64,000 nt of DNA from Phycisphaerae bacterium. Its GTDB lineage: Bacteria; Planctomycetota; Phycisphaerae; UBA1845; PWPN01. Shown here one piece after another: positions 1 through 64,000 of the stretch. Location of the stretch: assembly GCA_018003015.1 (NCBI GenBank), contig JAGNEZ010000003.1:124001-188000 (forward strand), given 5' to 3'. Both the position numbers and the translations under genes were made by a program. The notes beneath the pieces were generated by a model. The model was not told the DNA's origin, did no database searches, and saw only the letters and a list, made by a program, of their open reading frames with translations. How positions within the stretch are numbered: position 1 is the stretch's first letter; each line of letters opens with the position of its first letter.

Positions 1-675
1 GCCATCGTCGATGCGAGCCAGGTAACCCTCCGGCAGCCGATCCGCCAGTGCACGGCACAGGGTCAGCCCGTTGGTCTGTACGCCGGAACTGGCCAGCAGG
101 ATGATGGCGTCACCGTCGCGCACGTCGCCGACGATTCGGTGGGACTTGGGGGTGATTCGTCCGATGGCTGACCCCGCCAGCACGATGGTATCGGGGCGGA
201 CGATGCCCTTGAGCGCCGGCGTCTCCCCGCCGCCCCAGACGGCGTTAGCCTGCAAGCATCCCTCGGCGAACCCGGCCGCCAGGTCCTCCGCACGGGCGGC
301 ATTCTCGAACCAGGCGGCGTCGCCGACGGCGGCGTGCATGGCCACGGAGATTGGCAGAGCCCCGATGGTAATCAGGTCATTGACGATTGTGGCTACCGTA
401 TCGATGCCCACGTGGCGATACAGACTCCGCCCGGTGAGTCTGAGCATGGCGTCGGCCACGAGATTCTTGGTGCCGAGACCTTCTTCGACATGGGCCAAGT
501 ACTCGGTTGGGGTCTCGACCAGGTAGGCGCTCTCCCCGCGAATGCCGGTCGGCTCGGACAGTCCGTGGCCACCCAGCGCGCCGGCCGTCGTAGCCGCCTG
601 CTTCTGGCAGGCCCGCTTGAAGGCGTCCAGCGTGCCGTAGTTGACGCCGGTCTGCTCGTAGCTCAGAGAACTCAT
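1..675 (-). CDS. AIR synthase (PurM)-family protein, C-terminus cut by window edge
   Basis: The minus strand is open from an ATG at 675 to base 1 without a stop: 225 codons beginning MSSLSYEQTGVNYGTLDAF. The stretch GIDTVATIVNDLITIGALP and the later EGCLQANAVWGGGDTPALKG match the layout of the AIR synthase superfamily, where this Asp/Asn region and the glycine-rich loop bind ATP and metal. PurM makes aminoimidazole ribonucleotide in purine synthesis. The N-terminus (ETPTEYLAHVEEGLGTKN) differs from textbook PurM, which has a GTDGVGTK-like motif there, so a PurM-like paralogue is equally possible. It lies 42 bases downstream of the next minus-strand gene, so co-transcription is plausible. The C-terminal half is outside the window. 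Confidence 0.75.
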   Translation of the reverse strand, partial: MSSLSYEQTGVNYGTLDAFKRACQKQAATTAGALGGHGLSEPTGIRGESAYLVETPTEYLAHVEEGLGTKNLVADAMLRLTGRSLYRHVGIDTVATIVNDLITIGALPISVAMHAAVGDAAWFENAARAEDLAAGFAEGCLQANAVWGGGETPALKGIVRPDTIVLAGSAIGRITPKSHRIVGDVRDGDAIILLASSGVQTNGLTLCRALADRLPEGYLARIDDG

Positions 676-717
676 GCCGATGTTGTAGAGCACGCAGCCG
701 GGCGGGTCAAACCAGGA

Positions 718-1161
718 TCAGCGATCCTCGTCTTCGGGTTCACGAGCCGGTTCGGTAGGCGTGCCCGACGTCGATGTGTCCTCCCCGGCGGAGGTTTGGC
801 TCGCCAGCCAACTGTGCCGGGCGGAGTTGAGGAACATCAGGGCGAAGATGAGCACCAGGACGCCGTTCGGGATATCACCCTGCGACAGCCAGATCAATGC
901 CTCGATGCCCAGGGCCAGTCCGACCAGGCCCGAAGCGACCGCGTCCACCAGGAACGCCCCCCGCCAGCCGGTCCACGCCAGGGCGGCGACGATCAGCATG
1001 GCCACGCCACCGATCCGCATAATCCAGTTGAATACCTCGACCGAGTTGTTGTAGAAGTCGGAGTCGCTCGCGCCCACCCGCTCGAACCAGATACCGATGA
1101 TCAGCATGAGAGCACCGGCGATCAGCGCGGGAAACACGATCGGGTACGTATCCTGTCGCAT
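718..1161 (-). CDS. Small multi-pass membrane protein, function unknown
   Basis: This 147-residue protein starts at the ATG at 1161, which has a strong ribosome site (AAAGGAGG, about 8 bases upstream). A longer open frame upstream exists but would overlap the nitrilase gene antisense to its frame. Four hydrophobic segments are visible (about residues 8-24, 44-63, 66-90 and 98-115), followed by an acidic, Ser/Thr/Pro-rich cytoplasmic-type tail ending EPEDEDR. It sits 16 bases downstream of the nitrilase gene and upstream of the PurM-like gene, all on the minus strand, so the three probably form one operon. I do not recognise the family. Confidence 0.75.
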   Translation of the reverse strand: MRQDTYPIVFPALIAGALMLIIGIWFERVGASDSDFYNNSVEVFNWIMRIGGVAMLIVAALAWTGWRGAFLVDAVASGLVGLALGIEALIWLSQGDIPNGVLVLIFALMFLNSARHSWLASQTSAGEDTSTSGTPTEPAREPEDEDR

Positions 1162-1177
1162 GTGCGAGTTCCTCCTT

Positions 1178-2590
1178 TCAAAAACGATACAGCGCCACGC
1201 GGCGTTCATCAAAGATGTCGGTCCGGGGGGCCACGTTCTTGTCGCCGGCCGCGGAAAGGTCGATTCGAACGACGGCTTCTCTGGGATCGTTCGCGGAGGC
1301 ATGGGCCAGCACCGCGCCGTCCGGACCGACGACGACGCCGGTCTGCCGGTTTGCGCCGGCGACGAAGACGCGGTTTTCGAGGGCCCGGGTTCGGAGCAGG
1401 GCCAGATCCTCGGGCGCATCGAAGACCAGCAGGATCTCCAAACCTTCCAGGGCAAGGCATCTTGGCCCGGTGAACGATCGGACCGCCTGCCCGGAGACGC
1501 ACCCCACCCGGGCTGGCCCCAACGTGAACAAGTCGGTCCGCACGGGAAACGTCGCTGCTCGAATGCCAAAGGCGTTGGCCAGCATCGCCAACCGCTCGGC
1601 CGATTCCTCCCGGGTCATGTTCGCGAGCAGGACCTCGACCCCTTGGCGCTGCAGCGGTTGGAGGAGGTTCTCGCCCATGCCGCCGGTGAATCGGCCCTCA
1701 ATCACCTGGGTAGGCACGGCGGCCACGGTGACCTCACGCACCTGGCCGCTCGCGGGCCGCACCGGCGGCCGATCGTCAAGCAGCCGTTCGCGCCACGCAT
1801 CCGCTACCCACACGCGTCGGGAGGCCCCGCGCGGCAGCTCCGCGACGATCACGGCATCACCTTCCGGCGGGGCCTCGACGGCGACCGACCCGTCCGCTCG
1901 GACGATGCGGCTCATGCCCACGTAGTTGGTACCCGGCATCTCCATGCCGGCCTTGTCGGCGCAGATGAACGGCAGCCCGAACTCCCGAGCCCGAGCCTCG
2001 ATCATGAAGCCGGTCTGCGGATTCTCGTATTCCCCCGGATTACGGGCGGCATTGATCCAGCAGGTCGGCAGGGCAATCAGCTCCGCTCCGTCGGCCGCCA
2101 GGGTGGCGATGATCTCCGGCACCCGGGCTTCAGCACAGATGGCCACGCCGATCCGCCCGACCGGCGTGTCGAACGCCCGGATCTGGTCACCTGGAGTGTA
2201 CCAGTCGCGGTCCGCATTCCACAGAAACCGCTTGCGCGCCCGGCCGACCTCACACCCGCGGTGGTCGATGACCACGGCCGTGTTGTGCAGGGCCGCCCCG
2301 GTGTCCTCTACGAACCCGCAGACCAGGGTCATGCGGTGTTTTGCGGTCCGCCGGGCCAGCCAGGCCACGAACGCTTCACTGCTCAGATGGTCGCCTTCAC
2401 GGTAGGAGCGTATCGAGCCGAGGAGATAGGCGGGGTAAGCACATTCCGGCAGGATGAGCAGTTCAGCATGCCGGGCGGCCGCCTGGGTCATGGCCTGCTC
2501 GATGGACGCGAGCGTGGCGCCGGCCTCGTTCATCAGCCGAGCGGTGATCTGGCCGGCGGCAAGTCGGATCCTACCTGGTTGCGGTTCCAT
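1178..2590 (-). CDS. Carbon-nitrogen hydrolase (nitrilase superfamily), two tandem nitrilase domains
   Basis: This 470-residue protein is read from the ATG at 2590 (MEPQPGRIRL); an in-frame ATG at 2629 would add 13 unremarkable residues. The first domain (about 1-270) has the nitrilase triad: Glu49 in LILPECAYP, Lys120 in RARKRFLW and Cys152 in VAICAEARVPE. The second domain (about 290-470) keeps the fold signature (VGPDGAVLAHA, ALENRVFVAGANRQTG). Its first motif reads LLANMTREES, without the catalytic Glu, and the Cys region reads VGCVSGQAV, so it looks inactive or structural. Such enzymes hydrolyse or transfer amide or nitrile bonds. The substrate cannot be told from the sequence. It is divergent from dnaJ across a short promoter region. 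Confidence 0.85.
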   Translation of the reverse strand: MEPQPGRIRLAAGQITARLMNEAGATLASIEQAMTQAAARHAELLILPECAYPAYLLGSIRSYREGDHLSSEAFVAWLARRTAKHRMTLVCGFVEDTGAALHNTAVVIDHRGCEVGRARKRFLWNADRDWYTPGDQIRAFDTPVGRIGVAICAEARVPEIIATLAADGAELIALPTCWINAARNPGEYENPQTGFMIEARAREFGLPFICADKAGMEMPGTNYVGMSRIVRADGSVAVEAPPEGDAVIVAELPRGASRRVWVADAWRERLLDDRPPVRPASGQVREVTVAAVPTQVIEGRFTGGMGENLLQPLQRQGVEVLLANMTREESAERLAMLANAFGIRAATFPVRTDLFTLGPARVGCVSGQAVRSFTGPRCLALEGLEILLVFDAPEDLALLRTRALENRVFVAGANRQTGVVVGPDGAVLAHASANDPREAVVRIDLSAAGDKNVAPRTDIFDERRVALYRF

Positions 2591-2623
2591 GGCGGCCCCG
2601 ATCGTAGGATGCGCGCCCTCGCT

Positions 2624-2651
2624 TTGCAACGCTCTTGGGTAATCCTATAAT
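2624..2651 (+). promoter_or_regulatory. Sigma-70-type promoter for dnaJ operon
   Basis: TTGCAA (2624-2629), a 16-base spacer and a perfect TATAAT (2646-2651) lie just before dnaJ. The predicted start of transcription is near 2658. A GGAGG at 2662-2666 follows, with an ATG at 2668 that opens a 6-codon frame ending over the dnaJ start. Confidence 0.6.
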
Positions 2652-2680
2652 TCGTACTGCTGGAGGCATGAAGCACGATT

Positions 2681-3739
2681 ATGGCTGAGCGCGACTACTA
2701 CGAAGTGCTGGGTGTCTCACGGAGTGCAACTCCTGACCAGATCAAGAGCGCCTACCGCAAACTAGCCAAGAAATTCCACCCCGACCGCAATCCCGACGAC
2801 AAGACGGCTGAATCCAGGTTCAAGGAGGTTCAGGCGGCCTACGAAGTGCTCAGCGATGCGCAGCAGCGTCAGCGGTACGACACGTTCGGTTACACCGGGC
2901 CGCGTTCGGGTGAAGGTCCGCAAGGCTGGCGTTCGGGTCCGGCCCACGAGCACGTCTATACCTGGCGGAACGGCGGTGGCCCGGACATCCCGGTGGAGAA
3001 TCTGGAGGACCTGTTCCAGGTTTTTGCCGGCCAGGGCGGCTTCGGCGGATTGGGCGGCGGCGGGCGCGGCGGGGGCGCCGCCGATGGCATCTTCGAGCAG
3101 TTCTTCGGCGGAAGACGGGGACGCGGTGGTCGCAGCGGTCGTGGGGGGCGTGATCGGACCTCAGAGGCGGCCGAGGGCTACCAGAACGCGGGCCAGGACA
3201 TCGAACACCCGGTCAGCTTGACGTTCGAACAGGCGGTCCACGGCACGGCCCTGGATCTGCAGCTGACCCCGGCGGGCGGGGGTGTGGCGGAAGCCGTCCG
3301 AGTGAAGATTCCCCCGGGTGTGGCCGAGGGCCAGCGGGTTCGCGTCCGCGGCAAGGGCGGGCCCAGTGTTCCGGGCCGTCCGTCTGGCGACCTTTACATT
3401 GTCTGCCACATCCGGCCGCACGCGTTCTTCCGACGCATGGGCCATGACATCTACCTCGAATTGCCCCTCACGATTAGCGAAGCGGTGCTGGGCACCAAGG
3501 TCGAGATCCCCACGCTGGAGGGTAAGAGCGTCCTGACCGTACCCCCGGGCACGCCGAGCGGCTCGAAGCTTCGGCTCAAAGGCCAAGGGGTCAAACCGCC
3601 GGGCGACAAGCCGCCGGGCGACTTGTTCGCCGTGGTTCGGATCGTTCCCCCGAAATCGCTCACCCCGCGGCAGCGAGAGCTGTATGAGCAACTGCGCATG
3701 GTGGGTGAGGATTTGCCCCGTCAGGGGCTGGGCTGGTGA
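2681..3739 (+). CDS. DnaJ/CbpA-type J-domain co-chaperone, no zinc finger
   Basis: This 352-residue protein opens with a J domain (about 4-70, [17 protein letters not shown]) that carries the HPD tripeptide in [11 protein letters not shown], the motif that stimulates DnaK ATPase. A Gly/Phe- and Gly/Arg-rich linker follows (about 110-160). The C-terminal substrate-binding beta domains follow ([33 protein letters not shown]). No CxxCxGxG zinc repeats are present, so it is a type II or CbpA-like Hsp40 rather than classical DnaJ. The start has an unusually distant Shine-Dalgarno (GGAGG ends 14 bases upstream). The next gene begins within 20 bases of its stop. Confidence 0.93.
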
Positions 3740-3753
3740 AAGGAAGTCTTCGG

Positions 3754-4146
3754 ATGGCCGGCGTCGAGGAAAACCGCCGTCAACGCACTGCTCTGATCCT
3801 CGTCCTGTTCGGAGCGGGCCTGATCATTCTCGGCTTCATCCTCAGCCTTCGTCAACAGGAGGAAATGGAGACCGTCACCAAGCCGGTGACGACGATGAGC
3901 GCCGAGCAACGATCTTCGTGGGCCCAGGCGATCCGGCAGTTTCTTTTCTTGATGCTTGTCATTCTCGGCGTGTTTTCCGTCGGTACCTTGGCCTTTCTGC
4001 GTTGGAGCAGGCGATTCCGGCAGTGGCTGCTGCACAAACCCCCGGCGGCCACGCCGAACGGGGATGTCTGGGCGATGCACCGTTTGCCCGAGGAGGAGAG
4101 TCAGGAATCGCCGCCCGAAGAGCCGCCGCCGGGTACACGGGAGTGA
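3754..4146 (+). CDS. Small two-pass membrane protein, unknown function
   Basis: This 130-residue protein is read from the ATG at 3754 (MAGVEENRRQRT), preceded by AAAGGA at good spacing. A GTG at 3736 overlapping the dnaJ stop is an alternative. Hydrophobic helices lie at about 12-32 and 62-83, separated by a short loop. The C-terminus is Pro/Glu-rich (EEESQESPPEEPPPG). It sits between dnaJ and a TPR-like membrane gene and is probably co-transcribed with them. No family recognised. Confidence 0.7.
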   Translation: MAGVEENRRQRTALILVLFGAGLIILGFILSLRQQEEMETVTKPVTTMSAEQRSSWAQAIRQFLFLMLVILGVFSVGTLAFLRWSRRFRQWLLHKPPAATPNGDVWAMHRLPEEESQESPPEEPPPGTRE

Positions 4147-4163
4147 CCTCTGGGAGGCAGATT

Positions 4164-5330
4164 GTGAGCAGTGAGCTTCTACTGGATGAGGCACTGGGCA
4201 GTACTCCGGTGATGGATGAGGGCATCGATCAGGCGCGGCCGCGGCAACCGCGTCTCATCCAGGCCCTGATTGCCATGACCGCGGGTATCGCCGCCCTCAT
4301 GGTCATTGGCATCGTCACCGCGGGCGTCATCATGGGGGCGCCATCTGCCGCCGGCCGCGGAGGCCCCCTGCTGGCTGTCGTCGTGCTGCTCGCCTTCGGT
4401 CTGAGTGCCTGCGGGCTCATGATTGTCGGGATCTGCGTGCTGCGCAAGCTGAGCCAGCTGTCGGAACAGGCGGCCTCGATCGAACACGGTACCTCGGTTC
4501 TGGCCGAGCGGAGTGTCGCCCGGCAAGCGGAAGAGAAGTCGGCGATCGGCCAGCTGGATCTGACCGAGCTGCCCCGGCTCATGACCGAGATCCGCGACAT
4601 CCTGCTTCTGCCGGAAGAGCATCGCCAGCGACGGTTCGAGCAGATCATTGAATCCGAGTTCACCCAGCGTCTGGCCCGGGCCCGGCAGTGCACGGCGTCA
4701 CGCGACTTTCACCACGCCCGCGAGGAGCTCAATATCCTGGCCGCCCGATTCGGCGAGGATGATCGCATCCGTGAGGCCCGAGGCACGCTGGAGCGAGTGG
4801 CCAAGGCCGCCGAGGAGCAGGATATCGTCAGTGTCCGCCGCCAGATCCAGGACTTCATGGGTCTGAACCGGTGGGACGAGGCCGAGAAGCTGGCCCGCGA
4901 GCTGACCGACAAGTACCCGAGCGCTCCCGACCCTGTCGCCCTCATCGAACACGTGTGCCGCGAACGCCAGGTTTACGAACAGCGGCAGCGAGTCCGGATC
5001 CTCGAGGAGATCCAGGGGTACGTTCATCAGCGGCGGTGGAAAGAAGCCGCGGAGGGTACTCGCCAGTTCCTGGTCAGGTTCCCTGTCGGCCCCGACGCCG
5101 ACAACCTCCGTACCCAGATCGATACGCTCGAGGCCAATGCCGAGATCCAGATCCGCCAGCAGCTCGAGAATCAGTTCAAGGACTGCCTCAAGCAGCAGCA
5201 GTACTGGGATGCCCTGGCCCTGGCCCGGCGGATCGTCACCGAGTACCCCTTCAGTCCGCAGGCCAATGCCCTCCGCGGGCGGGTCGCTCGGCTGGAGGAA
5301 CTGGCCCGGACTCACCAGCCGCAACGCTAG
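4164..5330 (+). CDS. Membrane-anchored TPR/coiled-coil protein
   Basis: This 388-residue protein starts at a GTG at 4164 with GGGAGG upstream at proper spacing. The open frame extends much further upstream, but that part overlaps dnaJ and the small membrane gene. Two membrane helices (about 31-56 and 68-94) are followed by a long charged helical region. It contains repeated motifs of the type (W/H)(D/K)EA(E/A)...FP.....A: FHHAREELNILAARFGED, WDEAEKLARELTDKYPSAPD, WKEAAEGTRQFLVRFPVGPD and WDALALARRIVTEYPFSPQ. These look like TPR-like helical hairpins facing the cytoplasm. Such proteins usually act as scaffolds. It is the last gene of the dnaJ group. Confidence 0.75.
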   Translation: MSSELLLDEALGSTPVMDEGIDQARPRQPRLIQALIAMTAGIAALMVIGIVTAGVIMGAPSAAGRGGPLLAVVVLLAFGLSACGLMIVGICVLRKLSQLSEQAASIEHGTSVLAERSVARQAEEKSAIGQLDLTELPRLMTEIRDILLLPEEHRQRRFEQIIESEFTQRLARARQCTASRDFHHAREELNILAARFGEDDRIREARGTLERVAKAAEEQDIVSVRRQIQDFMGLNRWDEAEKLARELTDKYPSAPDPVALIEHVCRERQVYEQRQRVRILEEIQGYVHQRRWKEAAEGTRQFLVRFPVGPDADNLRTQIDTLEANAEIQIRQQLENQFKDCLKQQQYWDALALARRIVTEYPFSPQANALRGRVARLEELARTHQPQR

Positions 5331-5620
5331 GTCTATTCGCCAAGCGTTCTCGGGCCACGGACGGGCAACCGTCCTGGCCGCGTGCCCAGGGAAGATCCTC
5401 CATGCGATGCATGGGTTTCGTTTCAGGTTCAAGAGTGCCTTCTGCCGATATCCTCTTTTGGACGAGGCACTTACATCAGGCTGGCGCGGTCGAGCTCACG
5501 GATTCAGGACTCGCGGATTCGCGATCCCGGCGGCACGTTCCGCGTCGCTGCTACGATGAATGGTGTCGTTTTCAAAGGTGGACGGCAGAGAGTCTCTGCC
5601 TCTTATCAACCGAGGTTAAC

Positions 5621-8233
5621 ATGAGCTTCAAAATGATGCGGAGCGTAACGGTGGGTATCAGCGTTCTGGTCATGAGTGCGGGGGCGCACGCGGCGGTGAC
5701 CCTCGACGCCGAATACACCGGCGGGGCATTCGGCACCCTGATTGTGACCAACCAGTCCGATGAAGCCACTCCCCTGACGATCGTGACGCCAGGCGGTGGG
5801 CCGAGCGTCCGCCTCACCTCGGCCAAGAACATCACCGTCAATGCGATTTCGGGCGTAGCTGTGGTCGGCTCGGGCACTACCTCGGTGCTCGTCACAATCA
5901 ACGACGGCGCTTTCGTCGGGGCCACCGGCTTCCATTACGTGGGCAATGGCCAGGATGACCTGATCACGCTGGGCAATGCGGCCACTACAACCCTCTTCAA
6001 CACGAGCAACCTGGGTAACGTATCCGGGATTGTCATCGACACCTCAACCACCTTGGGTGGAAACGACACCCTGACCATCGATTACACGGTGATGACCTGG
6101 GGGGGCGGATCATTCACAACCACCGACGTGGGTGGGCTCAACTCGCTCGCGACCATCACCATGAACGCCAGTGGGTGGATCCGAAATAGCGTCGGGGGCA
6201 CAGGGGACATTTCCCTGCTCGCGATGACGTCGATCACCATCGCGGGCAATGGCCTGACGCTTGGGACGGGAGGGATCTGGCTCGAAGCCCCGACAGTCAC
6301 CATTGCCAACAGCACGGTGACTTGCGCCACCATGAGCGTCACCGCCGACAATCTCGTTCTCGGCGACGGCAGCGGGGCGGCCGACAGCGCCATCCTTCGA
6401 CTCGCGGGAGCGGATCAGATCTCGGGTTTGCCCAACGTCAGCGTCGCATCGGACGGCAAGCTGGACCTAAATGGCCAGAGCGAGAGCATCGGCACCCTGA
6501 CCATGGACGGCGGCACCGTCGCCAGCGGAGCGGGCACACTCACCCTGGGTGGCAATGTCACCGTGGCCGGCACGACCAACGCGACCGCGACGGTGAGCGG
6601 CAACCTGAACCTGGGCGGCGCCACGCGGACCTTCACCATTGCCAACGGTGGCGCCGATGTGGACTGCCAGATCGGTGCGGTGACCTCCAACGGCGGCGTG
6701 ACCAAGGCCGGGCCAGGCACCTTGCAGCTCACCGGCGCGAATACCTACGCCGGGGCAACCACCGTCAACGCCGGTGTCCTCCAGGTCACCGGCAGCATCG
6801 CCAACAGCGCGACGACCCTGACGGCCGGCACATTCGGCGGAACGGGTGCGGCCGGAACGATCACCGCGACCGGCGGCAGCCTCGCCCCCGGGGTCAGTCC
6901 CGGGGCTCTGGCGTGCGGCACTCTGACCCTCAGCGCGGCCAACACCCTGAACCTGGAGATCAACGGCACCGCGGCCGGTGCTCAGTATGATCAGCTCAAT
7001 GTGACCGGTTCGGTCGACCTGAGTGGCGCGACCCTGGGGATCGATCTGGGCGTGTTCACACCGTCGGCTGGAGACACATTCACGATCATCAGCAACGACG
7101 GAAATGATGCCGTCGTCGGCCGGTTCGCCCAGGCCCAGAGCATCACCATGAACGGAGTGTTGTTCCTCATCGACTACACCGGCGGCGACGGCAATGACGT
7201 GGTCCTTCTGGTCCCCTGGGCAACCGCCACGCTCGGCTCGCTCTCGGTGAGCCCTGGCACCCTGACGCCCGCGTTTGACGCCCTGACGACGTCCTACGCC
7301 GTGGCCGTGGCCAGTCAAACCACAAGCATCGCGGTCACGATCGCGCCGGCTCAACAGAACGCGGTGATCACGCTCAACGGGAACACAGTGACGCCCGGCG
7401 CAGCGACCAGCGTGAGCCTCAACCCGGGAGCCAATGTCATCCACGTCGTCGTGACCGCCCAGGACACGACCACCACCGAAGAATACACCATCACCGTGAA
7501 CCGGGCCCCGTCCGCTGGCTCATCGATCACGGGACTGACTAACCTGACGCTGACGCCGGGTACCCTGGTGCCGGCGTTCGACGCGGACACGCCCACCTAC
7601 TTGGTGGACGTGGACAGCGACACGTCCACGATCCAGGTCGTCCCCACCCTCCGAGACGTCAGGGGCATCCTCAAGCTCAACGGCATCCAGCAACAGAGCA
7701 CCGCACCCTTTGTTCTCGATCTCGCCGTCGGCGCCAACGTACTGACCATCGAGACGATCTCAGAGAATCGGTCCTTCCGACGCGACTATCAGGTCACCAT
7801 CAGCCGGGCGGCGTCCACCGATGCGACCCTGGCAACACTCGCGGTCACGCCGGGCGAACTCTCACCGACCTTCGACACCAACGTGACCTCCTACACGGTG
7901 GCGATGGAGTACGCCATCCCCGTGATCGGTATCACACCGACCGCCGCAGAGGCCAACGCGACCATCACCGTCAACGGGACCGCCCAGGTGAGTGGTACGA
8001 TCACGGTGTTGCCCGTGGCCGTCGGATCGAACTCGTTCTCGATCGTGGTGACCGCACCGGATGGGACGACGCAGAAGAGTTACACACTGACCGTGACTCG
8101 TGCCGCTGAAACAACAACGAGTCTATTGCCCCTGCTGCCCTGCGGCACGCTCGGGGCAACGGAGCTGGGCATGATGATGGCCGGCCTATTCCTGCTTCGG
8201 GGAAACCGGCAATCGTTCAGAGCCACGAAGTGA
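5621..8233 (+). CDS. Large exported surface protein: autotransporter-type repeat, three cadherin-like domains, Cys-Gly C-terminal anchor
   Basis: This 870-residue protein starts at the ATG at 5621, which begins a clear signal peptide (MSFKMMRSVTVGISVLVMSA, cleavage near AHA-AVT). Residues about 30-350 are Gly/Thr/Asn-rich beta-helix-like sequence. A passenger-associated (PATR-type) repeat lies near 355-395 (KAGPGTLQLTGANTYAGATT). Three cadherin-like beta-sandwich domains follow at about 535, 635 and 735, each starting L..L..(S/T)PG(T/E)L.P.FD and ending with YT(I/L)TV(N/T)R. The C-terminus (about 832-870) has LLPCGTLGATELG, a hydrophobic helix and a basic RGNR stop, like a sorting or anchor signal. 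There is no beta-barrel domain, so it is not a classical autotransporter. The 290 bases upstream of it hold no gene that I can support. Confidence 0.85.
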   Translation: MSFKMMRSVTVGISVLVMSAGAHAAVTLDAEYTGGAFGTLIVTNQSDEATPLTIVTPGGGPSVRLTSAKNITVNAISGVAVVGSGTTSVLVTINDGAFVGATGFHYVGNGQDDLITLGNAATTTLFNTSNLGNVSGIVIDTSTTLGGNDTLTIDYTVMTWGGGSFTTTDVGGLNSLATITMNASGWIRNSVGGTGDISLLAMTSITIAGNGLTLGTGGIWLEAPTVTIANSTVTCATMSVTADNLVLGDGSGAADSAILRLAGADQISGLPNVSVASDGKLDLNGQSESIGTLTMDGGTVASGAGTLTLGGNVTVAGTTNATATVSGNLNLGGATRTFTIANGGADVDCQIGAVTSNGGVTKAGPGTLQLTGANTYAGATTVNAGVLQVTGSIANSATTLTAGTFGGTGAAGTITATGGSLAPGVSPGALACGTLTLSAANTLNLEINGTAAGAQYDQLNVTGSVDLSGATLGIDLGVFTPSAGDTFTIISNDGNDAVVGRFAQAQSITMNGVLFLIDYTGGDGNDVVLLVPWATATLGSLSVSPGTLTPAFDALTTSYAVAVASQTTSIAVTIAPAQQNAVITLNGNTVTPGAATSVSLNPGANVIHVVVTAQDTTTTEEYTITVNRAPSAGSSITGLTNLTLTPGTLVPAFDADTPTYLVDVDSDTSTIQVVPTLRDVRGILKLNGIQQQSTAPFVLDLAVGANVLTIETISENRSFRRDYQVTISRAASTDATLATLAVTPGELSPTFDTNVTSYTVAMEYAIPVIGITPTAAEANATITVNGTAQVSGTITVLPVAVGSNSFSIVVTAPDGTTQKSYTLTVTRAAETTTSLLPLLPCGTLGATELGMMMAGLFLLRGNRQSFRATK

Positions 8234-8408
8234 TGCAGTAACGCATCGAGGAAGATGCGGCCGCGTCGACACCGATGATCGCGATGCGCGTCTTCCTGGC
8301 CACACCGGAAGAAACGGCCTCCCCGGCCGTCGGTCCCCGGATCATGCCCGCGGCGACCAGGCTTGCCGGCACCGCCGCACAGGCTTTCAGCACCTCTCTC
8401 CGAGCCAT
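8217..8408 (-). pseudogene. Remnant of Tat-exported Gfo/Idh-type oxidoreductase (N-terminus only)
   Basis: A 63-residue frame begins MARREVLKACAAVPASL, a twin-arginine-like leader, and continues to RKTRIAIIGVDAAASS, which reads like the first beta strand of a Rossmann fold. It then stops. Full-length proteins of this type, such as the one at 13587-14888, continue for almost 400 more residues. The end overlaps the 3' end of the converging surface-protein gene by 17 bases. It lies 69 bases downstream of mqnC. It is best read as a truncated relic. A free-standing small exported peptide is possible but less likely. Confidence 0.5.
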
Positions 8409-8477
8409 GTGACGATTTGTGGCTTCTCCTCCCGGATCTTCTGACGATCCGCATGCGACCGGACGCCCGAGGAGGAA

Positions 8478-9614
8478 TCAGGAGGCGTGACCCTTGTTCT
8501 CGCTCTCCGGCTCATCCAGCAGTTCATAGTAGCAGTTCCGTTTTCTCGGTTGCCAGCCTGCGTCGGCAATGAGGTAACGGATCTCCTTCTCGTTTAGCCG
8601 ATAGGTTGTGCCGGCCGCGGAGACGACGTTTTCCTCCATCATCACCGAGCCCATGTCGTTGGCTCCGAAGAACAAGGCCAGCTGGCCGATCTTGGGGCCC
8701 TGCGTCACCCAGCTTGCCTGCAGATTGGGTAGGTTGTCGAGCATGATCCGGGCGATAGCCAGCGTCTTAAGGTACTCGTGGGCACCCGCCAGAACCAGGT
8801 GCTTGCCGTCAGGAGGATCGGTGCAGTCCGCGGGGCGCTGGCGGAGCCGGCCCAGGGGCGTCTTTTCCGGCTGGAAGGTCCAGCAGATGAATGCGGTGAA
8901 CCCGCCGGTCTCGTCCTGGAGCTCGCGGACCCGGGCCAGGTGTTCGATCCGCTCCGCAACCGTCTCGATGTGCCCAAACATCATGGTGATGCTGGTCTTC
9001 ATGCCGACCAGGTGAGCCTGACGCATGACCTCGAGGTACTCGCTGGTTCGGGTCTTGCCGCGGCTGATCTTGTCGCGCACCCGGTCGACCAGGATCTCGG
9101 CCCCGCCGCCGGGGATAGTGTCCAGGCCCGCCTCCTGCAGGCGAAGCAGAACGTCGCGGATGGGCATGCCAAAGACCTGGTGGAACGCGAAGATCTCTGG
9201 TGGGCTGAAGGAGTGAACGTGAACTCTGGGGAAGCTCTTCTTGATGAACCTCAGCAGGTCGATGTACCACTGGAACGGCAGGATTTCAGGTGGCACCAAG
9301 CCGCCCTGCATGAGAATCTGCGTGCCGCCGATGTCAACGAGCTCCTGGATCTTGCGGCCGATTTCCTCGAAGCTGAGCACGTATCCGCCCGACGAACCGG
9401 TGCGACCACGGGTCGAGCCGGGGGGAGCGGCCTTGAAATTGCAGAAGGTGCACTTGGCCGTACACCAGTTGGCGTAGTTGATGTTGCGGTCGACGACGTA
9501 GGTGCGATATGACTCCGGGTGAAGACGAGAGGTGATCTCATGCCCCCGGCGACCCAGCTCGTGGATCGAGCTCTCGGAGTACAGGGCCAGAGCCTCGGCG
9601 GGACTAATGCGCAT
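8478..9614 (-). CDS. mqnC: Cyclic dehypoxanthinyl futalosine synthase (radical SAM), menaquinone synthesis
   Basis: This 378-residue protein has the radical SAM cluster motif Cys51-x3-Cys55-x2-Cys58 (NWCTAKCTFCNF). It also has the family stretches GGTQILMQGGLVP, HSFSPPEI, GGGAEIL and MMFGHIETVAERIEHL. MqnC cyclises dehypoxanthinyl futalosine to the cyclic form in the futalosine route to menaquinone, in the cytoplasm. The start overlaps the end of mqnA by 11 bases, so the two are translationally coupled. Length is normal for the family. The other futalosine genes (mqnB, mqnD, mqnE) are not in the window. Confidence 0.93.
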   Translation of the reverse strand: MRISPAEALALYSESSIHELGRRGHEITSRLHPESYRTYVVDRNINYANWCTAKCTFCNFKAAPPGSTRGRTGSSGGYVLSFEEIGRKIQELVDIGGTQILMQGGLVPPEILPFQWYIDLLRFIKKSFPRVHVHSFSPPEIFAFHQVFGMPIRDVLLRLQEAGLDTIPGGGAEILVDRVRDKISRGKTRTSEYLEVMRQAHLVGMKTSITMMFGHIETVAERIEHLARVRELQDETGGFTAFICWTFQPEKTPLGRLRQRPADCTDPPDGKHLVLAGAHEYLKTLAIARIMLDNLPNLQASWVTQGPKIGQLALFFGANDMGSVMMEENVVSAAGTTYRLNEKEIRYLIADAGWQPRKRNCYYELLDEPESENKGHAS

Positions 9615-10431
9615 GAGGGCTCGCTCTCCCTGTAGCCAGAGCGCTGGGCGTTGAGTACGCCGCGACCTCCTCTTCCATCATCGCCATGGTCACAAACCGT
9701 TCGATCCCCTGTCGGGCGGCGGGGGTGATCCGATAGGTGAGGTACTGAGTGAGGTAGCGGACGGCCAGATCCACCGGCCAGCCACGATCGGGAGCATGGC
9801 GAGCGGCCAGTTCACCGGCCTTGGCGACGCCTCGATCCCGGGCCTCGTTCAGCATCGTGCCCAGCTCCTGATTCATGGCCAGACCAGCGGGGGCGACCCA
9901 GACCGCGAAGACAAACGGCAAGCCGGTCCATTGTTTCCAGGCCTCACCCAGGTCGATGTTGTACTCGAAGCCGACCATGGCCGTGGTGACCACTTTGTCT
10001 CCGATAAGCAACACCGATTCACAGTCCCTGATGGACGAGGCGGGTGGAAGCGGGATCTGCTTCAGACGCCGGTGATACACATGCTCCCAGATGAGCCGTG
10101 CCAAGCGTACGGAAGTGTGCGAATCCCCGTCCACGTGCAGGACAGTCATCGACTCGGGGGGAACACGGGAGTAGACCCGCACGGTCAGGGTCTGTCCGTC
10201 AGACGCAATTCCGGCGTCGGAGACCTGCTCCCAGGCTCCCCCCGCCCGGGCCCAGTCAATGACCGGCACCAATGCCGCGTCCACTTGACCGGCCTTCAGC
10301 ATACCCGCCAAGGCTGATGGCACCGCGAAGTGAAGTTCCACGTCCGGGCGCCCCTCAAGGCCCTCGATGAGCGGCTTGGAGTTCAGGAACTTGACCACGC
10401 CCAATCTGACGGTTTTCGTTGAGCCATGCAT
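9604..10431 (-). CDS. mqnA: Chorismate dehydratase, menaquinone synthesis
   Basis: This 275-residue protein begins with the hallmark LGVVKFLNSKPLIEGLE and continues with PSALAGMLKAGQVDAALVPV and SVLLIGDKVVT, as in MqnA/MqnD periplasmic-binding-fold enzymes. MqnA removes water from chorismate to make 3-[(1-carboxyvinyl)oxy]benzoate, the first step of the futalosine pathway. Order and overlap with mqnC support MqnA rather than MqnD. The ATG at 10431 lies only 8 bases from a perfect TATAAT and has no Shine-Dalgarno, which suggests a leaderless transcript. Confidence 0.9.
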   Translation of the reverse strand: MHGSTKTVRLGVVKFLNSKPLIEGLEGRPDVELHFAVPSALAGMLKAGQVDAALVPVIDWARAGGAWEQVSDAGIASDGQTLTVRVYSRVPPESMTVLHVDGDSHTSVRLARLIWEHVYHRRLKQIPLPPASSIRDCESVLLIGDKVVTTAMVGFEYNIDLGEAWKQWTGLPFVFAVWVAPAGLAMNQELGTMLNEARDRGVAKAGELAARHAPDRGWPVDLAVRYLTQYLTYRITPAARQGIERFVTMAMMEEEVAAYSTPSALATGRASPHAH

Positions 10432-10439
10432 GGCCCGCG

Positions 10440-10445
10440 ATTATA
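10440..10445 (-). promoter_or_regulatory. -10 box of mqnA promoter, leaderless candidate
   Basis: On the minus strand a perfect TATAAT occupies 10445-10440. The mqnA ATG follows after 8 bases, so transcription would begin at or within 2-3 bases of the start codon. No good -35 hexamer is visible at 16-18 bases. Confidence 0.5.
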
Positions 10446-10451
10446 CGGCTT

Positions 10452-10480
10452 TTCGCAACCGGCGGTATCTTCGCTATAAT
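10452..10480 (+). promoter_or_regulatory. Promoter for the GAF/phosphatase gene
   Basis: TTCGCA (10452-10457), a 17-base spacer and a perfect TATAAT (10475-10480) face right. This places the transcription start near 10487 and leaves a leader of about 48 bases. It overlaps the divergent mqnA promoter region. Confidence 0.5.
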
Positions 10481-10534
10481 GCCTCCTCCTTCGGGCCGTG
10501 GTGGTGGTCGGAACGCCGCTGACAGGTAACTGGG

Positions 10535-12313
10535 ATGGAGTATGAGACCTTCTGCCCTCGACGACTGCGTCACGCGATTTCATCGCGATCGTTCCAGCAC
10601 GCCCTTGAGGTGCTGGCCGAGGCCACATCCGCCACCCTCGTGCTTTTTGACGCAGTTGGCGACGTGCTCGCCGGCCCAGTGCCCGGCAATTCTCTCATCC
10701 GGGCTCTGCTGACTACAGATCAAGGCCGCTCCCTGGTCCTGGCCACCCATAAAGCGTGCCTCAACAATACCTGCCCTGACGATCCAGCGTCACCCTCTGG
10801 CCGTCTGGCCAGCCTCCTGGGGTGCTTCGCCATCCCACTCACCATTGCGGATCGGCGAGCGGGGTCACTGACCATTGCTGACCAGGGGAATGGTCCTGTC
10901 CCGGGGCAGATGGTATCGGCGATCGCGGCCCAAGCGGGCGTGGACGAGGGCGTTCTCCAGGAGGCCGCCAGCCAGCTTCAGCCGTGGACGCCTGCCCAGG
11001 CTTCGGCCGCCCGGAGTCTTGGCCAGCTTCTGGGCGATTTGTTCGGTGAGCTGTGTGCCAAGGAAAGTGAGCTCGATCGCCGGGTGGAGGAACTCAACGC
11101 GGTCTACAACATCGCCGGCCTCATGGCCGCGTCGCAGGATTTGAAGCAGGTGTTGCACAAGGTGGCGGCGGTGGTCTGCGACGTCATGAAAGTCAAGGCG
11201 TGCAGTATCCGACTTCTGGACGAGGCCACCGGCCAGCTGGCGATCATGGCCGTCCACAATCTCTCCGACGTGTATCTGAACAAAGGTCCGGTGACGATCG
11301 ACGAGAACCCGATCGACGCCAAAGCTCTGCAGGGTCAGATGATACGAATCTTCGACGTCCCCGATGATCCGAGGATTCGCTACCCCCAGGAAGCTCGCCA
11401 CGAAGGCCTGGTCAGCCTGCTGGTCTGCGGCATGATCTACCGCGGCAAGCCGGTCGGCGTGCTCCGCGTCTACACCGGTGAGTCCCATGTGTTCACCCCG
11501 TTTGAGGAGTCTCTGCTTCAGGCAGTCGCCTCCCAGGTCGCGGCGGGCATCATCAATGCCCGGCTGTTCGCCGAGACCCTTGAGGCGGAGCGAGTCTCCC
11601 GCCAGCTGGCCTATGCGGGTGAGGTCCAACGGCGGATGATCCCGGCCAACCCGCCCTGCTGCGAGCGGGTCGAGATCGGTGCAGTTTACAGGCCGACGTT
11701 CGACGTCGGCGGTGATTTCTACGACTTCATCGTCCTGGCCAGGAACAACCTGGGGGTGGCCATCGCGGATGTCTCCGGCAAGGGTGTTCCCGCCTCGTTG
11801 CAGATGGCCTCGCTTCGCGCAGCCCTGAGAGTGAACGCCCACCACATGTACCACATTGACCGCATCCTAGCCGAGGTCAACCGCCACATGTGCCGGGACA
11901 CGACAACCGGGGAGTTCGCCAGTCTCTTCTACGGCGTGATCAACGCGGCCAGCGGGCGGTTCACCTACTGCAATGCGGGCCACAATCCCCCCATGCTGCT
12001 GCGTCAGGGTGAGATCCAATACCTGGAGACCGGAGGCATCGTCCTTGGTATCGAAACCGAGGCGACCTTCGAGCGCGGCCTTATCGATCTGCAGATGGAC
12101 GACGTCCTGCTCCTCTACACCGATGGCGCGGTCGAAGCCCTCAACTTTGCCGACGAGCAGTTCGGCACCGACCGGCTCACCGATTCACTCCGCCGCTATG
12201 CCGACCATCCTGCCCAGCGTATCGCTCAGAACATCCTCTGGGACATCCGGCGGTTTCGCGGACTCGCCGACCGAACCGACGACCTGACGCTGGTTGTGCT
12301 GAAGGTTCACTGA
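10535..12313 (+). CDS. RsbU/SpoIIE-type serine phosphatase with N-terminal sensor and GAF domain
   Basis: This 592-residue soluble protein has three parts. Residues 15-170 resemble a PocR-type ligand sensor (HALEVLAEATSATLVLFDAV, with conserved Cys residues in THKACLNNTCPDD). A GAF domain lies at about 190-345 (YNIAGLMAASQDLKQVLHKV...LLQAVASQVAAGIINARLF). A PP2C-like SpoIIE phosphatase domain lies at about 370-592, with the metal-binding Asp motifs in PTFDVGGDFYDF, VAIADVSGKGVPASL and LLLYTDGAVEA. These enzymes dephosphorylate anti-anti-sigma factors in partner-switching cascades. The sigma factor that follows at 12603 is a conceivable but unproven target. No kinase or STAS gene is next to it. 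Confidence 0.9.
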   Translation: MEYETFCPRRLRHAISSRSFQHALEVLAEATSATLVLFDAVGDVLAGPVPGNSLIRALLTTDQGRSLVLATHKACLNNTCPDDPASPSGRLASLLGCFAIPLTIADRRAGSLTIADQGNGPVPGQMVSAIAAQAGVDEGVLQEAASQLQPWTPAQASAARSLGQLLGDLFGELCAKESELDRRVEELNAVYNIAGLMAASQDLKQVLHKVAAVVCDVMKVKACSIRLLDEATGQLAIMAVHNLSDVYLNKGPVTIDENPIDAKALQGQMIRIFDVPDDPRIRYPQEARHEGLVSLLVCGMIYRGKPVGVLRVYTGESHVFTPFEESLLQAVASQVAAGIINARLFAETLEAERVSRQLAYAGEVQRRMIPANPPCCERVEIGAVYRPTFDVGGDFYDFIVLARNNLGVAIADVSGKGVPASLQMASLRAALRVNAHHMYHIDRILAEVNRHMCRDTTTGEFASLFYGVINAASGRFTYCNAGHNPPMLLRQGEIQYLETGGIVLGIETEATFERGLIDLQMDDVLLLYTDGAVEALNFADEQFGTDRLTDSLRRYADHPAQRIAQNILWDIRRFRGLADRTDDLTLVVLKVH

Positions 12314-12513
12314 CGGCCGGCGTCTGACCGCCTTCGAATCCAGCTTCCTCGGATGCGTGGCCTCTCGCCACGAAAGTTGATGAGGGTGTGGGGCGCGCCG
12401 AGCACCCACCAGCGTCTGGTCGACTGACTGCGAAGCCGGGCTTTTTTGTGTCAAAAACGGCACGTAGCTGCGCCCCGGTTCAATTCGTGGTGTATCTTTG
12501 AGATGGGAACTCG

Positions 12514-12576
12514 GCCCTATAGGGCTGAGAGGTCGGGGATCATCCCATTTGCGGGCTGTGCGCATTGCATATGCAA
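12514..12576. promoter_or_regulatory. Two perfect 12-bp palindromes upstream of sigma factor gene
   Basis: GCCCTATAGGGC (12514-12525) and TTGCATATGCAA (12565-12576) are each perfect palindromes, and both lie between the phosphatase gene and the ATG at 12603. The second is 26 bases before the start codon. They could be operators. No regulator can be assigned from the sequence. Confidence 0.35.
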
Positions 12577-12602
12577 GTCTCTGCTCTGAAAGGAGATAGC
12601 AG

Positions 12603-13385
12603 ATGCAGCGGTCAGTTTGGTACGTCCCGCATCGGCAGTTGAGGACCGTCGCTGCCCGAAGGGAGGCGTCTCGGATTGCCGGCTGCGTCGCCGCCGGCGT
12701 GGAGCCTCTTTCCGCGCAATCACTCCACGAACAGGAGACCCAGCTGTTCATCGCCTTGCACACCTGTGCGTATCGGGCCATTTCCATTGCCAAGCAGCGA
12801 GGCAGCAACTCCGCCCGGAGCAAAGTTTGGGTGGCTCGGTGGCAGTTGATCCGCAGTCATCTTCTTGAGCGAAACCTCGGATTGGCTCACGCCATGTCCG
12901 GCCGGTTCAGCGTTCGCCAAGCCGAACACCTGGTGGACGATGACGATCTGCTCAGCGAGGCCCTCTGCGCCCTCTCGCGAGCCGTAGATCGGTTCAATCC
13001 CTGGAAGGGATACCGCTTCAGCACGTACGCGTGTAACGTCATCATGCGGGCCCTGGTTCGGGCGTCGCGGCGCGAGAATCGCTACCATCGCCTGTTCCCA
13101 TTCCAGCACGACGCCGCTCTCGAGCGGCCCGGACCGCCGTCGGATGTCGACACCGAGCTCTACGTTGAACGACTCGAACGAGTCCTCGACCACAACCTCG
13201 GGTCGCTCAGCGATCTGGAACGTAGCATCATCACCCAGCGGTTTCCCCAGAATCTGCCGACCAGCCGGACCTACCGCGATATCGGCCGCTCCATCGGCCT
13301 GAGCAAGGAGCGGATTCGGCAGATTCAGAACGTGGCCCTGGCCAAGTTGCGTGAGGCCCTGGAACGCGACCTCGTCCTGAAATGA
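12603..13385 (+). CDS. Sigma-70 family RNA polymerase sigma factor (group 2/3-like)
   Basis: This 260-residue protein starts at the ATG at 12603 with AAAGGAG at ideal spacing. Region 2 is visible at about 85-160 (LLERNLGLAHAM, DDLLSEALCALSRAVDRF, KGYRFSTYACNVIMRALVRA), including the aromatic-rich -10 melting part. Region 4 is at about 195-255 (LERSIITQRFP, TYRDIGRSIGLSKERIRQI). It lacks region 1.1, and region 3 is short. It is larger than an ECF factor and smaller than RpoD, so an alternative sigma is likely. It follows a partner-switching-type phosphatase, and two palindromes lie upstream of it. Confidence 0.9.
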   Translation: MQRSVWYVPHRQLRTVAARREASRIAGCVAAGVEPLSAQSLHEQETQLFIALHTCAYRAISIAKQRGSNSARSKVWVARWQLIRSHLLERNLGLAHAMSGRFSVRQAEHLVDDDDLLSEALCALSRAVDRFNPWKGYRFSTYACNVIMRALVRASRRENRYHRLFPFQHDAALERPGPPSDVDTELYVERLERVLDHNLGSLSDLERSIITQRFPQNLPTSRTYRDIGRSIGLSKERIRQIQNVALAKLREALERDLVLK

Positions 13386-13586
13386 AGGCCATATCTGCCC
13401 GGTGAACCCGAGGCGGCTCTGTTGCCCGGCGCGGCTGAAATCCACCAGGACCTGCGTCTGTGCCAAGGTCTGCTTCCCCGAGGCGAGCTCTCCGCTGGAT
13501 CGCGCGGTGACGAACGGGTATAACTTGCCACTGTTGGGCGATTCATCGTTCCGCTCACATCCATTTCACACTGAAAGGAGAAACCG

Positions 13587-14888
13587 ATGGCCCGGCGAGC
13601 CTTCTCCCGGCGACGTCTCGTGAAAGGTGCCGCGGCCGGCGCGGCGAGTCTGTCTATGATCAGGAGCCTGAGCCCGGCCCTGGGCACTCTGGGGGCCAAC
13701 GAGCGTATTGTCACCGGCCACATCGGAGTCGGCGGGCAGGGCACCGCCCACCTGCACGGGCTGGCGCGAATGAAGGACATTCGCGTCGGTGCGGTCTGCG
13801 ACGTTGACCCGGGCCGTCTGAACAACGCCGTCAAGGTGGCCGGATCCTCGCCTCAGACGTTCAAGGACTTCCGCAAGCTGCTGGAGATGAAGGAGGTCGA
13901 CGCGGTCTTCGTCGTCACCCCCGGTCACTGGCACGTCATTCCGGCGATCCAGGCGTGCGCTGCGGGCAAGGATGTCTTTGTCGAGAAGCCGATTGGTCGC
14001 ACCGTGGCCGAGGGGCGGGCGCTGGCCAGGGCGGCGAAGAAGTACAACCGCGTCACCCAGAACGGCACCCAGCAGCGGTCCACGCCCCTGTGGATCAACG
14101 CTGTCCAGCGGATCAAGGATGGCGAACTCGGCAAAGTCAACATGATCCACGTCTGGAACGTGTGGAATCCGCGGGAGATGTTCGGCGATCTCGGCAATCC
14201 GCCGGACAGCGATCCGCCGCCGGGCGTAGATTACGACATGTGGCTCGGCCCGGCCCCCAAGCGGCCGTTCAACCCCCTGCGCTGGCATGGATCTCATTAT
14301 TTCTTCTGGGATTACGGCGGGGGCATGATGAGCGAATGGGGCATCCACCTGTTCGACGTCGTGACCTGGACCATGGGGCCCGAGATGAGGAGCGTGGCGG
14401 CCGTCGGAGGCAAGCACGTCTTCAAAGACGCCCGCGAAACCCCGGACACGGCCAGCGCGGTCTTTGAATGCCCCGGCTACACGATGGTTTACTCGATGCG
14501 CCACGGGAATGGCTGGCAGCCCCACGGCCAGATGGACCACGGCATCGAGTTCTTCGGCACCGAGGCCACGCTCCAGATCAACCGGAACGGCTTCCAGATG
14601 TTCCACGACGGCGACCGGGCAACCCGCAAACCCTACTACAGCGAGAAGGGCGATACCGTTCTTGTCGAGCACGAGCGGAACTTCTTCGACTGCATGAGGA
14701 CGCGCCGCCGCACCAACGCTGACGCCGAGACAGGCCATCTCGGTGCGGTTCTCGGCCACTTGGCCAACATCTCCTACCGGGTCGGACGACGGGTTCGCTG
14801 GGACGCCAAGACGGAGACCATTCTCGACGATCCGGAAGCGAACAAGCTCCTGGAGTTCCATCCTCGCGATCCATGGCGACTCGAGTAA
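13587..14888 (+). CDS. Tat-exported Gfo/Idh/MocA family oxidoreductase
   Basis: This 433-residue protein begins with a twin-arginine signal (MARRAFSRRRLVKGAAAGAA). A Rossmann domain follows (HIGVGGQGTAHLHGLA, VGAVCDVDPGRLNNA) with the sugar-dehydrogenase signature VEKPIGRTVAEG. The substrate domain has MMSEWGIHLFDVVTWTM, where the His-containing helix normally carries the catalytic residue. Such enzymes use NAD(P) to oxidise or reduce sugars and related compounds. Planctomycetes carry many exported members. AAAGGAG precedes the ATG. It lies alone between the sigma gene and a converging small gene. The inverted GC-rich stretch at about 14936-14961 may terminate both. Confidence 0.9.
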   Translation: MARRAFSRRRLVKGAAAGAASLSMIRSLSPALGTLGANERIVTGHIGVGGQGTAHLHGLARMKDIRVGAVCDVDPGRLNNAVKVAGSSPQTFKDFRKLLEMKEVDAVFVVTPGHWHVIPAIQACAAGKDVFVEKPIGRTVAEGRALARAAKKYNRVTQNGTQQRSTPLWINAVQRIKDGELGKVNMIHVWNVWNPREMFGDLGNPPDSDPPPGVDYDMWLGPAPKRPFNPLRWHGSHYFFWDYGGGMMSEWGIHLFDVVTWTMGPEMRSVAAVGGKHVFKDARETPDTASAVFECPGYTMVYSMRHGNGWQPHGQMDHGIEFFGTEATLQINRNGFQMFHDGDRATRKPYYSEKGDTVLVEHERNFFDCMRTRRRTNADAETGHLGAVLGHLANISYRVGRRVRWDAKTETILDDPEANKLLEFHPRDPWRLE

Positions 14889-15057
14889 CCCCGATTCCGA
14901 CCGGAACGATTGAGGGGCTGGGCGGCGGAGCTCTGTCCCGGCCGGCATCACGGCCGCCGGGGGCGATTCCGCGGCGAAGTTCGCTTGCGTGTCGAATCTC
15001 GATCGAAGCCGGAGCCCGGTTTCACTCCGAGGCAGACGCGGTGGAAAGCGGCCTCGA

Positions 15058-15390
15058 TCAAGAGGTCATTGAGGTCAGACGAGAGGCCTGGATCGCCAGT
15101 TTCAGCATGTCCATCAGATCGGTGAGCTGGGCGAACAGCTCTTCGAAAGCCGCGATCAGGACCTGGTGGCGAATGACTTGGGTCTCGGGCTTCTCCGTAG
15201 CCGGGGTGATGCCGCCGCCCTGCTTCAGGGCGGTGGTCTGCCAGGTGGTGTGATTCACCTGGGCCTTGCCGACCCGGGCGGAGGGGCCAGTGCCCGTCGT
15301 GGTGTCGTCGCCGTAGCTGCACAGTGAGGTCGCGGACAGCAGAACCGCCATGGCGACACCCGCCGTGATCTTCCGCGTCTTCGTGGTCAT
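15058..15390 (-). CDS. Small secreted protein, unknown function
   Basis: This 110-residue protein is read from the ATG at 15390 (MTTKTRKITAGVAMAVLLSA), preceded by GGAG at 9 bases. A signal peptide is clear and ends near SLCSYGDD. The mature part has a Thr/Gly-rich stretch (DDTTTGTGPSARVGK) and a C-terminal amphipathic helix (LIAAFEELFAQLTDLMDM). The Cys before the charged residues is not in a standard lipobox. The gene follows gyrA on the same strand, with a 160-base leader containing three hairpins. No family recognised. Confidence 0.65.
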   Translation of the reverse strand: MTTKTRKITAGVAMAVLLSATSLCSYGDDTTTGTGPSARVGKAQVNHTTWQTTALKQGGGITPATEKPETQVIRHQVLIAAFEELFAQLTDLMDMLKLAIQASRLTSMTS

Positions 15391-15408
15391 GGGGCGTATC
15401 TCCGCTTG

Positions 15409-15547
15409 AGACCCCGCCTCAAGCCCGGTGCGGGGTCTGACCAAGTCGTCACCTGCTTGTACGACCGGTCCGCGTCCTGGGATGCGGACCGCTGGTTCTT
15501 CCTTCGGCACGAAACGGGGTGTAACTCAAGACGAAACTTGAGGTTAC
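15409..15547 (-). other. Three successive hairpins between gyrA and the small secreted gene
   Basis: Reading plus-strand positions, stem 1 is 15409-15417 with 15430-15438 (9 bp, AGACCCCGC). Stem 2 is 15467-15473 with 15484-15490 (7-8 bp, GGTCCGC). Stem 3 is 15521-15530 with 15537-15547 (10 bp plus one bulge), starting 4 bases past the gyrA stop. The last could end gyrA transcription, although it has no clear T-run. Stem 1 adjoins the ribosome site of the small secreted gene and may affect its translation. Confidence 0.5.
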
Positions 15548-15550
15548 CGG

Positions 15551-18283
15551 TCAAGCCGGCGGGGGTTCCTGCTCTCCGGCTTCATCCCCGGGAGCCTCCT
15601 CGCCGGCGTCCACGTCATCATCAACGGTCTCGGTCTCGGTCGCCCCCTCCTCCGACCGAGCTTCGTCCTCCGCGTCCAGATCCACCTCGCCGTCTTCCTC
15701 CTCGGCCGCCACTCCCGGTCGCGGAGCGCCCGAACCGCTGGCCTCCTTGGCATTCTCGGCGTCGTCCGGCACGATCTTGGCCACGGCGACCACCTCGTCG
15801 CCTTCACTGATCCGGATGAGCCGGACCCCCTGCGTGGCCCGCCCGATATCGCGCAGCTCGGACAGATCGGTTCGGAGGGCGATTCCCTGGGCGGTCACGA
15901 CCATGAGCTCGTCGGTGTCGACCACGCTCATCATGGCGACAACGTTGCCGTTGCGTTCAGTGGTCTTGATATTGATGACGCCCTGACCGCCGCGTTTGGT
16001 CTTGCGATACTCGGTGACCGGAGTTCGTTTGCCGAACCCGAACTGGCAGATGCTGAGCAACGAGGCGGCCTCGTTGGTGACCACCAGATCGACGACTCGG
16101 TCATCACGGCGGAGCTTCATGCCGCGCACACCGTGGGCCGTACGACCCATGGCCCGCACATCCTGCTCGGTGAATCGCACCGCCTGCCCGCCCCTGGAGC
16201 CGAGCACGATTTCGTCCGCGCCGCTGGTTTCGGCCACACCGATGAGCTCGTCGTCGGGATCCAGGCCCATGGCGATGATGCCATCGGCCCGCGGATGGCT
16301 GAACGCGCTGAGCGGCGTCTTCTTGACCACGCCTTTGGCGGTGGCGAAGAAGACGAACCGTTCCTCGAAGGTGCGGATGGCCAAAACGGCCTTGTGGGTC
16401 TCGTTGGCCTGCATGCGGAGCAGGTTGGCGATGGCCCGCCCGCGACTGGCTCGCTGGCCCGGGGGGATGTCGTAGACTTTCAGCCAGTAGACCCGCCCGC
16501 GGTTGGTGAAGACCAGCAGGTAGTCGTGGGTACTGGCAGAGAACAGATGCTCGAGGAAATCGCCTTCCTTGGTGTCGCTGCCTTTGACACCCTTGCCGCC
16601 GCGTCCCTGCTTGCGGTAGGCGTCGACCTCGACCCGCTTGATGTATCCGTCGCGCGAGATGGTGACAATGACCGGCTCGTCGGGGATCAGCTCCTCCATC
16701 TGAAACTCGGTGACCTCGCCGGTGATTTCACAGCGGCGCTTGTCGCCGAACTTGTCGCGCATCTCATAGATATCCTCGCGGATGATGTCCAGCACCAGCG
16801 TTTCGTCGCGGAGGATGGCCTCGTAGCCCTCGATCTCCTCCGAGAGCCGCACATACTCCTCGGCCAGCTTCTCCATCTCCAAACCGGTGAGGCGTTGGAG
16901 CTGCATGGAGAGAATCGCGTCCGCCTGGGCGCCGGTCAGTCGCTGGTCGGATGTTGTCGCCAGCCGGACGAAGCGCTCGGGCAGCATTTTCATGAACGCC
17001 GCCTGCTCCGGCAGGCGCAACCCACGGGCCATGAGCCGCTCCTTGGCGGCAGGCGGGTCCGGCGAAGTCTTGATCAGCTCGATGATCTCGTCGATGTCGC
17101 CCACGGCCAGCAGCAGGCCCTCGACGATATGAGCTCGCTGGCGGGCCTTACGCAGCAGGAATTGTGTCCGGCGGCGGATCACCTCTTTGCGGTGGTCGAT
17201 GTAGATGTCGATCAGCTGGCGAATGTTCAAAGTCCGCGGCTGGCGGCCCACGATCGCGATGTTCATGATCGTGTAGTTGGTCTGCAGCGGCGTGAACTGG
17301 TAGAGCTGGTTGAGGACCACGTCGGCGTTGCCGTCCCGCTTCAGCTCGACCACCAGCCGGGTCGCATGCTTCCGGTCGGACTCGTCGCGGACGTCGGACA
17401 CGTCGGAGAGCTGCCCGCTCTTGATACAGGCCACAATCTTGTCGCGGATCGTCGAACGCAGCACCTGATAGGGAATCTCGTCGATGACAATCAGGGTCTT
17501 GTTGCGGAGTTCCTCGGTGTGGGTCTTCCCGCGGAGGACAATCGAGCCGCGGCCGGTCCTGTAGGCGTCGGCAATCCCGCGACGGCCGCAGATATACCCC
17601 CCGGTCGGGAAATCCGGTCCGGGCAGAACCTCCAGGAGTTCATCGATGGCCACCTTGGGGTTGTCGATCACCTTGACGATCGCCTCGGCCATTTCGCGGA
17701 TGTTGTGCGGAGGCATATTGGTGGCCATGCCGACTGCGATGCCGGTAGTGCCGTTGACCAGCAGGTTGGGGAACTTGGCGGGCAGGACCACGGGCTCCTC
17801 GAGCCGTTCGTCGTAGTTCGGCTCGAAGTCGACCGTCTCCATCTTGATATCGGTGAGCATCTCGGCGGCGGCCGCGGTCATGCGGGCCTCGGTGTAGCGC
17901 ATGGCTGCCGGCGGGTCACCGTCCATCGAGCCGAAGTTGCCCTGCCCGTCGACCAGGGTGTAACGCATGTTCCATTCCTGGCCCAGGCGGACCAGGGTGG
18001 GGTAGATCACGCTTTCGCCGTGGGGGTGATAGTTGCCACTGGTGTCGCCGGCGATCTTGGCACACTTGAGATGCTTGGATCGCGGCCCCAGATTCAGGTC
18101 GTTCATGGCCACCAGGATTCGCCGCTGGGAGGGCTTGAGTCCATCGCGAGCGTCGGGCAGGGCACGCGAGATGATCACACTCATCGCGTAGGTGAGGTAC
18201 GAGTCCTGGAGTTCCTCCACGATCGGCAGATCCGTGATGTGGAAATCACTGGGCGGAACAGCTTGCTCGGAATCGTGGGCCAT
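15551..18283 (-). CDS. gyrA: DNA gyrase subunit A
   Basis: This 910-residue protein starts at the ATG at 18283 with GAGGAG upstream. It has the GyrA breakage-reunion domain ([35 protein letters not shown]), the catalytic Tyr130 in [10 protein letters not shown], and a beta-pinwheel C-terminal domain with a GyrA box ([10 protein letters not shown]), which favours gyrase over ParC. The enzyme cuts and reseals DNA to introduce negative supercoils with GyrB. In the quinolone-resistance region the usual Ser is kept (Ser91), but a Pro (Pro95) stands where E. coli has Asp87. The last 70 residues are strongly acidic ([20 protein letters not shown]), as in some other GyrA tails. gyrB is not in the window. 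Confidence 0.95.
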
Positions 18284-18772
18284 CGAGGCTCCTCGTCAAC
18301 AGGGCAGGCTCGGCCCACCGGCCGAAGCCCCCTCCTGGGCGTACAGAGAGTGGGATGATACCCGTTTTCGAGCTTGCCCACCAGCGCCGAGCCGACTTGG
18401 TCAGACCCGACGACGAGCCGCCAACGGGGCTCGTTCGACAGGATCGACTCGCGCCCTCGGCCGAGGCCGGAGCCTCCGGATCACTCGAGCACCACCCGCT
18501 TTCATCAGGGGGCGGGACCTGGACGGTCTTCCCAGAAAAGCTCGCACCGAGGGTGGGCAGGACCTCGCGAGCACGGTACAATAGGCACCCCGAACCGGAT
18601 TGCGGAGCATTCCAAGCGATCTGGAAGTCGTCGCGCTGCCGGCTTGACGCCAAGCGCAGTCGAGTTGGGCGAATGGAGCTTGTCAGCCCGCGTCGTCCGC
18701 GCGACTCGAGGACGAGAAACTCGTGGTCGAAGGGCCGTTTCCTCGCCGCCACGGAGTCCACAAGGAGTTGAG
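18284..18772. other. Intergenic region, no supported gene
   Basis: These 489 bases lie between the divergent gyrA and the 58-residue basic protein. Open frames exist on both strands but lack ribosome sites and recognisable sequence. Promoters for both neighbours should lie here; I could not pick convincing hexamers. Confidence 0.5.
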
Positions 18773-18949
18773 ATGCCAAGAAAAACGAAAGCCTTCAAGA
18801 GCAGGCGCAGAGAGGCGGCCAAGGCCGCTGCCCAAGGGAAGCCGAATGAGGCGAACCAGATCTGGCAGCAGATCACCGCAGATCGGGCGAGACTAAAAGC
18901 CGAGAAGGCGGCCAAGCGAACCGCCAAGAAGAAGGGCGAGAAGGTCTAG
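18773..18949 (+). CDS. Very basic 58-residue protein, unknown function
   Basis: The ATG at 18773 is preceded by AAGGAG at 6 bases. The protein (MPRKTKAFKSRRREAAKAAA) is dominated by Lys, Arg and Ala, with a single central uncharged part (PNEANQIWQQITADRARL). It ends in a Lys-rich tail (AKRTAKKKGEKV). Composition suggests nucleic-acid binding or a ribosome-associated role, but no known motif is visible. The open frame continues upstream of this ATG without coding character. Confidence 0.65.
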   Translation: MPRKTKAFKSRRREAAKAAAQGKPNEANQIWQQITADRARLKAEKAAKRTAKKKGEKV

Positions 18950-19119
18950 CCCCACCTCTTGGCCTGGACAGGCCCCGGGGGATGGCATCCGTGCACCAAG
19001 ATGATCACACACAGCGCTTCCCGCCTTTGGCGTCGGAAGACGCGGGGCTCGACTATTGGCGAATCCAATGGGCTGGTTTCACGCATCAACCGGGGTGATC
19101 CTGGAGCCGATCGCCCCGA

Positions 19120-19407
19120 TCATGAGCCGGCCGTCTCATCCTGAACGATCAAGCCGTCGTTGGTGCTCTCGATGCGAAGGAAGCGAGACAGGACGATCCT
19201 CACTTCGCCCGCCACCGGGCGGCTCCAATTCGCGCGGTATCTGCTTGCCTTGCCCTGTGACCACAGATGCCGGACTTGGAGATCCCCCTCAAAAGAGAAC
19301 GCCTTAAGAACGGCATGGTAGGCATCCAGCGGCGAGACCGCAGGGGCCGTGGCGCTGGGCGTCTTTCCCATCGTACGCCTGGCGACATCCAAAGCTGCAT
19401 CCGTCAT
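19120..19407 (-). CDS. Conserved-looking small hypothetical protein
   Basis: This 95-residue protein (MTDAALDVARRTMGKT) has a good ribosome site (AGGAG, about 6 bases before the ATG at 19407). The middle (SPLDAYHAVLKAFSFEG) and the end (VRIVLSRFLRIESTNDGLIV) look like a compact alpha/beta domain. No signal peptide or membrane segment. I do not recognise it. Confidence 0.5.
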   Translation of the reverse strand: MTDAALDVARRTMGKTPSATAPAVSPLDAYHAVLKAFSFEGDLQVRHLWSQGKASRYRANWSRPVAGEVRIVLSRFLRIESTNDGLIVQDETAGS

Positions 19408-19880
19408 GGGCTTCTCCTGACCGCGCAGAGGAGACCTTGACGGATCCCCTCCCGCGGATCATCCGTGGTTTCACCCTGCAGATGGTGTGCCAATGCCGCG
19501 AGAACTTGCATCCACGCCGCTCATCGACATGTAAACCATTCCCGCCAGGGCGGTTACATGGAGTGCATCGACCCTGAAGGAAGACGGGGGGGCGATTCCC
19601 AAGCTGGAATCCCTCGATTGGCACAACTCGGCCCGTGCCATTTGGGCAGAGGGATCCCGGTCTCCCGGGGGAGGTTGGGCTGCGACATGCGGGGTCGAAC
19701 CCTCGATTTCGAGCCCTGGGGAAGTGCCACAAACGTCGCGATCCGAGCGAGACCGGGGAGCAACTGGCGTGGATGATTGGCGCCGGGAAGCGTACCCGGC
19801 ACACCCCGCCCCAACCGTTCTCAGCGATGTTGACCACCGAGCATCACGCCTTGCCTCGGGTCAGCGGACTTCACCGGTCG
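19408..19880. other. Intergenic region, no supported gene
   Basis: These 473 bases lie between two minus-strand genes. A TCGAACCC segment near 19694 recalls a tRNA T-arm but no cloverleaf can be drawn. I see no gene or repeat. Confidence 0.4.
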
Positions 19881-22670
19881 TCATGGCCGGCAGTCGGGAG
19901 TCGCCGCCATCGACCACGGGATCGCCGGGCCGGAGTAGCACTTGACGAACTCGCTCACGTCGGTGTCGGTGACACGCCCGTCGCCGGATCGCTCGAAGCA
20001 CAGGCATGTTTCGGGCAAGGCCTCCCCTCCGAAACCAGCCCCGATGCAGAGCTGGAACAGGCCGAAGTCAACCATGTCCACCGTGCTGTCACCGTTGGCG
20101 TCGGCGAAGGGGAGGTTGCAGGCGCTCTGGAAGACCAAACCGTCCGCATGGGCGGCCGAACCGTCGCTGGTCGCACCGGTGAGTTCCCAAACCACAGTCA
20201 TGACATCACCGAGGGCCACACCGGACACTTCGGCATAGGTCCAATCGTACCCCCCGCAACCGGTCGTGCAGGCATAAACCGGAGTGGCCGCGATCTCGCT
20301 GCCGCCGATTCCGCCTTCCAGAAGCCGGATAAGGACGGTGTTCTCACCACCGCCAGCGAAGTAACCCGCGAACCGGTACCGTCCGCCGGGACGGACCAAG
20401 AGGCTCTGCCAGGCCTGCTGGTCGCGCATGTTCCTGTCGACCCCCGTGGTCATACTCTGGTAATGGCCGTGTTCATCGGCCGGGTCCGGCAACGGTACGT
20501 TCCTCGGGCAGGTCGGCGCCCACAGGTTGTGATCACGCCATTTGTCGTCGCTGAAGTTCCATCCGGACGGGGGGCCGGCCAGGGCCGAGGGCGGCCCGCA
20601 CTGGAGAGTCGCTTCCGGTAGTTCAAACTCACCGTTCATCAGGCCGTCGGCCAGAAGCAGGAACTTGCCCGCCAGAGTGCCGACGCAGCCCTCTTGAACC
20701 ACGATCACGTCATAGTAGCCCGATGTCTGATCACGCAGATCGACTTCGCAGGTGATCCGGCTGTCGCTGAGGACGGCTTCTGCAGTGGCGTTGACCATGG
20801 CTCCGCTGAGGGCGTGCTTGAACACCACCTGCGGCGAACCGGAGAAGCCGGTGCCGGCGAGATTGGTGATATTCAGGCTGCCGTTATTGATGCCGCGATC
20901 CGGAGTAATGCCGGTCAGGGCGATAGGGTTCTGGCAGACGGACACCTGGAGATTGTCGGCGTGAGCCGCGTGCGGTGCATTGCCGTCGAGAGCGACTGTC
21001 CATTTCACCGTCATCAGGCCGGAGGTGGGCGTGCCGGTGGTCGACGCGAAGGTCCAGTCGTATTGGGAACCGGACGAGTGGATGGTCGTCTCACTGCCCA
21101 AGACCGCGGCGTTCTCGTCGCCGTCGAGCAGGGCGATTTTGACGGTGTTGTTTCCGCCGCCGGCGAAGTACCCGCTCAGGGTGTAGCTGGCTCCGGCGGT
21201 TGCGATGAATGTCTGGTAAATGCTGGCCTCGGCGCCGGCAAGCCCGTTGTCGTCGGACACCGTGCTGGCGTAGTGGCTGCCCTCGGGTAACGGGTTGCAG
21301 GTCGGGGCGAAAAGACTGGAATCGCGGAAGAGTACGGACCCGTAGCCATAGCTGGCCTGTTCGTGAGCGAGCCAATCGCTGGGAAAGCCGGGCACCCCGC
21401 CGGCCGGAACCGGGCAGGCCCCCGTGGCGGTGGGCGACTCAAAACTGCCGTTGCTGAAGGCCGGCAGAACCACGTTGAAGCCGGACGGCAAAACCGTCGT
21501 CGGACAGGTGGCGCCCGCGATCGTGGCGACCACGTGCCACCGGCCGATGGCCGCCGTGGTCAGCTTGAATTTGCAGGTCAGACTCTTGCCGTCACCGGCC
21601 ACCACGACGGTAGTCGCCTTGATGTCCGGCTGGTCGGCCATCCTCAGATAGACAGTCGTATTGCCGGCGCCGGTCGCGAATCCGGTCCCGGTGATGGTGA
21701 CGGCGGCGGCGGCGTTTCCGCGAGCCGCATAGGCCGGTGTGATCTCATCGATGGTGGGTGGATCTACGCAGGTCGTCTGGGCAAGAGAGCAGTCATCGAG
21801 GTGCAGAGCCCAGCCTTGGGTACCACCATTGAGGGCAGAGACCTTCACGGTCACGACGGAACTCACCGCCAGTCCGTTCACGAACAGGGGCAGCCATGCG
21901 TTGGTGGCCCCATTCGTCTGCACATACGACTTCTCGGCCAGGACCGAACCGGTCGGACTGGCCCCGTCGATGAGTTGCAGTTTGATGGTCAGTCCGCCCA
22001 CGTCCATGTGACCGGCCCAGAACACGGCCGAGAACGTATACCACTGGCCCGGGGTGACACCGGCGACGGTCTGGTAGACGGTGTTCCCGGATGCCCCCCA
22101 GCCCTGCATGGATAAGTGGGCCACGTTGTCGCCGCCCGGGCAGGTGGGAATGTAGAGATCGTCGTTGCGGTCGCTGTACAGATCACCGGTGAGCGTATAC
22201 CAACCAGTGATCGGCTGGGTATCACGATGGCAGTTATTGCCGAAGTCGGTCACCGAGATCACGCCGTTGGCATCTTGAAGGTTGGTGTTGGTCGCCCCGT
22301 TGCCCCCGACACCGATCCAGATCAGACGGATCGTGTCGGTTCCGCCGTCAGAGGCGGTACAGGGCGCGGCCACATCGGCGTTAATCGCGCTGGTCAGGGC
22401 AGCCTTGGCTGCGGCCTTGCCCGCGCCGGCGGCCACGGCCACCTGGACATTCCCGAGCAGGACCCCGTCGCCGGTGTCGAACTCGTAGACCCGGTTCGCC
22501 CCGGTGGTGTCGATCTCGACGGTGTCGCCGTCGGCCACGCCACCGGTGATCGCGATGCTGGCCCAAACCGCGATGGGGGGATCCTCGAACCCGGGATTGA
22601 CCAGGAGATTCTGAGCCAGCGCGGACACGCTGACGCTCACAACGATTCCACACGCGAGTATGCGATACAT
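19881..22670 (-). CDS. Large secreted protein with IPT/TIG-type domains and Cys-rich double EF-hand tail
   Basis: This 929-residue protein begins with a signal peptide (MYRILACGIVVSVSVSALAQ). A strong AAGGAGG lies before the ATG at 22670. Two to three carbohydrate-binding-like jelly-roll segments repeat the pattern W...FSAVFWAGHMDVGG, YTLSGYFAGGGNNTVKIALL and YRFAGYFAGGGENTVLIRLL. Between them lie IPT/TIG-like Ig domains (EITPAYAARGNAAAAVTITG and GITPDRGINNGSLNITNLAG). The C-terminus is a double EF-hand (ADANGDSTVDMVDFGLFQLC and FERSGDGRVTDTDVSEFVKC) ending in CYSGPAIP and a last Cys. It is probably a surface or extracellular polysaccharide-binding protein. It is transcribed away from fliD. 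Confidence 0.85.
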   Translation of the reverse strand: MYRILACGIVVSVSVSALAQNLLVNPGFEDPPIAVWASIAITGGVADGDTVEIDTTGANRVYEFDTGDGVLLGNVQVAVAAGAGKAAAKAALTSAINADVAAPCTASDGGTDTIRLIWIGVGGNGATNTNLQDANGVISVTDFGNNCHRDTQPITGWYTLTGDLYSDRNDDLYIPTCPGGDNVAHLSMQGWGASGNTVYQTVAGVTPGQWYTFSAVFWAGHMDVGGLTIKLQLIDGASPTGSVLAEKSYVQTNGATNAWLPLFVNGLAVSSVVTVKVSALNGGTQGWALHLDDCSLAQTTCVDPPTIDEITPAYAARGNAAAAVTITGTGFATGAGNTTVYLRMADQPDIKATTVVVAGDGKSLTCKFKLTTAAIGRWHVVATIAGATCPTTVLPSGFNVVLPAFSNGSFESPTATGACPVPAGGVPGFPSDWLAHEQASYGYGSVLFRDSSLFAPTCNPLPEGSHYASTVSDDNGLAGAEASIYQTFIATAGASYTLSGYFAGGGNNTVKIALLDGDENAAVLGSETTIHSSGSQYDWTFASTTGTPTSGLMTVKWTVALDGNAPHAAHADNLQVSVCQNPIALTGITPDRGINNGSLNITNLAGTGFSGSPQVVFKHALSGAMVNATAEAVLSDSRITCEVDLRDQTSGYYDVIVVQEGCVGTLAGKFLLLADGLMNGEFELPEATLQCGPPSALAGPPSGWNFSDDKWRDHNLWAPTCPRNVPLPDPADEHGHYQSMTTGVDRNMRDQQAWQSLLVRPGGRYRFAGYFAGGGENTVLIRLLEGGIGGSEIAATPVYACTTGCGGYDWTYAEVSGVALGDVMTVVWELTGATSDGSAAHADGLVFQSACNLPFADANGDSTVDMVDFGLFQLCIGAGFGGEALPETCLCFERSGDGRVTDTDVSEFVKCYSGPAIPWSMAATPDCRP

Positions 22671-23071
22671 GGTTCAGCCTCCTTCCACTGCGACAAACTA
22701 GATTGTACGCTTTGGCCGCGGAAATCAACAAATCGAGATATAAACGATTATAACATCGTTGCCGCCGGATGAACGTCATCCAACAACGAGGGGAGACCCT
22801 GGAGCCCGGTCGGCTTGGCCTGAGCGTAATCCAAGCCCGACGTCATTTCGTCTTGGCCGGTTGGCCAGGATCACCAGGAGGGCGTGTTGGGACGATGCCG
22901 AGGGGGGGGCAGGGCAAGCGTCCGATAATATCGCGACCTCAATGCAACCACGAAACCGAGGTGCGTTCGTGACGCCGGCAGGAGGATACATGGAGCCCGA
23001 TATGACGAAGGGCCGATGAATAGGGGATGCGGACCCTGCGCGCCCGGGGGTCCAGCGAGGAGTAGCTGCCT
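22671..23071. other. Divergent intergenic region before fliD
   Basis: These 401 bases separate two divergent genes, so they should hold two promoters. The part near 22730-22755 is AT-rich. CCGATAAT at 22922-22929 resembles the -10 of a flagellar sigma-28 promoter, but no matching -35 is seen. No gene is supported. Confidence 0.4.
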
Positions 23072-26000
23072 ATGGGAACCATCTCATCAAGCACCGGACT
23101 GGTGTCCGGTCTTGACATTCAGAGTCTGGTCGAGAGCCTGATGGCGATCGAGTCTCGCCCCCTGACGCTGCTGAAAGCGAGGATTGCCACCGCCCAGACG
23201 CAGCAAGCCGCCTACCAAACGCTCGGCAGCACGCTCAAGGCGGCCAAGAGCCCGATTCAGAATCTGTCTCGCGTGTCCACGTTCACGGTGCGGAAAGCGA
23301 CGAGCAGCAACGAGGATGTGCTGACCGCCAGCGCGACCAACGGCACCTCCCTGGCCAACTACTCCTTTACCGTGCGGGCCCTGGCGGCCACCAACCAGCT
23401 CGTATCCACCGGGTTTCACGATCGTGACACAACAGCGGTCGGGGCCGGAACCCTGATTCTCGAGAGCAGCAACGCACGCGTCTCTCCGAACACAACCCTG
23501 GCAATGCTCAACGGCGGCGACGGCGTGAGTCGTGGGAAGATCCGCATCACCGACCGCTCGGGCCACACCACGGACGTCGACCTGAGGACTGCCACGACGG
23601 TCGAGGACGTGCTCGATGCGATCAATTCCCAGAGCGACGCCAATGTGCGTGTCACGGTGGAAGGCGATCATTTCGTGCTCACCGATCTGAGCGGGGGAAC
23701 GACTTCCGATCTGCGCGTCGCGGACCTGAGCAACGGTCACACGGCGGCGGATCTGGGCATCGCCACTTCGTCATCGACGGGTCAGATCGTCGGCCAAGAC
23801 GTGGTCAACCTGGCGGAATCCACGCGCCTGGCGCGGCTCAACGACGGCACCGGCGTCCGCTACAGCTCAAACCTCGTGTCCGACATGCGTTTCACTTTGG
23901 CGGACGGGAGTACCTTCGACGTCGATCTGGCCGACTCGATCAGCGAAGACACACAGCTCGCTCACCTGAACGACGGCGAAGGCGTGCGTCTGGGCGCGAT
24001 CAGGATCACGAATCGCAGGGGTGAATCGGCGGAGGTTGACCTAACCGACGCTCAGACCGTGGGTGACGTCAAGGACGCCATCGCCGCCGCCGACATCGAC
24101 GTCGCGGTCACCATCTCCGGTGCCAAGCTGGTCGTCAGCGACTCGACTTCCAGCACGAGCTCAAACCTGATCATCAAGGACATCTCCGGCCACGCCGCTG
24201 CCGACCTGGGCATTACCAGGGATGCCTCGGACTCCACTTTCATCGGCTCCACCATCTACCGTATGGATACCATGGGGGCCGTGATCCGGGCCATTGAGAA
24301 TGCCGATGGCAACAACGGCAAGCTGAGCGTTTCGATCAGCGGCAATGCCATGGTGCTCACCGACCACACCACCGGTCTGGAGACCGCAAGGGTCGAGGCC
24401 TTGAACGGCTCACTGGCCGCCCGCGATCTCGGCCTCCTCGGGGACTTCGATGGCACGGGTACACGCCAGTCGCGAGATTTGATCGCCGGACTTAACACCG
24501 TCCTGCTGTCCTCCCTTCACGGTGGCAGGGGCATCACGCCCGGCGTCATCGCCTTCACCCGGCGCGACGGTTCCACTTTCAGTCTGGACTTCTCGGAGGC
24601 CCAGACACTGGCCGACGTGATGAAGGTCATCAACGATGACGGGCGGCTATCGGCCCGTGTCGACGATGGAGGTACCCGTCTGCAACTCACCGATTCCACC
24701 GAGGGATCGGCTTCGTTCAGCGCCGCCGGCGAGATGGCCGAGGACCTGGGACTCACCCACAACGGTTCCAGCACTCTGCTGAGCGAGGACCTGCAGCTCC
24801 AGTACATCTCGGAAAACACCGTCCTTGCCGAACTGAACGCAGGCAAAGGGGTGGCGGCCGGAACGATCCGGATTACCGCGACTGACGGCCGGACCGCCAC
24901 GTTGGCGGTCAACTCGGCGACCCACAAGACCGTGGGTGACCTGCTCAAGGGGATCAACGCCCTCAATCTCGGCATCGAAGCCAGGATCAACGCGAACGGC
25001 GACGGCATCGAACTCGTGGACACCAATGGGGGCACCAAGGTGCTGACCGTCGCCCAGGAGGGTACGGGCACCACCGCCGCCAACCTGGGCATCCTGGGCA
25101 CCGGCGATTCGTCCGGCGTGCTGACCGGTTCATTCTCCCAGACCATCAAGGTGGGAGCGGCGGACACCCTCGACAATCTGGTCGCCAAGATCAACGCGGC
25201 CGGAGTCGGGGTGACGGCCAGCGTGATCAATGACGGCACGAACGAGAAGCCCTGCCGGCTGGTGCTCACCTCGAACGCCAGCGGTGAAGCCGGACGCATG
25301 CTGTTTGGAGGAACCCTGACCGACTTGGGCCTGCAGACCATGACCGAGGGGCGGAATGCCTTGGTCGTCGTCGGCAGCCTCGACTCTTCCAGTTCCGTGG
25401 TCGTCTCCAGCGCCACCAACACCGTGGCCAACGTGGTGTCCGGCCTAACCTTGAACCTCACCGGCACCAGCGAGACGGCGGTTCAGGTCGCGGTCACATC
25501 TGACGCCGACTCCATTGTTGACCATGTCAAGAGCTTCGTGGAGTCGTTCAACAGCACTCTAGACCTGATCGACGCGCACACCAAGTTCGTCCTGAACGAG
25601 AGCGACGCCGACGAGAGCACGAGAGGGGTGTTGTTCGGCGAATCCGCAGTTCTTCAGATCCAGAACACCCTCTATCGCGAGCTGCGCACCCAACTCGCCG
25701 AGGCCGGCCTGAGCCTGAGGTCGCTGGCCGATGTCGGCCTAACCGTGGCCAGCGACGACCTCGAGAATCCGGCGCCACGACTTCAATTCGACGAGGACAA
25801 GTTCCGCGAAGTGCTCGCGGATAAGCCGGAAGAGGTAAGGAGGCTGTTCACCCTGGTCAAGACCGACGCCAACAACAAGCTGGAGTACGTCGGCATCGCG
25901 GCCAGACTGAATCAGGTGCTTGACGACATGACCAACAGCTCGGACGGCCTGACCACGGTGCAGTACAATCGCATCGAGGATCGTCTGGAGCTCTACAGCG

Positions 26001-26170
26001 ACCGGGCGGAGGACATGCAGACGCTGCTGGACAGGAAGGAAGCCCGTCTCTACGCCCAGTTCGAGGCGATGGAGAAGGCCCTCTCCGACCTCCAAGCCCA
26101 GCAGACGGCCTTGTCTTCCATGGTCAATCTCCTGTCGTCGTCGAGCAGCCGTTCATCCTCCAGTTCCTGA
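23072..26170 (+). CDS. fliD: Flagellar filament cap protein FliD (hook-associated protein 2), very long form
   Basis: This 1032-residue protein has a typical FliD N-terminus (ISSSTGLVSGLDIQSLVESL, then MAIESRPLTLLKARIATAQ) and C-terminal domain (VKSFVESFNSTLDLIDAHTK; FDEDKFREVLADKPEEVRRL; coiled-coil end). FliD caps the filament and folds flagellin into place. E. coli FliD is about 470 residues. The excess here is a central array of flagellin_IN-like repeats. At least four are full, each built as LN.G.GV..G.I.ITDR.G....VDL..A.TV.DV...IN...........L.LTD..........DLG(I/L), and there are extra half-units. The tail is a Ser-rich run (SSSSRSSSSS). The repeats should form additional surface-exposed domains. 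fliS follows. Confidence 0.93.
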   Translation: MGTISSSTGLVSGLDIQSLVESLMAIESRPLTLLKARIATAQTQQAAYQTLGSTLKAAKSPIQNLSRVSTFTVRKATSSNEDVLTASATNGTSLANYSFTVRALAATNQLVSTGFHDRDTTAVGAGTLILESSNARVSPNTTLAMLNGGDGVSRGKIRITDRSGHTTDVDLRTATTVEDVLDAINSQSDANVRVTVEGDHFVLTDLSGGTTSDLRVADLSNGHTAADLGIATSSSTGQIVGQDVVNLAESTRLARLNDGTGVRYSSNLVSDMRFTLADGSTFDVDLADSISEDTQLAHLNDGEGVRLGAIRITNRRGESAEVDLTDAQTVGDVKDAIAAADIDVAVTISGAKLVVSDSTSSTSSNLIIKDISGHAAADLGITRDASDSTFIGSTIYRMDTMGAVIRAIENADGNNGKLSVSISGNAMVLTDHTTGLETARVEALNGSLAARDLGLLGDFDGTGTRQSRDLIAGLNTVLLSSLHGGRGITPGVIAFTRRDGSTFSLDFSEAQTLADVMKVINDDGRLSARVDDGGTRLQLTDSTEGSASFSAAGEMAEDLGLTHNGSSTLLSEDLQLQYISENTVLAELNAGKGVAAGTIRITATDGRTATLAVNSATHKTVGDLLKGINALNLGIEARINANGDGIELVDTNGGTKVLTVAQEGTGTTAANLGILGTGDSSGVLTGSFSQTIKVGAADTLDNLVAKINAAGVGVTASVINDGTNEKPCRLVLTSNASGEAGRMLFGGTLTDLGLQTMTEGRNALVVVGSLDSSSSVVVSSATNTVANVVSGLTLNLTGTSETAVQVAVTSDADSIVDHVKSFVESFNSTLDLIDAHTKFVLNESDADESTRGVLFGESAVLQIQNTLYRELRTQLAEAGLSLRSLADVGLTVASDDLENPAPRLQFDEDKFREVLADKPEEVRRLFTLVKTDANNKLEYVGIAARLNQVLDDMTNSSDGLTTVQYNRIEDRLELYSDRAEDMQTLLDRKEARLYAQFEAMEKALSDLQAQQTALSSMVNLLSSSSSRSSSSS

Positions 26171-26297
26171 TCCATCATGACAATGGCGACAGGACACCGT
26201 TTCAGGGCTTTCCGGGAGCGGCTGTCGGCCCCGGGCCGATCGCAGCCCCGGCCTGTGCCGCACGGGGTCCTGGCGGAAGGCCGAGACGGGAATGTGG

Positions 26298-26326
26298 TCA
26301 ACCCGACCCCTCGGGTAACCGATAAC
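26298..26326 (+). promoter_or_regulatory. Possible sigma-28 type flagellar promoter before fliS
   Basis: TCAA (26298-26301), 16 bases and ACCGATAA (26318-26325) resemble the sigma-28 consensus (TAAA/TCAA, 15 bases, GCCGATAA), with one extra base in the spacer. The fliS ATG is at 26337 and has no Shine-Dalgarno. Confidence 0.3.
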
Positions 26327-26336
26327 AACAGCGTCC

Positions 26337-26834
26337 ATGGAAAACGTGTCCAACGAGTACCTTCAGAACGCCGTGATGACCGCCTCGCCGGAGCAGCTTC
26401 ACCTCATGCTCTACGACGGGGCGATTCGCTTCACGCGTCAGGCGATTGAGGCCACCCGAGCCAAGGATTGGGAGAAGGCCTTCACCGCATTCACCCGGAC
26501 GCAAAGGATCATCCTGGAGATGAATGCGGCCCTGAACTACAACATTGACGCGGATCTGTGCAAGCGGACCGCCGGCCTGTACAATTTCATCTACCGGAAG
26601 CTGGTCGAATCCAGCGTCCAGCGCGATGCTGCCATCGCCGAGGAGGTTCTCCATCTGCTGGAATACCAGCGGGAGACCTGGGTCATGCTCATCGACAGGC
26701 TCCGGCAGGAACGGTCAGGCGAGACCCCGGCGGCTACTCCCGGGCAAGCGGTCCACACGCCGCCGCCACGGGCACCCGAGGGTTTCTCTTCCGAGGACGG
26801 CGCGCTCTATGGTTCGCTCAGCGTCCAGGGTTAG
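26337..26834 (+). CDS. fliS: Flagellar export chaperone FliS
   Basis: This 165-residue protein shows the FliS fold signature: NEYLQNAVMTASPEQLHLML, YDGAIRFTRQAIEA, and helical segments including NYNIDADLCKRTAGLYNFIY. FliS binds the C-terminal part of flagellin in the cytoplasm and prevents early polymerisation before export. It lies just after fliD, the usual arrangement. Its C-terminus extends about 35 residues past the core (Pro/Ala-rich). Ribosome-site evidence at the ATG at 26337 is weak. Confidence 0.92.
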   Translation: MENVSNEYLQNAVMTASPEQLHLMLYDGAIRFTRQAIEATRAKDWEKAFTAFTRTQRIILEMNAALNYNIDADLCKRTAGLYNFIYRKLVESSVQRDAAIAEEVLHLLEYQRETWVMLIDRLRQERSGETPAATPGQAVHTPPPRAPEGFSSEDGALYGSLSVQG

Positions 26835-26901
26835 CCTTCGGCCCGACCCCGTCGTTCCCCCGGCATATGCTCCGGCCTACGATCAACCGAGGAGGTCGTC
26901 C

Positions 26902-28296
26902 ATGCCCACGCTCCGCGTTTCGTGCAAGATCCGTCAGACGGTTCCCATCCGCGTATGCCTCCGACACGGTGTCTGCCTCGCCTGCGTCGCCCTCGGCGCA
27001 GCGGCCACCCTGGTTCAGGCCCAGCCTCAGCCTCTGTTTCCGACCGCATCCTCCGCTCCGGCAGGCAGCCCGCCAACCTCGCCCGCCGACCAAGACAAGG
27101 AACTCGCGAAGGTCAAGGAGGTGCTCGAGAATGCCAGGCGAGGCCGCAAGGACGACCTGCCCGCGACACGCCAGTTTCTCCTGGACTTCGTTGCCCGATA
27201 TCCGGACAACCCGGATGGGCTGCAGTTGCTGGCCACGGCATACGAGCTCTCTCCCGCCCCCGCCGACGCCCAAAACGGTATGACCTCCGAGGATTTCGCA
27301 CCGCTCGCCAAGCAGGTCTGGCTCAAGGTCGCAACCGTCGTCTCCAGGACCGCAAAGACGCCGGCCGATTGCCAGATGGCCGAGAGCATCTGTCTGGGAA
27401 TCCTTCGCGGAGGGCCCGATCGATGGCCCGTCCATCTTGACCTGGCGAGACTGTACGCCAGGACGCTGCGGCGATCACAGGCGATCGACCACTACTTGGC
27501 CTATTTCAAGAACTGCAGGAATGCCACGCCGGTCCACGTGGACACGCACGCACGTCTCGAACTCGCCCAGCTTTATCTGGCCCCTCCCGCTCCTCCCCCT
27601 CTCCCGCCCAGAACGGACCGCTGGCGGCTGGCGGTGGAGGCCCTGAATGACGCCCGGAAGGACGATCCGGTCAGCGCCGAGATCGATGCCTGCCTCGCCT
27701 GGGCCTACCAGAGCGGTGCCGCGGCGGCGGGCGAGGAAGTTGTCTCCAACCGGCCGGACTACCGGAAATCGGAAGTGGAACGAAGGCGACTCCTCACCGA
27801 AGCGGTCAATGCCATCAATGAAGCCCTGCGGAAGGAACCGCGGAACCACGAGTACCTCCTGGCCAAGGTCGGCATCTTGGGTGCCCGTAATCTGAACGAC
27901 GACCAGAACAAGGATCTCGACGAGGCCGTGGGCGCTGCCAGCCTGGCCGCCCGTCTCACCGCCGAGGCTCTGGAGCAGAGCCCCGGCAACAGCATCCTCC
28001 TGGCCCAGCTGAGCCGATGCTACGACTCGTTCGGCTCCACCTTGATGGCAAAGATTCGGACCAACAAAGAGGACGCCCTGGCACTCGGCCGCCTGATGCA
28101 GGTGGCCCGCCGACACGTCGACGTCGAGCGCGAGGCGAGCCTCCGCCGCCTTCTGGGGCAAACCGACGCCCTGGCCAGCGACCAGGCCCGGAACGATCCC
28201 GCCGTGAAAGCCCTGCGAGACGAAATCGAGAAGACTCTTCAGGAAGGCCAAGCCGGCGCCGCCGACCTGCCGGTGGCGACCCGTCCGGGCTCCTGA
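26902..28296 (+). CDS. Secreted TPR-type protein
   Basis: This 464-residue protein starts at the ATG at 26902, with GGAGG 6 bases upstream. A signal peptide spans about residues 15-42 (CLACVALGAAATLVQAQ). The mature part holds TPR-like helices: LATAYELSPAPADA, LDLARLYARTLRRSQAIDHY, ACLAWAYQSGAAAAGEE, LTEAVNAINEALRKEPRNHE and LTAEALEQSPGNSILLAQL. Likely a periplasmic or surface scaffold. It lies between fliS and the aminotransferase gene; no link to motility is proven. Confidence 0.75.
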   Translation: MPTLRVSCKIRQTVPIRVCLRHGVCLACVALGAAATLVQAQPQPLFPTASSAPAGSPPTSPADQDKELAKVKEVLENARRGRKDDLPATRQFLLDFVARYPDNPDGLQLLATAYELSPAPADAQNGMTSEDFAPLAKQVWLKVATVVSRTAKTPADCQMAESICLGILRGGPDRWPVHLDLARLYARTLRRSQAIDHYLAYFKNCRNATPVHVDTHARLELAQLYLAPPAPPPLPPRTDRWRLAVEALNDARKDDPVSAEIDACLAWAYQSGAAAAGEEVVSNRPDYRKSEVERRRLLTEAVNAINEALRKEPRNHEYLLAKVGILGARNLNDDQNKDLDEAVGAASLAARLTAEALEQSPGNSILLAQLSRCYDSFGSTLMAKIRTNKEDALALGRLMQVARRHVDVEREASLRRLLGQTDALASDQARNDPAVKALRDEIEKTLQEGQAGAADLPVATRPGS

Positions 28297-28361
28297 GTCG
28301 AAGGAGAGACATGCCCGTCCGCTCCCCGGCACACGGCCTTTCGGGCCGCCGGAAGCGAGCA

Positions 28362-28367
28362 TATAAT
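28362..28367 (+). promoter_or_regulatory. -10 box of aminotransferase promoter, leaderless candidate
   Basis: A perfect TATAAT ends 8 bases before the ATG at 28376, so the transcript would start at or next to the start codon. No Shine-Dalgarno is present, and no strong -35 hexamer is visible. Confidence 0.5.
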
Positions 28368-28375
28368 GCCTTCCC

Positions 28376-29590
28376 ATGTCCGAATCGAAGATCAGCACTT
28401 CCGAACGCATCAAGCGGTTGCCGCCCTACCTGTTCGCGCGGATCAATGCCCTCAAGCACCGCAAGCGGCAGGACGGCATCGACATTATCGACCTGGGCAT
28501 GGGCAATCCGACCGACCCGACACCCCAGCCCATCGTGGACAAGCTTTGCGAGGCCGTGCGCGACCCGCGGAACCATCGCTACAGCGTGTCCCGCGGGGTC
28601 CTCAATCTGCGCCGCGACGTCGCCCGCCACTATCGCGAGCACTACGGCGTCGAGCTCGATCCCGAGCAGGAGGTCATTGCCTGCATCGGCAGCAAGGAAG
28701 GCATCAGCCACCTGCTGCTGGCCATGCTCGGACCGGGTGACACCGCGGTTGTCGGCGATCCGGCCTTTCCCATCCATGTCTACGGCGTGGCTTTGGCCGG
28801 GGCCAACGTCATTTCCGTCCAGCTGGGCAACGATGACGCCTTTCTGGAGCGGATTCGGTACGTGGTCGCCCATTTGTTCCCCAAGCCCAAGGTCATCATC
28901 CTGAACTACCCGCACAACCCGACGGCCATGACCGTGAACCTCGACTTCTTCGAGAAGGTCGTCGGCCTGGCCAACGAGCATGGCGTAGCCGTCATCCACG
29001 ACTTCGCCTACGGGCAGACCTGCTTCGACGGCTACAAGGCCCCGAGTTTTCTCGCCGCCCGGGGAGCCAAGGAGATCGGCGTCGAGTTCACCACGATGAG
29101 CAAGCCGTACAACATGGCCGGGTGGCGCATCGGCTTCTGCGCCGGCAATGCCACCATGGTCAACGCGCTGGGCACGATCAAGGGCTACTACGACTACGGC
29201 ATCTTCCAGCCGGTGCAGATCGCCTCGATCATCGCCATGCGGCACTGCCAGGAAGACGTGGCCAGGCAGCAGGCGATCTACCAGGAGCGCCGGGACGTGG
29301 TTGTGTCCGGCTGCCGCAAGCTCGGTTGGGAGGCCGAGGTCCCTCGAGCCAGCATGTTTGTCTGGGCCCGGGTCAAGGACGAGCATCTCGCCAGCCAATC
29401 GAGCATCGATTTCGTGATGCGGATGCTGGAGGAGGCCGAGGTGGCCCTGGCACCCGGGCGAGCGTTCGGCGAGAACGGTGAAGGCTACGTCCGCATCGCC
29501 CTGGTCGAGAACGAGCAGCGTCTTCGCCAGGCCATGCGCCAGCTGGATCGAGCCCTCAACAAGAAGGCCATGGTCGGAGCAGGGGATTGA
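28376..29590 (+). CDS. Class I/II aminotransferase, AlaC/LL-DAP-aminotransferase-like
   Basis: This 404-residue PLP enzyme has Lys243 in MSKPYNMAGWRIGF (Schiff-base lysine), the substrate/PLP motifs LNYPHNPTA and IHDFAYGQ, and IDLGMGNPTDPTP near the N-terminus. The pattern is closest to the AlaC-type (glutamate-pyruvate) aminotransferases and their LL-diaminopimelate aminotransferase relatives. It transfers an amino group between amino acids and 2-oxoacids in the cytoplasm. Exact substrate remains open. The start codon is 8 bases from a TATAAT. hisH follows 116 bases downstream. Confidence 0.88.
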   Translation: MSESKISTSERIKRLPPYLFARINALKHRKRQDGIDIIDLGMGNPTDPTPQPIVDKLCEAVRDPRNHRYSVSRGVLNLRRDVARHYREHYGVELDPEQEVIACIGSKEGISHLLLAMLGPGDTAVVGDPAFPIHVYGVALAGANVISVQLGNDDAFLERIRYVVAHLFPKPKVIILNYPHNPTAMTVNLDFFEKVVGLANEHGVAVIHDFAYGQTCFDGYKAPSFLAARGAKEIGVEFTTMSKPYNMAGWRIGFCAGNATMVNALGTIKGYYDYGIFQPVQIASIIAMRHCQEDVARQQAIYQERRDVVVSGCRKLGWEAEVPRASMFVWARVKDEHLASQSSIDFVMRMLEEAEVALAPGRAFGENGEGYVRIALVENEQRLRQAMRQLDRALNKKAMVGAGD

Positions 29591-29706
29591 ACGGAACCGG
29601 ACCCCAGCCATCGGCACGGCGGCCCCCCTGTCCCGACTTCCACGAAAGCCGCGGCAGGTTCGGCCCTCCCACCGATCGCTGAAGGTTGACCGCCGAAAGC
29701 TACGCC

Positions 29707-30327
29707 ATGATCTCGATCATCGACTACGGCATGGGCAATCTGCGAAGCGTCCAGAAGGCCTTCGAACACGTGGGGGCTCACGCCGAAATCGTCACCGCGG
29801 CGGAGCAGATCCGCAAGGCCGACAAGGTCGTCCTCCCGGGCGTCGGCGCGTTCCGCGACGCCATCGCCCATCTCCACAACCAAGGGTTGACCGAGGCCGT
29901 CGTCGAGGCCGCCAGATCCGGCCGGCCATTCCTGGGCATCTGCCTCGGCCTGCAAATGCTCTTCGACGTCAGCCACGAGGACGGCGAGTACCGGGGCCTG
30001 GGGATTATCCCGGGCCGGGTGTTGCGCTTTGACTTCTCCGATCTGCCCGGCGGCCGCGAGCTCAAGATCCCTCACATGGGCTGGAACCGCCTCAGCTGGG
30101 AGCGACCCTGCCCGCTGATGACCGGCCTCGACAGCGGCACCTGGTTCTACTTTGTCCACTCCTACTACGTCCTTCCCGACGAGGGCGCGGTGTCGTTCGG
30201 CACCTGCGAGTATGGTCGGCCGTTCACCGCGATGATCTGGCGGGACAACCTCTTCGCCACCCAGTTCCACCCGGAGAAGAGCCAGGAGAAGGGCCTGCTC
30301 ATGCTCAAGAACTTCGCGGCGCTGTGA
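29707..30327 (+). CDS. hisH: Imidazole glycerol phosphate synthase, glutaminase subunit
   Basis: This 206-residue protein starts at the ATG at 29707 ([20 protein letters not shown]); a TTG at 29686 is the alternative. The class I glutaminase triad is visible: Cys79 in [11 protein letters not shown], and His188 and Glu190 in [11 protein letters not shown]. HisH releases ammonia from glutamine and passes it to HisF for histidine and AICAR formation. hisF is not adjacent, so the his genes are dispersed here. Confidence 0.94.
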
Positions 30328-30402
30328 CAGGTCGATTGAATTGGCGCGGCAGAGCGGACACCGAGGCCCAGCGGTCCCCGGCCGCGACAACCGGGAGTAC
30401 CC

Positions 30403-31350
30403 ATGCCCTGCGACGCACTGATGGTTCTCGGTTCGCTGGTCTTGCTCTACCTTGGAGCCGCGGGGCTGGTGCGCGGCTCGGCTTCCCTTGCCCTGCGGCT
30501 TGGCCTGACACCGCTGGTCGTAGGGCTCACCGTGGTCGCCTACGGCACGAGCATGCCGGAGCTCGTGGTCAGCAGCAAGGCGGCGCTGGCCCATCAGGGA
30601 GACATTGCCGTTGGCAATGCCGTCGGCTCGAACATCCTCAACATAGGCGTCATCCTGGGGATGACCGCCCTCATCTGCCCGCTACGGGTCCAGTTCCAAC
30701 TCGTCAGAGTGGATACGCCCGTCATGATTGGAGCATCTGTGCTGTTCCTGGCCATGTTCCGCGACGCTCACGTCAGCCGTCCGGAGGCCGCGGTGTTGTT
30801 CCTGGGCATTGTGGTCTACACCATCGCGAACATCCACCTCGGCCGCCAGCACGCCGCCGCCGAGATCCGGAATGCGTTCGACGCATCCATCCCGGGCCTG
30901 AGCCGACACTGGGCGTTAGATCTGTTCTTCATCCTGATCGGACTCCTCGTCCTGGTCGTCGGCTCGCGTCTGCTCGTCACCGGTTCGGTCAACCTCGCCC
31001 GGGCCTGGGGCGTCAGCGAAGCTGCCATCGGCCTGACGATCGTGGCCGCGGGCACCAGCATGCCGGAGCTCGCCACCTCAATCGTCGCCGCCTGGAAGAA
31101 ACAGGCGGACATCGCCCTGGGCAACATTGTCGGATCGAACATCTACAACCTGCTCTGCATTCTTGGCGCCTCCGGCCTCCTGGCTCCGATCGACGCTGCC
31201 GGCATCAGCGCCTTCGACCTGGGTGTGATGCTGGGGACCTCGGCGATCCTGCTTCCGATCCTCTGGACCGGCTTCCGCCTGAGACGCTGGGAGGGTGCCT
31301 TGCTGCTGCTAATGTACTGCGGCTACGTCGCCGTTCTTTGGCCGAAGTAG
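30403..31350 (+). CDS. Calcium/sodium antiporter, CaCA family (YrbG-like)
   Basis: This 315-residue inner-membrane protein shows the two inverted alpha repeats of the family: LTVVAYGTSMPELVVSSKAA with GNAVGSNILNIGVILG in the first half, and IVAAGTSMPELATSIVAAWK with GNIVGSNIYNLLCILG in the second. These repeats form the ion-binding site, and about ten helices are present. It exchanges Na+ for Ca2+. The ATG at 30403 has GGGAG at good spacing. It follows hisH by 75 bases. Confidence 0.92.
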   Translation: MPCDALMVLGSLVLLYLGAAGLVRGSASLALRLGLTPLVVGLTVVAYGTSMPELVVSSKAALAHQGDIAVGNAVGSNILNIGVILGMTALICPLRVQFQLVRVDTPVMIGASVLFLAMFRDAHVSRPEAAVLFLGIVVYTIANIHLGRQHAAAEIRNAFDASIPGLSRHWALDLFFILIGLLVLVVGSRLLVTGSVNLARAWGVSEAAIGLTIVAAGTSMPELATSIVAAWKKQADIALGNIVGSNIYNLLCILGASGLLAPIDAAGISAFDLGVMLGTSAILLPILWTGFRLRRWEGALLLLMYCGYVAVLWPK

Positions 31351-31356
31351 GCCGCC

Positions 31357-33255
31357 TCACGGCCTGGCGGCGGCCCCGCCCTCAGCCGACACCAGCTCGA
31401 GCAGGGTGATCGAGTTGGCCTGGAGAATGCCGTCCCAGGTGAACGAGCCGTCAACGTGGCCGCTCCGGGTCATGGTCAGATCGGCCTGGTCGCGATCGTG
31501 CCAGACGTTGCTGTGGGTCGCGTCCACGGTCCACTCCTGCCAACGCGAGGACTTGATCGAAGCGGGCAAGCTGTCGATGCTCAATCGAACCGTGCGTCGC
31601 AGGGCATGGCGGAACCGGAAGTTGACCATGACCACGGCCAGGCGTGGCTTCTTCTCGTCCCAGGCCGCTACCGCGCAGATGTCCTCGTCGCCGCCGGCCA
31701 CGGCCAGCCACCGCCCGCTCAGTTGATTGAAGATCCGGGCCATATGATAGGTCGGCTTGGTCACGTTATCCTTCATCAGCATGCTGTAGTCGCCGCGGAA
31801 ACCCATGTCGTTCTGCTTGACGTAGAAGAAGCAGGGGCGATCGATGCCGTGCGGTAGAAACGCCCGGATGACCCCGTCGGCGCAGTAGGCCGCACCGATT
31901 TCGTGATCCTGCGGACGATCCGCCCACCAGGCTTCGTTCCACTCCGTCACCATGAAGTGCGTGACGCTCTTCTGGAACTCGGGAAAGTCGCTGAGATACC
32001 CGCGGAAGACCTCGGCTTCCTTGGCCATGACTTCGGCGGACTGGAAGTACTCATGCCAACTGACGAAATCGAGGGGGAGCTTCTGCTGCCGGCACCAGAG
32101 CATCAGGCCGCGGGCGAAACCCTTGCCGTGAACACAATGGCCGTGCTCCGGGCTGCTCTCCATCGGCCCGCTGGCCAAGGCCGGACCACCGATCTTGGCC
32201 TCGGCGTCGGCCCGGAGAACGCCGCGAGCGGAGGCCTGGTAGAGCTTGCAGTAGGCCTCGAACCGGCGGACCACCTCGCGGTCGCTCTGGTGTGTGCCCA
32301 GAGCCTCGTCGTAGAGCTTCTGGAAAGCCTCGCTGCCGGTGTCCTGCGGCCCGGGCTTCAACCAGCCGGTGTTCACCTCGTTCCACACCTCCCAGTAAGG
32401 CACACGCCGACCACGGTCCAGGCATCGTTTGGCCGCCAAGTAGCACAGTTCCTCCCACAACACATAGTCTCGCGGGGCGCTCTGTCGATCGGGATTGGGC
32501 ACGGCGTCGAGCACTTCGGGCATATACGACACCGCCAGGATGGGGACCGTGCCGGCCTTGGCCATGAAGTCCACCCGCCGATCCAGGTCCGTCCACTCAT
32601 GAACGAGCTTGCCATCAGGATCCTTCTTCAACGCATGGGTGAGCACGTTATCCATGCGGAACCACTTGAACCCGCCGTCCTTCAGCCGCGCGGCGGTGCT
32701 GTCCTCGTAGTCAGCGAGCCCCCCCCCCTGGCTGAGTCCGACGATGCCATCGGGGACCACGCCCGCCAGGTGAGCAGCGTCGATCCGCAGTCCCACCCGT
32801 CCCGTCGCCCGCTTGGGATCGATCAATGCCCAGTTGGCTTCATCGAAGTTGTCCCCCCCTTGGACCTTCTTGTAGACCTGCACGGCAAGGCTGACGCTCT
32901 GCCCGGGCACGGCCTTCTCACTCACCATCACCAGGGCAGGATGGTCGTTGTCGAACCGGCACCGCAGCGTGCCGTCGAGCCAGACCTCGCCCCCGTCACC
33001 CGCGGCGATCCGCAAACCGACCGGCTGACCGGCAGCGGGCCGGCCCTCGATCGTCTCGGGAATCCCCAGATCCGCGAACAGCCAGCAGAACCTGTCCGGG
33101 TGCGGCAGCTTGTCACCCGGCCTGATCGGTTTCAGATCCCCCCTACCATCGCCGGGCCGGCTCTCCCGCTCATCACTCGGCGGCCCCACCCGCCATTGAG
33201 CCTCAACTTCGGCAACCCCGATGAGAACCGAAACCAGTAGAATACGTCTGATCAT
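31357..33255 (-). CDS. Secreted clan GH-A glycoside hydrolase, GH39-like
   Basis: This 632-residue protein has a signal peptide (MIRRILLVSVLIGVAEVEAQ) and a TIM-barrel region from about 175 to 480. The acid/base Glu is expected in VPYWEVWNEVNTGW (Asn-Glu pair after strand 4). The nucleophile Glu is expected in FMVTEWNEAWWADR (strand 7). This is the clan GH-A pattern seen in xylosidases, arabinosidases and relatives. An N-terminal beta-sandwich (about 60-150) and a C-terminal beta domain (about 520-620) surround the barrel. It probably cleaves a plant- or algal-type polysaccharide outside the cell. The substrate is unknown. It converges with the antiporter gene. Confidence 0.8.
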   Translation of the reverse strand: MIRRILLVSVLIGVAEVEAQWRVGPPSDERESRPGDGRGDLKPIRPGDKLPHPDRFCWLFADLGIPETIEGRPAAGQPVGLRIAAGDGGEVWLDGTLRCRFDNDHPALVMVSEKAVPGQSVSLAVQVYKKVQGGDNFDEANWALIDPKRATGRVGLRIDAAHLAGVVPDGIVGLSQGGGLADYEDSTAARLKDGGFKWFRMDNVLTHALKKDPDGKLVHEWTDLDRRVDFMAKAGTVPILAVSYMPEVLDAVPNPDRQSAPRDYVLWEELCYLAAKRCLDRGRRVPYWEVWNEVNTGWLKPGPQDTGSEAFQKLYDEALGTHQSDREVVRRFEAYCKLYQASARGVLRADAEAKIGGPALASGPMESSPEHGHCVHGKGFARGLMLWCRQQKLPLDFVSWHEYFQSAEVMAKEAEVFRGYLSDFPEFQKSVTHFMVTEWNEAWWADRPQDHEIGAAYCADGVIRAFLPHGIDRPCFFYVKQNDMGFRGDYSMLMKDNVTKPTYHMARIFNQLSGRWLAVAGGDEDICAVAAWDEKKPRLAVVMVNFRFRHALRRTVRLSIDSLPASIKSSRWQEWTVDATHSNVWHDRDQADLTMTRSGHVDGSFTWDGILQANSITLLELVSAEGGAAARP

Positions 33256-33913
33256 GCTTAGTACCTCTCAGCGACGAGGAGACCCCGCACATCCGAAGGC
33301 GACTTGCATATGCGAACCCACACCCGGAGGCAAATTTGCAGCTGAGTCGGGCAACCGCGTACCGAACAGCACCACCGCCAAAACAGCATCCAGGATGCAA
33401 CGGCGATCAGGCTTCGGCGACTGACGGCCCTCCGCCATTAACGCGTTTTACGGGTCGATCGCGCCAGTTCATGACCGTTCAATGCTAGCTTATGAATACA
33501 TTATCTACACAATCACTTCGAGCGTGACCAAGGCCGGTCATTGGCCTGAAAATTGATTTGTTTTTATTTCACTTCTGTCTATCTCCGCTCGCGTCAAGGT
33601 TGGGATTGACATAAGGCCTATGCCTGATTAGCTTTAAGTACGCGGGCCAAAGTAGCTGGGACGTATCTGACAGCTTCTTGGCCGCAGAAGATGACGGCGA
33701 CCGCAGTCGACGAACGGCGAGGCAAGGGTTCCGGCGTATGCCACACCCGGTCACCCAATACCCCAGTCGGAGGTGGGTTGTACCGGTTCGGCGGTCTTCC
33801 GCCCAGTTTTGTCCGCGCCGTCCAGAAAGAACCAATAAGCGAACAGCGGTCTCCGCCCCGTCGCGTGGCGGGGGATGGAGACCACAGACCTCGACATGAA
33901 ACGGAGGAGCGAG
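33256..33913. other. AT-richer intergenic region before the surface-protein island
   Basis: These 658 bases lie between divergent genes and hold no supported gene. The part from 33480 to 33620 is clearly AT-richer than the rest of the window. A perfect TTGACA lies at 33606-33611, but a good -10 at 16-18 bases is missing. TTGCATATGCGA at 33304-33315 differs at one position from the palindrome at 12565-12576. Confidence 0.45.
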
Positions 33914-34549
33914 ATGAGGACCATCGTCTTTGCAGCGGCAGTCGTGGCTATCGCGGGAGCGTCGGCCATCGGCTTGCCCGGAACGGCCTGGCAGCCGATC
34001 GAGAGTTCGTTCAACGGCTATGCTGGTGAAACCTACCCGATGGAACCAGGGATTCCGTGGGACGGCATGTGGGGCACCAACCACCAGTATGTGGGCAGCG
34101 ACGGCGCGAACACACGGGCTTGGCTGGCGACCGGCCCCGGCCCGCACACCCCTGAGAGCGCGGCCCAGAATGCCGGCGCCAACGGCACCTACATGTGGTT
34201 GAAGCAGGGAAGCACGCTGTACGCCAAATGGGATTTTGGCTGGGATATCACCCGGGCGTGGAGCGCCATTCGCCTGACCAGCGTGGACACCGGCACCTCC
34301 TGGATCCTGCCCATCGATCGTCTGGACGGCGACTTCACAGCCCTCCCGGGCGCCGGCTACAGCTTCACCACCGCCTATGAAGGCAGTGGGATCAATGGCA
34401 CACGTCGGGTCTGGTGGAATTTCAACGCAGCAGACGTGCCCACGAACACCGCCTTGTACACCATCGAGGCCTATGGGGTAGTTCCCGAGCCCAGCAGCCT
34501 GCTGCTGCTCGCCCTGGGCGTTCTGTTCCTGCGACGCAAGGCCAACTGA
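33914..34549 (+). CDS. PEP-CTERM surface protein
   Basis: This 211-residue protein starts at the ATG at 33914 with GGAGGAG upstream. It has a signal peptide (MRTIVFAAAVVAIAGASA). It ends with a PEP-CTERM signal: VPEPSSLLLLALG, a hydrophobic run and a basic RRK end. This signal targets proteins to an exosortase-type enzyme, which is not in the window. The core (PWDGMWGTNHQY, TGPGPHTPESAAQNAGANGT, WLKQGSTLYAKWDFGW) matches residues about 130-210 of the protein at 37281-38975. It likely has a carbohydrate- or matrix-binding role. Confidence 0.85.
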   Translation: MRTIVFAAAVVAIAGASAIGLPGTAWQPIESSFNGYAGETYPMEPGIPWDGMWGTNHQYVGSDGANTRAWLATGPGPHTPESAAQNAGANGTYMWLKQGSTLYAKWDFGWDITRAWSAIRLTSVDTGTSWILPIDRLDGDFTALPGAGYSFTTAYEGSGINGTRRVWWNFNAADVPTNTALYTIEAYGVVPEPSSLLLLALGVLFLRRKAN

Positions 34550-34774
34550 CGCTCTTCCCACGCATTCGGCAGCTTCACGACGATCGGCGGCAGAGCGGGG
34601 CATGATGTGATGGCCCTGCTCTGCCTCCTTCGCTGCAGACAATGATGAACGGATCGGCCCCGCCCGCACCTCAGGGTGCCCAATGCCAAGGGGCGGAGGC
34701 GTTCACTGGATCCCCTATTGGCCTGGCGGGCTTTCGGCGGTTCACCCTGGCGAGCCCGGAGAGGAGCAGAGACG

Positions 34775-35875
34775 ATGACCCGACGACTAATCGCCTTAAC
34801 TCTCGGCGCCGCGACGTTCCTTGCACCGTCGACTCAAGCTCAGACGTTCACCACGGTCTTCAGCGACACCTTTGACGGGGGTGTCTCGCGCTCAACGTGG
34901 CCCAAAGTCGAAGGCAAGATCAATGTCTTCCCCATGCAGTATCTGGAAGGCAGCTCCACCTCGGGCCACAAGGACCATACCGGAAACGGCGGCCAAGCGG
35001 CTACCGAGATCCCCAACAACCCTTTCCCCTATGCCGCCTATCACGAGTTCGAGGTCCTGCCGCAACTCGACATCCTCAAAGTCGGCGCCTGGATCTGGCA
35101 GGACGTCGAACGGCCGCTGTGTACCGCGGAAGCCTGGCCGGTACGGGGTATGGTCGGTCTCACCTCGCTGCCCGGCGAGGCCCTCGCTCTCCCGCCGGGA
35201 CCGATGGGCCCCAACGTGGTCTATCCTTATGACGATTTCGCCTTCATCGGCGTGGAAATGCCGGTCTCCAACAACCCCGAGGATCCAATCCAGAAGTTCT
35301 ATCGCTGGCGAACCAAGACCGACGGATGGAACCTGACCACCGTACCCCGCAAGGTGGACTTCGTCTGCCACGGCACTCAGACCTGGCGGCACGTCGAGAT
35401 CGTGGTCCACCCTTACTCGGGCCAGGTCGGCGACATCGAGTTCTTCATCGATGGCCAGTTGGTCGGCCAAGGCCGTCGAGCCCCCGGCCCGGACGGCACC
35501 GGAGTCCCGCTCCGTCGCATCCAGCTCGGCTCCCGGTTTCCCGAAGAGGAGGACGCAACCAACGTTCGCCCGCCCTACAGCTATGAGTTCTTCTGGTTCG
35601 ACGATGTCGAACTGAGCACCGCCTCGCCCTGCCACGAGCCCCGGGCCGACGTCGACGGAGATACCGATGTCGACCAGGTCGATTTCGGTCTGTTTCAGCG
35701 ATGCTACACAGGACCCAGTCCCATCACTCCCTACGATCTGACCGCCTGCGGATGCCTGGATATCGATGCCGATTGGACCATCGGCGCGACCGACCTGGAC
35801 TCGTTCTCGTCCTGCTACTCCGGCCCAACCCTGGGGGCTGACGCCAGCTGCGATGCGGGAACGCCGCTGCCCTAG
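34775..35875 (+). CDS. Secreted lectin-like protein with Cys-rich double EF-hand tail (paralogue 1)
   Basis: This 366-residue protein has its ATG at 34775, GAGAGGAG upstream and a signal peptide (MTRRLIALTLGAATFLAPST). The core (about 25-295) looks like a concanavalin-like beta-sandwich with the stretch HVEIVVHPYSGQVGDIEFFI. The tail (about 295-366) has two calcium-loop repeats, DVDGDTDVDQVDFGLFQRC and DIDADWTIGATDLDSFSSC, and then CYSGP. It lies 26 bases before a clear paralogue with the same tail. Likely on the cell surface or secreted. Confidence 0.8.
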   Translation: MTRRLIALTLGAATFLAPSTQAQTFTTVFSDTFDGGVSRSTWPKVEGKINVFPMQYLEGSSTSGHKDHTGNGGQAATEIPNNPFPYAAYHEFEVLPQLDILKVGAWIWQDVERPLCTAEAWPVRGMVGLTSLPGEALALPPGPMGPNVVYPYDDFAFIGVEMPVSNNPEDPIQKFYRWRTKTDGWNLTTVPRKVDFVCHGTQTWRHVEIVVHPYSGQVGDIEFFIDGQLVGQGRRAPGPDGTGVPLRRIQLGSRFPEEEDATNVRPPYSYEFFWFDDVELSTASPCHEPRADVDGDTDVDQVDFGLFQRCYTGPSPITPYDLTACGCLDIDADWTIGATDLDSFSSCYSGPTLGADASCDAGTPLP

Positions 35876-35901
35876 CCTCGCGATGCCCGACGGAGGCGAC
35901 C

Positions 35902-36990
35902 ATGCTCTGTGCCACACTCCTGACCACGATCGCGGCCGCGGCGCTGCCTTCGGCCACGACCCAGCTTCCGTTCTACGAGAACTTCGAGCCAGTGAAGCTG
36001 GACGGCACGAGCTGGAGCTTCCTGACCGAGTGGCTCGCGTGCGATTCGCCGGCAAATCGAAAGACCACTTGTCCGGTGGATCCGATGCTCCCCAAGGGTT
36101 GGCCCAACCCCGCCCCAAACGATGCCCAGACCTGGGGACCTTACAAGTTTGAGACCTGGCCGGACAAGGACACCGGCGGTCGGGTCTTCTCCGGCCAACG
36201 TTCCGGCCGCCAGCCGATCTGGGACCCCATGTGGGCCGCGATCCTCCACGTATTCGATCCGCCGCTCGAACCCGGCCATCTGCGGGCCAAGACCCAGTTC
36301 TACGACCCGGCCGACATCCTGTGCGACTGCGATCCTTGGGGACCACCCTCCCGACCGAATTTCGACGACCACGGCTGGCTCATCCTGACCGAACCCAATC
36401 GCACCGAGTACTTCGTGCTTGCCGTGGACTCCAAGATCAGTTGGGAGTACTACTCCTGGGCGACGATGGCCGACGGCTGGCACCTCACGCCGGTTCCGCG
36501 GACCCAGGGCTGGCACCGGCTGGAGATCGTCGTCCATCCGTACTCGGGCGCGGTCGGCGATGTCGAGTTCCTGATCGACGGCATGGTCATCAGTCAGGGC
36601 CGGCGGATGCCCGGCCAGGGCGACGGCATCGACGTCACTTGGCTGCGTCTCGGGGGCGATCCCCGGCTGCTCACCGAGGGGTACCTGACCAACACCTTCG
36701 AGGAGTTTTGGTACGACGAGGTCGCTCTGACCTTCTGCCGAAACGAACCCCGGTTCGATGCCGATCGCGATGGCGACGTCGACCACGCCGACTTCGGCAT
36801 CTTGCAGGCCTGCCTTTCCGGCCCGGCCAATGCATTCGTGGCCAACCCGCCCTTCAACGGCAGCGCCTGCCAATGCCTCGATGCCGACGGCGACCGGGAC
36901 GCAGACGCCGACGATCTGGCGGTCTTCACCCGCTGCTACTCCGGCCCGGCCATTCCCGCCCTCCGAGGCTGCGACAACCCGGCGCCGTGA
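35902..36990 (+). CDS. Secreted lectin-like protein with Cys-rich double EF-hand tail (paralogue 2)
   Basis: This 362-residue protein begins with a short signal peptide (MLCATLLTTIAAAALPSA). Its core has RLEIVVHPYSGAVGDVEFLI, nearly identical in pattern to the upstream gene, so the two arose by tandem duplication. The rest of the core has diverged (KFETWPDKDTGGRVFSG, FYDPADILCDCDPWG). The EF-hand tail DADRDGDVDHADFGILQAC and DADGDRDADADDLAVFTRC ends CYSGPAIPALRGC. The spacing of 26 bases to its neighbour suggests co-transcription. Confidence 0.8.
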   Translation: MLCATLLTTIAAAALPSATTQLPFYENFEPVKLDGTSWSFLTEWLACDSPANRKTTCPVDPMLPKGWPNPAPNDAQTWGPYKFETWPDKDTGGRVFSGQRSGRQPIWDPMWAAILHVFDPPLEPGHLRAKTQFYDPADILCDCDPWGPPSRPNFDDHGWLILTEPNRTEYFVLAVDSKISWEYYSWATMADGWHLTPVPRTQGWHRLEIVVHPYSGAVGDVEFLIDGMVISQGRRMPGQGDGIDVTWLRLGGDPRLLTEGYLTNTFEEFWYDEVALTFCRNEPRFDADRDGDVDHADFGILQACLSGPANAFVANPPFNGSACQCLDADGDRDADADDLAVFTRCYSGPAIPALRGCDNPAP

Positions 36991-37280
36991 TACCACGGCT
37001 TCTGTCGCCCCTCACCACCCGATACCACTACAGCTCCAGCCACAACTCGAGCAGTTAATCGTGTTAATGGGGAGCAACGCAACTTCAGTATTCATAAACA
37101 CTTGCTAACCGATGACGTTGCTTCGTCTCCGCCGTGGTGTTAGAATGAAGATCAGGAATCGCAGAGCGTGTCACCATCGGCTCATGGAGGCTTGTGAATC
37201 CGTCGGTTGCTCCCGCCGTACCCGCGTAGGCCTGTGACGACGCCCCGGAAGACCGCCACCCTGCCCGAAGGAGGTTTGTG

Positions 37281-38975
37281 ATGAGATCTCACTTGATTGT
37301 CTGTCTGCTTGCCACCCTGGCAGCCGCCGATTCCGCCAGCGCCCAGCGGGTCTGGTACCTGAAGCCAGACCGATTCGACGGCAACTGGCACAGTGAAGCC
37401 GCCGGCGGCTATGACGATGGCACGCCGATGTTCGACGGCCGCTACTGGTGGGGCCAGGGGTTCGATGGCGTCCGCCGGGCCTACTGGAAGTTCGACAACA
37501 ACGACAATTGCCTGGGGCCGGAGATCCCCGACGAGCCAAACATCTACAAGATCGAGTACTTCGTGCCTTCCGCCCATGCCACGGCCTACTCTCCGCTGGA
37601 AGTCATCATGGACGGCTACGACCAGTGGAAGTATTGGGATCCCAATGTCCCGTGGAACGGCCAGTACGGCACCAACCGCCAGTGGATCCAGACCAACGAG
37701 AACAACCAGGGGCGGTGGATGGACACCGGCCCGGGACCACAGTGTCCCAACTGGGATGCGGGCCTGCCCTATCCCCGCTGCGGCGCCAGCGGTAACGGTG
37801 GCTTCGTTTGGCTCAAACGCGGGTCGGTGATGTACGTCATGTTCAACCACGCCTGGTACGATGACGCCAGCGAGGTGGGCGTTTCTGCCCTGCGGATCAC
37901 GGAGATGAACCCTATCCAGACCGGGGTCTGTGGTCCGCCCGCGGCCGGGGGTCCGCTCGACTTGGGCTGCGTCGGCAACGCCGATGCCCTACTCGGCGTC
38001 GGCTCGGACACCACCTCCTCCGACGACAACGATCGTTTTGCCAACGGCGAGCGGAGCATGATCGCCAAGGACGATCACACCCTGGGGGCCGAGGGCTACG
38101 TCCGGCCATGCCAGGATCACCTCGACCCAAGTCTCCTGCCCACGCCGCTGACGCCCGGCTTGCCCCCGAATGGGGTATTCACCGTCCAGATCCCGGGCTC
38201 ACCCCGGTTTCAGCTCCGCTATGATGGATGGAATTCCATCAAATGGGATGGTGGGGACACCTTGGCAGGTCCTTTCCGCCCCGAGAACGTCTTCGTGCTC
38301 AACCCGGATGGTCCGCGCGAGTTCCTGCCCGGCCCCTACGCTCAGATTCACCTTCTGACTGTGGGCAACGGAGACAACAACGGAGAACTAGTCGTCGAGG
38401 CGATCTACAACGATCAGACCGTCGATTCCCGGGCTTTCAAGCTGTACAACTGGTTCGGGACGGACGGGGACGATAATTCTCAGGCTGTAGGCGTGGGTGG
38501 CCGATTAAGGAGTAGTGGACCGGACGTGGTCGGCTTTCAGCGGGTTCGGCACAACGGGACGAACCAAAGCGGCGGCAACCATGACGGAGCGTTTCTCCTT
38601 TACCACGCGGCCCAGATCGATGCCCGGAAAACCCTGAGCCGGATCCGATTGCGGATTCAGGCGGACGAGCGGGGTTTGGGCGGTCGGATCGCCGTGGTGG
38701 GGGTGTCGCTGGACAAGAGTTCCTGCCACGCGCCGGTCTTTGACGCAGCCGGTTCGGGGACGGATGGTACCGAGCCGGACGGGGCGGTCGATCAGCGGGA
38801 CTTTGGCGTCCTCCAGACCTGTCTTTACGGCACATCGCCGTTCGATTCCGGGGTATGTGCCTGTTTCGACGTGGTGGGGGACGGGGTCATCGACGGTTCC
38901 GACTTGGACCGGTTTTTGAAGTGCTGGACGGGACCGGCTCCGGCAGCCCCGGTGCCCGCGGACTGTGCGAAGTGA
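37281..38975 (+). CDS. Secreted protein sharing its core with the PEP-CTERM protein, EF-hand tail
   Basis: This 564-residue protein starts at the ATG at 37281 (GAAGGAGG upstream). It has a signal peptide (MRSHLIVCLLATLAAADSAS). Residues about 130-210 (PWNGQYGTNRQW, TGPGPQCPNW, WLKRGSVMYVMFNHAW) repeat the core of the PEP-CTERM protein at 33914. A second beta-rich part follows, with NVFVLNPDGPREFLPG and VVEAIYNDQTVDSRAFKLYN. The tail carries DGAVDQRDFGVLQTC and DVVGDGVIDGSDLDRFLKC, then WTGPAP and a final Cys. An extra acidic insert (DAAGSGTDGTEPDG) disrupts the first calcium loop. Confidence 0.8.
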   Translation: MRSHLIVCLLATLAAADSASAQRVWYLKPDRFDGNWHSEAAGGYDDGTPMFDGRYWWGQGFDGVRRAYWKFDNNDNCLGPEIPDEPNIYKIEYFVPSAHATAYSPLEVIMDGYDQWKYWDPNVPWNGQYGTNRQWIQTNENNQGRWMDTGPGPQCPNWDAGLPYPRCGASGNGGFVWLKRGSVMYVMFNHAWYDDASEVGVSALRITEMNPIQTGVCGPPAAGGPLDLGCVGNADALLGVGSDTTSSDDNDRFANGERSMIAKDDHTLGAEGYVRPCQDHLDPSLLPTPLTPGLPPNGVFTVQIPGSPRFQLRYDGWNSIKWDGGDTLAGPFRPENVFVLNPDGPREFLPGPYAQIHLLTVGNGDNNGELVVEAIYNDQTVDSRAFKLYNWFGTDGDDNSQAVGVGGRLRSSGPDVVGFQRVRHNGTNQSGGNHDGAFLLYHAAQIDARKTLSRIRLRIQADERGLGGRIAVVGVSLDKSSCHAPVFDAAGSGTDGTEPDGAVDQRDFGVLQTCLYGTSPFDSGVCACFDVVGDGVIDGSDLDRFLKCWTGPAPAAPVPADCAK

Positions 38976-39025
38976 GGTAAGCCAGGCAAGTGTGATAGTT
39001 GTGATGTTCCCCCGGGGGCAGGGGA

Positions 39026-39045
39026 GAGCCAGACCTTCCTGGCTC
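39026..39045 (+). terminator. Hairpin after the 37281 gene
   Basis: GAGCCAG (39026-39032) pairs with CTGGCTC (39039-39045) around a 6-base loop, 51 bases past the stop. No T-run follows, so termination is only possible, not shown. Confidence 0.3.
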
Positions 39046-39088
39046 GTTGACTGAGGATGCCAAGGCGTCGAATGTGACCGGTAACCTC

Positions 39089-39117
39089 TTGAAAGACGCG
39101 ATGGAATCGGCTAGAGT
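39089..39117 (+). promoter_or_regulatory. Promoter for pseudopilin gene
   Basis: TTGAAA (39089-39094), 17 bases and TAGAGT (39112-39117) match the sigma-70 consensus at 9 of 12 positions. A clear AAGGAG lies before the ATG at 39167. Confidence 0.5.
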
Positions 39118-39166
39118 CTAGTAGTCAGGATTAGCCCGTCGAGGAAGCCCTTACAAGGAGTATCAC

Positions 39167-40255
39167 ATGGCCCGCCGACCAGTGATCTGGTTACTGCTGC
39201 AACGTTGTCGTGCTCGGAAGTCTCCGCCCCTCGGATTTACCCTTATAGAGGTACTGGTGGTCGTCGCGATCATCGCCCTCCTGATCGCGATCCTGCTCCC
39301 GTCCCTCAAGATGGCCCGGGACCAGGCCCAGGCGGCGGTGTGCGGCAGTAACATGGGTCAGGCGGTCAAGGGAGCGATCCTGCATCTGACCGAGACCAAC
39401 ATGCGTAAGGAGCGGTGGAGCACCAACTATGGTTGGGCCACCTACTCGATGAGGGCGAATGGCGGGCAGTCGGATCTGTTTGTCTGCCCGGCGGACGCCA
39501 ATCCTCGACCGACCGCCGCGGTCCTCGCCCGCGTCTGGGCGGGTTCCATCGATCGCGGGATCACTTCCGGCGATGCCATCTTCAACCACGTCTACAACGC
39601 AGGCGGTGGCGTATGGCAGACAGATGTCCAGGACTCGGTGGTGGGAGATGAGTTCGGCGGCGACGCCTTCAGCTTTACGGACATTGACCTGCTTATCGGC
39701 TACAACGTGAGTACTGCAAAGCAGAGGTTCGCCGCCGGCTATGTGGCCGAGAAGGAATCGGCCGACAATTTTGACGTGATGAGCTACAAGGGCGAACCCC
39801 TGTGGAAGATGGCCGGGGGCGGCAGCGGAAACCGCACCATCCCGATCATGTGGATGAGCCATTCGGCCAATGCCAGTTCGGGCCTCAGGAACGTCCGGGG
39901 CATCCCGGCGCTGATCGTTGAAGGCGGCAAGCCGGGTATCTTCCCGCAGCGTCTGTGGAAGAAGACCACTCCCGTCAGTGGGACGCCGGAGAGTCTGCCG
40001 GCCGCACTCCGGTTCCGCCACGGGGGCAAGAACAAGGACCCGCTCATGTCCGGTAAGGACTTCACCAAACGCGGCTCATCGCCTCCTCTGGACATGAAGT
40101 ACGAGCCCGCCACCAAGATGAACGTTGGTTTCCTGGACGGTCATGTCCAGCGAATGACCGACGATCAGCTGATGGACAAGTCGAAGGCCGGGTATCCCGC
40201 CAGGGGACCGGTTTGGTACCCCGGACAGAGGTCGGACGAGGGGTTCTTTGACTGA
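39167..40255 (+). CDS. Pseudopilin-like protein with prepilin N-terminus and H-X9-DG-type end
   Basis: This 362-residue protein has a prepilin cleavage site (PLGFTLIEVLVVVAIIALLI, residues 21-40). It has a leader of about 22 residues and a long hydrophobic alpha-1 helix, as in type IV pilins and type II secretion pseudopilins. The globular part contains FVCPADANPRP and a C-terminal MNVGFLDGHVQRMTD, the motif seen in many planctomycete prepilin-type proteins. The Cys pair at Cys59 and Cys107 may form a bond. A prepilin peptidase would be needed and is not in the window. A shortened copy lies 344 bases downstream. Confidence 0.85.
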   Translation: MARRPVIWLLLQRCRARKSPPLGFTLIEVLVVVAIIALLIAILLPSLKMARDQAQAAVCGSNMGQAVKGAILHLTETNMRKERWSTNYGWATYSMRANGGQSDLFVCPADANPRPTAAVLARVWAGSIDRGITSGDAIFNHVYNAGGGVWQTDVQDSVVGDEFGGDAFSFTDIDLLIGYNVSTAKQRFAAGYVAEKESADNFDVMSYKGEPLWKMAGGGSGNRTIPIMWMSHSANASSGLRNVRGIPALIVEGGKPGIFPQRLWKKTTPVSGTPESLPAALRFRHGGKNKDPLMSGKDFTKRGSSPPLDMKYEPATKMNVGFLDGHVQRMTDDQLMDKSKAGYPARGPVWYPGQRSDEGFFD

Positions 40256-40345
40256 CCGACCCCACCGGGGGCAGCAACCGACGTCCGAAAACTAAGCCAG
40301 AAGTCCGTTGCAGCATAGCAGGAGGGGACAGGCATCCCTGACCGA

Positions 40346-40375
40346 TTGAGTGGGGGGTAAGGGACTGACTATAAT
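40346..40375 (+). promoter_or_regulatory. Promoter of the shortened pseudopilin gene
   Basis: TTGAGT (40346-40351), 18 bases and a perfect TATAAT (40370-40375) predict a transcript start near 40382 and a leader of about 217 bases. The leader contains a hairpin: GAGAGCA at 40407-40413 pairs with TGCTCTC at 40439-40445, with CCTT/AAGG pairing inside. It is the main content of the 343-base gap between the two pseudopilin genes. Confidence 0.55.
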
Positions 40376-40598
40376 TGAATAGCCGAGAGCGGTTCTGCCC
40401 TGGATGGAGAGCACGCCCTTGCCGATGGAGGGGGAAGGTGCTCTCAACGGGCGGGGAAGCTCTCCACGGTGTTCTCCAGGCGGTTTCACGATGGCCTGAG
40501 TGGTTCTGACACCATCGCATCATCGTGTGTAACCGCGTGGCGACGTCGCAGCCGCGGATTGGCGGAGGCGATCCAGCCACGACCGAAAGGAGAGCCCT

Positions 40599-40967
40599 AT
40601 GGGTGAGCCTCTCGTTCGATCCATGCGTCGACCTCCCCGCCACCCATCCGGCTTCAGGGGACTGGGCTTCACGCTAATCGAAGTCCTGGTCGTCGTGGCC
40701 ATCATCGATCTGATGATCGGCTACAACGCCACCACCGCCAAGCAACGATTCAGCGACGGCTATGTAGCCGAGAAAGAAGCGGGCTGGCATTTCGATGTGC
40801 TCAGCTACAAGGGGGAGCTCCTGTGGCAGAACGCCGTGCCCGGTAGTGGCAACCGCGTTGTCCCCATCCTGTGGATGATCAAGGACGCCAACCCGCTCAC
40901 GGCGCCTATTCCGAACGGACAGGTCTGGTTCGGCGGCCGGCGAGGCGGCGAAGCCTCGTTCGACTGA
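40599..40967 (+). pseudogene. Pseudopilin relic with two in-frame internal deletions
   Basis: This 122-residue frame is a shortened version of the 362-residue neighbour. Residues 1-36 match the prepilin start (GLGFTLIEVLVVVAII). Residues 37-99 match 174-236 of the neighbour (DLMIGYNATTAKQRF, GYVAEKE, VLSYKGELLW). Residues 100-122 match 340-362 (GQVWFGGRRGGEASFD). So about 137 and 103 residues are missing, both without breaking the frame. The hydrophobic alpha-1 helix is cut after VVVAII and FLDGH is gone, so a normal pilin fold is impossible. It has its own promoter and a good ribosome site (AAAGGAG), so it may still be expressed. Confidence 0.7.
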
Positions 40968-40991
40968 GGACACGAGTTCCTGACGAGGGGA

Positions 40992-43289
40992 ATGGACATG
41001 CGGAGTATCGACGGGGGGATCGCACTCGTCTCGTGGTTGCTTGTGGCGTCGAGTCTGCCGGCGGAGGAGCTAGCCCCGGGAGTCACGTACACCGTCCACG
41101 CGGCTCCCGGGCCAACCACGGTCTATGTGGTCAAGATCGACCGGCTCCGGGCCGAATACAAGCTGCAACTCGGCTGGTCGCAAGGAAAACGCAACTATAC
41201 GGCGAGAGAAACGGTCGATATCATCGCCAATCGCTATGATCAACCAGCTGGCGAGGACGTGATCTCAGCGGTCAATGCGTCCTATTTCGACGGGGTCACG
41301 GCCCCAAGGCTGATCGGCATCGGTCAGAGCGACGGCCAGATGCTGGATACACCCAGCTTCAACGCCGGCTACACCTACCACACGCTCATGGTCGGACCCG
41401 CTCGGCAGCCAACCATCCGCACCAACTTCGGTCACAGCCTCGGCACGCTGACTCTCCCTGATGGCCACACCATGCCGCTGACTCAATACAACTACTCCAT
41501 GGGCGGCCCGCTGTACCCGGTCAACGGAATCGTCGCGTTCACCCCCGGATTTGACAGTTCGACGCGCAGCAGTTTCATCTCCCCTTCGATCGCCGTCGAA
41601 GTCGTCTTGAGTGAGGTGAGCTATCCCATGCGCGGCGACAAAGAGGTGGCCGGCATCGTTACCGCGATCAACCATCCGACGACAGGCAATGCGGCGATCC
41701 CGGCCGGGGGGATGGTCCTGTCCGCCTGGGGAAACGAAGAGACGAGGAAAGGCATCCTCGACCACGCCCGCATTGGTGACCGGCTCAAGATGCGATTCGC
41801 CAGCCAGGCCGAGGAGTACAACAACTCGGACAACGCGGTCACCGGTATCGGCTGGATCATTCACCAGGGAGCCGCGTACACTGCTGGCTGGCAGAACCTC
41901 GAATCGGGAGCCGCTCCGTACAGCCGCAATCCCCGCAGTGTCATGGCCTGGAATGACCACTTCTGGTTCCAGGTCGTCTGCGACGGCCGCGGTGTCGGCG
42001 GGAGCGTGGGTATGACCTTCCAGGAGATGGCCGATTTCCTCACCGGCACGCTCGCAGCGACCGAAGCGGTCAATTTCGACGGCGGCGGCTCGGCCACCCT
42101 GGTCGTCAACGGTCAAGTCAGGAACCGCCCTTCCGACGGCTCCCCCCGACCGGTCGCCAACGCCCTTCTGCTGGTCAATCGGGATACCACGACCGGGTTC
42201 CCGCTCTCCGACCCGTTCGCAAGCACCGGGCGTCTGAGCGGCTGGGACGACAAGTTCCGATACGCCGACGTGGTGGCCTTCTCACCGGCCGCCCCGGGCG
42301 GGGACGGCTACGTGCTCAGGGTGATGAACAGCGAGGGTGGCGTGGATACCTGCCGGCGAGGTGACTTCGGGGACACGGACTACAGTGTGCAGGCGGAGGT
42401 CTACTGCGAGTATCGACCGGACGTTACTGATGACGGTTACGAGCGTTACGGCTTGTTTGCCCGTGACTCGGGAACCGGGGCCTTCACGCTGTCCCACTAC
42501 GGCGGCGGCAATGGCTACGCCCTGCTCTACGACTCCAACGACGGGCGAATTCGGGCGGGAAAGCTGGTCAACGGCACGCCCATCGACTTCTTGGCCACAC
42601 CCGTCTACGAGCCTTCGACCGCATGGCGAACCTTCCGAATCGAGTGTCGGGGAGCGGCCATCAGGTACCTAGTGGACGGCCAACTGATCACCAGCGCGGC
42701 CGACACCGACTTCGCCCACGGGTGCTTCGGCATCGGCTACCAGGAATCCTTCGCCACTAACTCGAACATGCACGGCACGCGGGTGGACAACTTCACGGCC
42801 ACCGACAATACCGGTCCGCTCCCGCCCGCGGCTGAGTTCACCGCCAGTCCGGCAGCGGGAGTTGTTCCTCTCCGTGTGCAGTTCACCGATTCTTCCTCCG
42901 GCGGCATGATCGACACATGGCTATGGGATTTCGGCGACCAGACCACCAGCAACTTGCGAAACCCGAGCCACGTGTATTCGACCGCGCGGACCTACACCAT
43001 CTCGCTCACCGTGACCGGACCGGGCGGATCGAGCACGAAGACGAAGCACGCGTTCATCGACGCCCAGCCAAAACCGGGTGACCTCGACGCCGATGACGAT
43101 GTGGACGGCGACGACTTTGCCCGGCTACAGCTCTGCCTGGCCGGCGCCGGTCATCCAGTGACCGACGTCACCTGCAAGGGTGCCGATCTCACGGGAGAGG
43201 GTGACGTGGACCGCAGTGACATCACCCGGTTCATCAAGTGCGTCAGTGGTGCCGGCATCCCCTCGGATCGCGACTGCCTGGGCAACTGA
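40992..43289 (+). CDS. Secreted phosphodiester-glycosidase (NAGPA-like) with PKD domain and EF-hand tail
   Basis: This 765-residue protein has a short signal peptide (LVSWLLVASSLPAEE). The first 390 residues match the NAGPA/DUF2233 family: VISAVNASYFDG, MVLSAWG, VNFDGGGSATLVVNG, PRPVANALLL. This family hydrolyses the phosphodiester bond to N-acetylglucosamine or similar capping sugars. A beta-sandwich domain follows (about 400-610, YSVQAEVYCEYRPD, YRYLVDGQL-like segments). A PKD domain follows at about 615-695 (WLWDFGDQTTSNLRNPSHVY). The tail has DLDADDDVDGDDFARLQLC and DLTGEGDVDRSDITRFIKC, then VSGAGIP and a final Cys. Probably extracellular, acting on surface glycans. Confidence 0.85.
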   Translation: MDMRSIDGGIALVSWLLVASSLPAEELAPGVTYTVHAAPGPTTVYVVKIDRLRAEYKLQLGWSQGKRNYTARETVDIIANRYDQPAGEDVISAVNASYFDGVTAPRLIGIGQSDGQMLDTPSFNAGYTYHTLMVGPARQPTIRTNFGHSLGTLTLPDGHTMPLTQYNYSMGGPLYPVNGIVAFTPGFDSSTRSSFISPSIAVEVVLSEVSYPMRGDKEVAGIVTAINHPTTGNAAIPAGGMVLSAWGNEETRKGILDHARIGDRLKMRFASQAEEYNNSDNAVTGIGWIIHQGAAYTAGWQNLESGAAPYSRNPRSVMAWNDHFWFQVVCDGRGVGGSVGMTFQEMADFLTGTLAATEAVNFDGGGSATLVVNGQVRNRPSDGSPRPVANALLLVNRDTTTGFPLSDPFASTGRLSGWDDKFRYADVVAFSPAAPGGDGYVLRVMNSEGGVDTCRRGDFGDTDYSVQAEVYCEYRPDVTDDGYERYGLFARDSGTGAFTLSHYGGGNGYALLYDSNDGRIRAGKLVNGTPIDFLATPVYEPSTAWRTFRIECRGAAIRYLVDGQLITSAADTDFAHGCFGIGYQESFATNSNMHGTRVDNFTATDNTGPLPPAAEFTASPAAGVVPLRVQFTDSSSGGMIDTWLWDFGDQTTSNLRNPSHVYSTARTYTISLTVTGPGGSSTKTKHAFIDAQPKPGDLDADDDVDGDDFARLQLCLAGAGHPVTDVTCKGADLTGEGDVDRSDITRFIKCVSGAGIPSDRDCLGN

Positions 43290-43326
43290 ATTCCTGTGCC
43301 GCGACGGGGCCGGAGCGCCGCAACCG

Positions 43327-43355
43327 CTGGCACGGCTGGGTCGTCGTTGTATATT
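43327..43355 (+). promoter_or_regulatory. Promoter close to start of the FN3/EF-hand protein gene
   Basis: CTGGCA (43327-43332), 17 bases and TATATT (43350-43355) end 7 bases before the GTG at 43363. This is a candidate leaderless start, and no Shine-Dalgarno is visible. Confidence 0.4.
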
Positions 43356-43362
43356 GGGCTCC

Positions 43363-44688
43363 GTGGCAAGCCTGACACTCCAGATCTGGGCCGCAGTGAT
43401 CGGCCTGGCCCGGCTCGCAATCCTGGCCGGTATGCCCTCCGCGGCCACGGATCCCACCCCGGCGAACGGCGCTCGCGGCGTCGCCGCCGACGTCACGCTC
43501 CGATGGAAAGCCGGCGACGGCCAGAGACCTTATCGTGTGTACCTCGGCACCACCTCTCCGGGACTGCACCGCGGCATACAGACGGGCGCCGTCTTCCGGG
43601 CGAACCACCTGCTACCCGGGAGAACCTACTACTGGCGAGTCGATGAAGTCAACGGCGATGGACCGGCCAGGGGCGACGTCTGGCAATTCACAACTCGGTC
43701 CGCCTGCGTCGCAGGCGACATGGACGCCGATGGAACCGTGGACAACGACGACTTCGGGCGGTTTCAGGAATGCCTGGCCGGCGCGGGGGGGGCCATCCTC
43801 GACCAGGACTGCATCGCAGCCGACCTTGACGCGGACCGGGATGTGGACATCCGGGATATCGATGCGTTCGTGAAGAGCCTGAGGGGCCAGACGCGGCCGG
43901 GCCCCGTCCATGGCACCGGATCACACCTGACCACCGGCCTGATTCCGCCAAGACCCGCCGGGGCCATCACCGGGAGCGCCTTCGTGGCCGAGCTTCTGGA
44001 TGCTCCGCTCGATCGACGGGAGGCTCGCATACGCGAGGAAATCACCTCCGGCAACATTCCCGACTTCCTGCGCGTGTTCGTTCCAGTGACGGCCACGGCG
44101 ACCATTGACGGCCGGCCACACAGGATCAGCTACGAAGTTGCACCTGACTACCTGGCCATCGGTTCAGACACTGATTTCGTCCGCATGCCGATGACACCCC
44201 AGACCGCCCAGGCCATTGCCGACCGCTTCGAGTGTGTTCTGCCCACGCGCAAGATGGTCAACGACATCTACGCCCAGGCGGCGGCCAAGCTGGCTCCATC
44301 CCCGATCAGTCCAAGGACCATTGACATCACCCACATCGCCACGTTCTACCTTCACCATCTAGTGGTCGAGGGACGGCGCGCCGGCCAGCCGCCGGGCTTG
44401 CTGGTCGGAGGCGTCAAGAAGGACGTGGTCATGACGCCTCAACTGGCCGCCCGCCCTGGCAAGGTGGCCATCTATGGTTGGCACCAACTCGACGGGCAAC
44501 CGATCCAACCACTCTTCTTGGGACACTCCCACCGCTGGGTTGATTACAGCCAGTGCATCCGATTGGTGCGGGGATACGTCACCGTGGACGGCAAAACCAA
44601 GGCGATGGCCGACGTGCTCGACACTTTAGGCTCGAGCGCACTGCTAAGCGACGAGGGCCCGATAGGGAATCCCCGGTACCCGGAGTGA
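43363..44688 (+). CDS. Secreted protein with FN3-like domain, internal EF-hand module and unknown C-terminal domain
   Basis: Read from a GTG at 43363, the protein is 441 residues and starts with a signal-like segment (LQIWAAVIGLARLAILAGMPSA, split at about 25). An FN3-like domain follows (ADVTLRWKAGDGQRPYRVYL; YYWRVDEVNGDGPARG). An EF-hand module follows (DMDADGTVDNDDFGRFQEC, DLDADRDVDIRDIDAF), placed inside the chain rather than at the end and lacking the final Cys. The last 260 residues form one domain: DFLRVFVPVTATATIDG, YEVAPDYLAIGSDTDFVRMP, KVAIYGWHQLDGQPIQPLF, WVDYSQCIRLVRGYVTVDG. I do not recognise this domain. The start codon is the least certain part. Confidence 0.7.
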   Translation: MASLTLQIWAAVIGLARLAILAGMPSAATDPTPANGARGVAADVTLRWKAGDGQRPYRVYLGTTSPGLHRGIQTGAVFRANHLLPGRTYYWRVDEVNGDGPARGDVWQFTTRSACVAGDMDADGTVDNDDFGRFQECLAGAGGAILDQDCIAADLDADRDVDIRDIDAFVKSLRGQTRPGPVHGTGSHLTTGLIPPRPAGAITGSAFVAELLDAPLDRREARIREEITSGNIPDFLRVFVPVTATATIDGRPHRISYEVAPDYLAIGSDTDFVRMPMTPQTAQAIADRFECVLPTRKMVNDIYAQAAAKLAPSPISPRTIDITHIATFYLHHLVVEGRRAGQPPGLLVGGVKKDVVMTPQLAARPGKVAIYGWHQLDGQPIQPLFLGHSHRWVDYSQCIRLVRGYVTVDGKTKAMADVLDTLGSSALLSDEGPIGNPRYPE

Positions 44689-44741
44689 CAACCAACTGGT
44701 GCGTGCGATCCTGTGGATGGAGACCTTTCAAACGGAGCCGC

Positions 44742-45311
44742 CTACTTGCCTGGAGGCAGTTCCTTCTTCTCGGGCTCCTTGGACGGCTGGGGGGCGCTCT
44801 CGAACGCCTGCAGCACGGTGAGGTTCTCTTCCTCGGCGACCCGCTTGCCGCGCTGGCCGTAGTGCAGGAAGGCCATCACCATGATCAGGACAATGGTCCC
44901 ACACCAAGCCACCAGCGGCTGTCCGAGTCCACAGGCCATGCCCATCAGCAGGCTGAACAGGAGCAGGGTCGTGTCCTTGGGATCAGGCACGATGGTCCGA
45001 TAGCGAATGAGGCCGACCATGCCGCCCAGACCGAAGGCCCGAGCGAGGTTATCGCCGACGACCAGCCAGATGATCGCACCACCGAGCGCCAGCAGCGTGT
45101 GGGTGTCGGGCAGCGCCGCGTTCAGCCGTACACCGGTGAACGTCCGTCGATAGACCTGGCCGATAATCCAGCCGAGGAAGGCGGCGGAGACCAGTCGGAT
45201 GAGCACGCTCTGGATACCGAGAGTGGTGTCGCCAGTGCCACTGATCTCCCCGAAGAGGCGATCCAACCAAGGGTTGGCGTTCAGTACTTGATCCATTGTG
45301 GTCATGCCCAT
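44742..45311 (-). CDS. DUF4956-family membrane protein
   Basis: This 189-residue protein has four hydrophobic segments (about 37-58, 70-90, 118-135, 137-152) and the family stretch GLGGMVGLIRYRTIVPDPKD. It belongs to the DUF4956 family, which is commonly found beside VTC-type polyphosphate polymerase genes. Its role is unknown; a part in polyphosphate or surface-glycan assembly is inferred. It overlaps the VTC-like gene by 10 bases (M1 at 45311; M3 and M6 are alternative starts). It converges with the FN3/EF-hand protein gene. Confidence 0.8.
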   Translation of the reverse strand: MGMTTMDQVLNANPWLDRLFGEISGTGDTTLGIQSVLIRLVSAAFLGWIIGQVYRRTFTGVRLNAALPDTHTLLALGGAIIWLVVGDNLARAFGLGGMVGLIRYRTIVPDPKDTTLLLFSLLMGMACGLGQPLVAWCGTIVLIMVMAFLHYGQRGKRVAEEENLTVLQAFESAPQPSKEPEKKELPPGK

Positions 45312-46057
45312 TCCTGAGCTCCTGGTTTACGAATACCCAGCACATTTCCGATCGCCCAAGCATATTTCGACATGCGATGGGCGCGGTGCATCGTCACCTT
45401 GTCTCTCAACTGGTAGAACCACTCCGGGCGTTCGCCGGTGGACTTGATCTCGAGGATCAGGCCGGTGAAGTGACCCTCCGGTCGGCTGGCCGGCCCTCGC
45501 GCCCGCACGTCGCGATCCAGCGTAATCCGCAGTTCGTCGGTTGCCGTCCGCTGAAACGCGAGCCGCTCATACTGGATGCACACCACCGGTCGTAGAGCCT
45601 TGGACTCAATCAAGCGGGTGATGTGCTGATACGTGTTGAGCAACTTGGGATCACCGTTGCTCTTGAGGGTGGGCCAGATGTCGGCGCCCTCGTCCACCAG
45701 ACGGGCCACGTCGCTGACGCGACTGCCGAACCGGCGCTTCGAGCCAATCCCCCGGTTCTTCATCTTGACTTCGACCCAGCAGTTCTCGCCAAAACGGCCC
45801 TGGTGACCGTACTCGCGAATACGGATTTTCCAGCGAACCATCAGGCCGACCAAGTAGTCCTGATAGCATCTGAGATCCGGCGTATCGAGATAGAGGGACC
45901 GGACGCTGGACCAGCCGGTCGGAGTATATGAGAAGATGGGGACATGCACGCGGAGCGCGTTGATAACGGGCCCCAGTTCAGACCGTGGCAGCCAATACTT
46001 GTGCTCGCTGCGCTTGGCAAAGGTCCCGGCGGTGCCGACAGGTGCAGTCTGCATCAT
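45302..46057 (-). CDS. VTC-domain polyphosphate-polymerase-like protein
   Basis: This 251-residue protein has the VTC/TTM tunnel motifs: RSEHKYWLPRSEL, VRSLYLDTPDLRCYQD, RWKIRIREYG, CWVEVKMKNRGIGSKRR and ILEIKSTGERPEWF. Alternating Arg/Lys and Glu residues line the triphosphate tunnel in this family. In yeast the VTC domain makes polyphosphate from ATP; bacterial homologues are less well studied. Its start shares the ATGA overlap with the pseudopilin gene stop, and DUF4956 overlaps its end, so all three are translationally linked. Confidence 0.87.
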   Translation of the reverse strand: MMQTAPVGTAGTFAKRSEHKYWLPRSELGPVINALRVHVPIFSYTPTGWSSVRSLYLDTPDLRCYQDYLVGLMVRWKIRIREYGHQGRFGENCWVEVKMKNRGIGSKRRFGSRVSDVARLVDEGADIWPTLKSNGDPKLLNTYQHITRLIESKALRPVVCIQYERLAFQRTATDELRITLDRDVRARGPASRPEGHFTGLILEIKSTGERPEWFYQLRDKVTMHRAHRMSKYAWAIGNVLGIRKPGAQEWA

Positions 46058-46914
46058 TCATTGATGGGGTCAGGATCCCATGGTCCCACATCGGCGGGCT
46101 GCCAGACGACCGGCGAATTGCCAAAGGACTTCTTGGCCAATACCTTCTTGTGCATGTTTTCAATGTTGCCACCGGCAAAAACGATGTTCGTCTTGGTGTT
46201 GTGGCGGTAGTCCACATCGTCCATCGTCTGTCTCCATCGCCCCTTGAACGACAGGACATCTCCGCCTACATCGCCGTCAAAAAGCAGCACCGTGGTCAAC
46301 GGACTCTTGAGCGTATCGAGTTTCCGGAACGGCGGCCTCAGGTAATAGGGACTCAACCAGTTCGTCTCAGCGAGCTTGCTGTTCATGCGATAGCCCTCGG
46401 AGCTGTTCGGGGCATCGCGGGCAACCGTAGGGCACAGCTTGACTCCCACATTTTTCTTGTCGGTCTTGAGGTACTTGTCCACCGCATCATACCAGCAGAG
46501 ATAGTCTTTTCGTTCCTTGTATATCTCTGAAGGGAGGAGGTTCTCTTTCACGCGGTCCTCGAACGGCAGGAAACCGCCGTGAGCACTGGCATACATCAGC
46601 ATGGCCTTCGAAAGCTCGGTGAAATTGGTCCGACAGAGGACGGAGCGGACGTTCTCACGACTGGTGGCTAGGCTGGGGATGATAATGCTGACCAAGAGCG
46701 TAATGATGGCGACCACGACCATGAGCTCGATCAGGGTGAAGGCCCGTCCTCCGGGACGGCGCGAGCTGAGAACCGACTGTGCCCGCCGAGGGGATACACG
46801 ACTGGCTTCAAGGGAACGGATAGCCGAACCCACGAGACAACATGTGGTCACAATATCGGCCTCCCAGCGTCGGAATGACAAGAGGATCCCTCGCCCCGCG
46901 AGACGATGGCACAT
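46054..46914 (-). CDS. Pseudopilin-like protein at the head of the VTC operon
   Basis: Read from the ATG at 46914, the protein is 286 residues; a GTG at 46917 is next to it. It has a prepilin-type cleavage site followed by a long hydrophobic helix (GRAFTLIELMVVVAIITLL, then VSIIIPSLATSREN). About 57 residues precede the cleavage point, far more than the usual 6-25. The globular part has VKLCPTVARDAPNSSEG and a C-terminal region (GRWRQTMDDVDYRHNTKTN, FAGGNIENMH) like other planctomycete prepilins. A TTGACC / TAATAT promoter lies directly in front. A GTG further in (codon 23 counted from 46917, in DIVTTCCL) is a possible alternative start. Confidence 0.8.
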   Translation of the reverse strand: MCHRLAGRGILLSFRRWEADIVTTCCLVGSAIRSLEASRVSPRRAQSVLSSRRPGGRAFTLIELMVVVAIITLLVSIIIPSLATSRENVRSVLCRTNFTELSKAMLMYASAHGGFLPFEDRVKENLLPSEIYKERKDYLCWYDAVDKYLKTDKKNVGVKLCPTVARDAPNSSEGYRMNSKLAETNWLSPYYLRPPFRKLDTLKSPLTTVLLFDGDVGGDVLSFKGRWRQTMDDVDYRHNTKTNIVFAGGNIENMHKKVLAKKSFGNSPVVWQPADVGPWDPDPINE

Positions 46915-46920
46915 CACTCG

Positions 46921-46949
46921 ATATTAACCCTTGATGAGGCTTAGGTCAA
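46921..46949 (-). promoter_or_regulatory. Promoter of pseudopilin-VTC-DUF4956 operon, leaderless candidate
   Basis: On the minus strand TTGACC (46949-46944), 17 bases and TAATAT (46926-46921) are followed after 6 bases by the ATG at 46914. The transcript would begin at or beside the start codon. Confidence 0.55.
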
Positions 46950-47264
46950 GAACGAGTGAGACGACTTCGTTACCCCAAAAGGCCCCGTCGGGGGATTCCC
47001 CAGCAGAACCGAGTCCGGTGTCGGCCGGCGGCGACCCGGCCAATCCCCTCACCCAGGTCAGGACGAGGTTGATCACGCCGGAATGAACCGTTTCAACGAG
47101 GTCCGTGAGTCTATAACGACTTCCTTGGTCGTCAAAATGGCCGCCAATCACCTCCTCGGGAGGCAGAGAATTGCCTATTCTCACAGCCCGCTGAAGCCAT
47201 TCTAAGGGCGACGCAGCTGGCCGAGCGGCTCCGCAAGCGTCTGGAGTTGGGCAGCCAGCCAGCC
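46950..47264. other. Intergenic region with a short coding-like minus-strand frame
   Basis: About 315 bases between two minus-strand genes. One minus frame reads RIGNSLPPEEVIGGHFDDQG and DLVETVHSGVINLVLTWVRG, but it has no start codon with a ribosome site and its codon use is mixed. It could be an old relic. No gene is called. Confidence 0.3.
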
Positions 47265-47822
47265 TCAGTGACCTGGCGTCCTCTGGCCGCTGTTCCCGTA
47301 AGCCTGCCCGAGACGAGGCTTCACCCGGCCGAGAACCACGAGAGCCACACCGAGAAGCAGACCGACCAAAGTGCCGGCCAGGAGCTGCCTGAACACGGCG
47401 ACCATGGCCGAGACATCTTGAGCCGCAGCCAACAAGCTCTGAAACGCGATCGACCGGCCTCGCAAGTAGACATGGAGCGAAGGAGCACCCACGGCCAGAA
47501 GAAGGAGCTTCAACCGGAACCAGCGCATCCGGGCCATTGGCCCGACCATGGATGCCGTCAGCAAGATACCCACGACGGTCGCGCCAAGGAAGCCCGGAAC
47601 AACCAGCCAGGCGTACACCCGGTGAACTGTCCTCCCGACCTGCCGCCAACCCTCGGCGTCTCCGGGGAGGCCAGCCTGGAAGGCGACCACCAGAAGCGCC
47701 ATGAGCCCGCCGACGTATGCGGCCACGCACAAGAGTTTGGCCACGATCAGATAGGGACGGAATCCTCGCCCCCATCGCCGGCCGTGGATATTGCGAGGCC
47801 TCGAGTGTTGGCTGTCGCCCAT
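47265..47822 (-). CDS. Four-helix membrane protein, CopD/DUF2269-like
   Basis: This 185-residue protein is read from the ATG at 47822 (MGDSQHSRPRN). It has four membrane helices with VAKLLCVAAYVGGLMALLVV, TVHRVYAWLVVPGFLGATVV, RWFRLKLLLLAVGAPSLHV and a last helix near 150-172. The arrangement of Arg and His residues near helix ends resembles DUF2269 or CopD-like proteins. No metal-binding motif can be assigned. It is divergent from cysH by 141 bases. Frames longer at the N-terminus exist but lack ribosome-site support. Confidence 0.6.
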   Translation of the reverse strand: MGDSQHSRPRNIHGRRWGRGFRPYLIVAKLLCVAAYVGGLMALLVVAFQAGLPGDAEGWRQVGRTVHRVYAWLVVPGFLGATVVGILLTASMVGPMARMRWFRLKLLLLAVGAPSLHVYLRGRSIAFQSLLAAAQDVSAMVAVFRQLLAGTLVGLLLGVALVVLGRVKPRLGQAYGNSGQRTPGH

Positions 47823-47963
47823 GCTTGTACCCTGAAGGAATCGGGACGCCGTCCGACAGGGACCATTCTGCGTGCGAATCAGCCATGGTGCAATGCCCCT
47901 CGACCAAGCTGGCCAGACAGACACCCCCTACAATCCCCGGAACCGAGAAGGGACCGAACGCGT

Positions 47964-48689
47964 ATGAATCCCAATCATCCCGTCGATCTAGACTTACTGA
48001 ACCGACAGTTGGAGACACGCACGGCACTGGAGATCATCGACTGGGCCGTGGGGCAATACGGAGACAGCCTGGCGGTGTCCTCGTCCTTTGGCGCGGACAG
48101 CGCGGTTATGCTCCACTTGGCCACGCGCGTGAAACCCGACGTCAAGATTATCACCGTCGACACGGGCTTTCTTTTCCCTGAGACGGTCCTGTTTCGCGAT
48201 GAGCTTGCCCGACGGCTGAACCTCAATCTTCACATCTACCGGCCGGCGCTGACCGCGACCGACTTCCTGATCGAGCACGGACGGATGTGGCGATCAAACC
48301 CCGACGCCTGCTGCGCGTTCAACAAACGCGAGCCTTTCGACCGTGCCAAGCGTGAACTGAAACTCGGGGCCTGGATCACCGGTATTCGACGAGATCAATC
48401 GCTGAGTCGTAGAAAAACGCCGATCATTCAGCGTGATCACACCGGCCTGGTCAAGCTCTGCCCCATCGCGAGTTGGACCGGCCGAGACATGCACTACTAC
48501 CTCCTGGAGAACGACCTGCCCTACCACCCACTTCGCGAGCACGGTTACCTGAGCATCGGCTGCCGCCCGGAGCAAGGCTTCTGCACCAGCCAGGTTCGCC
48601 CGGGCGAGAATCCCCGCTCCGGGCGCTGGGTCAGCTTCGACAAGACGGAGTGCGGCCTCCATTTGCACGATCAGGGCAGCGGCATCTGA
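47964..48689 (+). CDS. cysH: Phosphoadenylyl/adenylyl-sulfate reductase
   Basis: This 241-residue protein is read from the ATG at 47964. It has the PP-loop SSSFGADSAVMLHL, the VDTGFLFPET motif and KTECGLHLH near the C-terminus. A Cys116-Cys117 pair (NPDACCAFNKR) and two later Cys indicate the iron-sulfur, APS-type enzyme, which reduces activated sulfate to sulfite. The second pair is unusual: GCRPEQGFC has Cys200 and Cys207 separated by six residues, where the family normally has C-x2-C. No other cys gene is adjacent. Confidence 0.88.
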   Translation: MNPNHPVDLDLLNRQLETRTALEIIDWAVGQYGDSLAVSSSFGADSAVMLHLATRVKPDVKIITVDTGFLFPETVLFRDELARRLNLNLHIYRPALTATDFLIEHGRMWRSNPDACCAFNKREPFDRAKRELKLGAWITGIRRDQSLSRRKTPIIQRDHTGLVKLCPIASWTGRDMHYYLLENDLPYHPLREHGYLSIGCRPEQGFCTSQVRPGENPRSGRWVSFDKTECGLHLHDQGSGI

Positions 48690-49117
48690 CGTACATAAAG
48701 CATTGCCAAAGCGAGCATTACAGTCTATTCCCGCACCGCGACGCAGCGGCGCGGAAACCTGGAGAGCATCGCCGGGGTGGGATGGGATAAGCCGGTGGAA
48801 CTGGGCGTTTGGGGTGCCCATGGATGCGGATCAGGAACGTGTTGATGCCGTCCTGACTGATGGTGAGCACCCTGCTGTTCGGACGGTGCGAATGGACTGT
48901 TGGGATGTGGGTCAAGTCACTCCCAACCATTGGTCAGTGTGACTTGAAGGGGCGGGGCACGCCGGTGGAAACGGCCGAGGCGAGGCTCCTTCGCCGCTTG
49001 GTTATCGACCGCCGCCCGGATAGGATCCCCTTCGGGACGGATTTGCACGCCCTGCTGGCGGTCGCGTTGCGGCGGAGTTGAAACTCTAACCGTTGGGGGC
49101 TGTAGTCCTTATGGCAC
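48690..49117. other. Intergenic region between cysH and ECF sigma operon
   Basis: About 428 bases with no supported gene. A short plus frame (48703-48942) has no ribosome site. No palindrome or terminator stood out. Confidence 0.4.
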
Positions 49118-49726
49118 TTGTGGGCGAGACACCAAGTGGGAGCGAGCCAGGACAACCCGAGCGACGCCGACTTGGTGCGGACCGTATTCGAGGGCAACCG
49201 AGAAGCCTATGGCACGCTGGTCGAACGGCATCTTCGGAGTGTCTTCGCGGTTGCGGCCCGGATCCTGGGCAACTTGGCCGAGGCCGAGGACGTGGCCCAG
49301 GAAACGTTTCTCCGGGCGTTGGAGCGGTTGTATTTGTACGACCTTGAGCAACCGTTCCGTAATTGGCTGTTCAAGATCGCCACGAACCTGGCTTTGAACA
49401 GGCTCCGAGCCCACAAGCGGGAGCGCATCCTGCACCTCAAGGCGGCGGAAAACCGTCGTAACGAGGGCGGGGCGGTCGACTTGGATGTGCCGAACCCCGG
49501 GCAGTGGCGATACTGGCTGGCGCAGCTTGATGAACCTCAGCGGGCGGCCATGGTGTTGTTTCATTTTCATGGCATGCCCTACACGGAGATCGCAGAGGTG
49601 CTGGACGTGCCGGTCAACACGGTCCGCACACATCTGCACCGGGGCCGAAGGCGACTGCGTGATCTGATGGCGCATGGTCAGATGCCGGAGAACGGGACAT
49701 GGGATATCGCGACACCGAGCAGTTGA
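49118..49726 (+). CDS. ECF sigma factor (RpoE-type)
   Basis: A protein of about 202 residues with sigma region 2 (AYGTLVERHLRSVFAVAARI, AEAEDVAQETFLRALERL) and region 4 (LDEPQRAAMVLFHFHGMPYT, EIAEVLDVPVNTVRTHLHRG). The two-region layout is that of ECF sigma factors, which bind RNA polymerase and read stress promoters. The start is uncertain: a TTG at 49118 or a GTG at 49136. Its end overlaps the next gene by 28 bases. That gene encodes a membrane protein in the position of an anti-sigma factor. Confidence 0.9.
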   Translation: MWARHQVGASQDNPSDADLVRTVFEGNREAYGTLVERHLRSVFAVAARILGNLAEAEDVAQETFLRALERLYLYDLEQPFRNWLFKIATNLALNRLRAHKRERILHLKAAENRRNEGGAVDLDVPNPGQWRYWLAQLDEPQRAAMVLFHFHGMPYTEIAEVLDVPVNTVRTHLHRGRRRLRDLMAHGQMPENGTWDIATPSS

Positions 49727-50367
49727 TCGAAGCCTACCTGGACGGCGAACTGTCCGTGGAACAGGCTGCGGAGGTTGAGAATCTGGTGCGTGGCAACGCG
49801 GAACTGCGCCGCCAGTATGGCCCGGTGATCCAGCTGCTCCGTTCGCCGGAACCGGTCACCATGCCGGATGATTTGACAGAGCGAGTGCTGAGCTCGATTC
49901 AGGGGCATATACTCAGGGAGAAGGCTATGCCGGTCTGCCCGGGGCGGCCCACCCTTCGGGGCTACCGCGTCTGGCTGCCCTGGGCACCGGCTCTCGCGGC
50001 TTCGTTTCTCCTGTTCATGGCCGGCTGGTATGGCTCACAACTGACCAGCCGCTCATCGACGCAGCGGGAGGACCCGAAACCGAGTCTGGTTCCCCAGGTG
50101 AGCGTGGTAGCCAGCCCTCTGCTGCTGAACAGTCTAGCCCAGAGCCTGACGGCGAGCGGGCCGGCCAATCCGGCGGCCTTTGTCATGCAGGGGGCAGCTA
50201 TGGAAGTCATTGCGGCTGCTTCGCTGGAGACCGCCGAGGACTCGGCCGTCGTTCCCGTTCGACAGACGCCTCGACGGCTGCGAGGTGCCAGCCGTTCCCA
50301 GGATCGGTCCTCCGAGCCCACGGACGGACCTCGACTGCCAGTGTTCGTCCCGATTCAGCGGCTATGA
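49699..50367 (+). CDS. Putative membrane anti-sigma factor
   Basis: This 222-residue protein has an N-terminal helical part (DTEQLIEAYLDGELSVEQAA) like the anti-sigma domain of ECF partners, with no zinc-binding His-x3-Cys-x2-Cys. A membrane helix lies at about 92-112 (WLPWAPALAASFLLFMAGWY). A long disordered, Ser/Pro/Arg-rich periplasmic part follows. It overlaps the sigma gene by 28 bases, the usual arrangement of sigma/anti-sigma pairs, so the assignment is by context. Confidence 0.75.
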   Translation: MGYRDTEQLIEAYLDGELSVEQAAEVENLVRGNAELRRQYGPVIQLLRSPEPVTMPDDLTERVLSSIQGHILREKAMPVCPGRPTLRGYRVWLPWAPALAASFLLFMAGWYGSQLTSRSSTQREDPKPSLVPQVSVVASPLLLNSLAQSLTASGPANPAAFVMQGAAMEVIAAASLETAEDSAVVPVRQTPRRLRGASRSQDRSSEPTDGPRLPVFVPIQRL

Positions 50368-50383
50368 GCGTGAGAGGCCCGAC

Positions 50384-51424
50384 ATGACAGCTCAGGTGTT
50401 TGGCATTCATCGATCACGCGGGTTTACCCGGTTGTTCCGCGGTCGGCTCGCCGGGTCAGGTGCGTTCCTCGCCGTTGGCCGCGTCGGTGCGGTCCGGCGA
50501 TGGACGATGCCTGTCGTCGCATCGACGGCATGTCTGTTGTCATTCATCGTGTCCGTACACGGGCAGAGCACAACCGATCCGGTTGAGCGTTCCATGCAAT
50601 TCATCGAGCAGTCGATGAAAGCAACGGACCTGTTCAACGAAGGGAAAGTGAAAGAAGCTTTGGCCGTTTTCAAGAAGCTCCTGGAAACAAACCCGGACCT
50701 GGACGAGGACGGCTACGTAGCTCTCTCGATCGGCGACTGTCTGGCCGTTCTGGATCGCCGGGAAGATGCCAAAGCAGCCTATGAGGCCGCGCAGGCCGCA
50801 CACTCCGACCTGGCCGGCGCAGTGGACGATCGGCTCATCGAACTGGAGTTGGCCGGCAACGTGGGTGACTCGCTACTCGACCGGCTGCGGTTTGCAGCGA
50901 CAGGCCGGAGCGAGAAGCGTTTCGTGGCCGCGTGGCAATTAGGTCGGGCACTTCAGAAGCGGGCTCAGGCCCTGCTCATCGAAGCGGCCAGCGCGTTTCG
51001 GATGGCTGCCCAACTCGATTCACCCATCCCCAAGACCGACTGGCAGGCTGACCATCTGGTGGACCTCGACGACTTGAATGATCAGATGACCGGAGCGATC
51101 GAGAGGGTCGAGAGACGGTGGGCCGAGTTGCGGCGATATCTCTCGGGCCGGCAAGGTCCCGGCGAACAGCTGCCGATCCAGCAGTCCAGCACCCAGCGGC
51201 GGCAGTATGAATGCACGCTCAGGACCGCCGGCGGCGGGCAGGTTGTCCTCCGCGGGTCGCAGGACCGGACGGACGGTGGGCCACGCTTCACCGCCAACGG
51301 GAAGCCCATCCAGTTGAACGAAGCCCAGGCGGATTTCATCCGCCGATACCAGGAGCGCATCGACCACGTTCTACTGGAGGCCGCGAACAGGAAGTCCGCC
51401 AACCAAGGAGAGCATCATGAGTAA
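50384..51424 (+). CDS. Exported TPR-like protein in ECF operon
   Basis: This 346-residue protein starts at the ATG at 50384 (GAGAGG upstream). A signal-like segment (about 40-62, MPVVASTACLLSFIVSVHGQ) follows a basic leader. TPR-like helices follow (FNEGKVKEALAVFKKLLETN, SIGDCLAVLDRREDAKAAYE). The C-terminal 100 residues are Gln/Arg-rich and charged. It lies 16 bases after the anti-sigma gene and overlaps the next gene by 8 bases, so it is part of the same operon. The role is unknown; it may sense or process an envelope substrate. Confidence 0.7.
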   Translation: MTAQVFGIHRSRGFTRLFRGRLAGSGAFLAVGRVGAVRRWTMPVVASTACLLSFIVSVHGQSTTDPVERSMQFIEQSMKATDLFNEGKVKEALAVFKKLLETNPDLDEDGYVALSIGDCLAVLDRREDAKAAYEAAQAAHSDLAGAVDDRLIELELAGNVGDSLLDRLRFAATGRSEKRFVAAWQLGRALQKRAQALLIEAASAFRMAAQLDSPIPKTDWQADHLVDLDDLNDQMTGAIERVERRWAELRRYLSGRQGPGEQLPIQQSSTQRRQYECTLRTAGGGQVVLRGSQDRTDGGPRFTANGKPIQLNEAQADFIRRYQERIDHVLLEAANRKSANQGEHHE

Positions 51425-52556
51425 GCCGTGGGGACTTGCCGGTTTCGGGATCATCGCCTTCGTCTCGACGGTGGTCGCGCTGGCCGGGGATTCGGCCCAG
51501 AGGGTGGTGTTCCGCTATCAATCCAGGCCGGGTGAAGTCGTCCGCCAGCGAATCGTTCTGCAAACGGTGGGTTCCGCCCGGATGGGCCCCAGCGAGATCA
51601 AGACCGGTCAATCGACCACCAACGAACTCAAGAGCGAGACCAAGAAGGTCAACTTGGACGGCTCGACGGAAGTCGAGGTCACGTTGGTCAACGTCAGCAT
51701 GAGTATCACCGGCAACGGGCGGCGCATGGAGTTCAACTCCAAAACGTTTGATCCGGCCAAGGAGCACGACAGGGACCTGCGCTACCTGGGGCGGTTCTTC
51801 TCCACCCTGGCCGGCAAGAAGTTTACCATGGAGTCCAGTCCGGAGGGAAAGCCCACCAAGGTGTCCGGTCTTCACGACATCATCCAGAAAGCCATCGATG
51901 AAGTCAGAAAGGACTTCGAGAAAGAGAAGGGCCGGTTCTTCGTTTCGCAGATCCTCGAGCAGGTCGCCTCGATGTTCGACGATGAGAGCGTTGGGCGCCA
52001 GATGCAGTCCTATTACCGGATGGTCCCGGAGAAACCGGGCCCGGTCCAGGTCGGGGAAACCTGGCAGAACCGATGGATCATGGACATGCCCACGCTCAAT
52101 GCCAAGTGCGAGGCGAATGGCGAGTACGAGCTGTTGGGCGTCGAGACGTTCCGCGGACGCCCATGCGCCAAGATCCGTCTCAAGGAAACGCTCCGCCTAG
52201 CCACTGAGCCGGAAGTGACCGACAACGAGAAGGCGAAGAAACCCAGGAACGCCGGCCTGCTGGGCAGCCTCATGGAGCAGATGGACTACACCATGACCAC
52301 CAGCGGGGGCGAGGGAATCGCCTATTGGGACTATCAGTCCGGCGTGCTCGTCCAACTGCGCCAGACGCAGAAGATGACCATCGAGGCCCGGATCAAGCAG
52401 GGCCCGGCTACGGCTATCACCGGCGCTTCCGGGCTGGGAACGCTGACCCAGAAGCTGAACACGTCGGTCCGTGTCGACCTGATCGAGGGCGACGAGGCGA
52501 CGACCACCGGCGCGAGCGAGTCACACCCCGGCGATTCCGCCGACAAGGCCCCATAA
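51417..52556 (+). CDS. Secreted DUF6263-like protein
   Basis: This 379-residue protein has a signal peptide (LAGFGIIAFVSTVVALAGDS). The mature part reads RVVFRYQSRPGEVVRQRIVL, then VNLDGSTEVEVTLVNVSMSI, YRMVPEKPGPVQVGETWQNR and GIAYWDYQSGVLVQLRQTQK. This is the pattern of a family of bacterial exported proteins of unknown function (DUF6263-like) with a repeated beta-strand domain. It is the last gene of the ECF sigma operon. A strong hairpin terminator lies 136 bases downstream. Confidence 0.7.
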   Translation: MSKPWGLAGFGIIAFVSTVVALAGDSAQRVVFRYQSRPGEVVRQRIVLQTVGSARMGPSEIKTGQSTTNELKSETKKVNLDGSTEVEVTLVNVSMSITGNGRRMEFNSKTFDPAKEHDRDLRYLGRFFSTLAGKKFTMESSPEGKPTKVSGLHDIIQKAIDEVRKDFEKEKGRFFVSQILEQVASMFDDESVGRQMQSYYRMVPEKPGPVQVGETWQNRWIMDMPTLNAKCEANGEYELLGVETFRGRPCAKIRLKETLRLATEPEVTDNEKAKKPRNAGLLGSLMEQMDYTMTTSGGEGIAYWDYQSGVLVQLRQTQKMTIEARIKQGPATAITGASGLGTLTQKLNTSVRVDLIEGDEATTTGASESHPGDSADKAP

Positions 52557-52691
52557 ACTCGCGATCGACAGTCGTTCTGTGGCTTACTGAAGACGCGATT
52601 GCCGGTGTTCCGGGCTTCCGACGGTTGTTTCTTGACTTCCGGTCGCTGCCCCCGAATGATCTAGTGTCTCTGGCGAATCTCTCTGATCCAA

Positions 52692-52730
52692 AAGGGCCGG
52701 CTTCAGGAAGGAGCTGGCCCTTCTCTCTTT
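52692..52730 (+). terminator. Rho-independent terminator after the ECF operon
   Basis: AAGGGCCGGCT (52692-52702) pairs with AGCTGGCCCTT (52712-52722), 11 bp with one G-T pair, around a 9-base loop. It is followed by CTCTCTTT. This is a strong candidate for termination of the operon. The right arm, loop and tail occur again at 59650-59682. Confidence 0.65.
52698..52730 (+). repeat. 33-bp direct repeat, copy 1
   Basis: The 33 bases beginning CGGCTTCAGGAAGGAG and ending CTTCTCTCTTT are identical to 59650-59682, in the same orientation. In this copy they form most of a terminator hairpin. The second copy lacks the left arm. Confidence 0.8.
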
Positions 52731-52867
52731 AAGCCTTTGTCACTACAGTACTTTCGTATACCTATAGGTCTACCTTGACCTATTCTAAGCCCTATCAGTC
52801 ACGGTCAGTGTTTAGTGGTTAGTTGGAAGTAAGAAGGGGTGAGGAATGAGCGTCGTTAGCTCTCGGC

Positions 52868-52931
52868 GGTCAGCTTTCAGCTATCAGCCAGAGGATGTGA
52901 AGCGAACCGCCAAGACGCCATGACGCGGAGG
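52868..52931 (+). repeat. Dispersed-repeat cluster: heptads and AACCGCCAAG element
   Basis: Three tandem heptads GGTCAGC, TTTCAGC, TATCAGC (52868-52888) match the (G)CTGAAA-type heptameric repeats scattered in many bacterial genomes. They are followed by AACCGCCAAGACGCCATGAC (52905-52924) plus GCGGAGG, a dispersed intergenic element known from many genomes. Both lie in a decayed segment between 52740 and 53940. Confidence 0.55.
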
Positions 52932-53012
52932 AAACGACGGCGACCAGTGAACCGAAGGCCGCGAAGAGAGCGAAGCAACACGGAGCGGGCGAACCGCGAA
53001 ACGCAGTCGGGC

Positions 53013-53495
53013 CGCCGCGTGGTGAATGGTCAGATGGGCGCGATGCGCGACCCTGAAGCCGGAGAACTCGACGGCGATCGCCGCCAGCAGAGCAGCTCGC
53101 CAGTCATGCCGGCACGCCCGGAGGAAGCGATACATGCAGCCGCCGGCGAGACCGAAGTGCAGCACCAACGTTGCAGGGTACGCGATGAGAGGTGGCAACA
53201 GCGCAAACAGCCAAGTCGGCGGATACCAAAGGCCGGCCTGTGGATCGGCGGCGATCGATGTCCCCATGGCCACCCAGGGATTCCATAGCGGCCACTCACC
53301 CGCCCGGATCTGCTCGCCAATGTACTGTCTGGTAGGAAGGTAGAAGAGGACGTCGTCTTCAATCGCGGATACCCCACCCAGCCGCCACGCGCCGGCAAGA
53401 ATCACGATCGGCAAGCCAAGCAACAGACTGCTCACCAGCAACCGGCGACTGTGATTGCTGATACCGCTACCCTCGGATGCATCTTCCACGCCCAT
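53013..53495 (-). pseudogene. N-terminal fragment of YfhO-type membrane protein
   Basis: The frame from the ATG at 53495 reads like the start of YfhO-family bacterial membrane proteins: DDVLFYLPTRQYIGEQIRAG, EWPLWNPWVAMGTSIAADPQ, LWYPPTWLFALLPPLIAYPA and FSGFRVAHRAHLTIHHAAA. Intact proteins have 700 or more residues with 12 or more helices. Here homology stops near 53013. The remaining frame is low-quality sequence derived from the neighbouring repeat element. It is a broken gene, with the 3' part lost. Confidence 0.6.
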
Positions 53496-53528
53496 GGGCA
53501 GGGATCTTCCGGCTGACGCAGGCGGCCG

Positions 53529-53635
53529 TCAAGCGTGCTCAACCGCAGGCATGAGTCGGTGTCGAAGGCGGCCCAGCTTGATGAAGTCGGTGGCCGTGTT
53601 CAGATACCGCAGAACCGAACGCGAGCGCTGGGCGA
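53529..53635 (-). pseudogene. C-terminal end of a lost gene upstream of the YfhO fragment
   Basis: The minus frame ending at 53529 reads SVLRYLNTATDFIKLGRLRH and RLMPAVEHA with GC-rich third positions, like real coding sequence. Further upstream it runs into repeat-like sequence and loses this character. It stops 33 bases before the start of the YfhO fragment. It may be the tail of an adjacent operon gene. Family unknown. Confidence 0.35.
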
Positions 53636-53686
53636 GGTGAACAGAAGAAAGCAAAGAAGAACGCGCGGTGGACCGTTTGACTGGAG

Positions 53687-53736
53687 GGATAGGATGAACA
53701 GGATTCCTCACCAGATCCTGCCCATCCTACCTATCC
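53687..53736. repeat. Imperfect inverted repeat of the GGATAGGATGAACAGGAT type
   Basis: GGATAGGATGAACAGGAT (53687-53704) and ATCCTGCCCATCCTACCTATCC (53715-53736) are imperfect complements with a 10-base loop. This kind of dispersed AGGAT-rich palindrome recurs in intergenic DNA of many bacteria. Confidence 0.55.
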
Positions 53737-53874
53737 TATTCGTTGTCTTGCCGTCGGGGTTCTGATTCTCCATCAGTGCCAGGCCGGACGAGGCGCCGGC
53801 ACCGCCCCCCTATTCTTGCGACTCCCACTATTTAGAGAATGGCCTACGACCCCTTATCCGGCCCCCCCTTATCC

Positions 53875-53908
53875 GGGCCGCAGGCGGTCCGGAGTCCGCC
53901 TGCGGCCC
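53875..53908 (-). terminator. 13-bp perfect hairpin at the 3' side of the LamG-type gene
   Basis: GGGCCGCAGGCGG (53875-53887) pairs perfectly with CCGCCTGCGGCCC (53896-53908) around an 8-base loop, 40 bases past the stop of the gene at 53948. There is no T-run. CCCCTTATCCGG occurs in tandem just before it (53850 and 53865). Confidence 0.45.
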
Positions 53909-53947
53909 ACTGGAGGGTGCTTCACTGTGCAACTGAGCCGTTGCGGC

Positions 53948-56900
53948 TTAGGGGCTGCAAGTCGCCGGCACGACGTGCACGGCCGGGCCGGTGAAGCAAT
54001 TCACGAACTCTTGCAAGTCCGTGGCGTTGATCTGCTGGTTTTGATCGCGATCGAAGCACACGCACTGGCCGGACAGGAACTCTAGCACCCCGTAGCAAGC
54101 CTGAAACGCGCCGAAGTCCACCTGGTCCACGTCGTCGTCGCCGTCCGCGTCGGCGAAAATGGCCCCGCACGGCCGCGGTAACTGGCAACCGGTGCACACC
54201 TTGACCTGATCCATCGACACCTGCGCGTGGCCATCGCCCATGTCCTGGTAGAACAGGTTGACAAACGCGCCGCCGTCGAATTCGTCGGTGATGGCCGCAT
54301 TACCCAGCGAGTTGGCGTCCCAGCCGCCGGACAGCGTACCCGGCATGGCCGTCGTCAGCCCCGGCAAGTCCCATGTGGGCGTAAACGCCGCCATCGCCGT
54401 CCCGCAGAAGACGGCCACTTCCCAGCCGCTCTGTTTGACCTTCAGCGTCGCGATCAACGGAATGGACGACGAGAGGTTTACCGGCACGGGCAACGCGAAC
54501 GTGCCGATGACCTTGATGCCGGTATCGTCGCCGAAGGCGTAGGTGGTTTTCGTCTTGTTCATGGCCATGATGCTGCCGGTCACGACCAGCGTGTCGGGAT
54601 CGGAACCGCCGTTCTGATCGTAGTAGAAGCTCACCACCAGACCGCCCGTGCTGCTGGCGAAGTAGGTGCTGGCCTCGGCGTCACGGCCGGCGCGACTGGC
54701 CGAGAACAGGCCCAGTTCCTGTGAGCAGTCCGCAAACTGCCCGCCCGGCCGATTGACCGCCGTCAGATTGTCGACGATGACGTGCGCGTCGGAGACCACC
54801 AGGGCCACGCCCACGCCGTCCGGCGTCATCACCGGGAAGTCGTCGGTGAGTCTGCCCACCAACTCGTTGCGGTCCCAGGTAAAATCCATCGTGCCTTGCG
54901 TCGTCCAGGCGTGGCCGGCTTCGCGCATCTGTACGAAATCGCCCGCGAGGTTCCAGCCCGAACCGGGGCCGACGTCATTGCGCAGCAGCGCGTTCAGATA
55001 ATCGTTGGGATCGCTCAGAGGATTGTCGCTGAAATGGTCGTTCACGTAGACGGTCGCGGTGCCATCCAACAGACGCACCGGATAATACGCCGTGCCGGCC
55101 AGCAGGCCGTCGGCCACCGCCGTCAGCGTGCCGCCGCCCGCGCGGGCCGCCGTGACGGACAGGCTCGCGCTGTTTGCGCCGGCGAGAATGGTGATCGGCG
55201 TACCCGACGTGACCGGGTTGCCGCCTAACGTGACTGCCAACGAAGAGTCGAACGTCAGCGTGACCTCCTTGCCGCCGGTCGGGGCCAGTTCGCCGTTGGG
55301 CAGCGCCACCGTCACCGCCAGGGGACCGGTCGCCGTCGGCCAGGTGAACTCGTGCCTGACCGGCGTGACGTTCATGGTCATGGTCGCGTAGTGGGCGGCG
55401 ATCTGCGCCGGCGTCAACGCACTGCTGTAGACAGCCAGTTCATCCACCTGCCCCAGCCAGTAGTTGGCGCTGGAAGCCGAAGCCGTCGAGCCGACCAGCA
55501 ACGGCGCGTTGTTGTATACGCTCGGCAAGCTGAGCGGCCCGATCCGGGCCAGCTTGCCGTCCACGTACATGGTCACCGTATCGTCGCCGGCGTCGCTGGA
55601 GGTGCCGGCGTCGAACACAAACGCCACGTGATGCCAGGCATCATCCAGCAAGTAGATCGCGGACAGGTAGCCGGCGCTGACCGGCGACCCAAAGTACACT
55701 TCGTACGCGTACGGCCAGTGCATGACCCACGAGAACCCGGTAGCACCGTCGCTGTCATCGCGCACGTTGAACAGTGTCGCCCAGGTGCCCTGCGGATAGC
55801 CGACCGCAGGCAGCCGTACCCAGGCTTCAATGGTGCCGGTGCCGTCGGTAAATGCGAAGTCCTCCGTCTGACCGCAATTCATCCAGGTGGTGCTGCTGAC
55901 GTTCAGCGCCGCGCCGCCGGTCGTCGTGCGCGGCAAAAAAGCCGTGCCGGTGCCCAGCACAGTGGCGTCATGTACCGGCGCGTTCGGGTCGTTGTCGGCG
56001 CCATTCGCCCCATCGAAACTGTAGTAACTGATCAGCGCAGGATCGGCCAGCGCGGCCGCCTTGTAGGCCGCCAACTCCGGGCTGGGCACACCCGCGACCC
56101 TGAATGTCGCCGGCAAGGGCAGATCGGGGCGGGGATCGGCATAGTCGATCGTCGCCACGAAGTCGCCCTCGGTATCGCCCATGCCCACCGCCGACACCTT
56201 GAGGGTCAGCGTGGTATCCGGCTGGTTCACGGTGATCGTGCTGCCGGCCGTCACCGGCGTATCGTCGGCCAACATCACCGCCAGCACGTTCGTGTCGTAG
56301 TCGATTCTGACGGGCTGTCCGCCCGCGCCCGGCGTCAAGTCGCTGATCACGACGTCCTGCGGACCGGCGTCTCCAGGCAGCACGAACAACCGATTCGTGG
56401 GGGACAGCGAAGGCAGCGGAGCGAAGGAACCCGCGTGCGCCTGAATCGTCGCGGCATCCAGGGCCGTGCTGTACATAGCGACTTCGTCCATCTGGCCCTG
56501 CCACAGATTCGCGCCCTCAGCACCGGTCGAGCCGATCTGGAAGGGCAGCCCGCTGGGCGTCGTCGGCAGGGGGAGGTCCGGCAGGTCGGCCAATAGATTG
56601 CCGCCCGTATACACGAGCACATGACCCGCGTTGAACACGATCGCCAGGTGCGTCCAGCCCTGCGCAACGTCGAATCCGCCCACCTCCCGATAGCCGGAAA
56701 CCAGCGAAGGCGCCAGAATGTTGTACTCGGCGTAGTGGTGGAAGTTGTAGACCACGACATACGGAGCGTTCGTCCGTACGGCGAATAGTGTCGGATAAGT
56801 CCAATAGGGTGGGAAGGTGCCCAGGTCGATCTTGACCCACGCTTCGATGGTGCCCTGGCCGCTGGTGAAGTCGAAGTCCTCGACCGGCCCGCAGGTCACC

Positions 56901-57175
56901 CAGTTGCTCCCGTCCAGGAGCAGCGCCCGCCCCTCGTTGTGCACGCCGGTGGCAAAATGCCCCCCGCTGCCGGGGGCCGTGCCGTCGTGCGGATTCACCG
57001 GCGCGTCATCCACCGTCGAATCCGCATCGAAGGTGTAGTAGCTGATGAGCGACGGCTCGCCCGTCACCAAAGCCCGATAAGCGGCGAGATCCTGAGCCGT
57101 CGCGGCCGACGCCGCCAGCCCGATTGCCGCGCTCGCCAACAGGGCCACTCCCATGCGGTGTTTGTGGTAGTGCAT
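53948..57175 (-). CDS. Large secreted LamG-type lectin protein with EF-hand tail
   Basis: This 1075-residue protein has a signal peptide (ALLASAAIGLAASAATAQ). Two LamG/concanavalin-like domains are clear: SLISYYTFDADSTVDDAPVN to QGQMDEVAMYSTALDAATI (about 42-245), and ALISYYSFDGANGADNDPNA to LGQVDELAVYSSALTPAQI (about 380-600). Each is followed by a beta-sandwich with cadherin- or Ig-like features. A third beta-rich region (about 720-980) follows. The tail has ADADGDDDVDQVDFGAFQAC and DRDQNQQINATDLQEFVNC, then FTGPAVHVVPATC. It should bind a polysaccharide at the surface. It lies in the block bracketed by the 33-bp repeat. Confidence 0.85.
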   Translation of the reverse strand: MHYHKHRMGVALLASAAIGLAASAATAQDLAAYRALVTGEPSLISYYTFDADSTVDDAPVNPHDGTAPGSGGHFATGVHNEGRALLLDGSNWVTCGPVEDFDFTSGQGTIEAWVKIDLGTFPPYWTYPTLFAVRTNAPYVVVYNFHHYAEYNILAPSLVSGYREVGGFDVAQGWTHLAIVFNAGHVLVYTGGNLLADLPDLPLPTTPSGLPFQIGSTGAEGANLWQGQMDEVAMYSTALDAATIQAHAGSFAPLPSLSPTNRLFVLPGDAGPQDVVISDLTPGAGGQPVRIDYDTNVLAVMLADDTPVTAGSTITVNQPDTTLTLKVSAVGMGDTEGDFVATIDYADPRPDLPLPATFRVAGVPSPELAAYKAAALADPALISYYSFDGANGADNDPNAPVHDATVLGTGTAFLPRTTTGGAALNVSSTTWMNCGQTEDFAFTDGTGTIEAWVRLPAVGYPQGTWATLFNVRDDSDGATGFSWVMHWPYAYEVYFGSPVSAGYLSAIYLLDDAWHHVAFVFDAGTSSDAGDDTVTMYVDGKLARIGPLSLPSVYNNAPLLVGSTASASSANYWLGQVDELAVYSSALTPAQIAAHYATMTMNVTPVRHEFTWPTATGPLAVTVALPNGELAPTGGKEVTLTFDSSLAVTLGGNPVTSGTPITILAGANSASLSVTAARAGGGTLTAVADGLLAGTAYYPVRLLDGTATVYVNDHFSDNPLSDPNDYLNALLRNDVGPGSGWNLAGDFVQMREAGHAWTTQGTMDFTWDRNELVGRLTDDFPVMTPDGVGVALVVSDAHVIVDNLTAVNRPGGQFADCSQELGLFSASRAGRDAEASTYFASSTGGLVVSFYYDQNGGSDPDTLVVTGSIMAMNKTKTTYAFGDDTGIKVIGTFALPVPVNLSSSIPLIATLKVKQSGWEVAVFCGTAMAAFTPTWDLPGLTTAMPGTLSGGWDANSLGNAAITDEFDGGAFVNLFYQDMGDGHAQVSMDQVKVCTGCQLPRPCGAIFADADGDDDVDQVDFGAFQACYGVLEFLSGQCVCFDRDQNQQINATDLQEFVNCFTGPAVHVVPATCSP

Positions 57176-57202
57176 TCGATCGTTCCTCCGAAATGAAGTG
57201 AA

Positions 57203-58258
57203 TCAGTCTAACCCCTCGGTCATGCGAACGAGCCTGCGTCTGCCGATAACCCGACGCTTCCTCCTGCCCGCGCCGCAGTGATCCGTGTGCGCCCGGTCAT
57301 CCGCCTCGCCCCGCATCGGGGGCCGCGGGTTGTCCAGCACGTGACTGCTAGGGCTGAAACCCCAGAAGGTAGAAGAAACGCCCGTGTTTCCACGGGCGTT
57401 TTGGGGGCGCAGCGTTGACGGGGTCAGGGCTTGATGGCCGCGGCGACGGCACAGCAGCGCCAGGCCGCCCAGGCCCAGCAGCGCCAGCGAGGCCGGCTCC
57501 GGGACCACCGTTTGTATGCCATTGAACCACGTCTGGGCCATCAGATCGTAGCCGGCCTCGTTGGGGTGATTGATGCCGTTGGAAAACAGCGACTGATCGA
57601 TCGTACCCAGGTAGTCCGGGTTGGTCAGGAAATTGACATACTGATCGACCATCGTGACGTTCTTGCCCAGCGACTGGTAGCTCGGCACCAGCGTGTTGCG
57701 GATGTAGTTGTTGTAGCTGATGACCGAGGAATTGTACGTGTACATGGGGATGATCTGGGCGACGATCAGTTGAGCATCGGGCTTGTTGGTCACGATGGTG
57801 TTGACCAGCGTGTTCAGCCCGGTGGTGTCCTGGCCGTTCGTGCCGATCATGAGCAGGACGATGTCCGGATCGTCGGCTGCCAGCCAATTGACGATGCCGC
57901 CCTGCAACGTGCCGGCCGAGGCGCCGCCATACCCGCGGTGGCCGTCCTGGCCCAAGTCCCGGAGATCCAGCGACGGCTTGTAGGTCCCGCCGTGCGTTGG
58001 GTCACCGAATGCCTTGTTCCACGGCTCCGCCGAACCGCCGACGAACTTGAAGTTGTAGCCGGCGTTCGTCAGCCGCGTGTACAGGCCGCTGCGATAACCA
58101 AACTCGAACGGGTGGTTGGCCCACGAGGGGTTGTCTGTGTAACCCGCGGTAATCGAATCGCCCAGCGGCATGATGCGGATCGGATCCGCGGCGGAGGCGG
58201 GCGTGGCGAGGGACAGCGCCACGATCGCGCCAAAGGCGAAGATGTTTCTAAAACACAT
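57203..58258 (-). CDS. PEP-CTERM SGNH/GDSL hydrolase with lost stop codon
   Basis: Read from the ATG at 58258 (AAGGAG upstream), the protein has a signal peptide (MCFRNIFAFGAIVALSLATP). It has SGNH motifs: IMPLGDSITAGYT (block I Ser), a Gly in YGGASAGTLQGG, MIGTNGQD (block III Asn) and NHPNEAGY (block V His). It therefore hydrolyses an ester, perhaps an acetylated glycan. A PEP-CTERM signal follows (VPEPASLALLGLG, ALLCRRRG), which should be the end. Instead 80 more residues continue through a perfect hairpin terminator at 57376-57401. A TGA lies at 57424-57426 in the neighbouring frame, so a single-base indel most likely removed the stop. Confidence 0.8.
   Translation of the reverse strand: MCFRNIFAFGAIVALSLATPASAADPIRIMPLGDSITAGYTDNPSWANHPFEFGYRSGLYTRLTNAGYNFKFVGGSAEPWNKAFGDPTHGGTYKPSLDLRDLGQDGHRGYGGASAGTLQGGIVNWLAADDPDIVLLMIGTNGQDTTGLNTLVNTIVTNKPDAQLIVAQIIPMYTYNSSVISYNNYIRNTLVPSYQSLGKNVTMVDQYVNFLTNPDYLGTIDQSLFSNGINHPNEAGYDLMAQTWFNGIQTVVPEPASLALLGLGGLALLCRRRGHQALTPSTLRPQNARGNTGVSSTFWGFSPSSHVLDNPRPPMRGEADDRAHTDHCGAGRRKRRVIGRRRLVRMTEGLD
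57376..57401 (-). terminator. Perfect 11-bp terminator hairpin inside the hydrolase reading frame
   Basis: On the minus strand AAACGCCCGTG, a GAAA tetraloop and CACGGGCGTTT are followed by CTTCT. The stem is perfect (plus coordinates 57376-57386 with 57391-57401). It lies 22 bases past the out-of-frame TGA at 57424-57426. Confidence 0.75.
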
Positions 58259-58343
58259 CACAAGAAGGACTCCTTGCATTGCCGGGAGTGAGTTCCGCAA
58301 ATGCGTGTCTGACTCACGCCTGGATCAGCCTGCAATACGACGC

Positions 58344-59123
58344 TCATCTCCGGCGACGAAGGACGACCAGGCTCGCCAGTCCCAGCAGCGCCATGGTGGT
58401 CGGCTCGGGAGTCGGAGTTCCGAAGACATCGACCTCACGTATCACCGAGCCGGCCCCCCAGGTGTTGCCGGTGGTTTCCAGGAAGGCGAACTTGATGGCC
58501 ACGACGCCGCTGGCAAGGACGCCGGTGGTATCGGTCACGTTCACCTTCGTGGAACCACCTTCAGTCTGTGCCTCGGAAAACGGCTGATAGTCGACCGTTG
58601 CCAGTTGGGTGAAGTCAGATTCGCCCAGGTACTTCACCAGGACGTTGTACTTCTGGTTGGAAAACCCTGCACCCTGCCAGGCGGCGATCGACTGGATTTC
58701 GGTGATGTCGTATCCCTGGCCCGTGCCCTCGCCAAGAGCGAACTCGCTCCAGGAGAGACCGTCCTTCCAGAGCCACGCCGTGCCGTCGAGAGCAGAGTAA
58801 CTGACCAAGTCGAAGTCTCCGCCGGCGTTGCCGTCATTCAGTCCCTCAGGACGCATCCCGAAACCGTCTATTAGCATATATGGGCCGTGCGTGGCTATGA
58901 CACCGGGCTGTTGCAGAAGGTCGTTGTTGCTGACGTCGGCCGCATAGTACACTTCGTCGTCCGTGGTGGATGGGTCGAACGGCCCGTAGGCATTCGGCGT
59001 TATCATCACCGCCGCCAAGGCCGGTGAGATGACCACTGCAAGCACGGCCAACACCGCGACTGCGGCGGACGGCCTGGTTGCCAAGATGCCAAACAGGGAA
59101 TTCGTGCTTTCCTTTCGAGTCAT
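58344..59123 (-). CDS. PEP-CTERM surface protein
   Basis: This 259-residue protein is read from the ATG at 59123, with GAGGAG upstream. It has a signal peptide (VAVLAVLAVVISPALA). It ends with a PEP-CTERM signal: TPEPTTMALLGLASLVVLRR. The mature domain (DEVYYAADVSNNDLLQQPGV, TEIQSIAAWQGAGFSNQKYN, FAFLETTGNTWGAGSVIREV) looks like a jelly-roll or discoidin-like binding domain. It is presumably anchored by an exosortase-type enzyme. It precedes the SGNH hydrolase on the same strand with 85 bases between them, so co-transcription is possible. Confidence 0.85.
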   Translation of the reverse strand: MTRKESTNSLFGILATRPSAAVAVLAVLAVVISPALAAVMITPNAYGPFDPSTTDDEVYYAADVSNNDLLQQPGVIATHGPYMLIDGFGMRPEGLNDGNAGGDFDLVSYSALDGTAWLWKDGLSWSEFALGEGTGQGYDITEIQSIAAWQGAGFSNQKYNVLVKYLGESDFTQLATVDYQPFSEAQTEGGSTKVNVTDTTGVLASGVVAIKFAFLETTGNTWGAGSVIREVDVFGTPTPEPTTMALLGLASLVVLRRRR

Positions 59124-59654
59124 TGCATTTCTCCTCAACAAGTAGTTTGAGACTCCGAACTCCTCCGAGCTCAACAGATAGAAGAACCGCGACTCGCCCT
59201 CTCGCAGGGCGAGACCGATACGCTGGAGAGCCGGTTCAAGGCCCTATCATGCTTTCTCGAGCCGATACTCTCCTGCAAAATTAGCGGAGGGGACCCGTTC
59301 AGACGCAGGATGTCCCGCGCAGGCCAAGCCCACCTGCATGCTTCCTGAGGTTTTGCGGCCGGTACGCCGCCGGAGGGGCGAATGATCGCGGTCTGACGAT
59401 CGTTCGGGGCGGCATGGAGACCCGGCCAACGCGCGGCTGTCAAGTACCTGGCCAAGCCCGAGGACCGCACTTTCACCCTCCTGCTACGAATTCCCTCTCC
59501 CTAGATTGAACGCTGATCCGCTGATCCAGCATCCCCATCTTAAAGCGGCGAGGAGGGAACATCAATCACAAATGCCCATTGTTTTGCGACATGTCGCCGG
59601 TGGGCATCATCTGGGAAAACGCGTTTTCGATAGCAAAAATGAGGTGTGTCGGCT
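59124..59654. other. Intergenic region containing the second 33-bp repeat
   Basis: About 530 bases with no supported gene. It ends at the repeat copy at 59650-59682. GC-content drops near 59570-59650. Confidence 0.4.
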
Positions 59655-59682
59655 TCAGGAAGGAGCTGGCCCTTCTCTCTTT
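59650..59682 (+). repeat. 33-bp direct repeat, copy 2
   Basis: Identical to 52698-52730 and in the same orientation. The left arm of the terminator stem is missing, so no strong hairpin forms. On the minus strand the repeat supplies the last residues (KREGPAPS) of the small membrane protein at 59655. Confidence 0.8.
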
Positions 59683-59843
59683 TCTGGAATGCGCCCTGCC
59701 GTCCCGACGCGACTCTCCCGCCGGTGCCAGAGGAAGAGGCCCAGTGCGGTGGCCACGACACCGAACATGACGAGCGGCCAGGGCGGTGAACCCAGGCGCA
59801 CAAGATGGCCCGCGTCACCGGCCATGAGCAGGATCTTTAGCAT
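59655..59843 (-). CDS. Possible 62-residue membrane protein
   Basis: A minus-strand frame from the ATG at 59843 encodes MLKILLMAGDAGHLVRLGSP with a hydrophobic helix (PLVMFGVVATALGLFLWHRR). A weak AGAGAGGGA lies upstream. Its C-terminus is made from the repeat copy. It is 59 bases downstream of polX on the same strand. It could be real or chance. Confidence 0.35.
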   Translation of the reverse strand: MLKILLMAGDAGHLVRLGSPPWPLVMFGVVATALGLFLWHRRESRVGTAGRIPEKREGPAPS

Positions 59844-59902
59844 GCGCGTCGTCGTCCCTCTCTGTTGCCGGGCAGAGCCGCGGTGGCGGAGGGGTGACGC
59901 GG

Positions 59903-61621
59903 TCACTGACGCTTGGCTGCAATCCACTTCTTGAGCTTGGCCAGCGGCCAGGTGTTGACCACATCCTCGGCCGTGGCCCAACCTCGGCGGGCGGTCACAA
60001 TGCCGAGCATGAGCTGGTCGAGCTGATCGGTATCGTGGGCATCGGTGTCGATGCACACACGGCAGCCGGCTTTGATCGCCTGACGGATGTGGACATCCTT
60101 GAGATCCAAACGTTGCCAGGAGGCACTGACTTCCAGGGCCGTGCCGGTCTTGGCCGCGGCCTTGAACACTGCATCCCATTCCAGATCCATCGCATCGCGG
60201 CGACCGAGCAGCCGGCCGGAGGGATGACCGATCACATTCACGTGGGGGTTTTCCATGGCCGCGATGGTGCGGGCGGTGACCCTGGCCCGATCCTGGCCCT
60301 GGGCAGCGTGAATGCTGGCGATCACCCAATCGAGTTGGATAAGCAGCTCGTCGGGGTAGTCCAGTGTGCCGTCGGAGAGGATATCACACTCGATACCCGC
60401 TAGAACGGTGATTCCTTCCACCTTGCCGTCGGCCGCACGGATCCGCTTGATGTGCCGCCTGAGATCCTCGATCGACAGGCCGCCGGCGATGGCCGAGCTT
60501 CGCGAGTGCTCGGTGACGGCAATGTAGCTGTAGCCGCGCTCCTTGGCCGCCTTGGCCATCTCCTCGACGCTGCACCGGCCGTCGCTGGCGGTGGTGTGCA
60601 TGTGCAGGTCGCCGCGGATGTCGGCCAGCTCGATCAGCTTGGGCAGCTCGGCGTCAAGCTCGCCGCGATCTTCGCGAAGCTCGGGCGGAATGAACGGCAG
60701 ACCGAGCTTGGCATAGATCTCCGCCTCCTCCTTGCCTGCGATCAGCTTCTCGCCCTTGAACAGGCCATACTCGTTGAGCTTGAAGCCCTTCTTGATGGCG
60801 ATCTCGCGAAGCCGGACGTTGTGCTCCTTCGAGCCGGTGAAGTACTGCAGGGCGGCGCCGAAGGACTCGGTCGGCAGAACCCGCAGATCGACCTGAATCT
60901 CTCCTCCTTCCGAACTGGCTACGAGGATCGACGCCTTGGTATCGCCTGAGGCGCGCACGCCGCTCACCTCCGGCAGCTTGGTGAACGCGTCGATGACCGC
61001 TTGGAGGTCGGCCGCCTCGCAGAGCAGGTCGATATCGCCCAGGGTCTCCTTGCCTCGCCTCAGCGAGCCGGCCGGTATGACCCTTTTCACGCCTGGCAAG
61101 GCGGCGACCCGACTCCGAAGCGATTCGGCGATCGCATACCCGACGCCCAGCGGTGTTCGCCCGGCCGAGCGGGCCAGGAACTCGATGCCCTCCTGAATCT
61201 TGGCGATGCTCTTGGTCCCGAAGCCGGACAACTGCTCGACTTTGCCCGCGGCGATGGCCGCCTGCAGGTCCTCGATACTCCCAACGCCCAACTCGTGGTA
61301 AAGGGCCCCGACCTTCTTGGGACCGAGGCCGGGGATACTCATCACTTTCAGAAGCCCGGCGGGCAACGAGGCCATCAGCTCTTCGTGGAGCGTGATCCGC
61401 CCCTCGGCCAGGAACTGGCGAATGCGTTCGGCGGTGCTCTTGCCAATCCCTGGAACGGTCTCCAAGTCATCTCGCTCGGCCAGTGCCGCGATGTCCTCGG
61501 TTAGGTCGTCGATGGCCCTGGCCGCCCGGCGGTAGGAGTTGATCCGAAAGCGATCCTCCCCTTTGATCTCTAGGAGATCCGCTATCTGCTCGAATCGCTT
61601 GACAAGTTCCGCATTGAGCAT
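59903..61621 (-). CDS. polX: DNA polymerase X family protein with PHP domain (PolX)
   Basis: This 572-residue protein has N-terminal helix-hairpin-helix units ([40 protein letters not shown]) and a polymerase beta-like core ([20 protein letters not shown], with the catalytic Asp residues). A C-terminal PHP nuclease domain follows ([58 protein letters not shown]). Bacterial PolX fills gaps in base-excision repair, and its PHP domain has 3'-5' exonuclease activity. Length is normal. A minus-strand TATAAT (61676-61671) about 50 bases upstream may be its -10. It does not depend on its neighbours. Confidence 0.95.
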
Positions 61622-61721
61622 GATTTACCGCTCACAGGGGTTTCATTGACACTGCCACGCCAGCGGCCCTATTATACCCCCTCGTAGGCAGGAGGGGGTC
61701 CTTTAACAGGCATCGGTCTTG

Positions 61722-62792
61722 ATGACATTGACGCTCGCGGAACTGACGGCCTTCATCACTTCCCAGGGCATCCCCTGCACGGTGGACGGCGATGCGTCGG
61801 TCTGCATCCGCGCCGTAGCCACGCTTGAGGAGGCGGGGGAAGGCCAGGTCAGCTTCCTGTCGAACCCAAAATACGAGGGGCAGCTGGCCACCACCCGGGC
61901 GGCGGCGGTCTTTGTCAAACCCGACGTTGCAGCCCAGCAGAAGATGACCCTGGTTCGCACGCCTGACCCGTACGCGGCGGTGACGGCCGCCATTGTGCGT
62001 CTACACGGTTATCGGCGGCATCCGCAGTGGGGTCTCTCCGACCGAGCCGCGATTGCCAGGACTGCCCGGGTTGGGGCCGAGGCGAACATCGGCCCTGGCG
62101 TCTACATCGCCGAGAACGTCATCCTCGGGGACAACGCAACCGTCTACCCGGGAGTTTACATCGCCCAAGGATGTCGGATTGGGCGCGATGTGATCCTGTA
62201 CCCCAACGTTGTCATCTACGACGGCTGCGTGCTGGGCGACCGAGTGACCATTCACGCCGGCTCGGTGATCGGCGAAGACGGGCTGGGCTACGCACCCGTT
62301 GGCGAGAAGTGGGTCAAGATACCGCAGATCGGCAGTGTCATCATCGGAGATGACGTGGAGATCGGGGCGAACTGCACCATCGACCGGGCCACGCTGGGCA
62401 ATACGGCCATTGGCAGCGGGACCAAGTTCAGCAATCTGGTCGCGATCGGACACGGCACGCGGATCGGCGAGGACTGCATGTTCGTAGCCCAAGTGGGCGT
62501 GGCTGGCTCGGTTCAGGTCGGGCGTCATGTGACCATGGCCGGCCAGGCAGGCATCGTCGGGCACATCACGATTGGCGATCACGCCACGGTCGGTGCCAAG
62601 GCGGGGGTAACCAACTCGGTGGAGCCGGGTGTTACCGTGCTGGGCCAGCCGGCAGTGCCCATCAAGGACTGCCGCCGGCAGATAGCCATCGTTCAGCGGC
62701 TGCCGGAAATCAAGAATGAGATTCGCCGTCTTCGGCAGGACGTCGACCGTCTTCGCGCACAGATCCAGAACGACGTTGAGCCGCCCTCCTGA
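61722..62792 (+). CDS. lpxD: UDP-3-O-acylglucosamine N-acyltransferase
   Basis: This 356-residue protein is read from the ATG at 61722; a TTG at 61719 adjoins it. It has an N-terminal uridine-binding part (VATLEEAGEGQVSFLSNPKY) and a left-handed beta-helix of hexapeptide repeats (IGPGVYIAENVILGDNATVY; IGRDVILYPNVVIYDG). The catalytic His is expected in NLVAIGHGTRIGED; a second conserved His lies in GIVGHITIGDH. LpxD adds the second acyl chain in lipid A synthesis, using acyl-ACP. It starts an operon with lpxI and a Fur-family gene, which supports a Gram-negative outer membrane. Confidence 0.95.
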   Translation: MTLTLAELTAFITSQGIPCTVDGDASVCIRAVATLEEAGEGQVSFLSNPKYEGQLATTRAAAVFVKPDVAAQQKMTLVRTPDPYAAVTAAIVRLHGYRRHPQWGLSDRAAIARTARVGAEANIGPGVYIAENVILGDNATVYPGVYIAQGCRIGRDVILYPNVVIYDGCVLGDRVTIHAGSVIGEDGLGYAPVGEKWVKIPQIGSVIIGDDVEIGANCTIDRATLGNTAIGSGTKFSNLVAIGHGTRIGEDCMFVAQVGVAGSVQVGRHVTMAGQAGIVGHITIGDHATVGAKAGVTNSVEPGVTVLGQPAVPIKDCRRQIAIVQRLPEIKNEIRRLRQDVDRLRAQIQNDVEPPS

Positions 62793-62800
62793 GACTCGCC

Positions 62801-63643
62801 ATGAACCAGACCAGCGCCAACCCGCTCGGACTCATTGCCGGGGCCGGCCGCTTCCCGTTCCTGGTGGCCGAGGGTGCCCGGCGGAAGGGCCGCCCGGTGA
62901 TCGCCGTCGGTCTTCGAGGTCTGGCGGATCCGCAATTGGCCCAGACCGTGGATCGCTTATACTGGTCGGGCGTGGTGCGACTGGGCCGGTGGATCCGGGT
63001 GTTCCGCCGTTGCGGCGTGCGTGAAGCGATCATGGCGGGCTCGGTTCGCAAGTCGGAGATGTACGGGCGGTTCCGGCTGATCCGGTTTCTCCCGGATTGG
63101 ACCAGCTTCAAGCTGTGGTTCTTCGAGGTGGCCGACCGGCGAAACGACACGATCCTTCGGGCCACGGCGGAGTGCATGCAGCGAAGGGGTGTGACCTTGG
63201 TCGATTCCGTCCAATACTGCCGCGAACACCTTCCGCCCCCGGGCGTCCTGACCAGGCGGCAGCCATCACCCGCCCAGGACAAGGACATCGCGTTCGGTTG
63301 GACGATCGCCAAGGAGATGGGCCGGCTCGACATCGGGCAGTCGATCGCGGTGAAAGAACAGGAAGTCATCGCGGTCGAGGCGATCGAGGGGACCGATCGC
63401 ATGATCGAGCGGGCCGGGCAGCTCTGCCGGCACGGCGGATGGATGCTGATCAAGGTGGCCAAGCCGGACCAGGATCCGCGTTTCGATGTTCCGACCATCG
63501 GGCCGGACACCGTCGCCAATCTACATCGCCACGGCGGACGAGCTTTGGTCTTTGAGGCGGGACATACCCTGGTCATCGATCGGGAGAGGCTGGTTGAGGC
63601 CGCCGACCAACTGGGGATCGTCGTGGTCGCCCATAAGTCGTAA
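62801..63643 (+). CDS. lpxI: UDP-2,3-diacylglucosamine hydrolase LpxI
   Basis: This 280-residue protein starts with LGLIAGAGRFPFLVAEGARR and contains IMAGSVRKSEMYGRFRLIRF, FGWTIAKEMGRLDIGQSIAV, KEQEVIAVEAIEGTDRMIER and HGGWMLIKVAKPDQDPRFDV, all hallmarks of LpxI (DUF1009). LpxI cleaves UDP-2,3-diacylglucosamine to lipid X and UMP, replacing LpxH. It lies 8 bases after lpxD and 10 bases before the Fur gene. Ribosome-site evidence is modest, as expected for close coupling. Confidence 0.93.
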   Translation: MNQTSANPLGLIAGAGRFPFLVAEGARRKGRPVIAVGLRGLADPQLAQTVDRLYWSGVVRLGRWIRVFRRCGVREAIMAGSVRKSEMYGRFRLIRFLPDWTSFKLWFFEVADRRNDTILRATAECMQRRGVTLVDSVQYCREHLPPPGVLTRRQPSPAQDKDIAFGWTIAKEMGRLDIGQSIAVKEQEVIAVEAIEGTDRMIERAGQLCRHGGWMLIKVAKPDQDPRFDVPTIGPDTVANLHRHGGRALVFEAGHTLVIDRERLVEAADQLGIVVVAHKS

Positions 63644-63653
63644 CGAGGACGAC

Positions 63654-64000
63654 ATGGCCAAGCAGCTCACTGACGAGACGATCGCGACCGCCGAGAATCT
63701 CTTTCGCGAGTACCTGCGTGACCGGGGCTTGAAGTACACGCACGAGCGAAAGACCGTGCTCCGCGAGGTGCTGGGTAACCCGGACCACTTCGAAGCCGAG
63801 CAACTCCTGGTCGATCTTCGCCAAGCCGGCCGGCGGGTCGCCAAGGCCACGATCTACCGTACCCTGCCGTTGCTGGTCAACTGCGGCATCCTCAAGCAGG
63901 TCCAGTTCGGCGACAAGCTGACCCGCTACGAGCACACCTTTGGCCAGAACGCTCACGATCACATGGTCTGCGGACACTGCCACAAGATCATCGAGTTCAG
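63654..64000 (+). CDS. Fur-family metal-responsive regulator, C-terminus cut by window edge
   Basis: The first 115 residues are in the window (MAKQLTDETIATAENLFREY). The winged-helix DNA-binding domain reads YTHERKTVLREVLGNPDHFE, AEQLLVDLRQAGRRVAKATI, YRTLPLLVNCGILKQV. The metal-binding part begins with HDHMVCGHCHKIIEF, including the His-rich and Cys-x2-Cys zinc site. It may sense iron, zinc or peroxide; which one is not decidable here. It follows lpxI by 10 bases with GAGGACGAC at the start, so it is in the lpxD-lpxI operon. Confidence 0.92.
   Translation, partial: MAKQLTDETIATAENLFREYLRDRGLKYTHERKTVLREVLGNPDHFEAEQLLVDLRQAGRRVAKATIYRTLPLLVNCGILKQVQFGDKLTRYEHTFGQNAHDHMVCGHCHKIIEF

Follow-up and report, generated by a model that had tools for sequence, protein, structure and literature searches.

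A pseudopilin lineage genetically linked to DUF4956, usually together with a VTC-type polymerase gene, in Phycisphaerae

One lineage of pseudopilins is genetically linked to DUF4956: in 8 of the 9 genomes with a full orthologue the pilin gene adjoins a DUF4956 gene, usually with a VTC gene between or beside them and mostly in compact sets on the same strand. The adjacency is conserved and is not due to chance. The pilin and DUF4956 are the constant pair, because two genomes, G455 and G505, keep it without a detected VTC gene, and the link to VTC and polyphosphate is optional. The features of the locus in the window, the stretch of 64,000 nucleotides analyzed here, are as follows.

44742-45311, minus strand: DUF4956 gene, 189 aa, short membrane protein related to MgtC
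45302-46057, minus strand: VTC gene, 251 aa, triphosphate-tunnel, polyphosphate-polymerase-like protein
46054-46917, minus strand: prepilin-type (pseudopilin) gene, 287 aa as called, recognized by N_methyl, TIGR02532, orthologues and omega
46156-46206, minus strand: C-terminal block of the pilin group, RHN..TN....GN.EN, conserved in the alignment of the group
46678-46746, minus strand: class III prepilin signal and the first part of the hydrophobic helix, RA/FTLIELMVVVAIITLLVSIIIP, with TIGR02532 over residues 58-80
46921-46949, minus strand: sigma-70-like promoter candidate, TTGACC-17-TAATAT, from a consensus scan

Layout of the locus and the pilin protein

The initial annotation had described the three genes as fused into one translationally coupled operon behind one promoter. 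Both junctions that it reported are present in the sequence: the pilin stop and the VTC start overlap in ATGA, and the adjacent VTC and DUF4956 reading frames share 10 bases. The three genes do overlap, but they are not fused and the wording was loose. In the genus-mate, the junction of the pilin stop and the VTC start reads TAATG rather than the ATGATG of the window, which makes the second ATG the probable conserved start of VTC. Translational coupling of the pilin and VTC is equally plausible with either start. The promoter candidate does precede the genes; however, TTGACC-17-TAATAT is one of three consensus matches in the region, where shuffling gave an expectation of 1.0, a frequency near that of chance.

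The reading frames are real, and purifying selection is strong on all three. The window and the genus-mate share 97-100% protein identity across the trio. The synonymous and non-synonymous counts were 26/6 for the pilin, 34/10 for VTC and 21/0 for DUF4956, with omega values of 0.066, 0.081 and 0, respectively. The window genome contains one VTC gene, one DUF4956 gene and 86 TIGR02532-type pilin matches. A CotH kinase gene is absent from the window locus; the genome has nine CotH matches, none of them on contig C3. Elsewhere in the window, a prepilin-type gene of 122 aa (40599-40967), when aligned with its 390-aa counterpart in the genus-mate (L049:14916-16088), appears to have lost two in-frame blocks from its interior. 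The protein encoded at 40992-43289 (765 aa) matched NAGPA (phosphodiester glycosidase), PKD and, weakly, dockerin; its gene adjoins two prepilin-type genes in both the window and the genus-mate.

The pilin scored above the cut-offs of Pfam N_methyl (E 8.9e-05) and TIGR02532. A prepilin cleavage signal is followed by a hydrophobic helix, the mark of a type IV pilin or type II pseudopilin, and the predicted model has a 51-residue helix spanning residues 62-112. The true start may be a later GTG codon at about 46853 or 46835. The equivalog models for GspG, PilA and ComGC were all below cut-off (GspG, 36.6 bits vs. 88.85). When the low-confidence predicted models of the pilin and DUF4956 (mean pLDDT 59 and 66) were compared with the PDB by Foldseek, no match was better than E 0.5. 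An expansion of N_methyl/SBP_bac_10 (DUF1559) pilin-like proteins in Planctomycetes is described in PMC8567305. Like the proteins described there, the window pilin has a prepilin signal, a single N-terminal helix and many paralogues per genome; unlike them, it forms a separate lineage tied to DUF4956. The possibility was considered that it is itself a DUF1559/SBP_bac_10 member, which was rejected because the window pilin has no DUF1559 match. The orthologue of G519 gave only a sub-threshold 14.5 bits against this family. The C-terminal block of the pilin group bears a weak likeness to the H-X9-DG motif of planctomycete pilins, and TIGR04294 matched one of nine members.

Linkage of the pilin to DUF4956

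Of the order's 114 genomes, 35 gave a VTC match, and as much as 20 kb of sequence surrounding these matches was inspected. The pilin query was an alignment (A2) of the C-terminal region of five linked pilins that the order had yielded, and it was searched against the phylum sample, GTDB contigs, the order and the class sample. Because this query contained only linked pilins, the class-sample search served as a held-out test. Nine genomes, belonging to several families, contained a full orthologue: the window genome (G000), G042, G038, G051, G065, G105, G455, G505 and G519. A pilin fragment in G002, close to the end of a contig and either truncated or fused, was excluded. The initial annotation would have taken absence of the pilin from VTC loci in all close relatives as a sign of chance adjacency; the pilin is present in genomes of the same genus, the same family and other families. 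The sole new orthologue from the held-out search, in G519, is unlinked to DUF4956, and a canonical CotH/HlyD/DUF4956/VTC locus lies on another contig of that genome. This case counts against a strict rule of pilin-DUF4956 linkage.

The neighborhood survey of VTC/DUF4956 loci proposed in the initial annotation showed that the pilin does recur, although most loci of the order are without it. The pilin is adjacent to all seven short-type DUF4956 genes, and six of the eight linked loci also contain VTC. Among the 33 other VTC places in the order, a pilin lies within 2 kb at one, that of G065, and at none of the remaining 32; some of the 33 are near contig ends, which leaves a few flanks incomplete. 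The more distant pilins (L071-L098 and L106) showed no VTC or DUF4956 in their flanks, about 1.5 kb per side for most. A Fisher test of 5 short-type against the 33 other VTC places gave p about 1e-5, and the co-occurrence of pilin and DUF4956 in the order gave p 0.0005. In both tests the counts are not independent, because the seven short-type loci share ancestry, and for this reason two separate linkages were given more weight than the p values.

The second linkage is that of G065, where the pilin sits at the end of an ordinary VTC-DUF4956-HlyD set. In the pilin tree G065 groups with G051 as its sister (99/93), yet the DUF4956 of G051 is short and that of G065 is of the ordinary type. This observation bears on the explanation that a single accidental adjacency arose in an ancestor and was inherited and passed on as a block in pilin-rich genomes. 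The single clade formed by the short-type loci and the 86 pilin-like genes of the window genome speak for such an accident; however, in G065 this pilin lineage has a DUF4956 of another type as its partner, and the pair persists without VTC and with changed orientation, so that hitch-hiking is very improbable. A high number of pilins was also considered as a source of chance adjacency, and this was rejected because the orthology search recovered one lineage with two types of DUF4956.

Gene order varies among the linked loci and is divergent in G105, whose orthologue has a long branch in the pilin tree and is placed apart from the rest. In this genome two pilin-type genes are divergent from VTC-DUF4956 (L054:7607-9277); the usual FTLIE signal is gone from the orthologue, which reads AISRIE, and is kept in the neighboring pilin-type gene.

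DUF4956, VTC and the variant loci

The match of the window protein to DUF4956 (Pfam PF16316) is marginal, with E 1.4e-07 and 31.8 bits against a cut-off of 30.6; its relatives at L102, L104 and L105 scored 39.4, 44.5 and 29.2 bits. Against MgtC (Pfam PF02308, cut-off 31.4), the window protein scored 20.6 bits and the G051 relative 38.6. All eight aligned relatives of the short DUF4956 matched both families, and the MgtC match was stronger in the short proteins than in the long ones. The seven short-type proteins recovered, including that of G505, form a clade of their own with support of 100/100. A short-type profile gave 258-301 bits in six genomes and 108 for the next protein. A sequence search of the PDB with the DUF4956 profile gave no match.

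The likeness to MgtC, above the curated cut-off in one short protein, raises the possibility of a regulatory or sensing module, in which DUF4956 would sense or control the phosphate or energy state, VTC would be an optional effector, and the pseudopilin would be exported as a sensor or substrate and would not be built into a filament. Survival of the DUF4956-pilin pair without VTC agrees with this scheme. However, the lamin-tail, CotH and HlyD neighbors point to work in the envelope or at the surface, and the scheme is considered unlikely.

The VTC protein is well matched by Pfam PF09359 (E 1.2e-42, 146.6 bits against a cut-off of 23). Thirteen charged residues, R16, E18, K20, R79, R81, E96, K98, K107, R165, R177, E203, K205 and K231, are invariant in four members of the subfamily. 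Its best sequence match in the PDB is yeast Vtc4, a weak one (E 0.037), and by this weak alignment the invariant residues may correspond to those of the Vtc4 tunnel and its published active site. The retention of these putative tunnel residues and the presence of VTC in most linked loci would suit polyphosphate secretion, with VTC making polyphosphate, DUF4956 acting as its channel and the pseudopilin forming a short filament that carries or holds the polymer outside. Against this stand G455, a 98% complete genome, and G505, where the pilin and DUF4956 are retained and VTC is not detected; both are draft assemblies, so that the absence is not proof, and secretion of this kind is regarded as doubtful. 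On account of these two genomes, polyphosphate as an obligate theme was rejected. The suggestion in the initial annotation of a surface-filament or secretion link to polyphosphate or phosphoglycan chemistry is partly supported: the pilin is a recurrent partner and not a chance neighbor, but it is DUF4956, and not VTC, to which it is linked.

The neighbors of the linked genes also differ among loci. In G505 the pair has a lamin-tail-domain gene on one side and a giant lamin-tail/CotH gene on the other, all on one strand; the latter (L103:10926-19880) directly follows the pilin-DUF4956 pair, and its open frame in the genome extends over 6212 aa. The G038 trio is flanked by Cthe_2159-domain and lamin-tail genes, and just after it a VTC fragment runs into HlyD-like sequence (L100:8059-9363). 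The arrangement looks as if the trio had settled in an ordinary locus of which the VTC/HlyD piece is a decayed remnant. Apart from this apparent remnant, HlyD is found in no short-type locus, whereas it nearly always adjoins DUF4956 in ordinary loci that are compact. In G051, a GH10/CBM60 xylanase-like gene follows the pilin-VTC-DUF4956 set (L102:12403-15591).

Proposed role and relation to known systems

Accessory genes for CotH, a poly-phosphate polymerase, DUF4956 and DUF4832 are described with the Pel operon of Gram-positive bacteria (streptococci, clostridia and bifidobacteria) in PMC7112168, and a VTC/CotH cluster is listed for a Clostridium perfringens locus in PMC2879425. The Pel accessory set has adjacent genes for a VTC-type polymerase and DUF4956, as here, with CotH nearby, and many ordinary loci of the order carry all three. 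The linked loci differ from that description in having a pseudopilin partner and a short DUF4956, in the absence of HlyD and CotH from most of them, and in that VTC is sometimes missing. No Pel genes were recognized among the neighbors read. For the eukaryotic VTC complex, PMC9911596 reports coupled synthesis and translocation. The yeast complex, with Vtc4 and membrane subunits, resembles the present locus in joining a VTC catalytic domain to a membrane partner. It differs in that no SPX domain was found in the window VTC locus, DUF4956 is MgtC-like, and the similarity to Vtc4 is weak (E 0.037).

The favored explanation, to which roughly even confidence is attached, is that these loci are a variant of the bacterial VTC/DUF4956/CotH envelope module that bears a pseudopilin in place of, or alongside, the exported HlyD and CotH parts. 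DUF4956, MgtC-like and with about five predicted membrane spans, would be the inner-membrane hub. Where present, VTC would use ATP to make a phosphate polymer on the cytoplasmic side, which it would hand to DUF4956. The pseudopilin would be cut by prepilin peptidase, sit in the inner membrane and extend into the periplasm, where it would do the job of the HlyD, lamin-tail and CotH proteins of ordinary loci and may carry, anchor or present the product, or pass a signal, across the envelope. That the pseudopilin stands in place of an exported partner is proposed because of the distribution of HlyD between ordinary and short-type loci, and the affinity to the ordinary module because the G505 pair again has lamin-tail and CotH parts as neighbors. 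A more tentative reading is that the pseudopilin and the short MgtC-like DUF4956 make up an envelope device of two parts, extended with a polyphosphate polymerase in most lineages but not in all, the pilin-type protein working in polymer export or phosphate sensing.

The bacterial VTC/DUF4956/CotH set recurs in distant bacteria, and a passage-level search of the literature found no paper establishing its function and none pairing DUF4956 with a pilin. Planctomycete genomes, in turn, hold scores of pilin-like genes of unknown purpose. The present results suggest that the constant element is DUF4956 rather than the polymerase, and its conserved, compact association with one pilin lineage offers a specific and testable partner for each of these two puzzles.

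What the first reader, a model, noticed from the sequence alone, without database searches (positions are those of the whole stretch)
52698..59682. 33-bp identical direct repeat brackets a 7-kb accessory block
Seen: 52698-52730 and 59650-59682 are identical and co-oriented. Between them lie the decayed segment and three surface-protein genes; core genes follow outside. One copy is a terminator arm, the other has lost its partner arm. Inference: an insertion or recombination duplicated the terminator, or the repeat is a dispersed element.
Basis: partly seen in the sequence, partly recalled or inferred. Interest (0 to 1): 0.55.

Follow-up and report, generated by a model that had tools for sequence, protein, structure and literature searches.

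The report
Recent 7-kb insertion inside a terminator
One Planctomycetota lineage appears to have gained a 7-kb block of surface-protein genes inside a transcription terminator, with 33 bases of the terminator copied to the far side; its closest available relative still has the uninterrupted site, so this looks like a clear but fairly ordinary genomic insertion.

Summary
The two 33-bp copies (52698-52730, 59650-59682) are identical, co-oriented and the only two in the genome with up to 3 mismatches. The one same-genus genome held, G001 (MAG RA.bin145), has the uninterrupted site with a single copy, and the two flank alignments overlap on exactly those 33 bp: insert 6,919 bp plus one copy. In G001 the site is a strong hairpin between convergent genes, terminator-like for gene A. 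In the window the left copy keeps the whole hairpin, the right copy only its 3' part. Identical copies against 10% flank divergence favour insertion here after the split over deletion in G001 (P 0.026 under neutrality). The block is a mosaic: a truncated membrane-protein gene, a LamG gene that G001 carries elsewhere at 93% identity, and two PEP-CTERM genes with only short DNA matches in G001. No integrase, transposase or inverted ends were found in the block, and no Ku match in either genome. Insertion with target duplication is well supported by one relative. The agent is unknown; att-like recombination by an enzyme not encoded in the block is my first guess.

The parts
51417..52556 (+). DUF6263 protein gene (gene A), left flank, 95% protein identity in G001
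52692..52722 (+). Intact 13-pair hairpin, terminator-like for gene A
   Evidence: same hairpin in G001
52698..52730 (+). Left copy of the 33-bp repeat (3' part of the terminator and its tail)
52731..53864 (.). Left, decayed part of the insert; outside 53010-53536 only short or weak matches in G000 and G001
53010..53536 (-). Truncated 5' piece of a large membrane-protein gene; 76% to a 956-aa open gene at G000:C23 and 78% to G001:C10
53865..57348 (-). Segment present in G001 at another place (C20:565-4045), 93.2% identity
53948..57175 (-). LamG-domain (Laminin_G_3) protein gene, 1075 aa
57203..58300 (-). GDSL/SGNH hydrolase ORF with PEP-CTERM; the frame runs 78 residues past the PEP-CTERM match and over the 57348/57349 seam
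58344..59174 (-). PEP-CTERM protein ORF
59650..59682 (+). Right copy of the 33-bp repeat: only the 3' part of the hairpin
59903..61621 (-). PolX/PHP-family DNA polymerase gene, right flank, 94% identical in G001

Best explanation
After the window's lineage split from G001, a single event put 6,919 bp of DNA into the terminator hairpin between two convergent genes and left a 33-bp direct duplication of the target. Shown: the exact empty site with one copy in G001. Inferred: direction and time. The insert is a mosaic, at least half of it (the LamG segment) genus-native, and no recombinase was found in it. The left junction keeps the whole hairpin, so gene A is still terminated; the right junction keeps only its 3' part, so polX transcripts may run on into the three surface genes on the same strand (inferred, weakly supported). 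First guess for the agent (inferred, about 40% within this explanation): site-specific, att-like recombination at the hairpin by a recombinase supplied in trans or lost.
For: Empty site in G001 with one copy; flank alignments overlap by exactly the 33 bp. Only 2 copies in the genome. Of 11 one-sided indels of 100 bp or more tested, the other 10 have end repeats of at most 10 exact bp. Both copies share T where G001 has C and are identical, although the intergenic flanks differ at 37 of 360 sites; 3.65 differences would be expected had both existed since the split, P 0.026. LamG lies elsewhere in G001 and is as diverged (dS 0.157) as gene A (0.128) and polX (0.211). In G001 the hairpin folds at -27.2 (gene A strand, z -3.0) and -26.3 (polX strand, z -3.5); the right copy read from polX folds at -12.9 (z +1.0), and no terminator-like site was listed on the - strand between 59174 and 59903. 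For att-like recombination: a 30-bp repeat of the tmRNA 3' end brackets a 12.5-kb block on the same contig that also holds no Phage_integrase match (none of the 15 in G000 lies on C3); an integrase-bearing element sits in a tRNA-Met gene of G001 with a 38-bp repeat and a single site in G000.
Against: Only one relative shows the empty site; the next loci (23-44% protein identity for gene A) have no polX in the flanks held, so there is no outgroup. No recombinase or remnant found in the block. The 33-mer is not a tRNA or tmRNA end. Both genomes are drafts (144 and 90 contigs; estimated contamination 3.4% and 6%), and no reads could be checked. The neutral argument is weak if the hairpin is conserved or the copies convert each other. 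The geometry fits a plain target duplication equally well. In G001 the terminator scan lists the hairpin on gene A's strand only, not on polX's strand, so the polX-terminator-loss inference is weak; terminator-like sites in 52300-60000 are no more common than in shuffles (6 against 4.9, sd 1.8). The tmRNA block is not a clean empty-site case: the G001 alignment runs 127 bp past the left repeat and G001 has 4.8 kb of other DNA there.
Confidence: 0.8

Rival explanations
1. The block is ancestral, bracketed by the two repeats, and G001 lost it by recombination or slippage between the 33-bp repeats, leaving one copy.
For: The sequence left behind would look the same as an empty site; no outgroup fixes the direction.
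Against: It needs an earlier event to make the second, half-hairpin copy; the copies would have to stay identical through the whole branch (P 0.026 under neutrality); the LamG segment is at another place in G001.
Confidence: 0.12
2. Same insertion, other agent: capture of a DNA fragment at a staggered break, or replication template switching at the hairpin, with 33 bp filled in or re-copied; no site specificity and no dedicated enzyme. (Its odds overlap those of the main explanation, which covers the insertion whatever the agent.)
For: Mosaic content without mobility genes found, no inverted ends, a hairpin at the site.
Against: No Ku match in G000 or G001 (0 of 2; of 14 control genomes only B. 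subtilis rings), so Ku-dependent end joining is unlikely. Copying from elsewhere in the genome should leave the template, but no second near-identical copy was reported in G000 (best 4 of 216 candidates scored, 37 of 89 scored for the right part).
Confidence: 0.35
3. Transposition with an unusually long target duplication, as reported for IS1549 and IS1634 (8-514 bp).
For: Such long duplications are reported (passages of PMC2266710).
Against: No transposase domain found; no terminal inverted repeats in the outer 120 bp: best local score 8 against a shuffled mean of 8.5, maximum 16.
Confidence: 0.06
4. Assembly error joining unrelated contigs at a shared 33-mer.
For: Draft, fragmented genome.
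Against: A linear mis-join does not give repeat-block-repeat with both flanks correct; the LamG part is at the genome's own divergence from G001; flanks are collinear with G001.
Confidence: 0.04

Closest known systems
Integrase-type genomic islands at tmRNA (I23/I44/I55 of P. fluorescens SBW25, PMC12595487, passages seen)
   Same: Block absent from a relative, flanking exact direct repeats, target left whole at one end
   Different: No integrase found, target is a protein gene's terminator, repeat 33 bp (14 bp in that paper), cargo is surface proteins
IS1549/IS1634-type transposition with long direct repeats (PMC2266710, passages seen)
   Same: Long direct repeats made on insertion
   Different: No transposase found, no inverted ends, insert 6.9 kb
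tmRNA block of the same contig, G000:C3:201650-214235
   Same: 30-bp exact repeat, whole gene at one end and 3' fragment at the other, no Phage_integrase match
   Different: Sits in tmRNA; G001 has other DNA at the site rather than a clean empty site

Membership tests
Integrase-mediated genomic island | Present in one genome, uninterrupted site in a relative | tested here: met
   (1 relative)
Integrase-mediated genomic island | Flanking exact direct repeats (att core) | tested here: met
Integrase-mediated genomic island | Encodes an integrase or a recognisable remnant | tested here: not met
Integrase-mediated genomic island | Targets a tRNA, tmRNA or gene 3' end | tested here: inconclusive
   gene 3' terminator; no tRNA or tmRNA in the window
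Integrase-mediated genomic island | Anomalous composition | tested here: inconclusive
   1.8% of 282 overlapping same-size windows of C3 and C23 are as far from the background; the LamG part (0.3% of 584) drives it, the other two parts are ordinary (32% of 597, 55% of 591)
Transposon / insertion sequence | Transposase | tested here: not met
Transposon / insertion sequence | Terminal inverted repeats | tested here: not met
   outer 120 bp compared
Dispersed repeat element (33-mer) | Many copies in the genome | tested here: not met
   2 copies
Integron cassette array | attC sites and an IntI integrase | not tested
   attC folds and IntI were not searched for as such; no Phage_integrase match lies on contig C3

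The most novel reading that the evidence does not exclude
Terminator hairpins between convergent genes act as att-like sites in this genus, at which recombinases acting in trans place recombinase-less blocks of PEP-CTERM surface genes, and the half hairpin left behind couples the cargo to the neighbouring gene's transcription. (Lowered from 0.1 to 0.08 after one search gave no terminator-like site on polX's strand in G001.)
Probability: 0.08. Interest if true: 0.55.

Novelty: new member of a known kind. Interest (0 to 1): 0.3.

Why it matters
It is a base-exact insertion, datable against one relative, in a little-studied bacterial group; it shows surface-protein genes changing place and an insertion splitting a terminator hairpin. 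If the hairpin proved to be a recurring site, it would point to a way of moving genes without a carried enzyme. As it stands it is one case with one relative.

Tried and rejected
Dispersed repeat: rejected, 2 copies genome-wide. Rfam in 52500-59950: no match up to E 0.5. Plasmid, phage and viral sources: no match for 52600-59750 in the plasmid and phage collections (distant blastn, E 1e-5); no exact match of the 33-mer (T or C at the variable base) in viral contigs; for the hydrolase 1 viral stretch matched a pattern but encoded no relative. The LamG and second PEP-CTERM proteins were not scanned against viral contigs. Outgroup order: polX was sought in loci L005-L015; it was found only in L006 (G001). 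Flanks are about 1.5 kb, shorter where a contig ends; L013 and L015 gave no gene A match in that run. Two 27-bp overlaps at other indels (C3 63.6k, 65.9k) looked like long repeats but have longest exact matches of 6 and 10 bp. The synteny rows were filtered at over 82% identity. Two-sided replacements there (near C3 9.1k, 13k, 55-58.6k, 71.4k and the tmRNA block) were left out of the 11 indels; indels under 100 bp were not examined. An IUPAC motif seen in the decayed segment is not enriched in the window (2 found, 1.08 expected). Paper searches: listings seen, plus passages of PMC12595487 and PMC2266710; no listed title was recognisably this case, and I make no claim that nothing is in print.
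Full report
WHAT WAS CHECKED. The 33-bp sequence at 52698-52730 and 59650-59682 is identical and co-oriented. The window is G000:C3:124001-188000. In the whole genome (6,858,904 bases, 144 contigs) the 33-mer occurs twice with up to 3 mismatches, both times here; the reversed control has none. In contig C3 there are 20 exact direct-repeat pairs of 20 bp or more within 20 kb; 3 reach 30 bp: this pair and two pairs at a tmRNA island. In the other contigs examined, pairs of 30 bp or more number 1 in G000:C23, 3 in G001:C10, 1 in G001:C6 and 0 in G001:C18.

EMPTY SITE. The only same-genus genome held, G001, has polX and gene A next to each other. In the alignment with its contig C18, one piece ends at window 52730 (C18:60149) and the next begins at 59650 (C18:60181). 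They overlap in G001 by exactly the 33 bp, so G001 has one copy and nothing between. The event is 6,919 bp plus one 33-bp copy; around it the two genomes are collinear, mostly at 93-94%.

HOW UNUSUAL. I compared G000:C3 with G001:C6 and C18 (about 190 kb aligned over a 215-kb span, rows over 82% identity). Of 11 one-sided indels of at least 100 bp, this one has a 33-bp exact repeat at its ends and the other 10 have at most 10 bp. Two-sided replacements were not counted.

DIRECTION. A deletion in G001 between pre-existing repeats would leave the same sequence. Three points favour insertion. (1) In G001 the site is a complete hairpin; the right-hand copy in the window is a half hairpin, as a duplication of part of the target would give. 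(2) The intergenic flanks differ at 37 of 360 sites (JC 0.11), so two copies present since the split should differ at about 3.65 sites; they differ at none (P 0.026, neutral assumption). (3) The LamG segment lies at another place in G001. There is no outgroup: in none of the 9 loci from other genera (L007-L015) was polX found in the flank held.

WHAT THE INSERT IS. 52731-53864: 53010-53536 is a truncated 5' piece of a membrane-protein gene whose 956-aa open relative is at G000:C23 (76%), with a 78% match at G001:C10; the rest has only short or weak matches. 53865-57348 carries a LamG gene and is 93.2% identical to G001:C20:565-4045, with dS 0.157 against 0.128 for gene A and 0.211 for polX, so it looks as old as the split. 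In G001 it sits near a contig end, beside Rhs-like sequence (my reading) and a tRNA-Met gene carrying an integrase-bearing element with 38-bp repeats. That integrase scores below Pfam's cut-off (23.4 against 27.1 bits) but matches a PHROGs integrase family at 5e-22. The counterpart of that tRNA locus in G000 (C38) has a single tRNA-Met and no LamG segment upstream. 57349-59649 carries a GDSL/SGNH hydrolase with PEP-CTERM and a PEP-CTERM protein; its matches in G001 are 40-68 bp long (6 matches, 37 of 85 candidates scored). The hydrolase frame runs 78 residues past its PEP-CTERM match and over the seam at 57348/57349, so the seam looks like a join. Tetranucleotide usage of the whole insert is in the extreme 1.8% of windows, driven by the LamG part.

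NO MOBILITY GENES FOUND. Pfam scans of the genes and of open frames in the left and right noncoding parts show no integrase or transposase; PHROGs gives none for the four ORFs scanned (the LamG protein matches a virion-protein family over its second lectin domain). The outer 120 bp have no inverted repeat. The genome has 15 Phage_integrase matches, none on this contig. Ku was not found in either genome.

CONSEQUENCE. In G001 the hairpin folds at -27.2 (gene A strand, z -3.0) and -26.3 kcal/mol (polX strand, z -3.5), but the terminator scan lists it on gene A's strand only, so that it also ends polX transcripts is a guess. In the window the left site keeps the hairpin for gene A (-24.1, z -2.0); on the polX strand the right copy folds at only -12.9 (z +1.0), and no terminator-like site was listed on the - strand between the first block gene and polX. 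All three block genes lie on the polX strand, so readthrough from polX is possible; this is inference.

MECHANISM. Shown: one block, one empty site, 33 bp duplicated. Inferred: direction and time. Unknown: agent. Att-like recombination by an enzyme outside the block is my first guess, because the tmRNA block (30 bp) and the tRNA-Met element (38 bp) have repeats of similar length, and the tmRNA block also lacks a Phage_integrase match. Plain capture with target duplication is nearly as likely; Ku-dependent end joining is disfavoured. Transposition with long repeats as in IS1549/IS1634 (8-514 bp, passages of PMC2266710) lacks its enzyme and ends. tmRNA islands with direct repeats and an integrase are described in PMC12595487 (passages).

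VERDICT. A real, apparently recent, exact insertion of an ordinary kind with an unidentified agent.

Noticed in passing
G000:C3:201650-201679 and 214206-214235 (L019, L077; outside the window): A 30-bp exact direct repeat of the tmRNA 3' end brackets a 12.5-kb block with kinase/WD40-like, sigma-factor-like and IS-like ORFs (my reading of the translations) and no Phage_integrase match; G001:C18 has one tmRNA end and 4.8 kb of other DNA.
   Followed up: partly
L041:5223-5260 and L105:2552-2589 (G001:C20:5223 and 17552): A 38-bp exact repeat of tRNA-Met brackets a 12-kb element with a tyrosine integrase in G001; G000:C38 has the single tRNA-Met site.
   Followed up: partly
window 57203-57470: The hydrolase ORF reads 78 residues past its PEP-CTERM match, through an inverted repeat at about 57378-57406 (my reading; not listed), into the LamG upstream DNA; its stop codon may have been lost at the seam.
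   Followed up: no
window 39230-40880; G001:C18:72008-72895: A local region where G001 has two extra pieces of about 0.3-0.4 kb and where parts of the window match twice (71-74%): copy-number change of a local repeat.
   Followed up: no
G001:C6:141399-143094: A 1.7-kb insertion in G001 relative to G000:C3:117102-117112; longest exact repeat near its ends 8 bp.
   Followed up: no
window 52905-52930: A 26-bp stretch of the decayed segment has one 96% match elsewhere in the genome, G000:C32:30008-30033.
   Followed up: no
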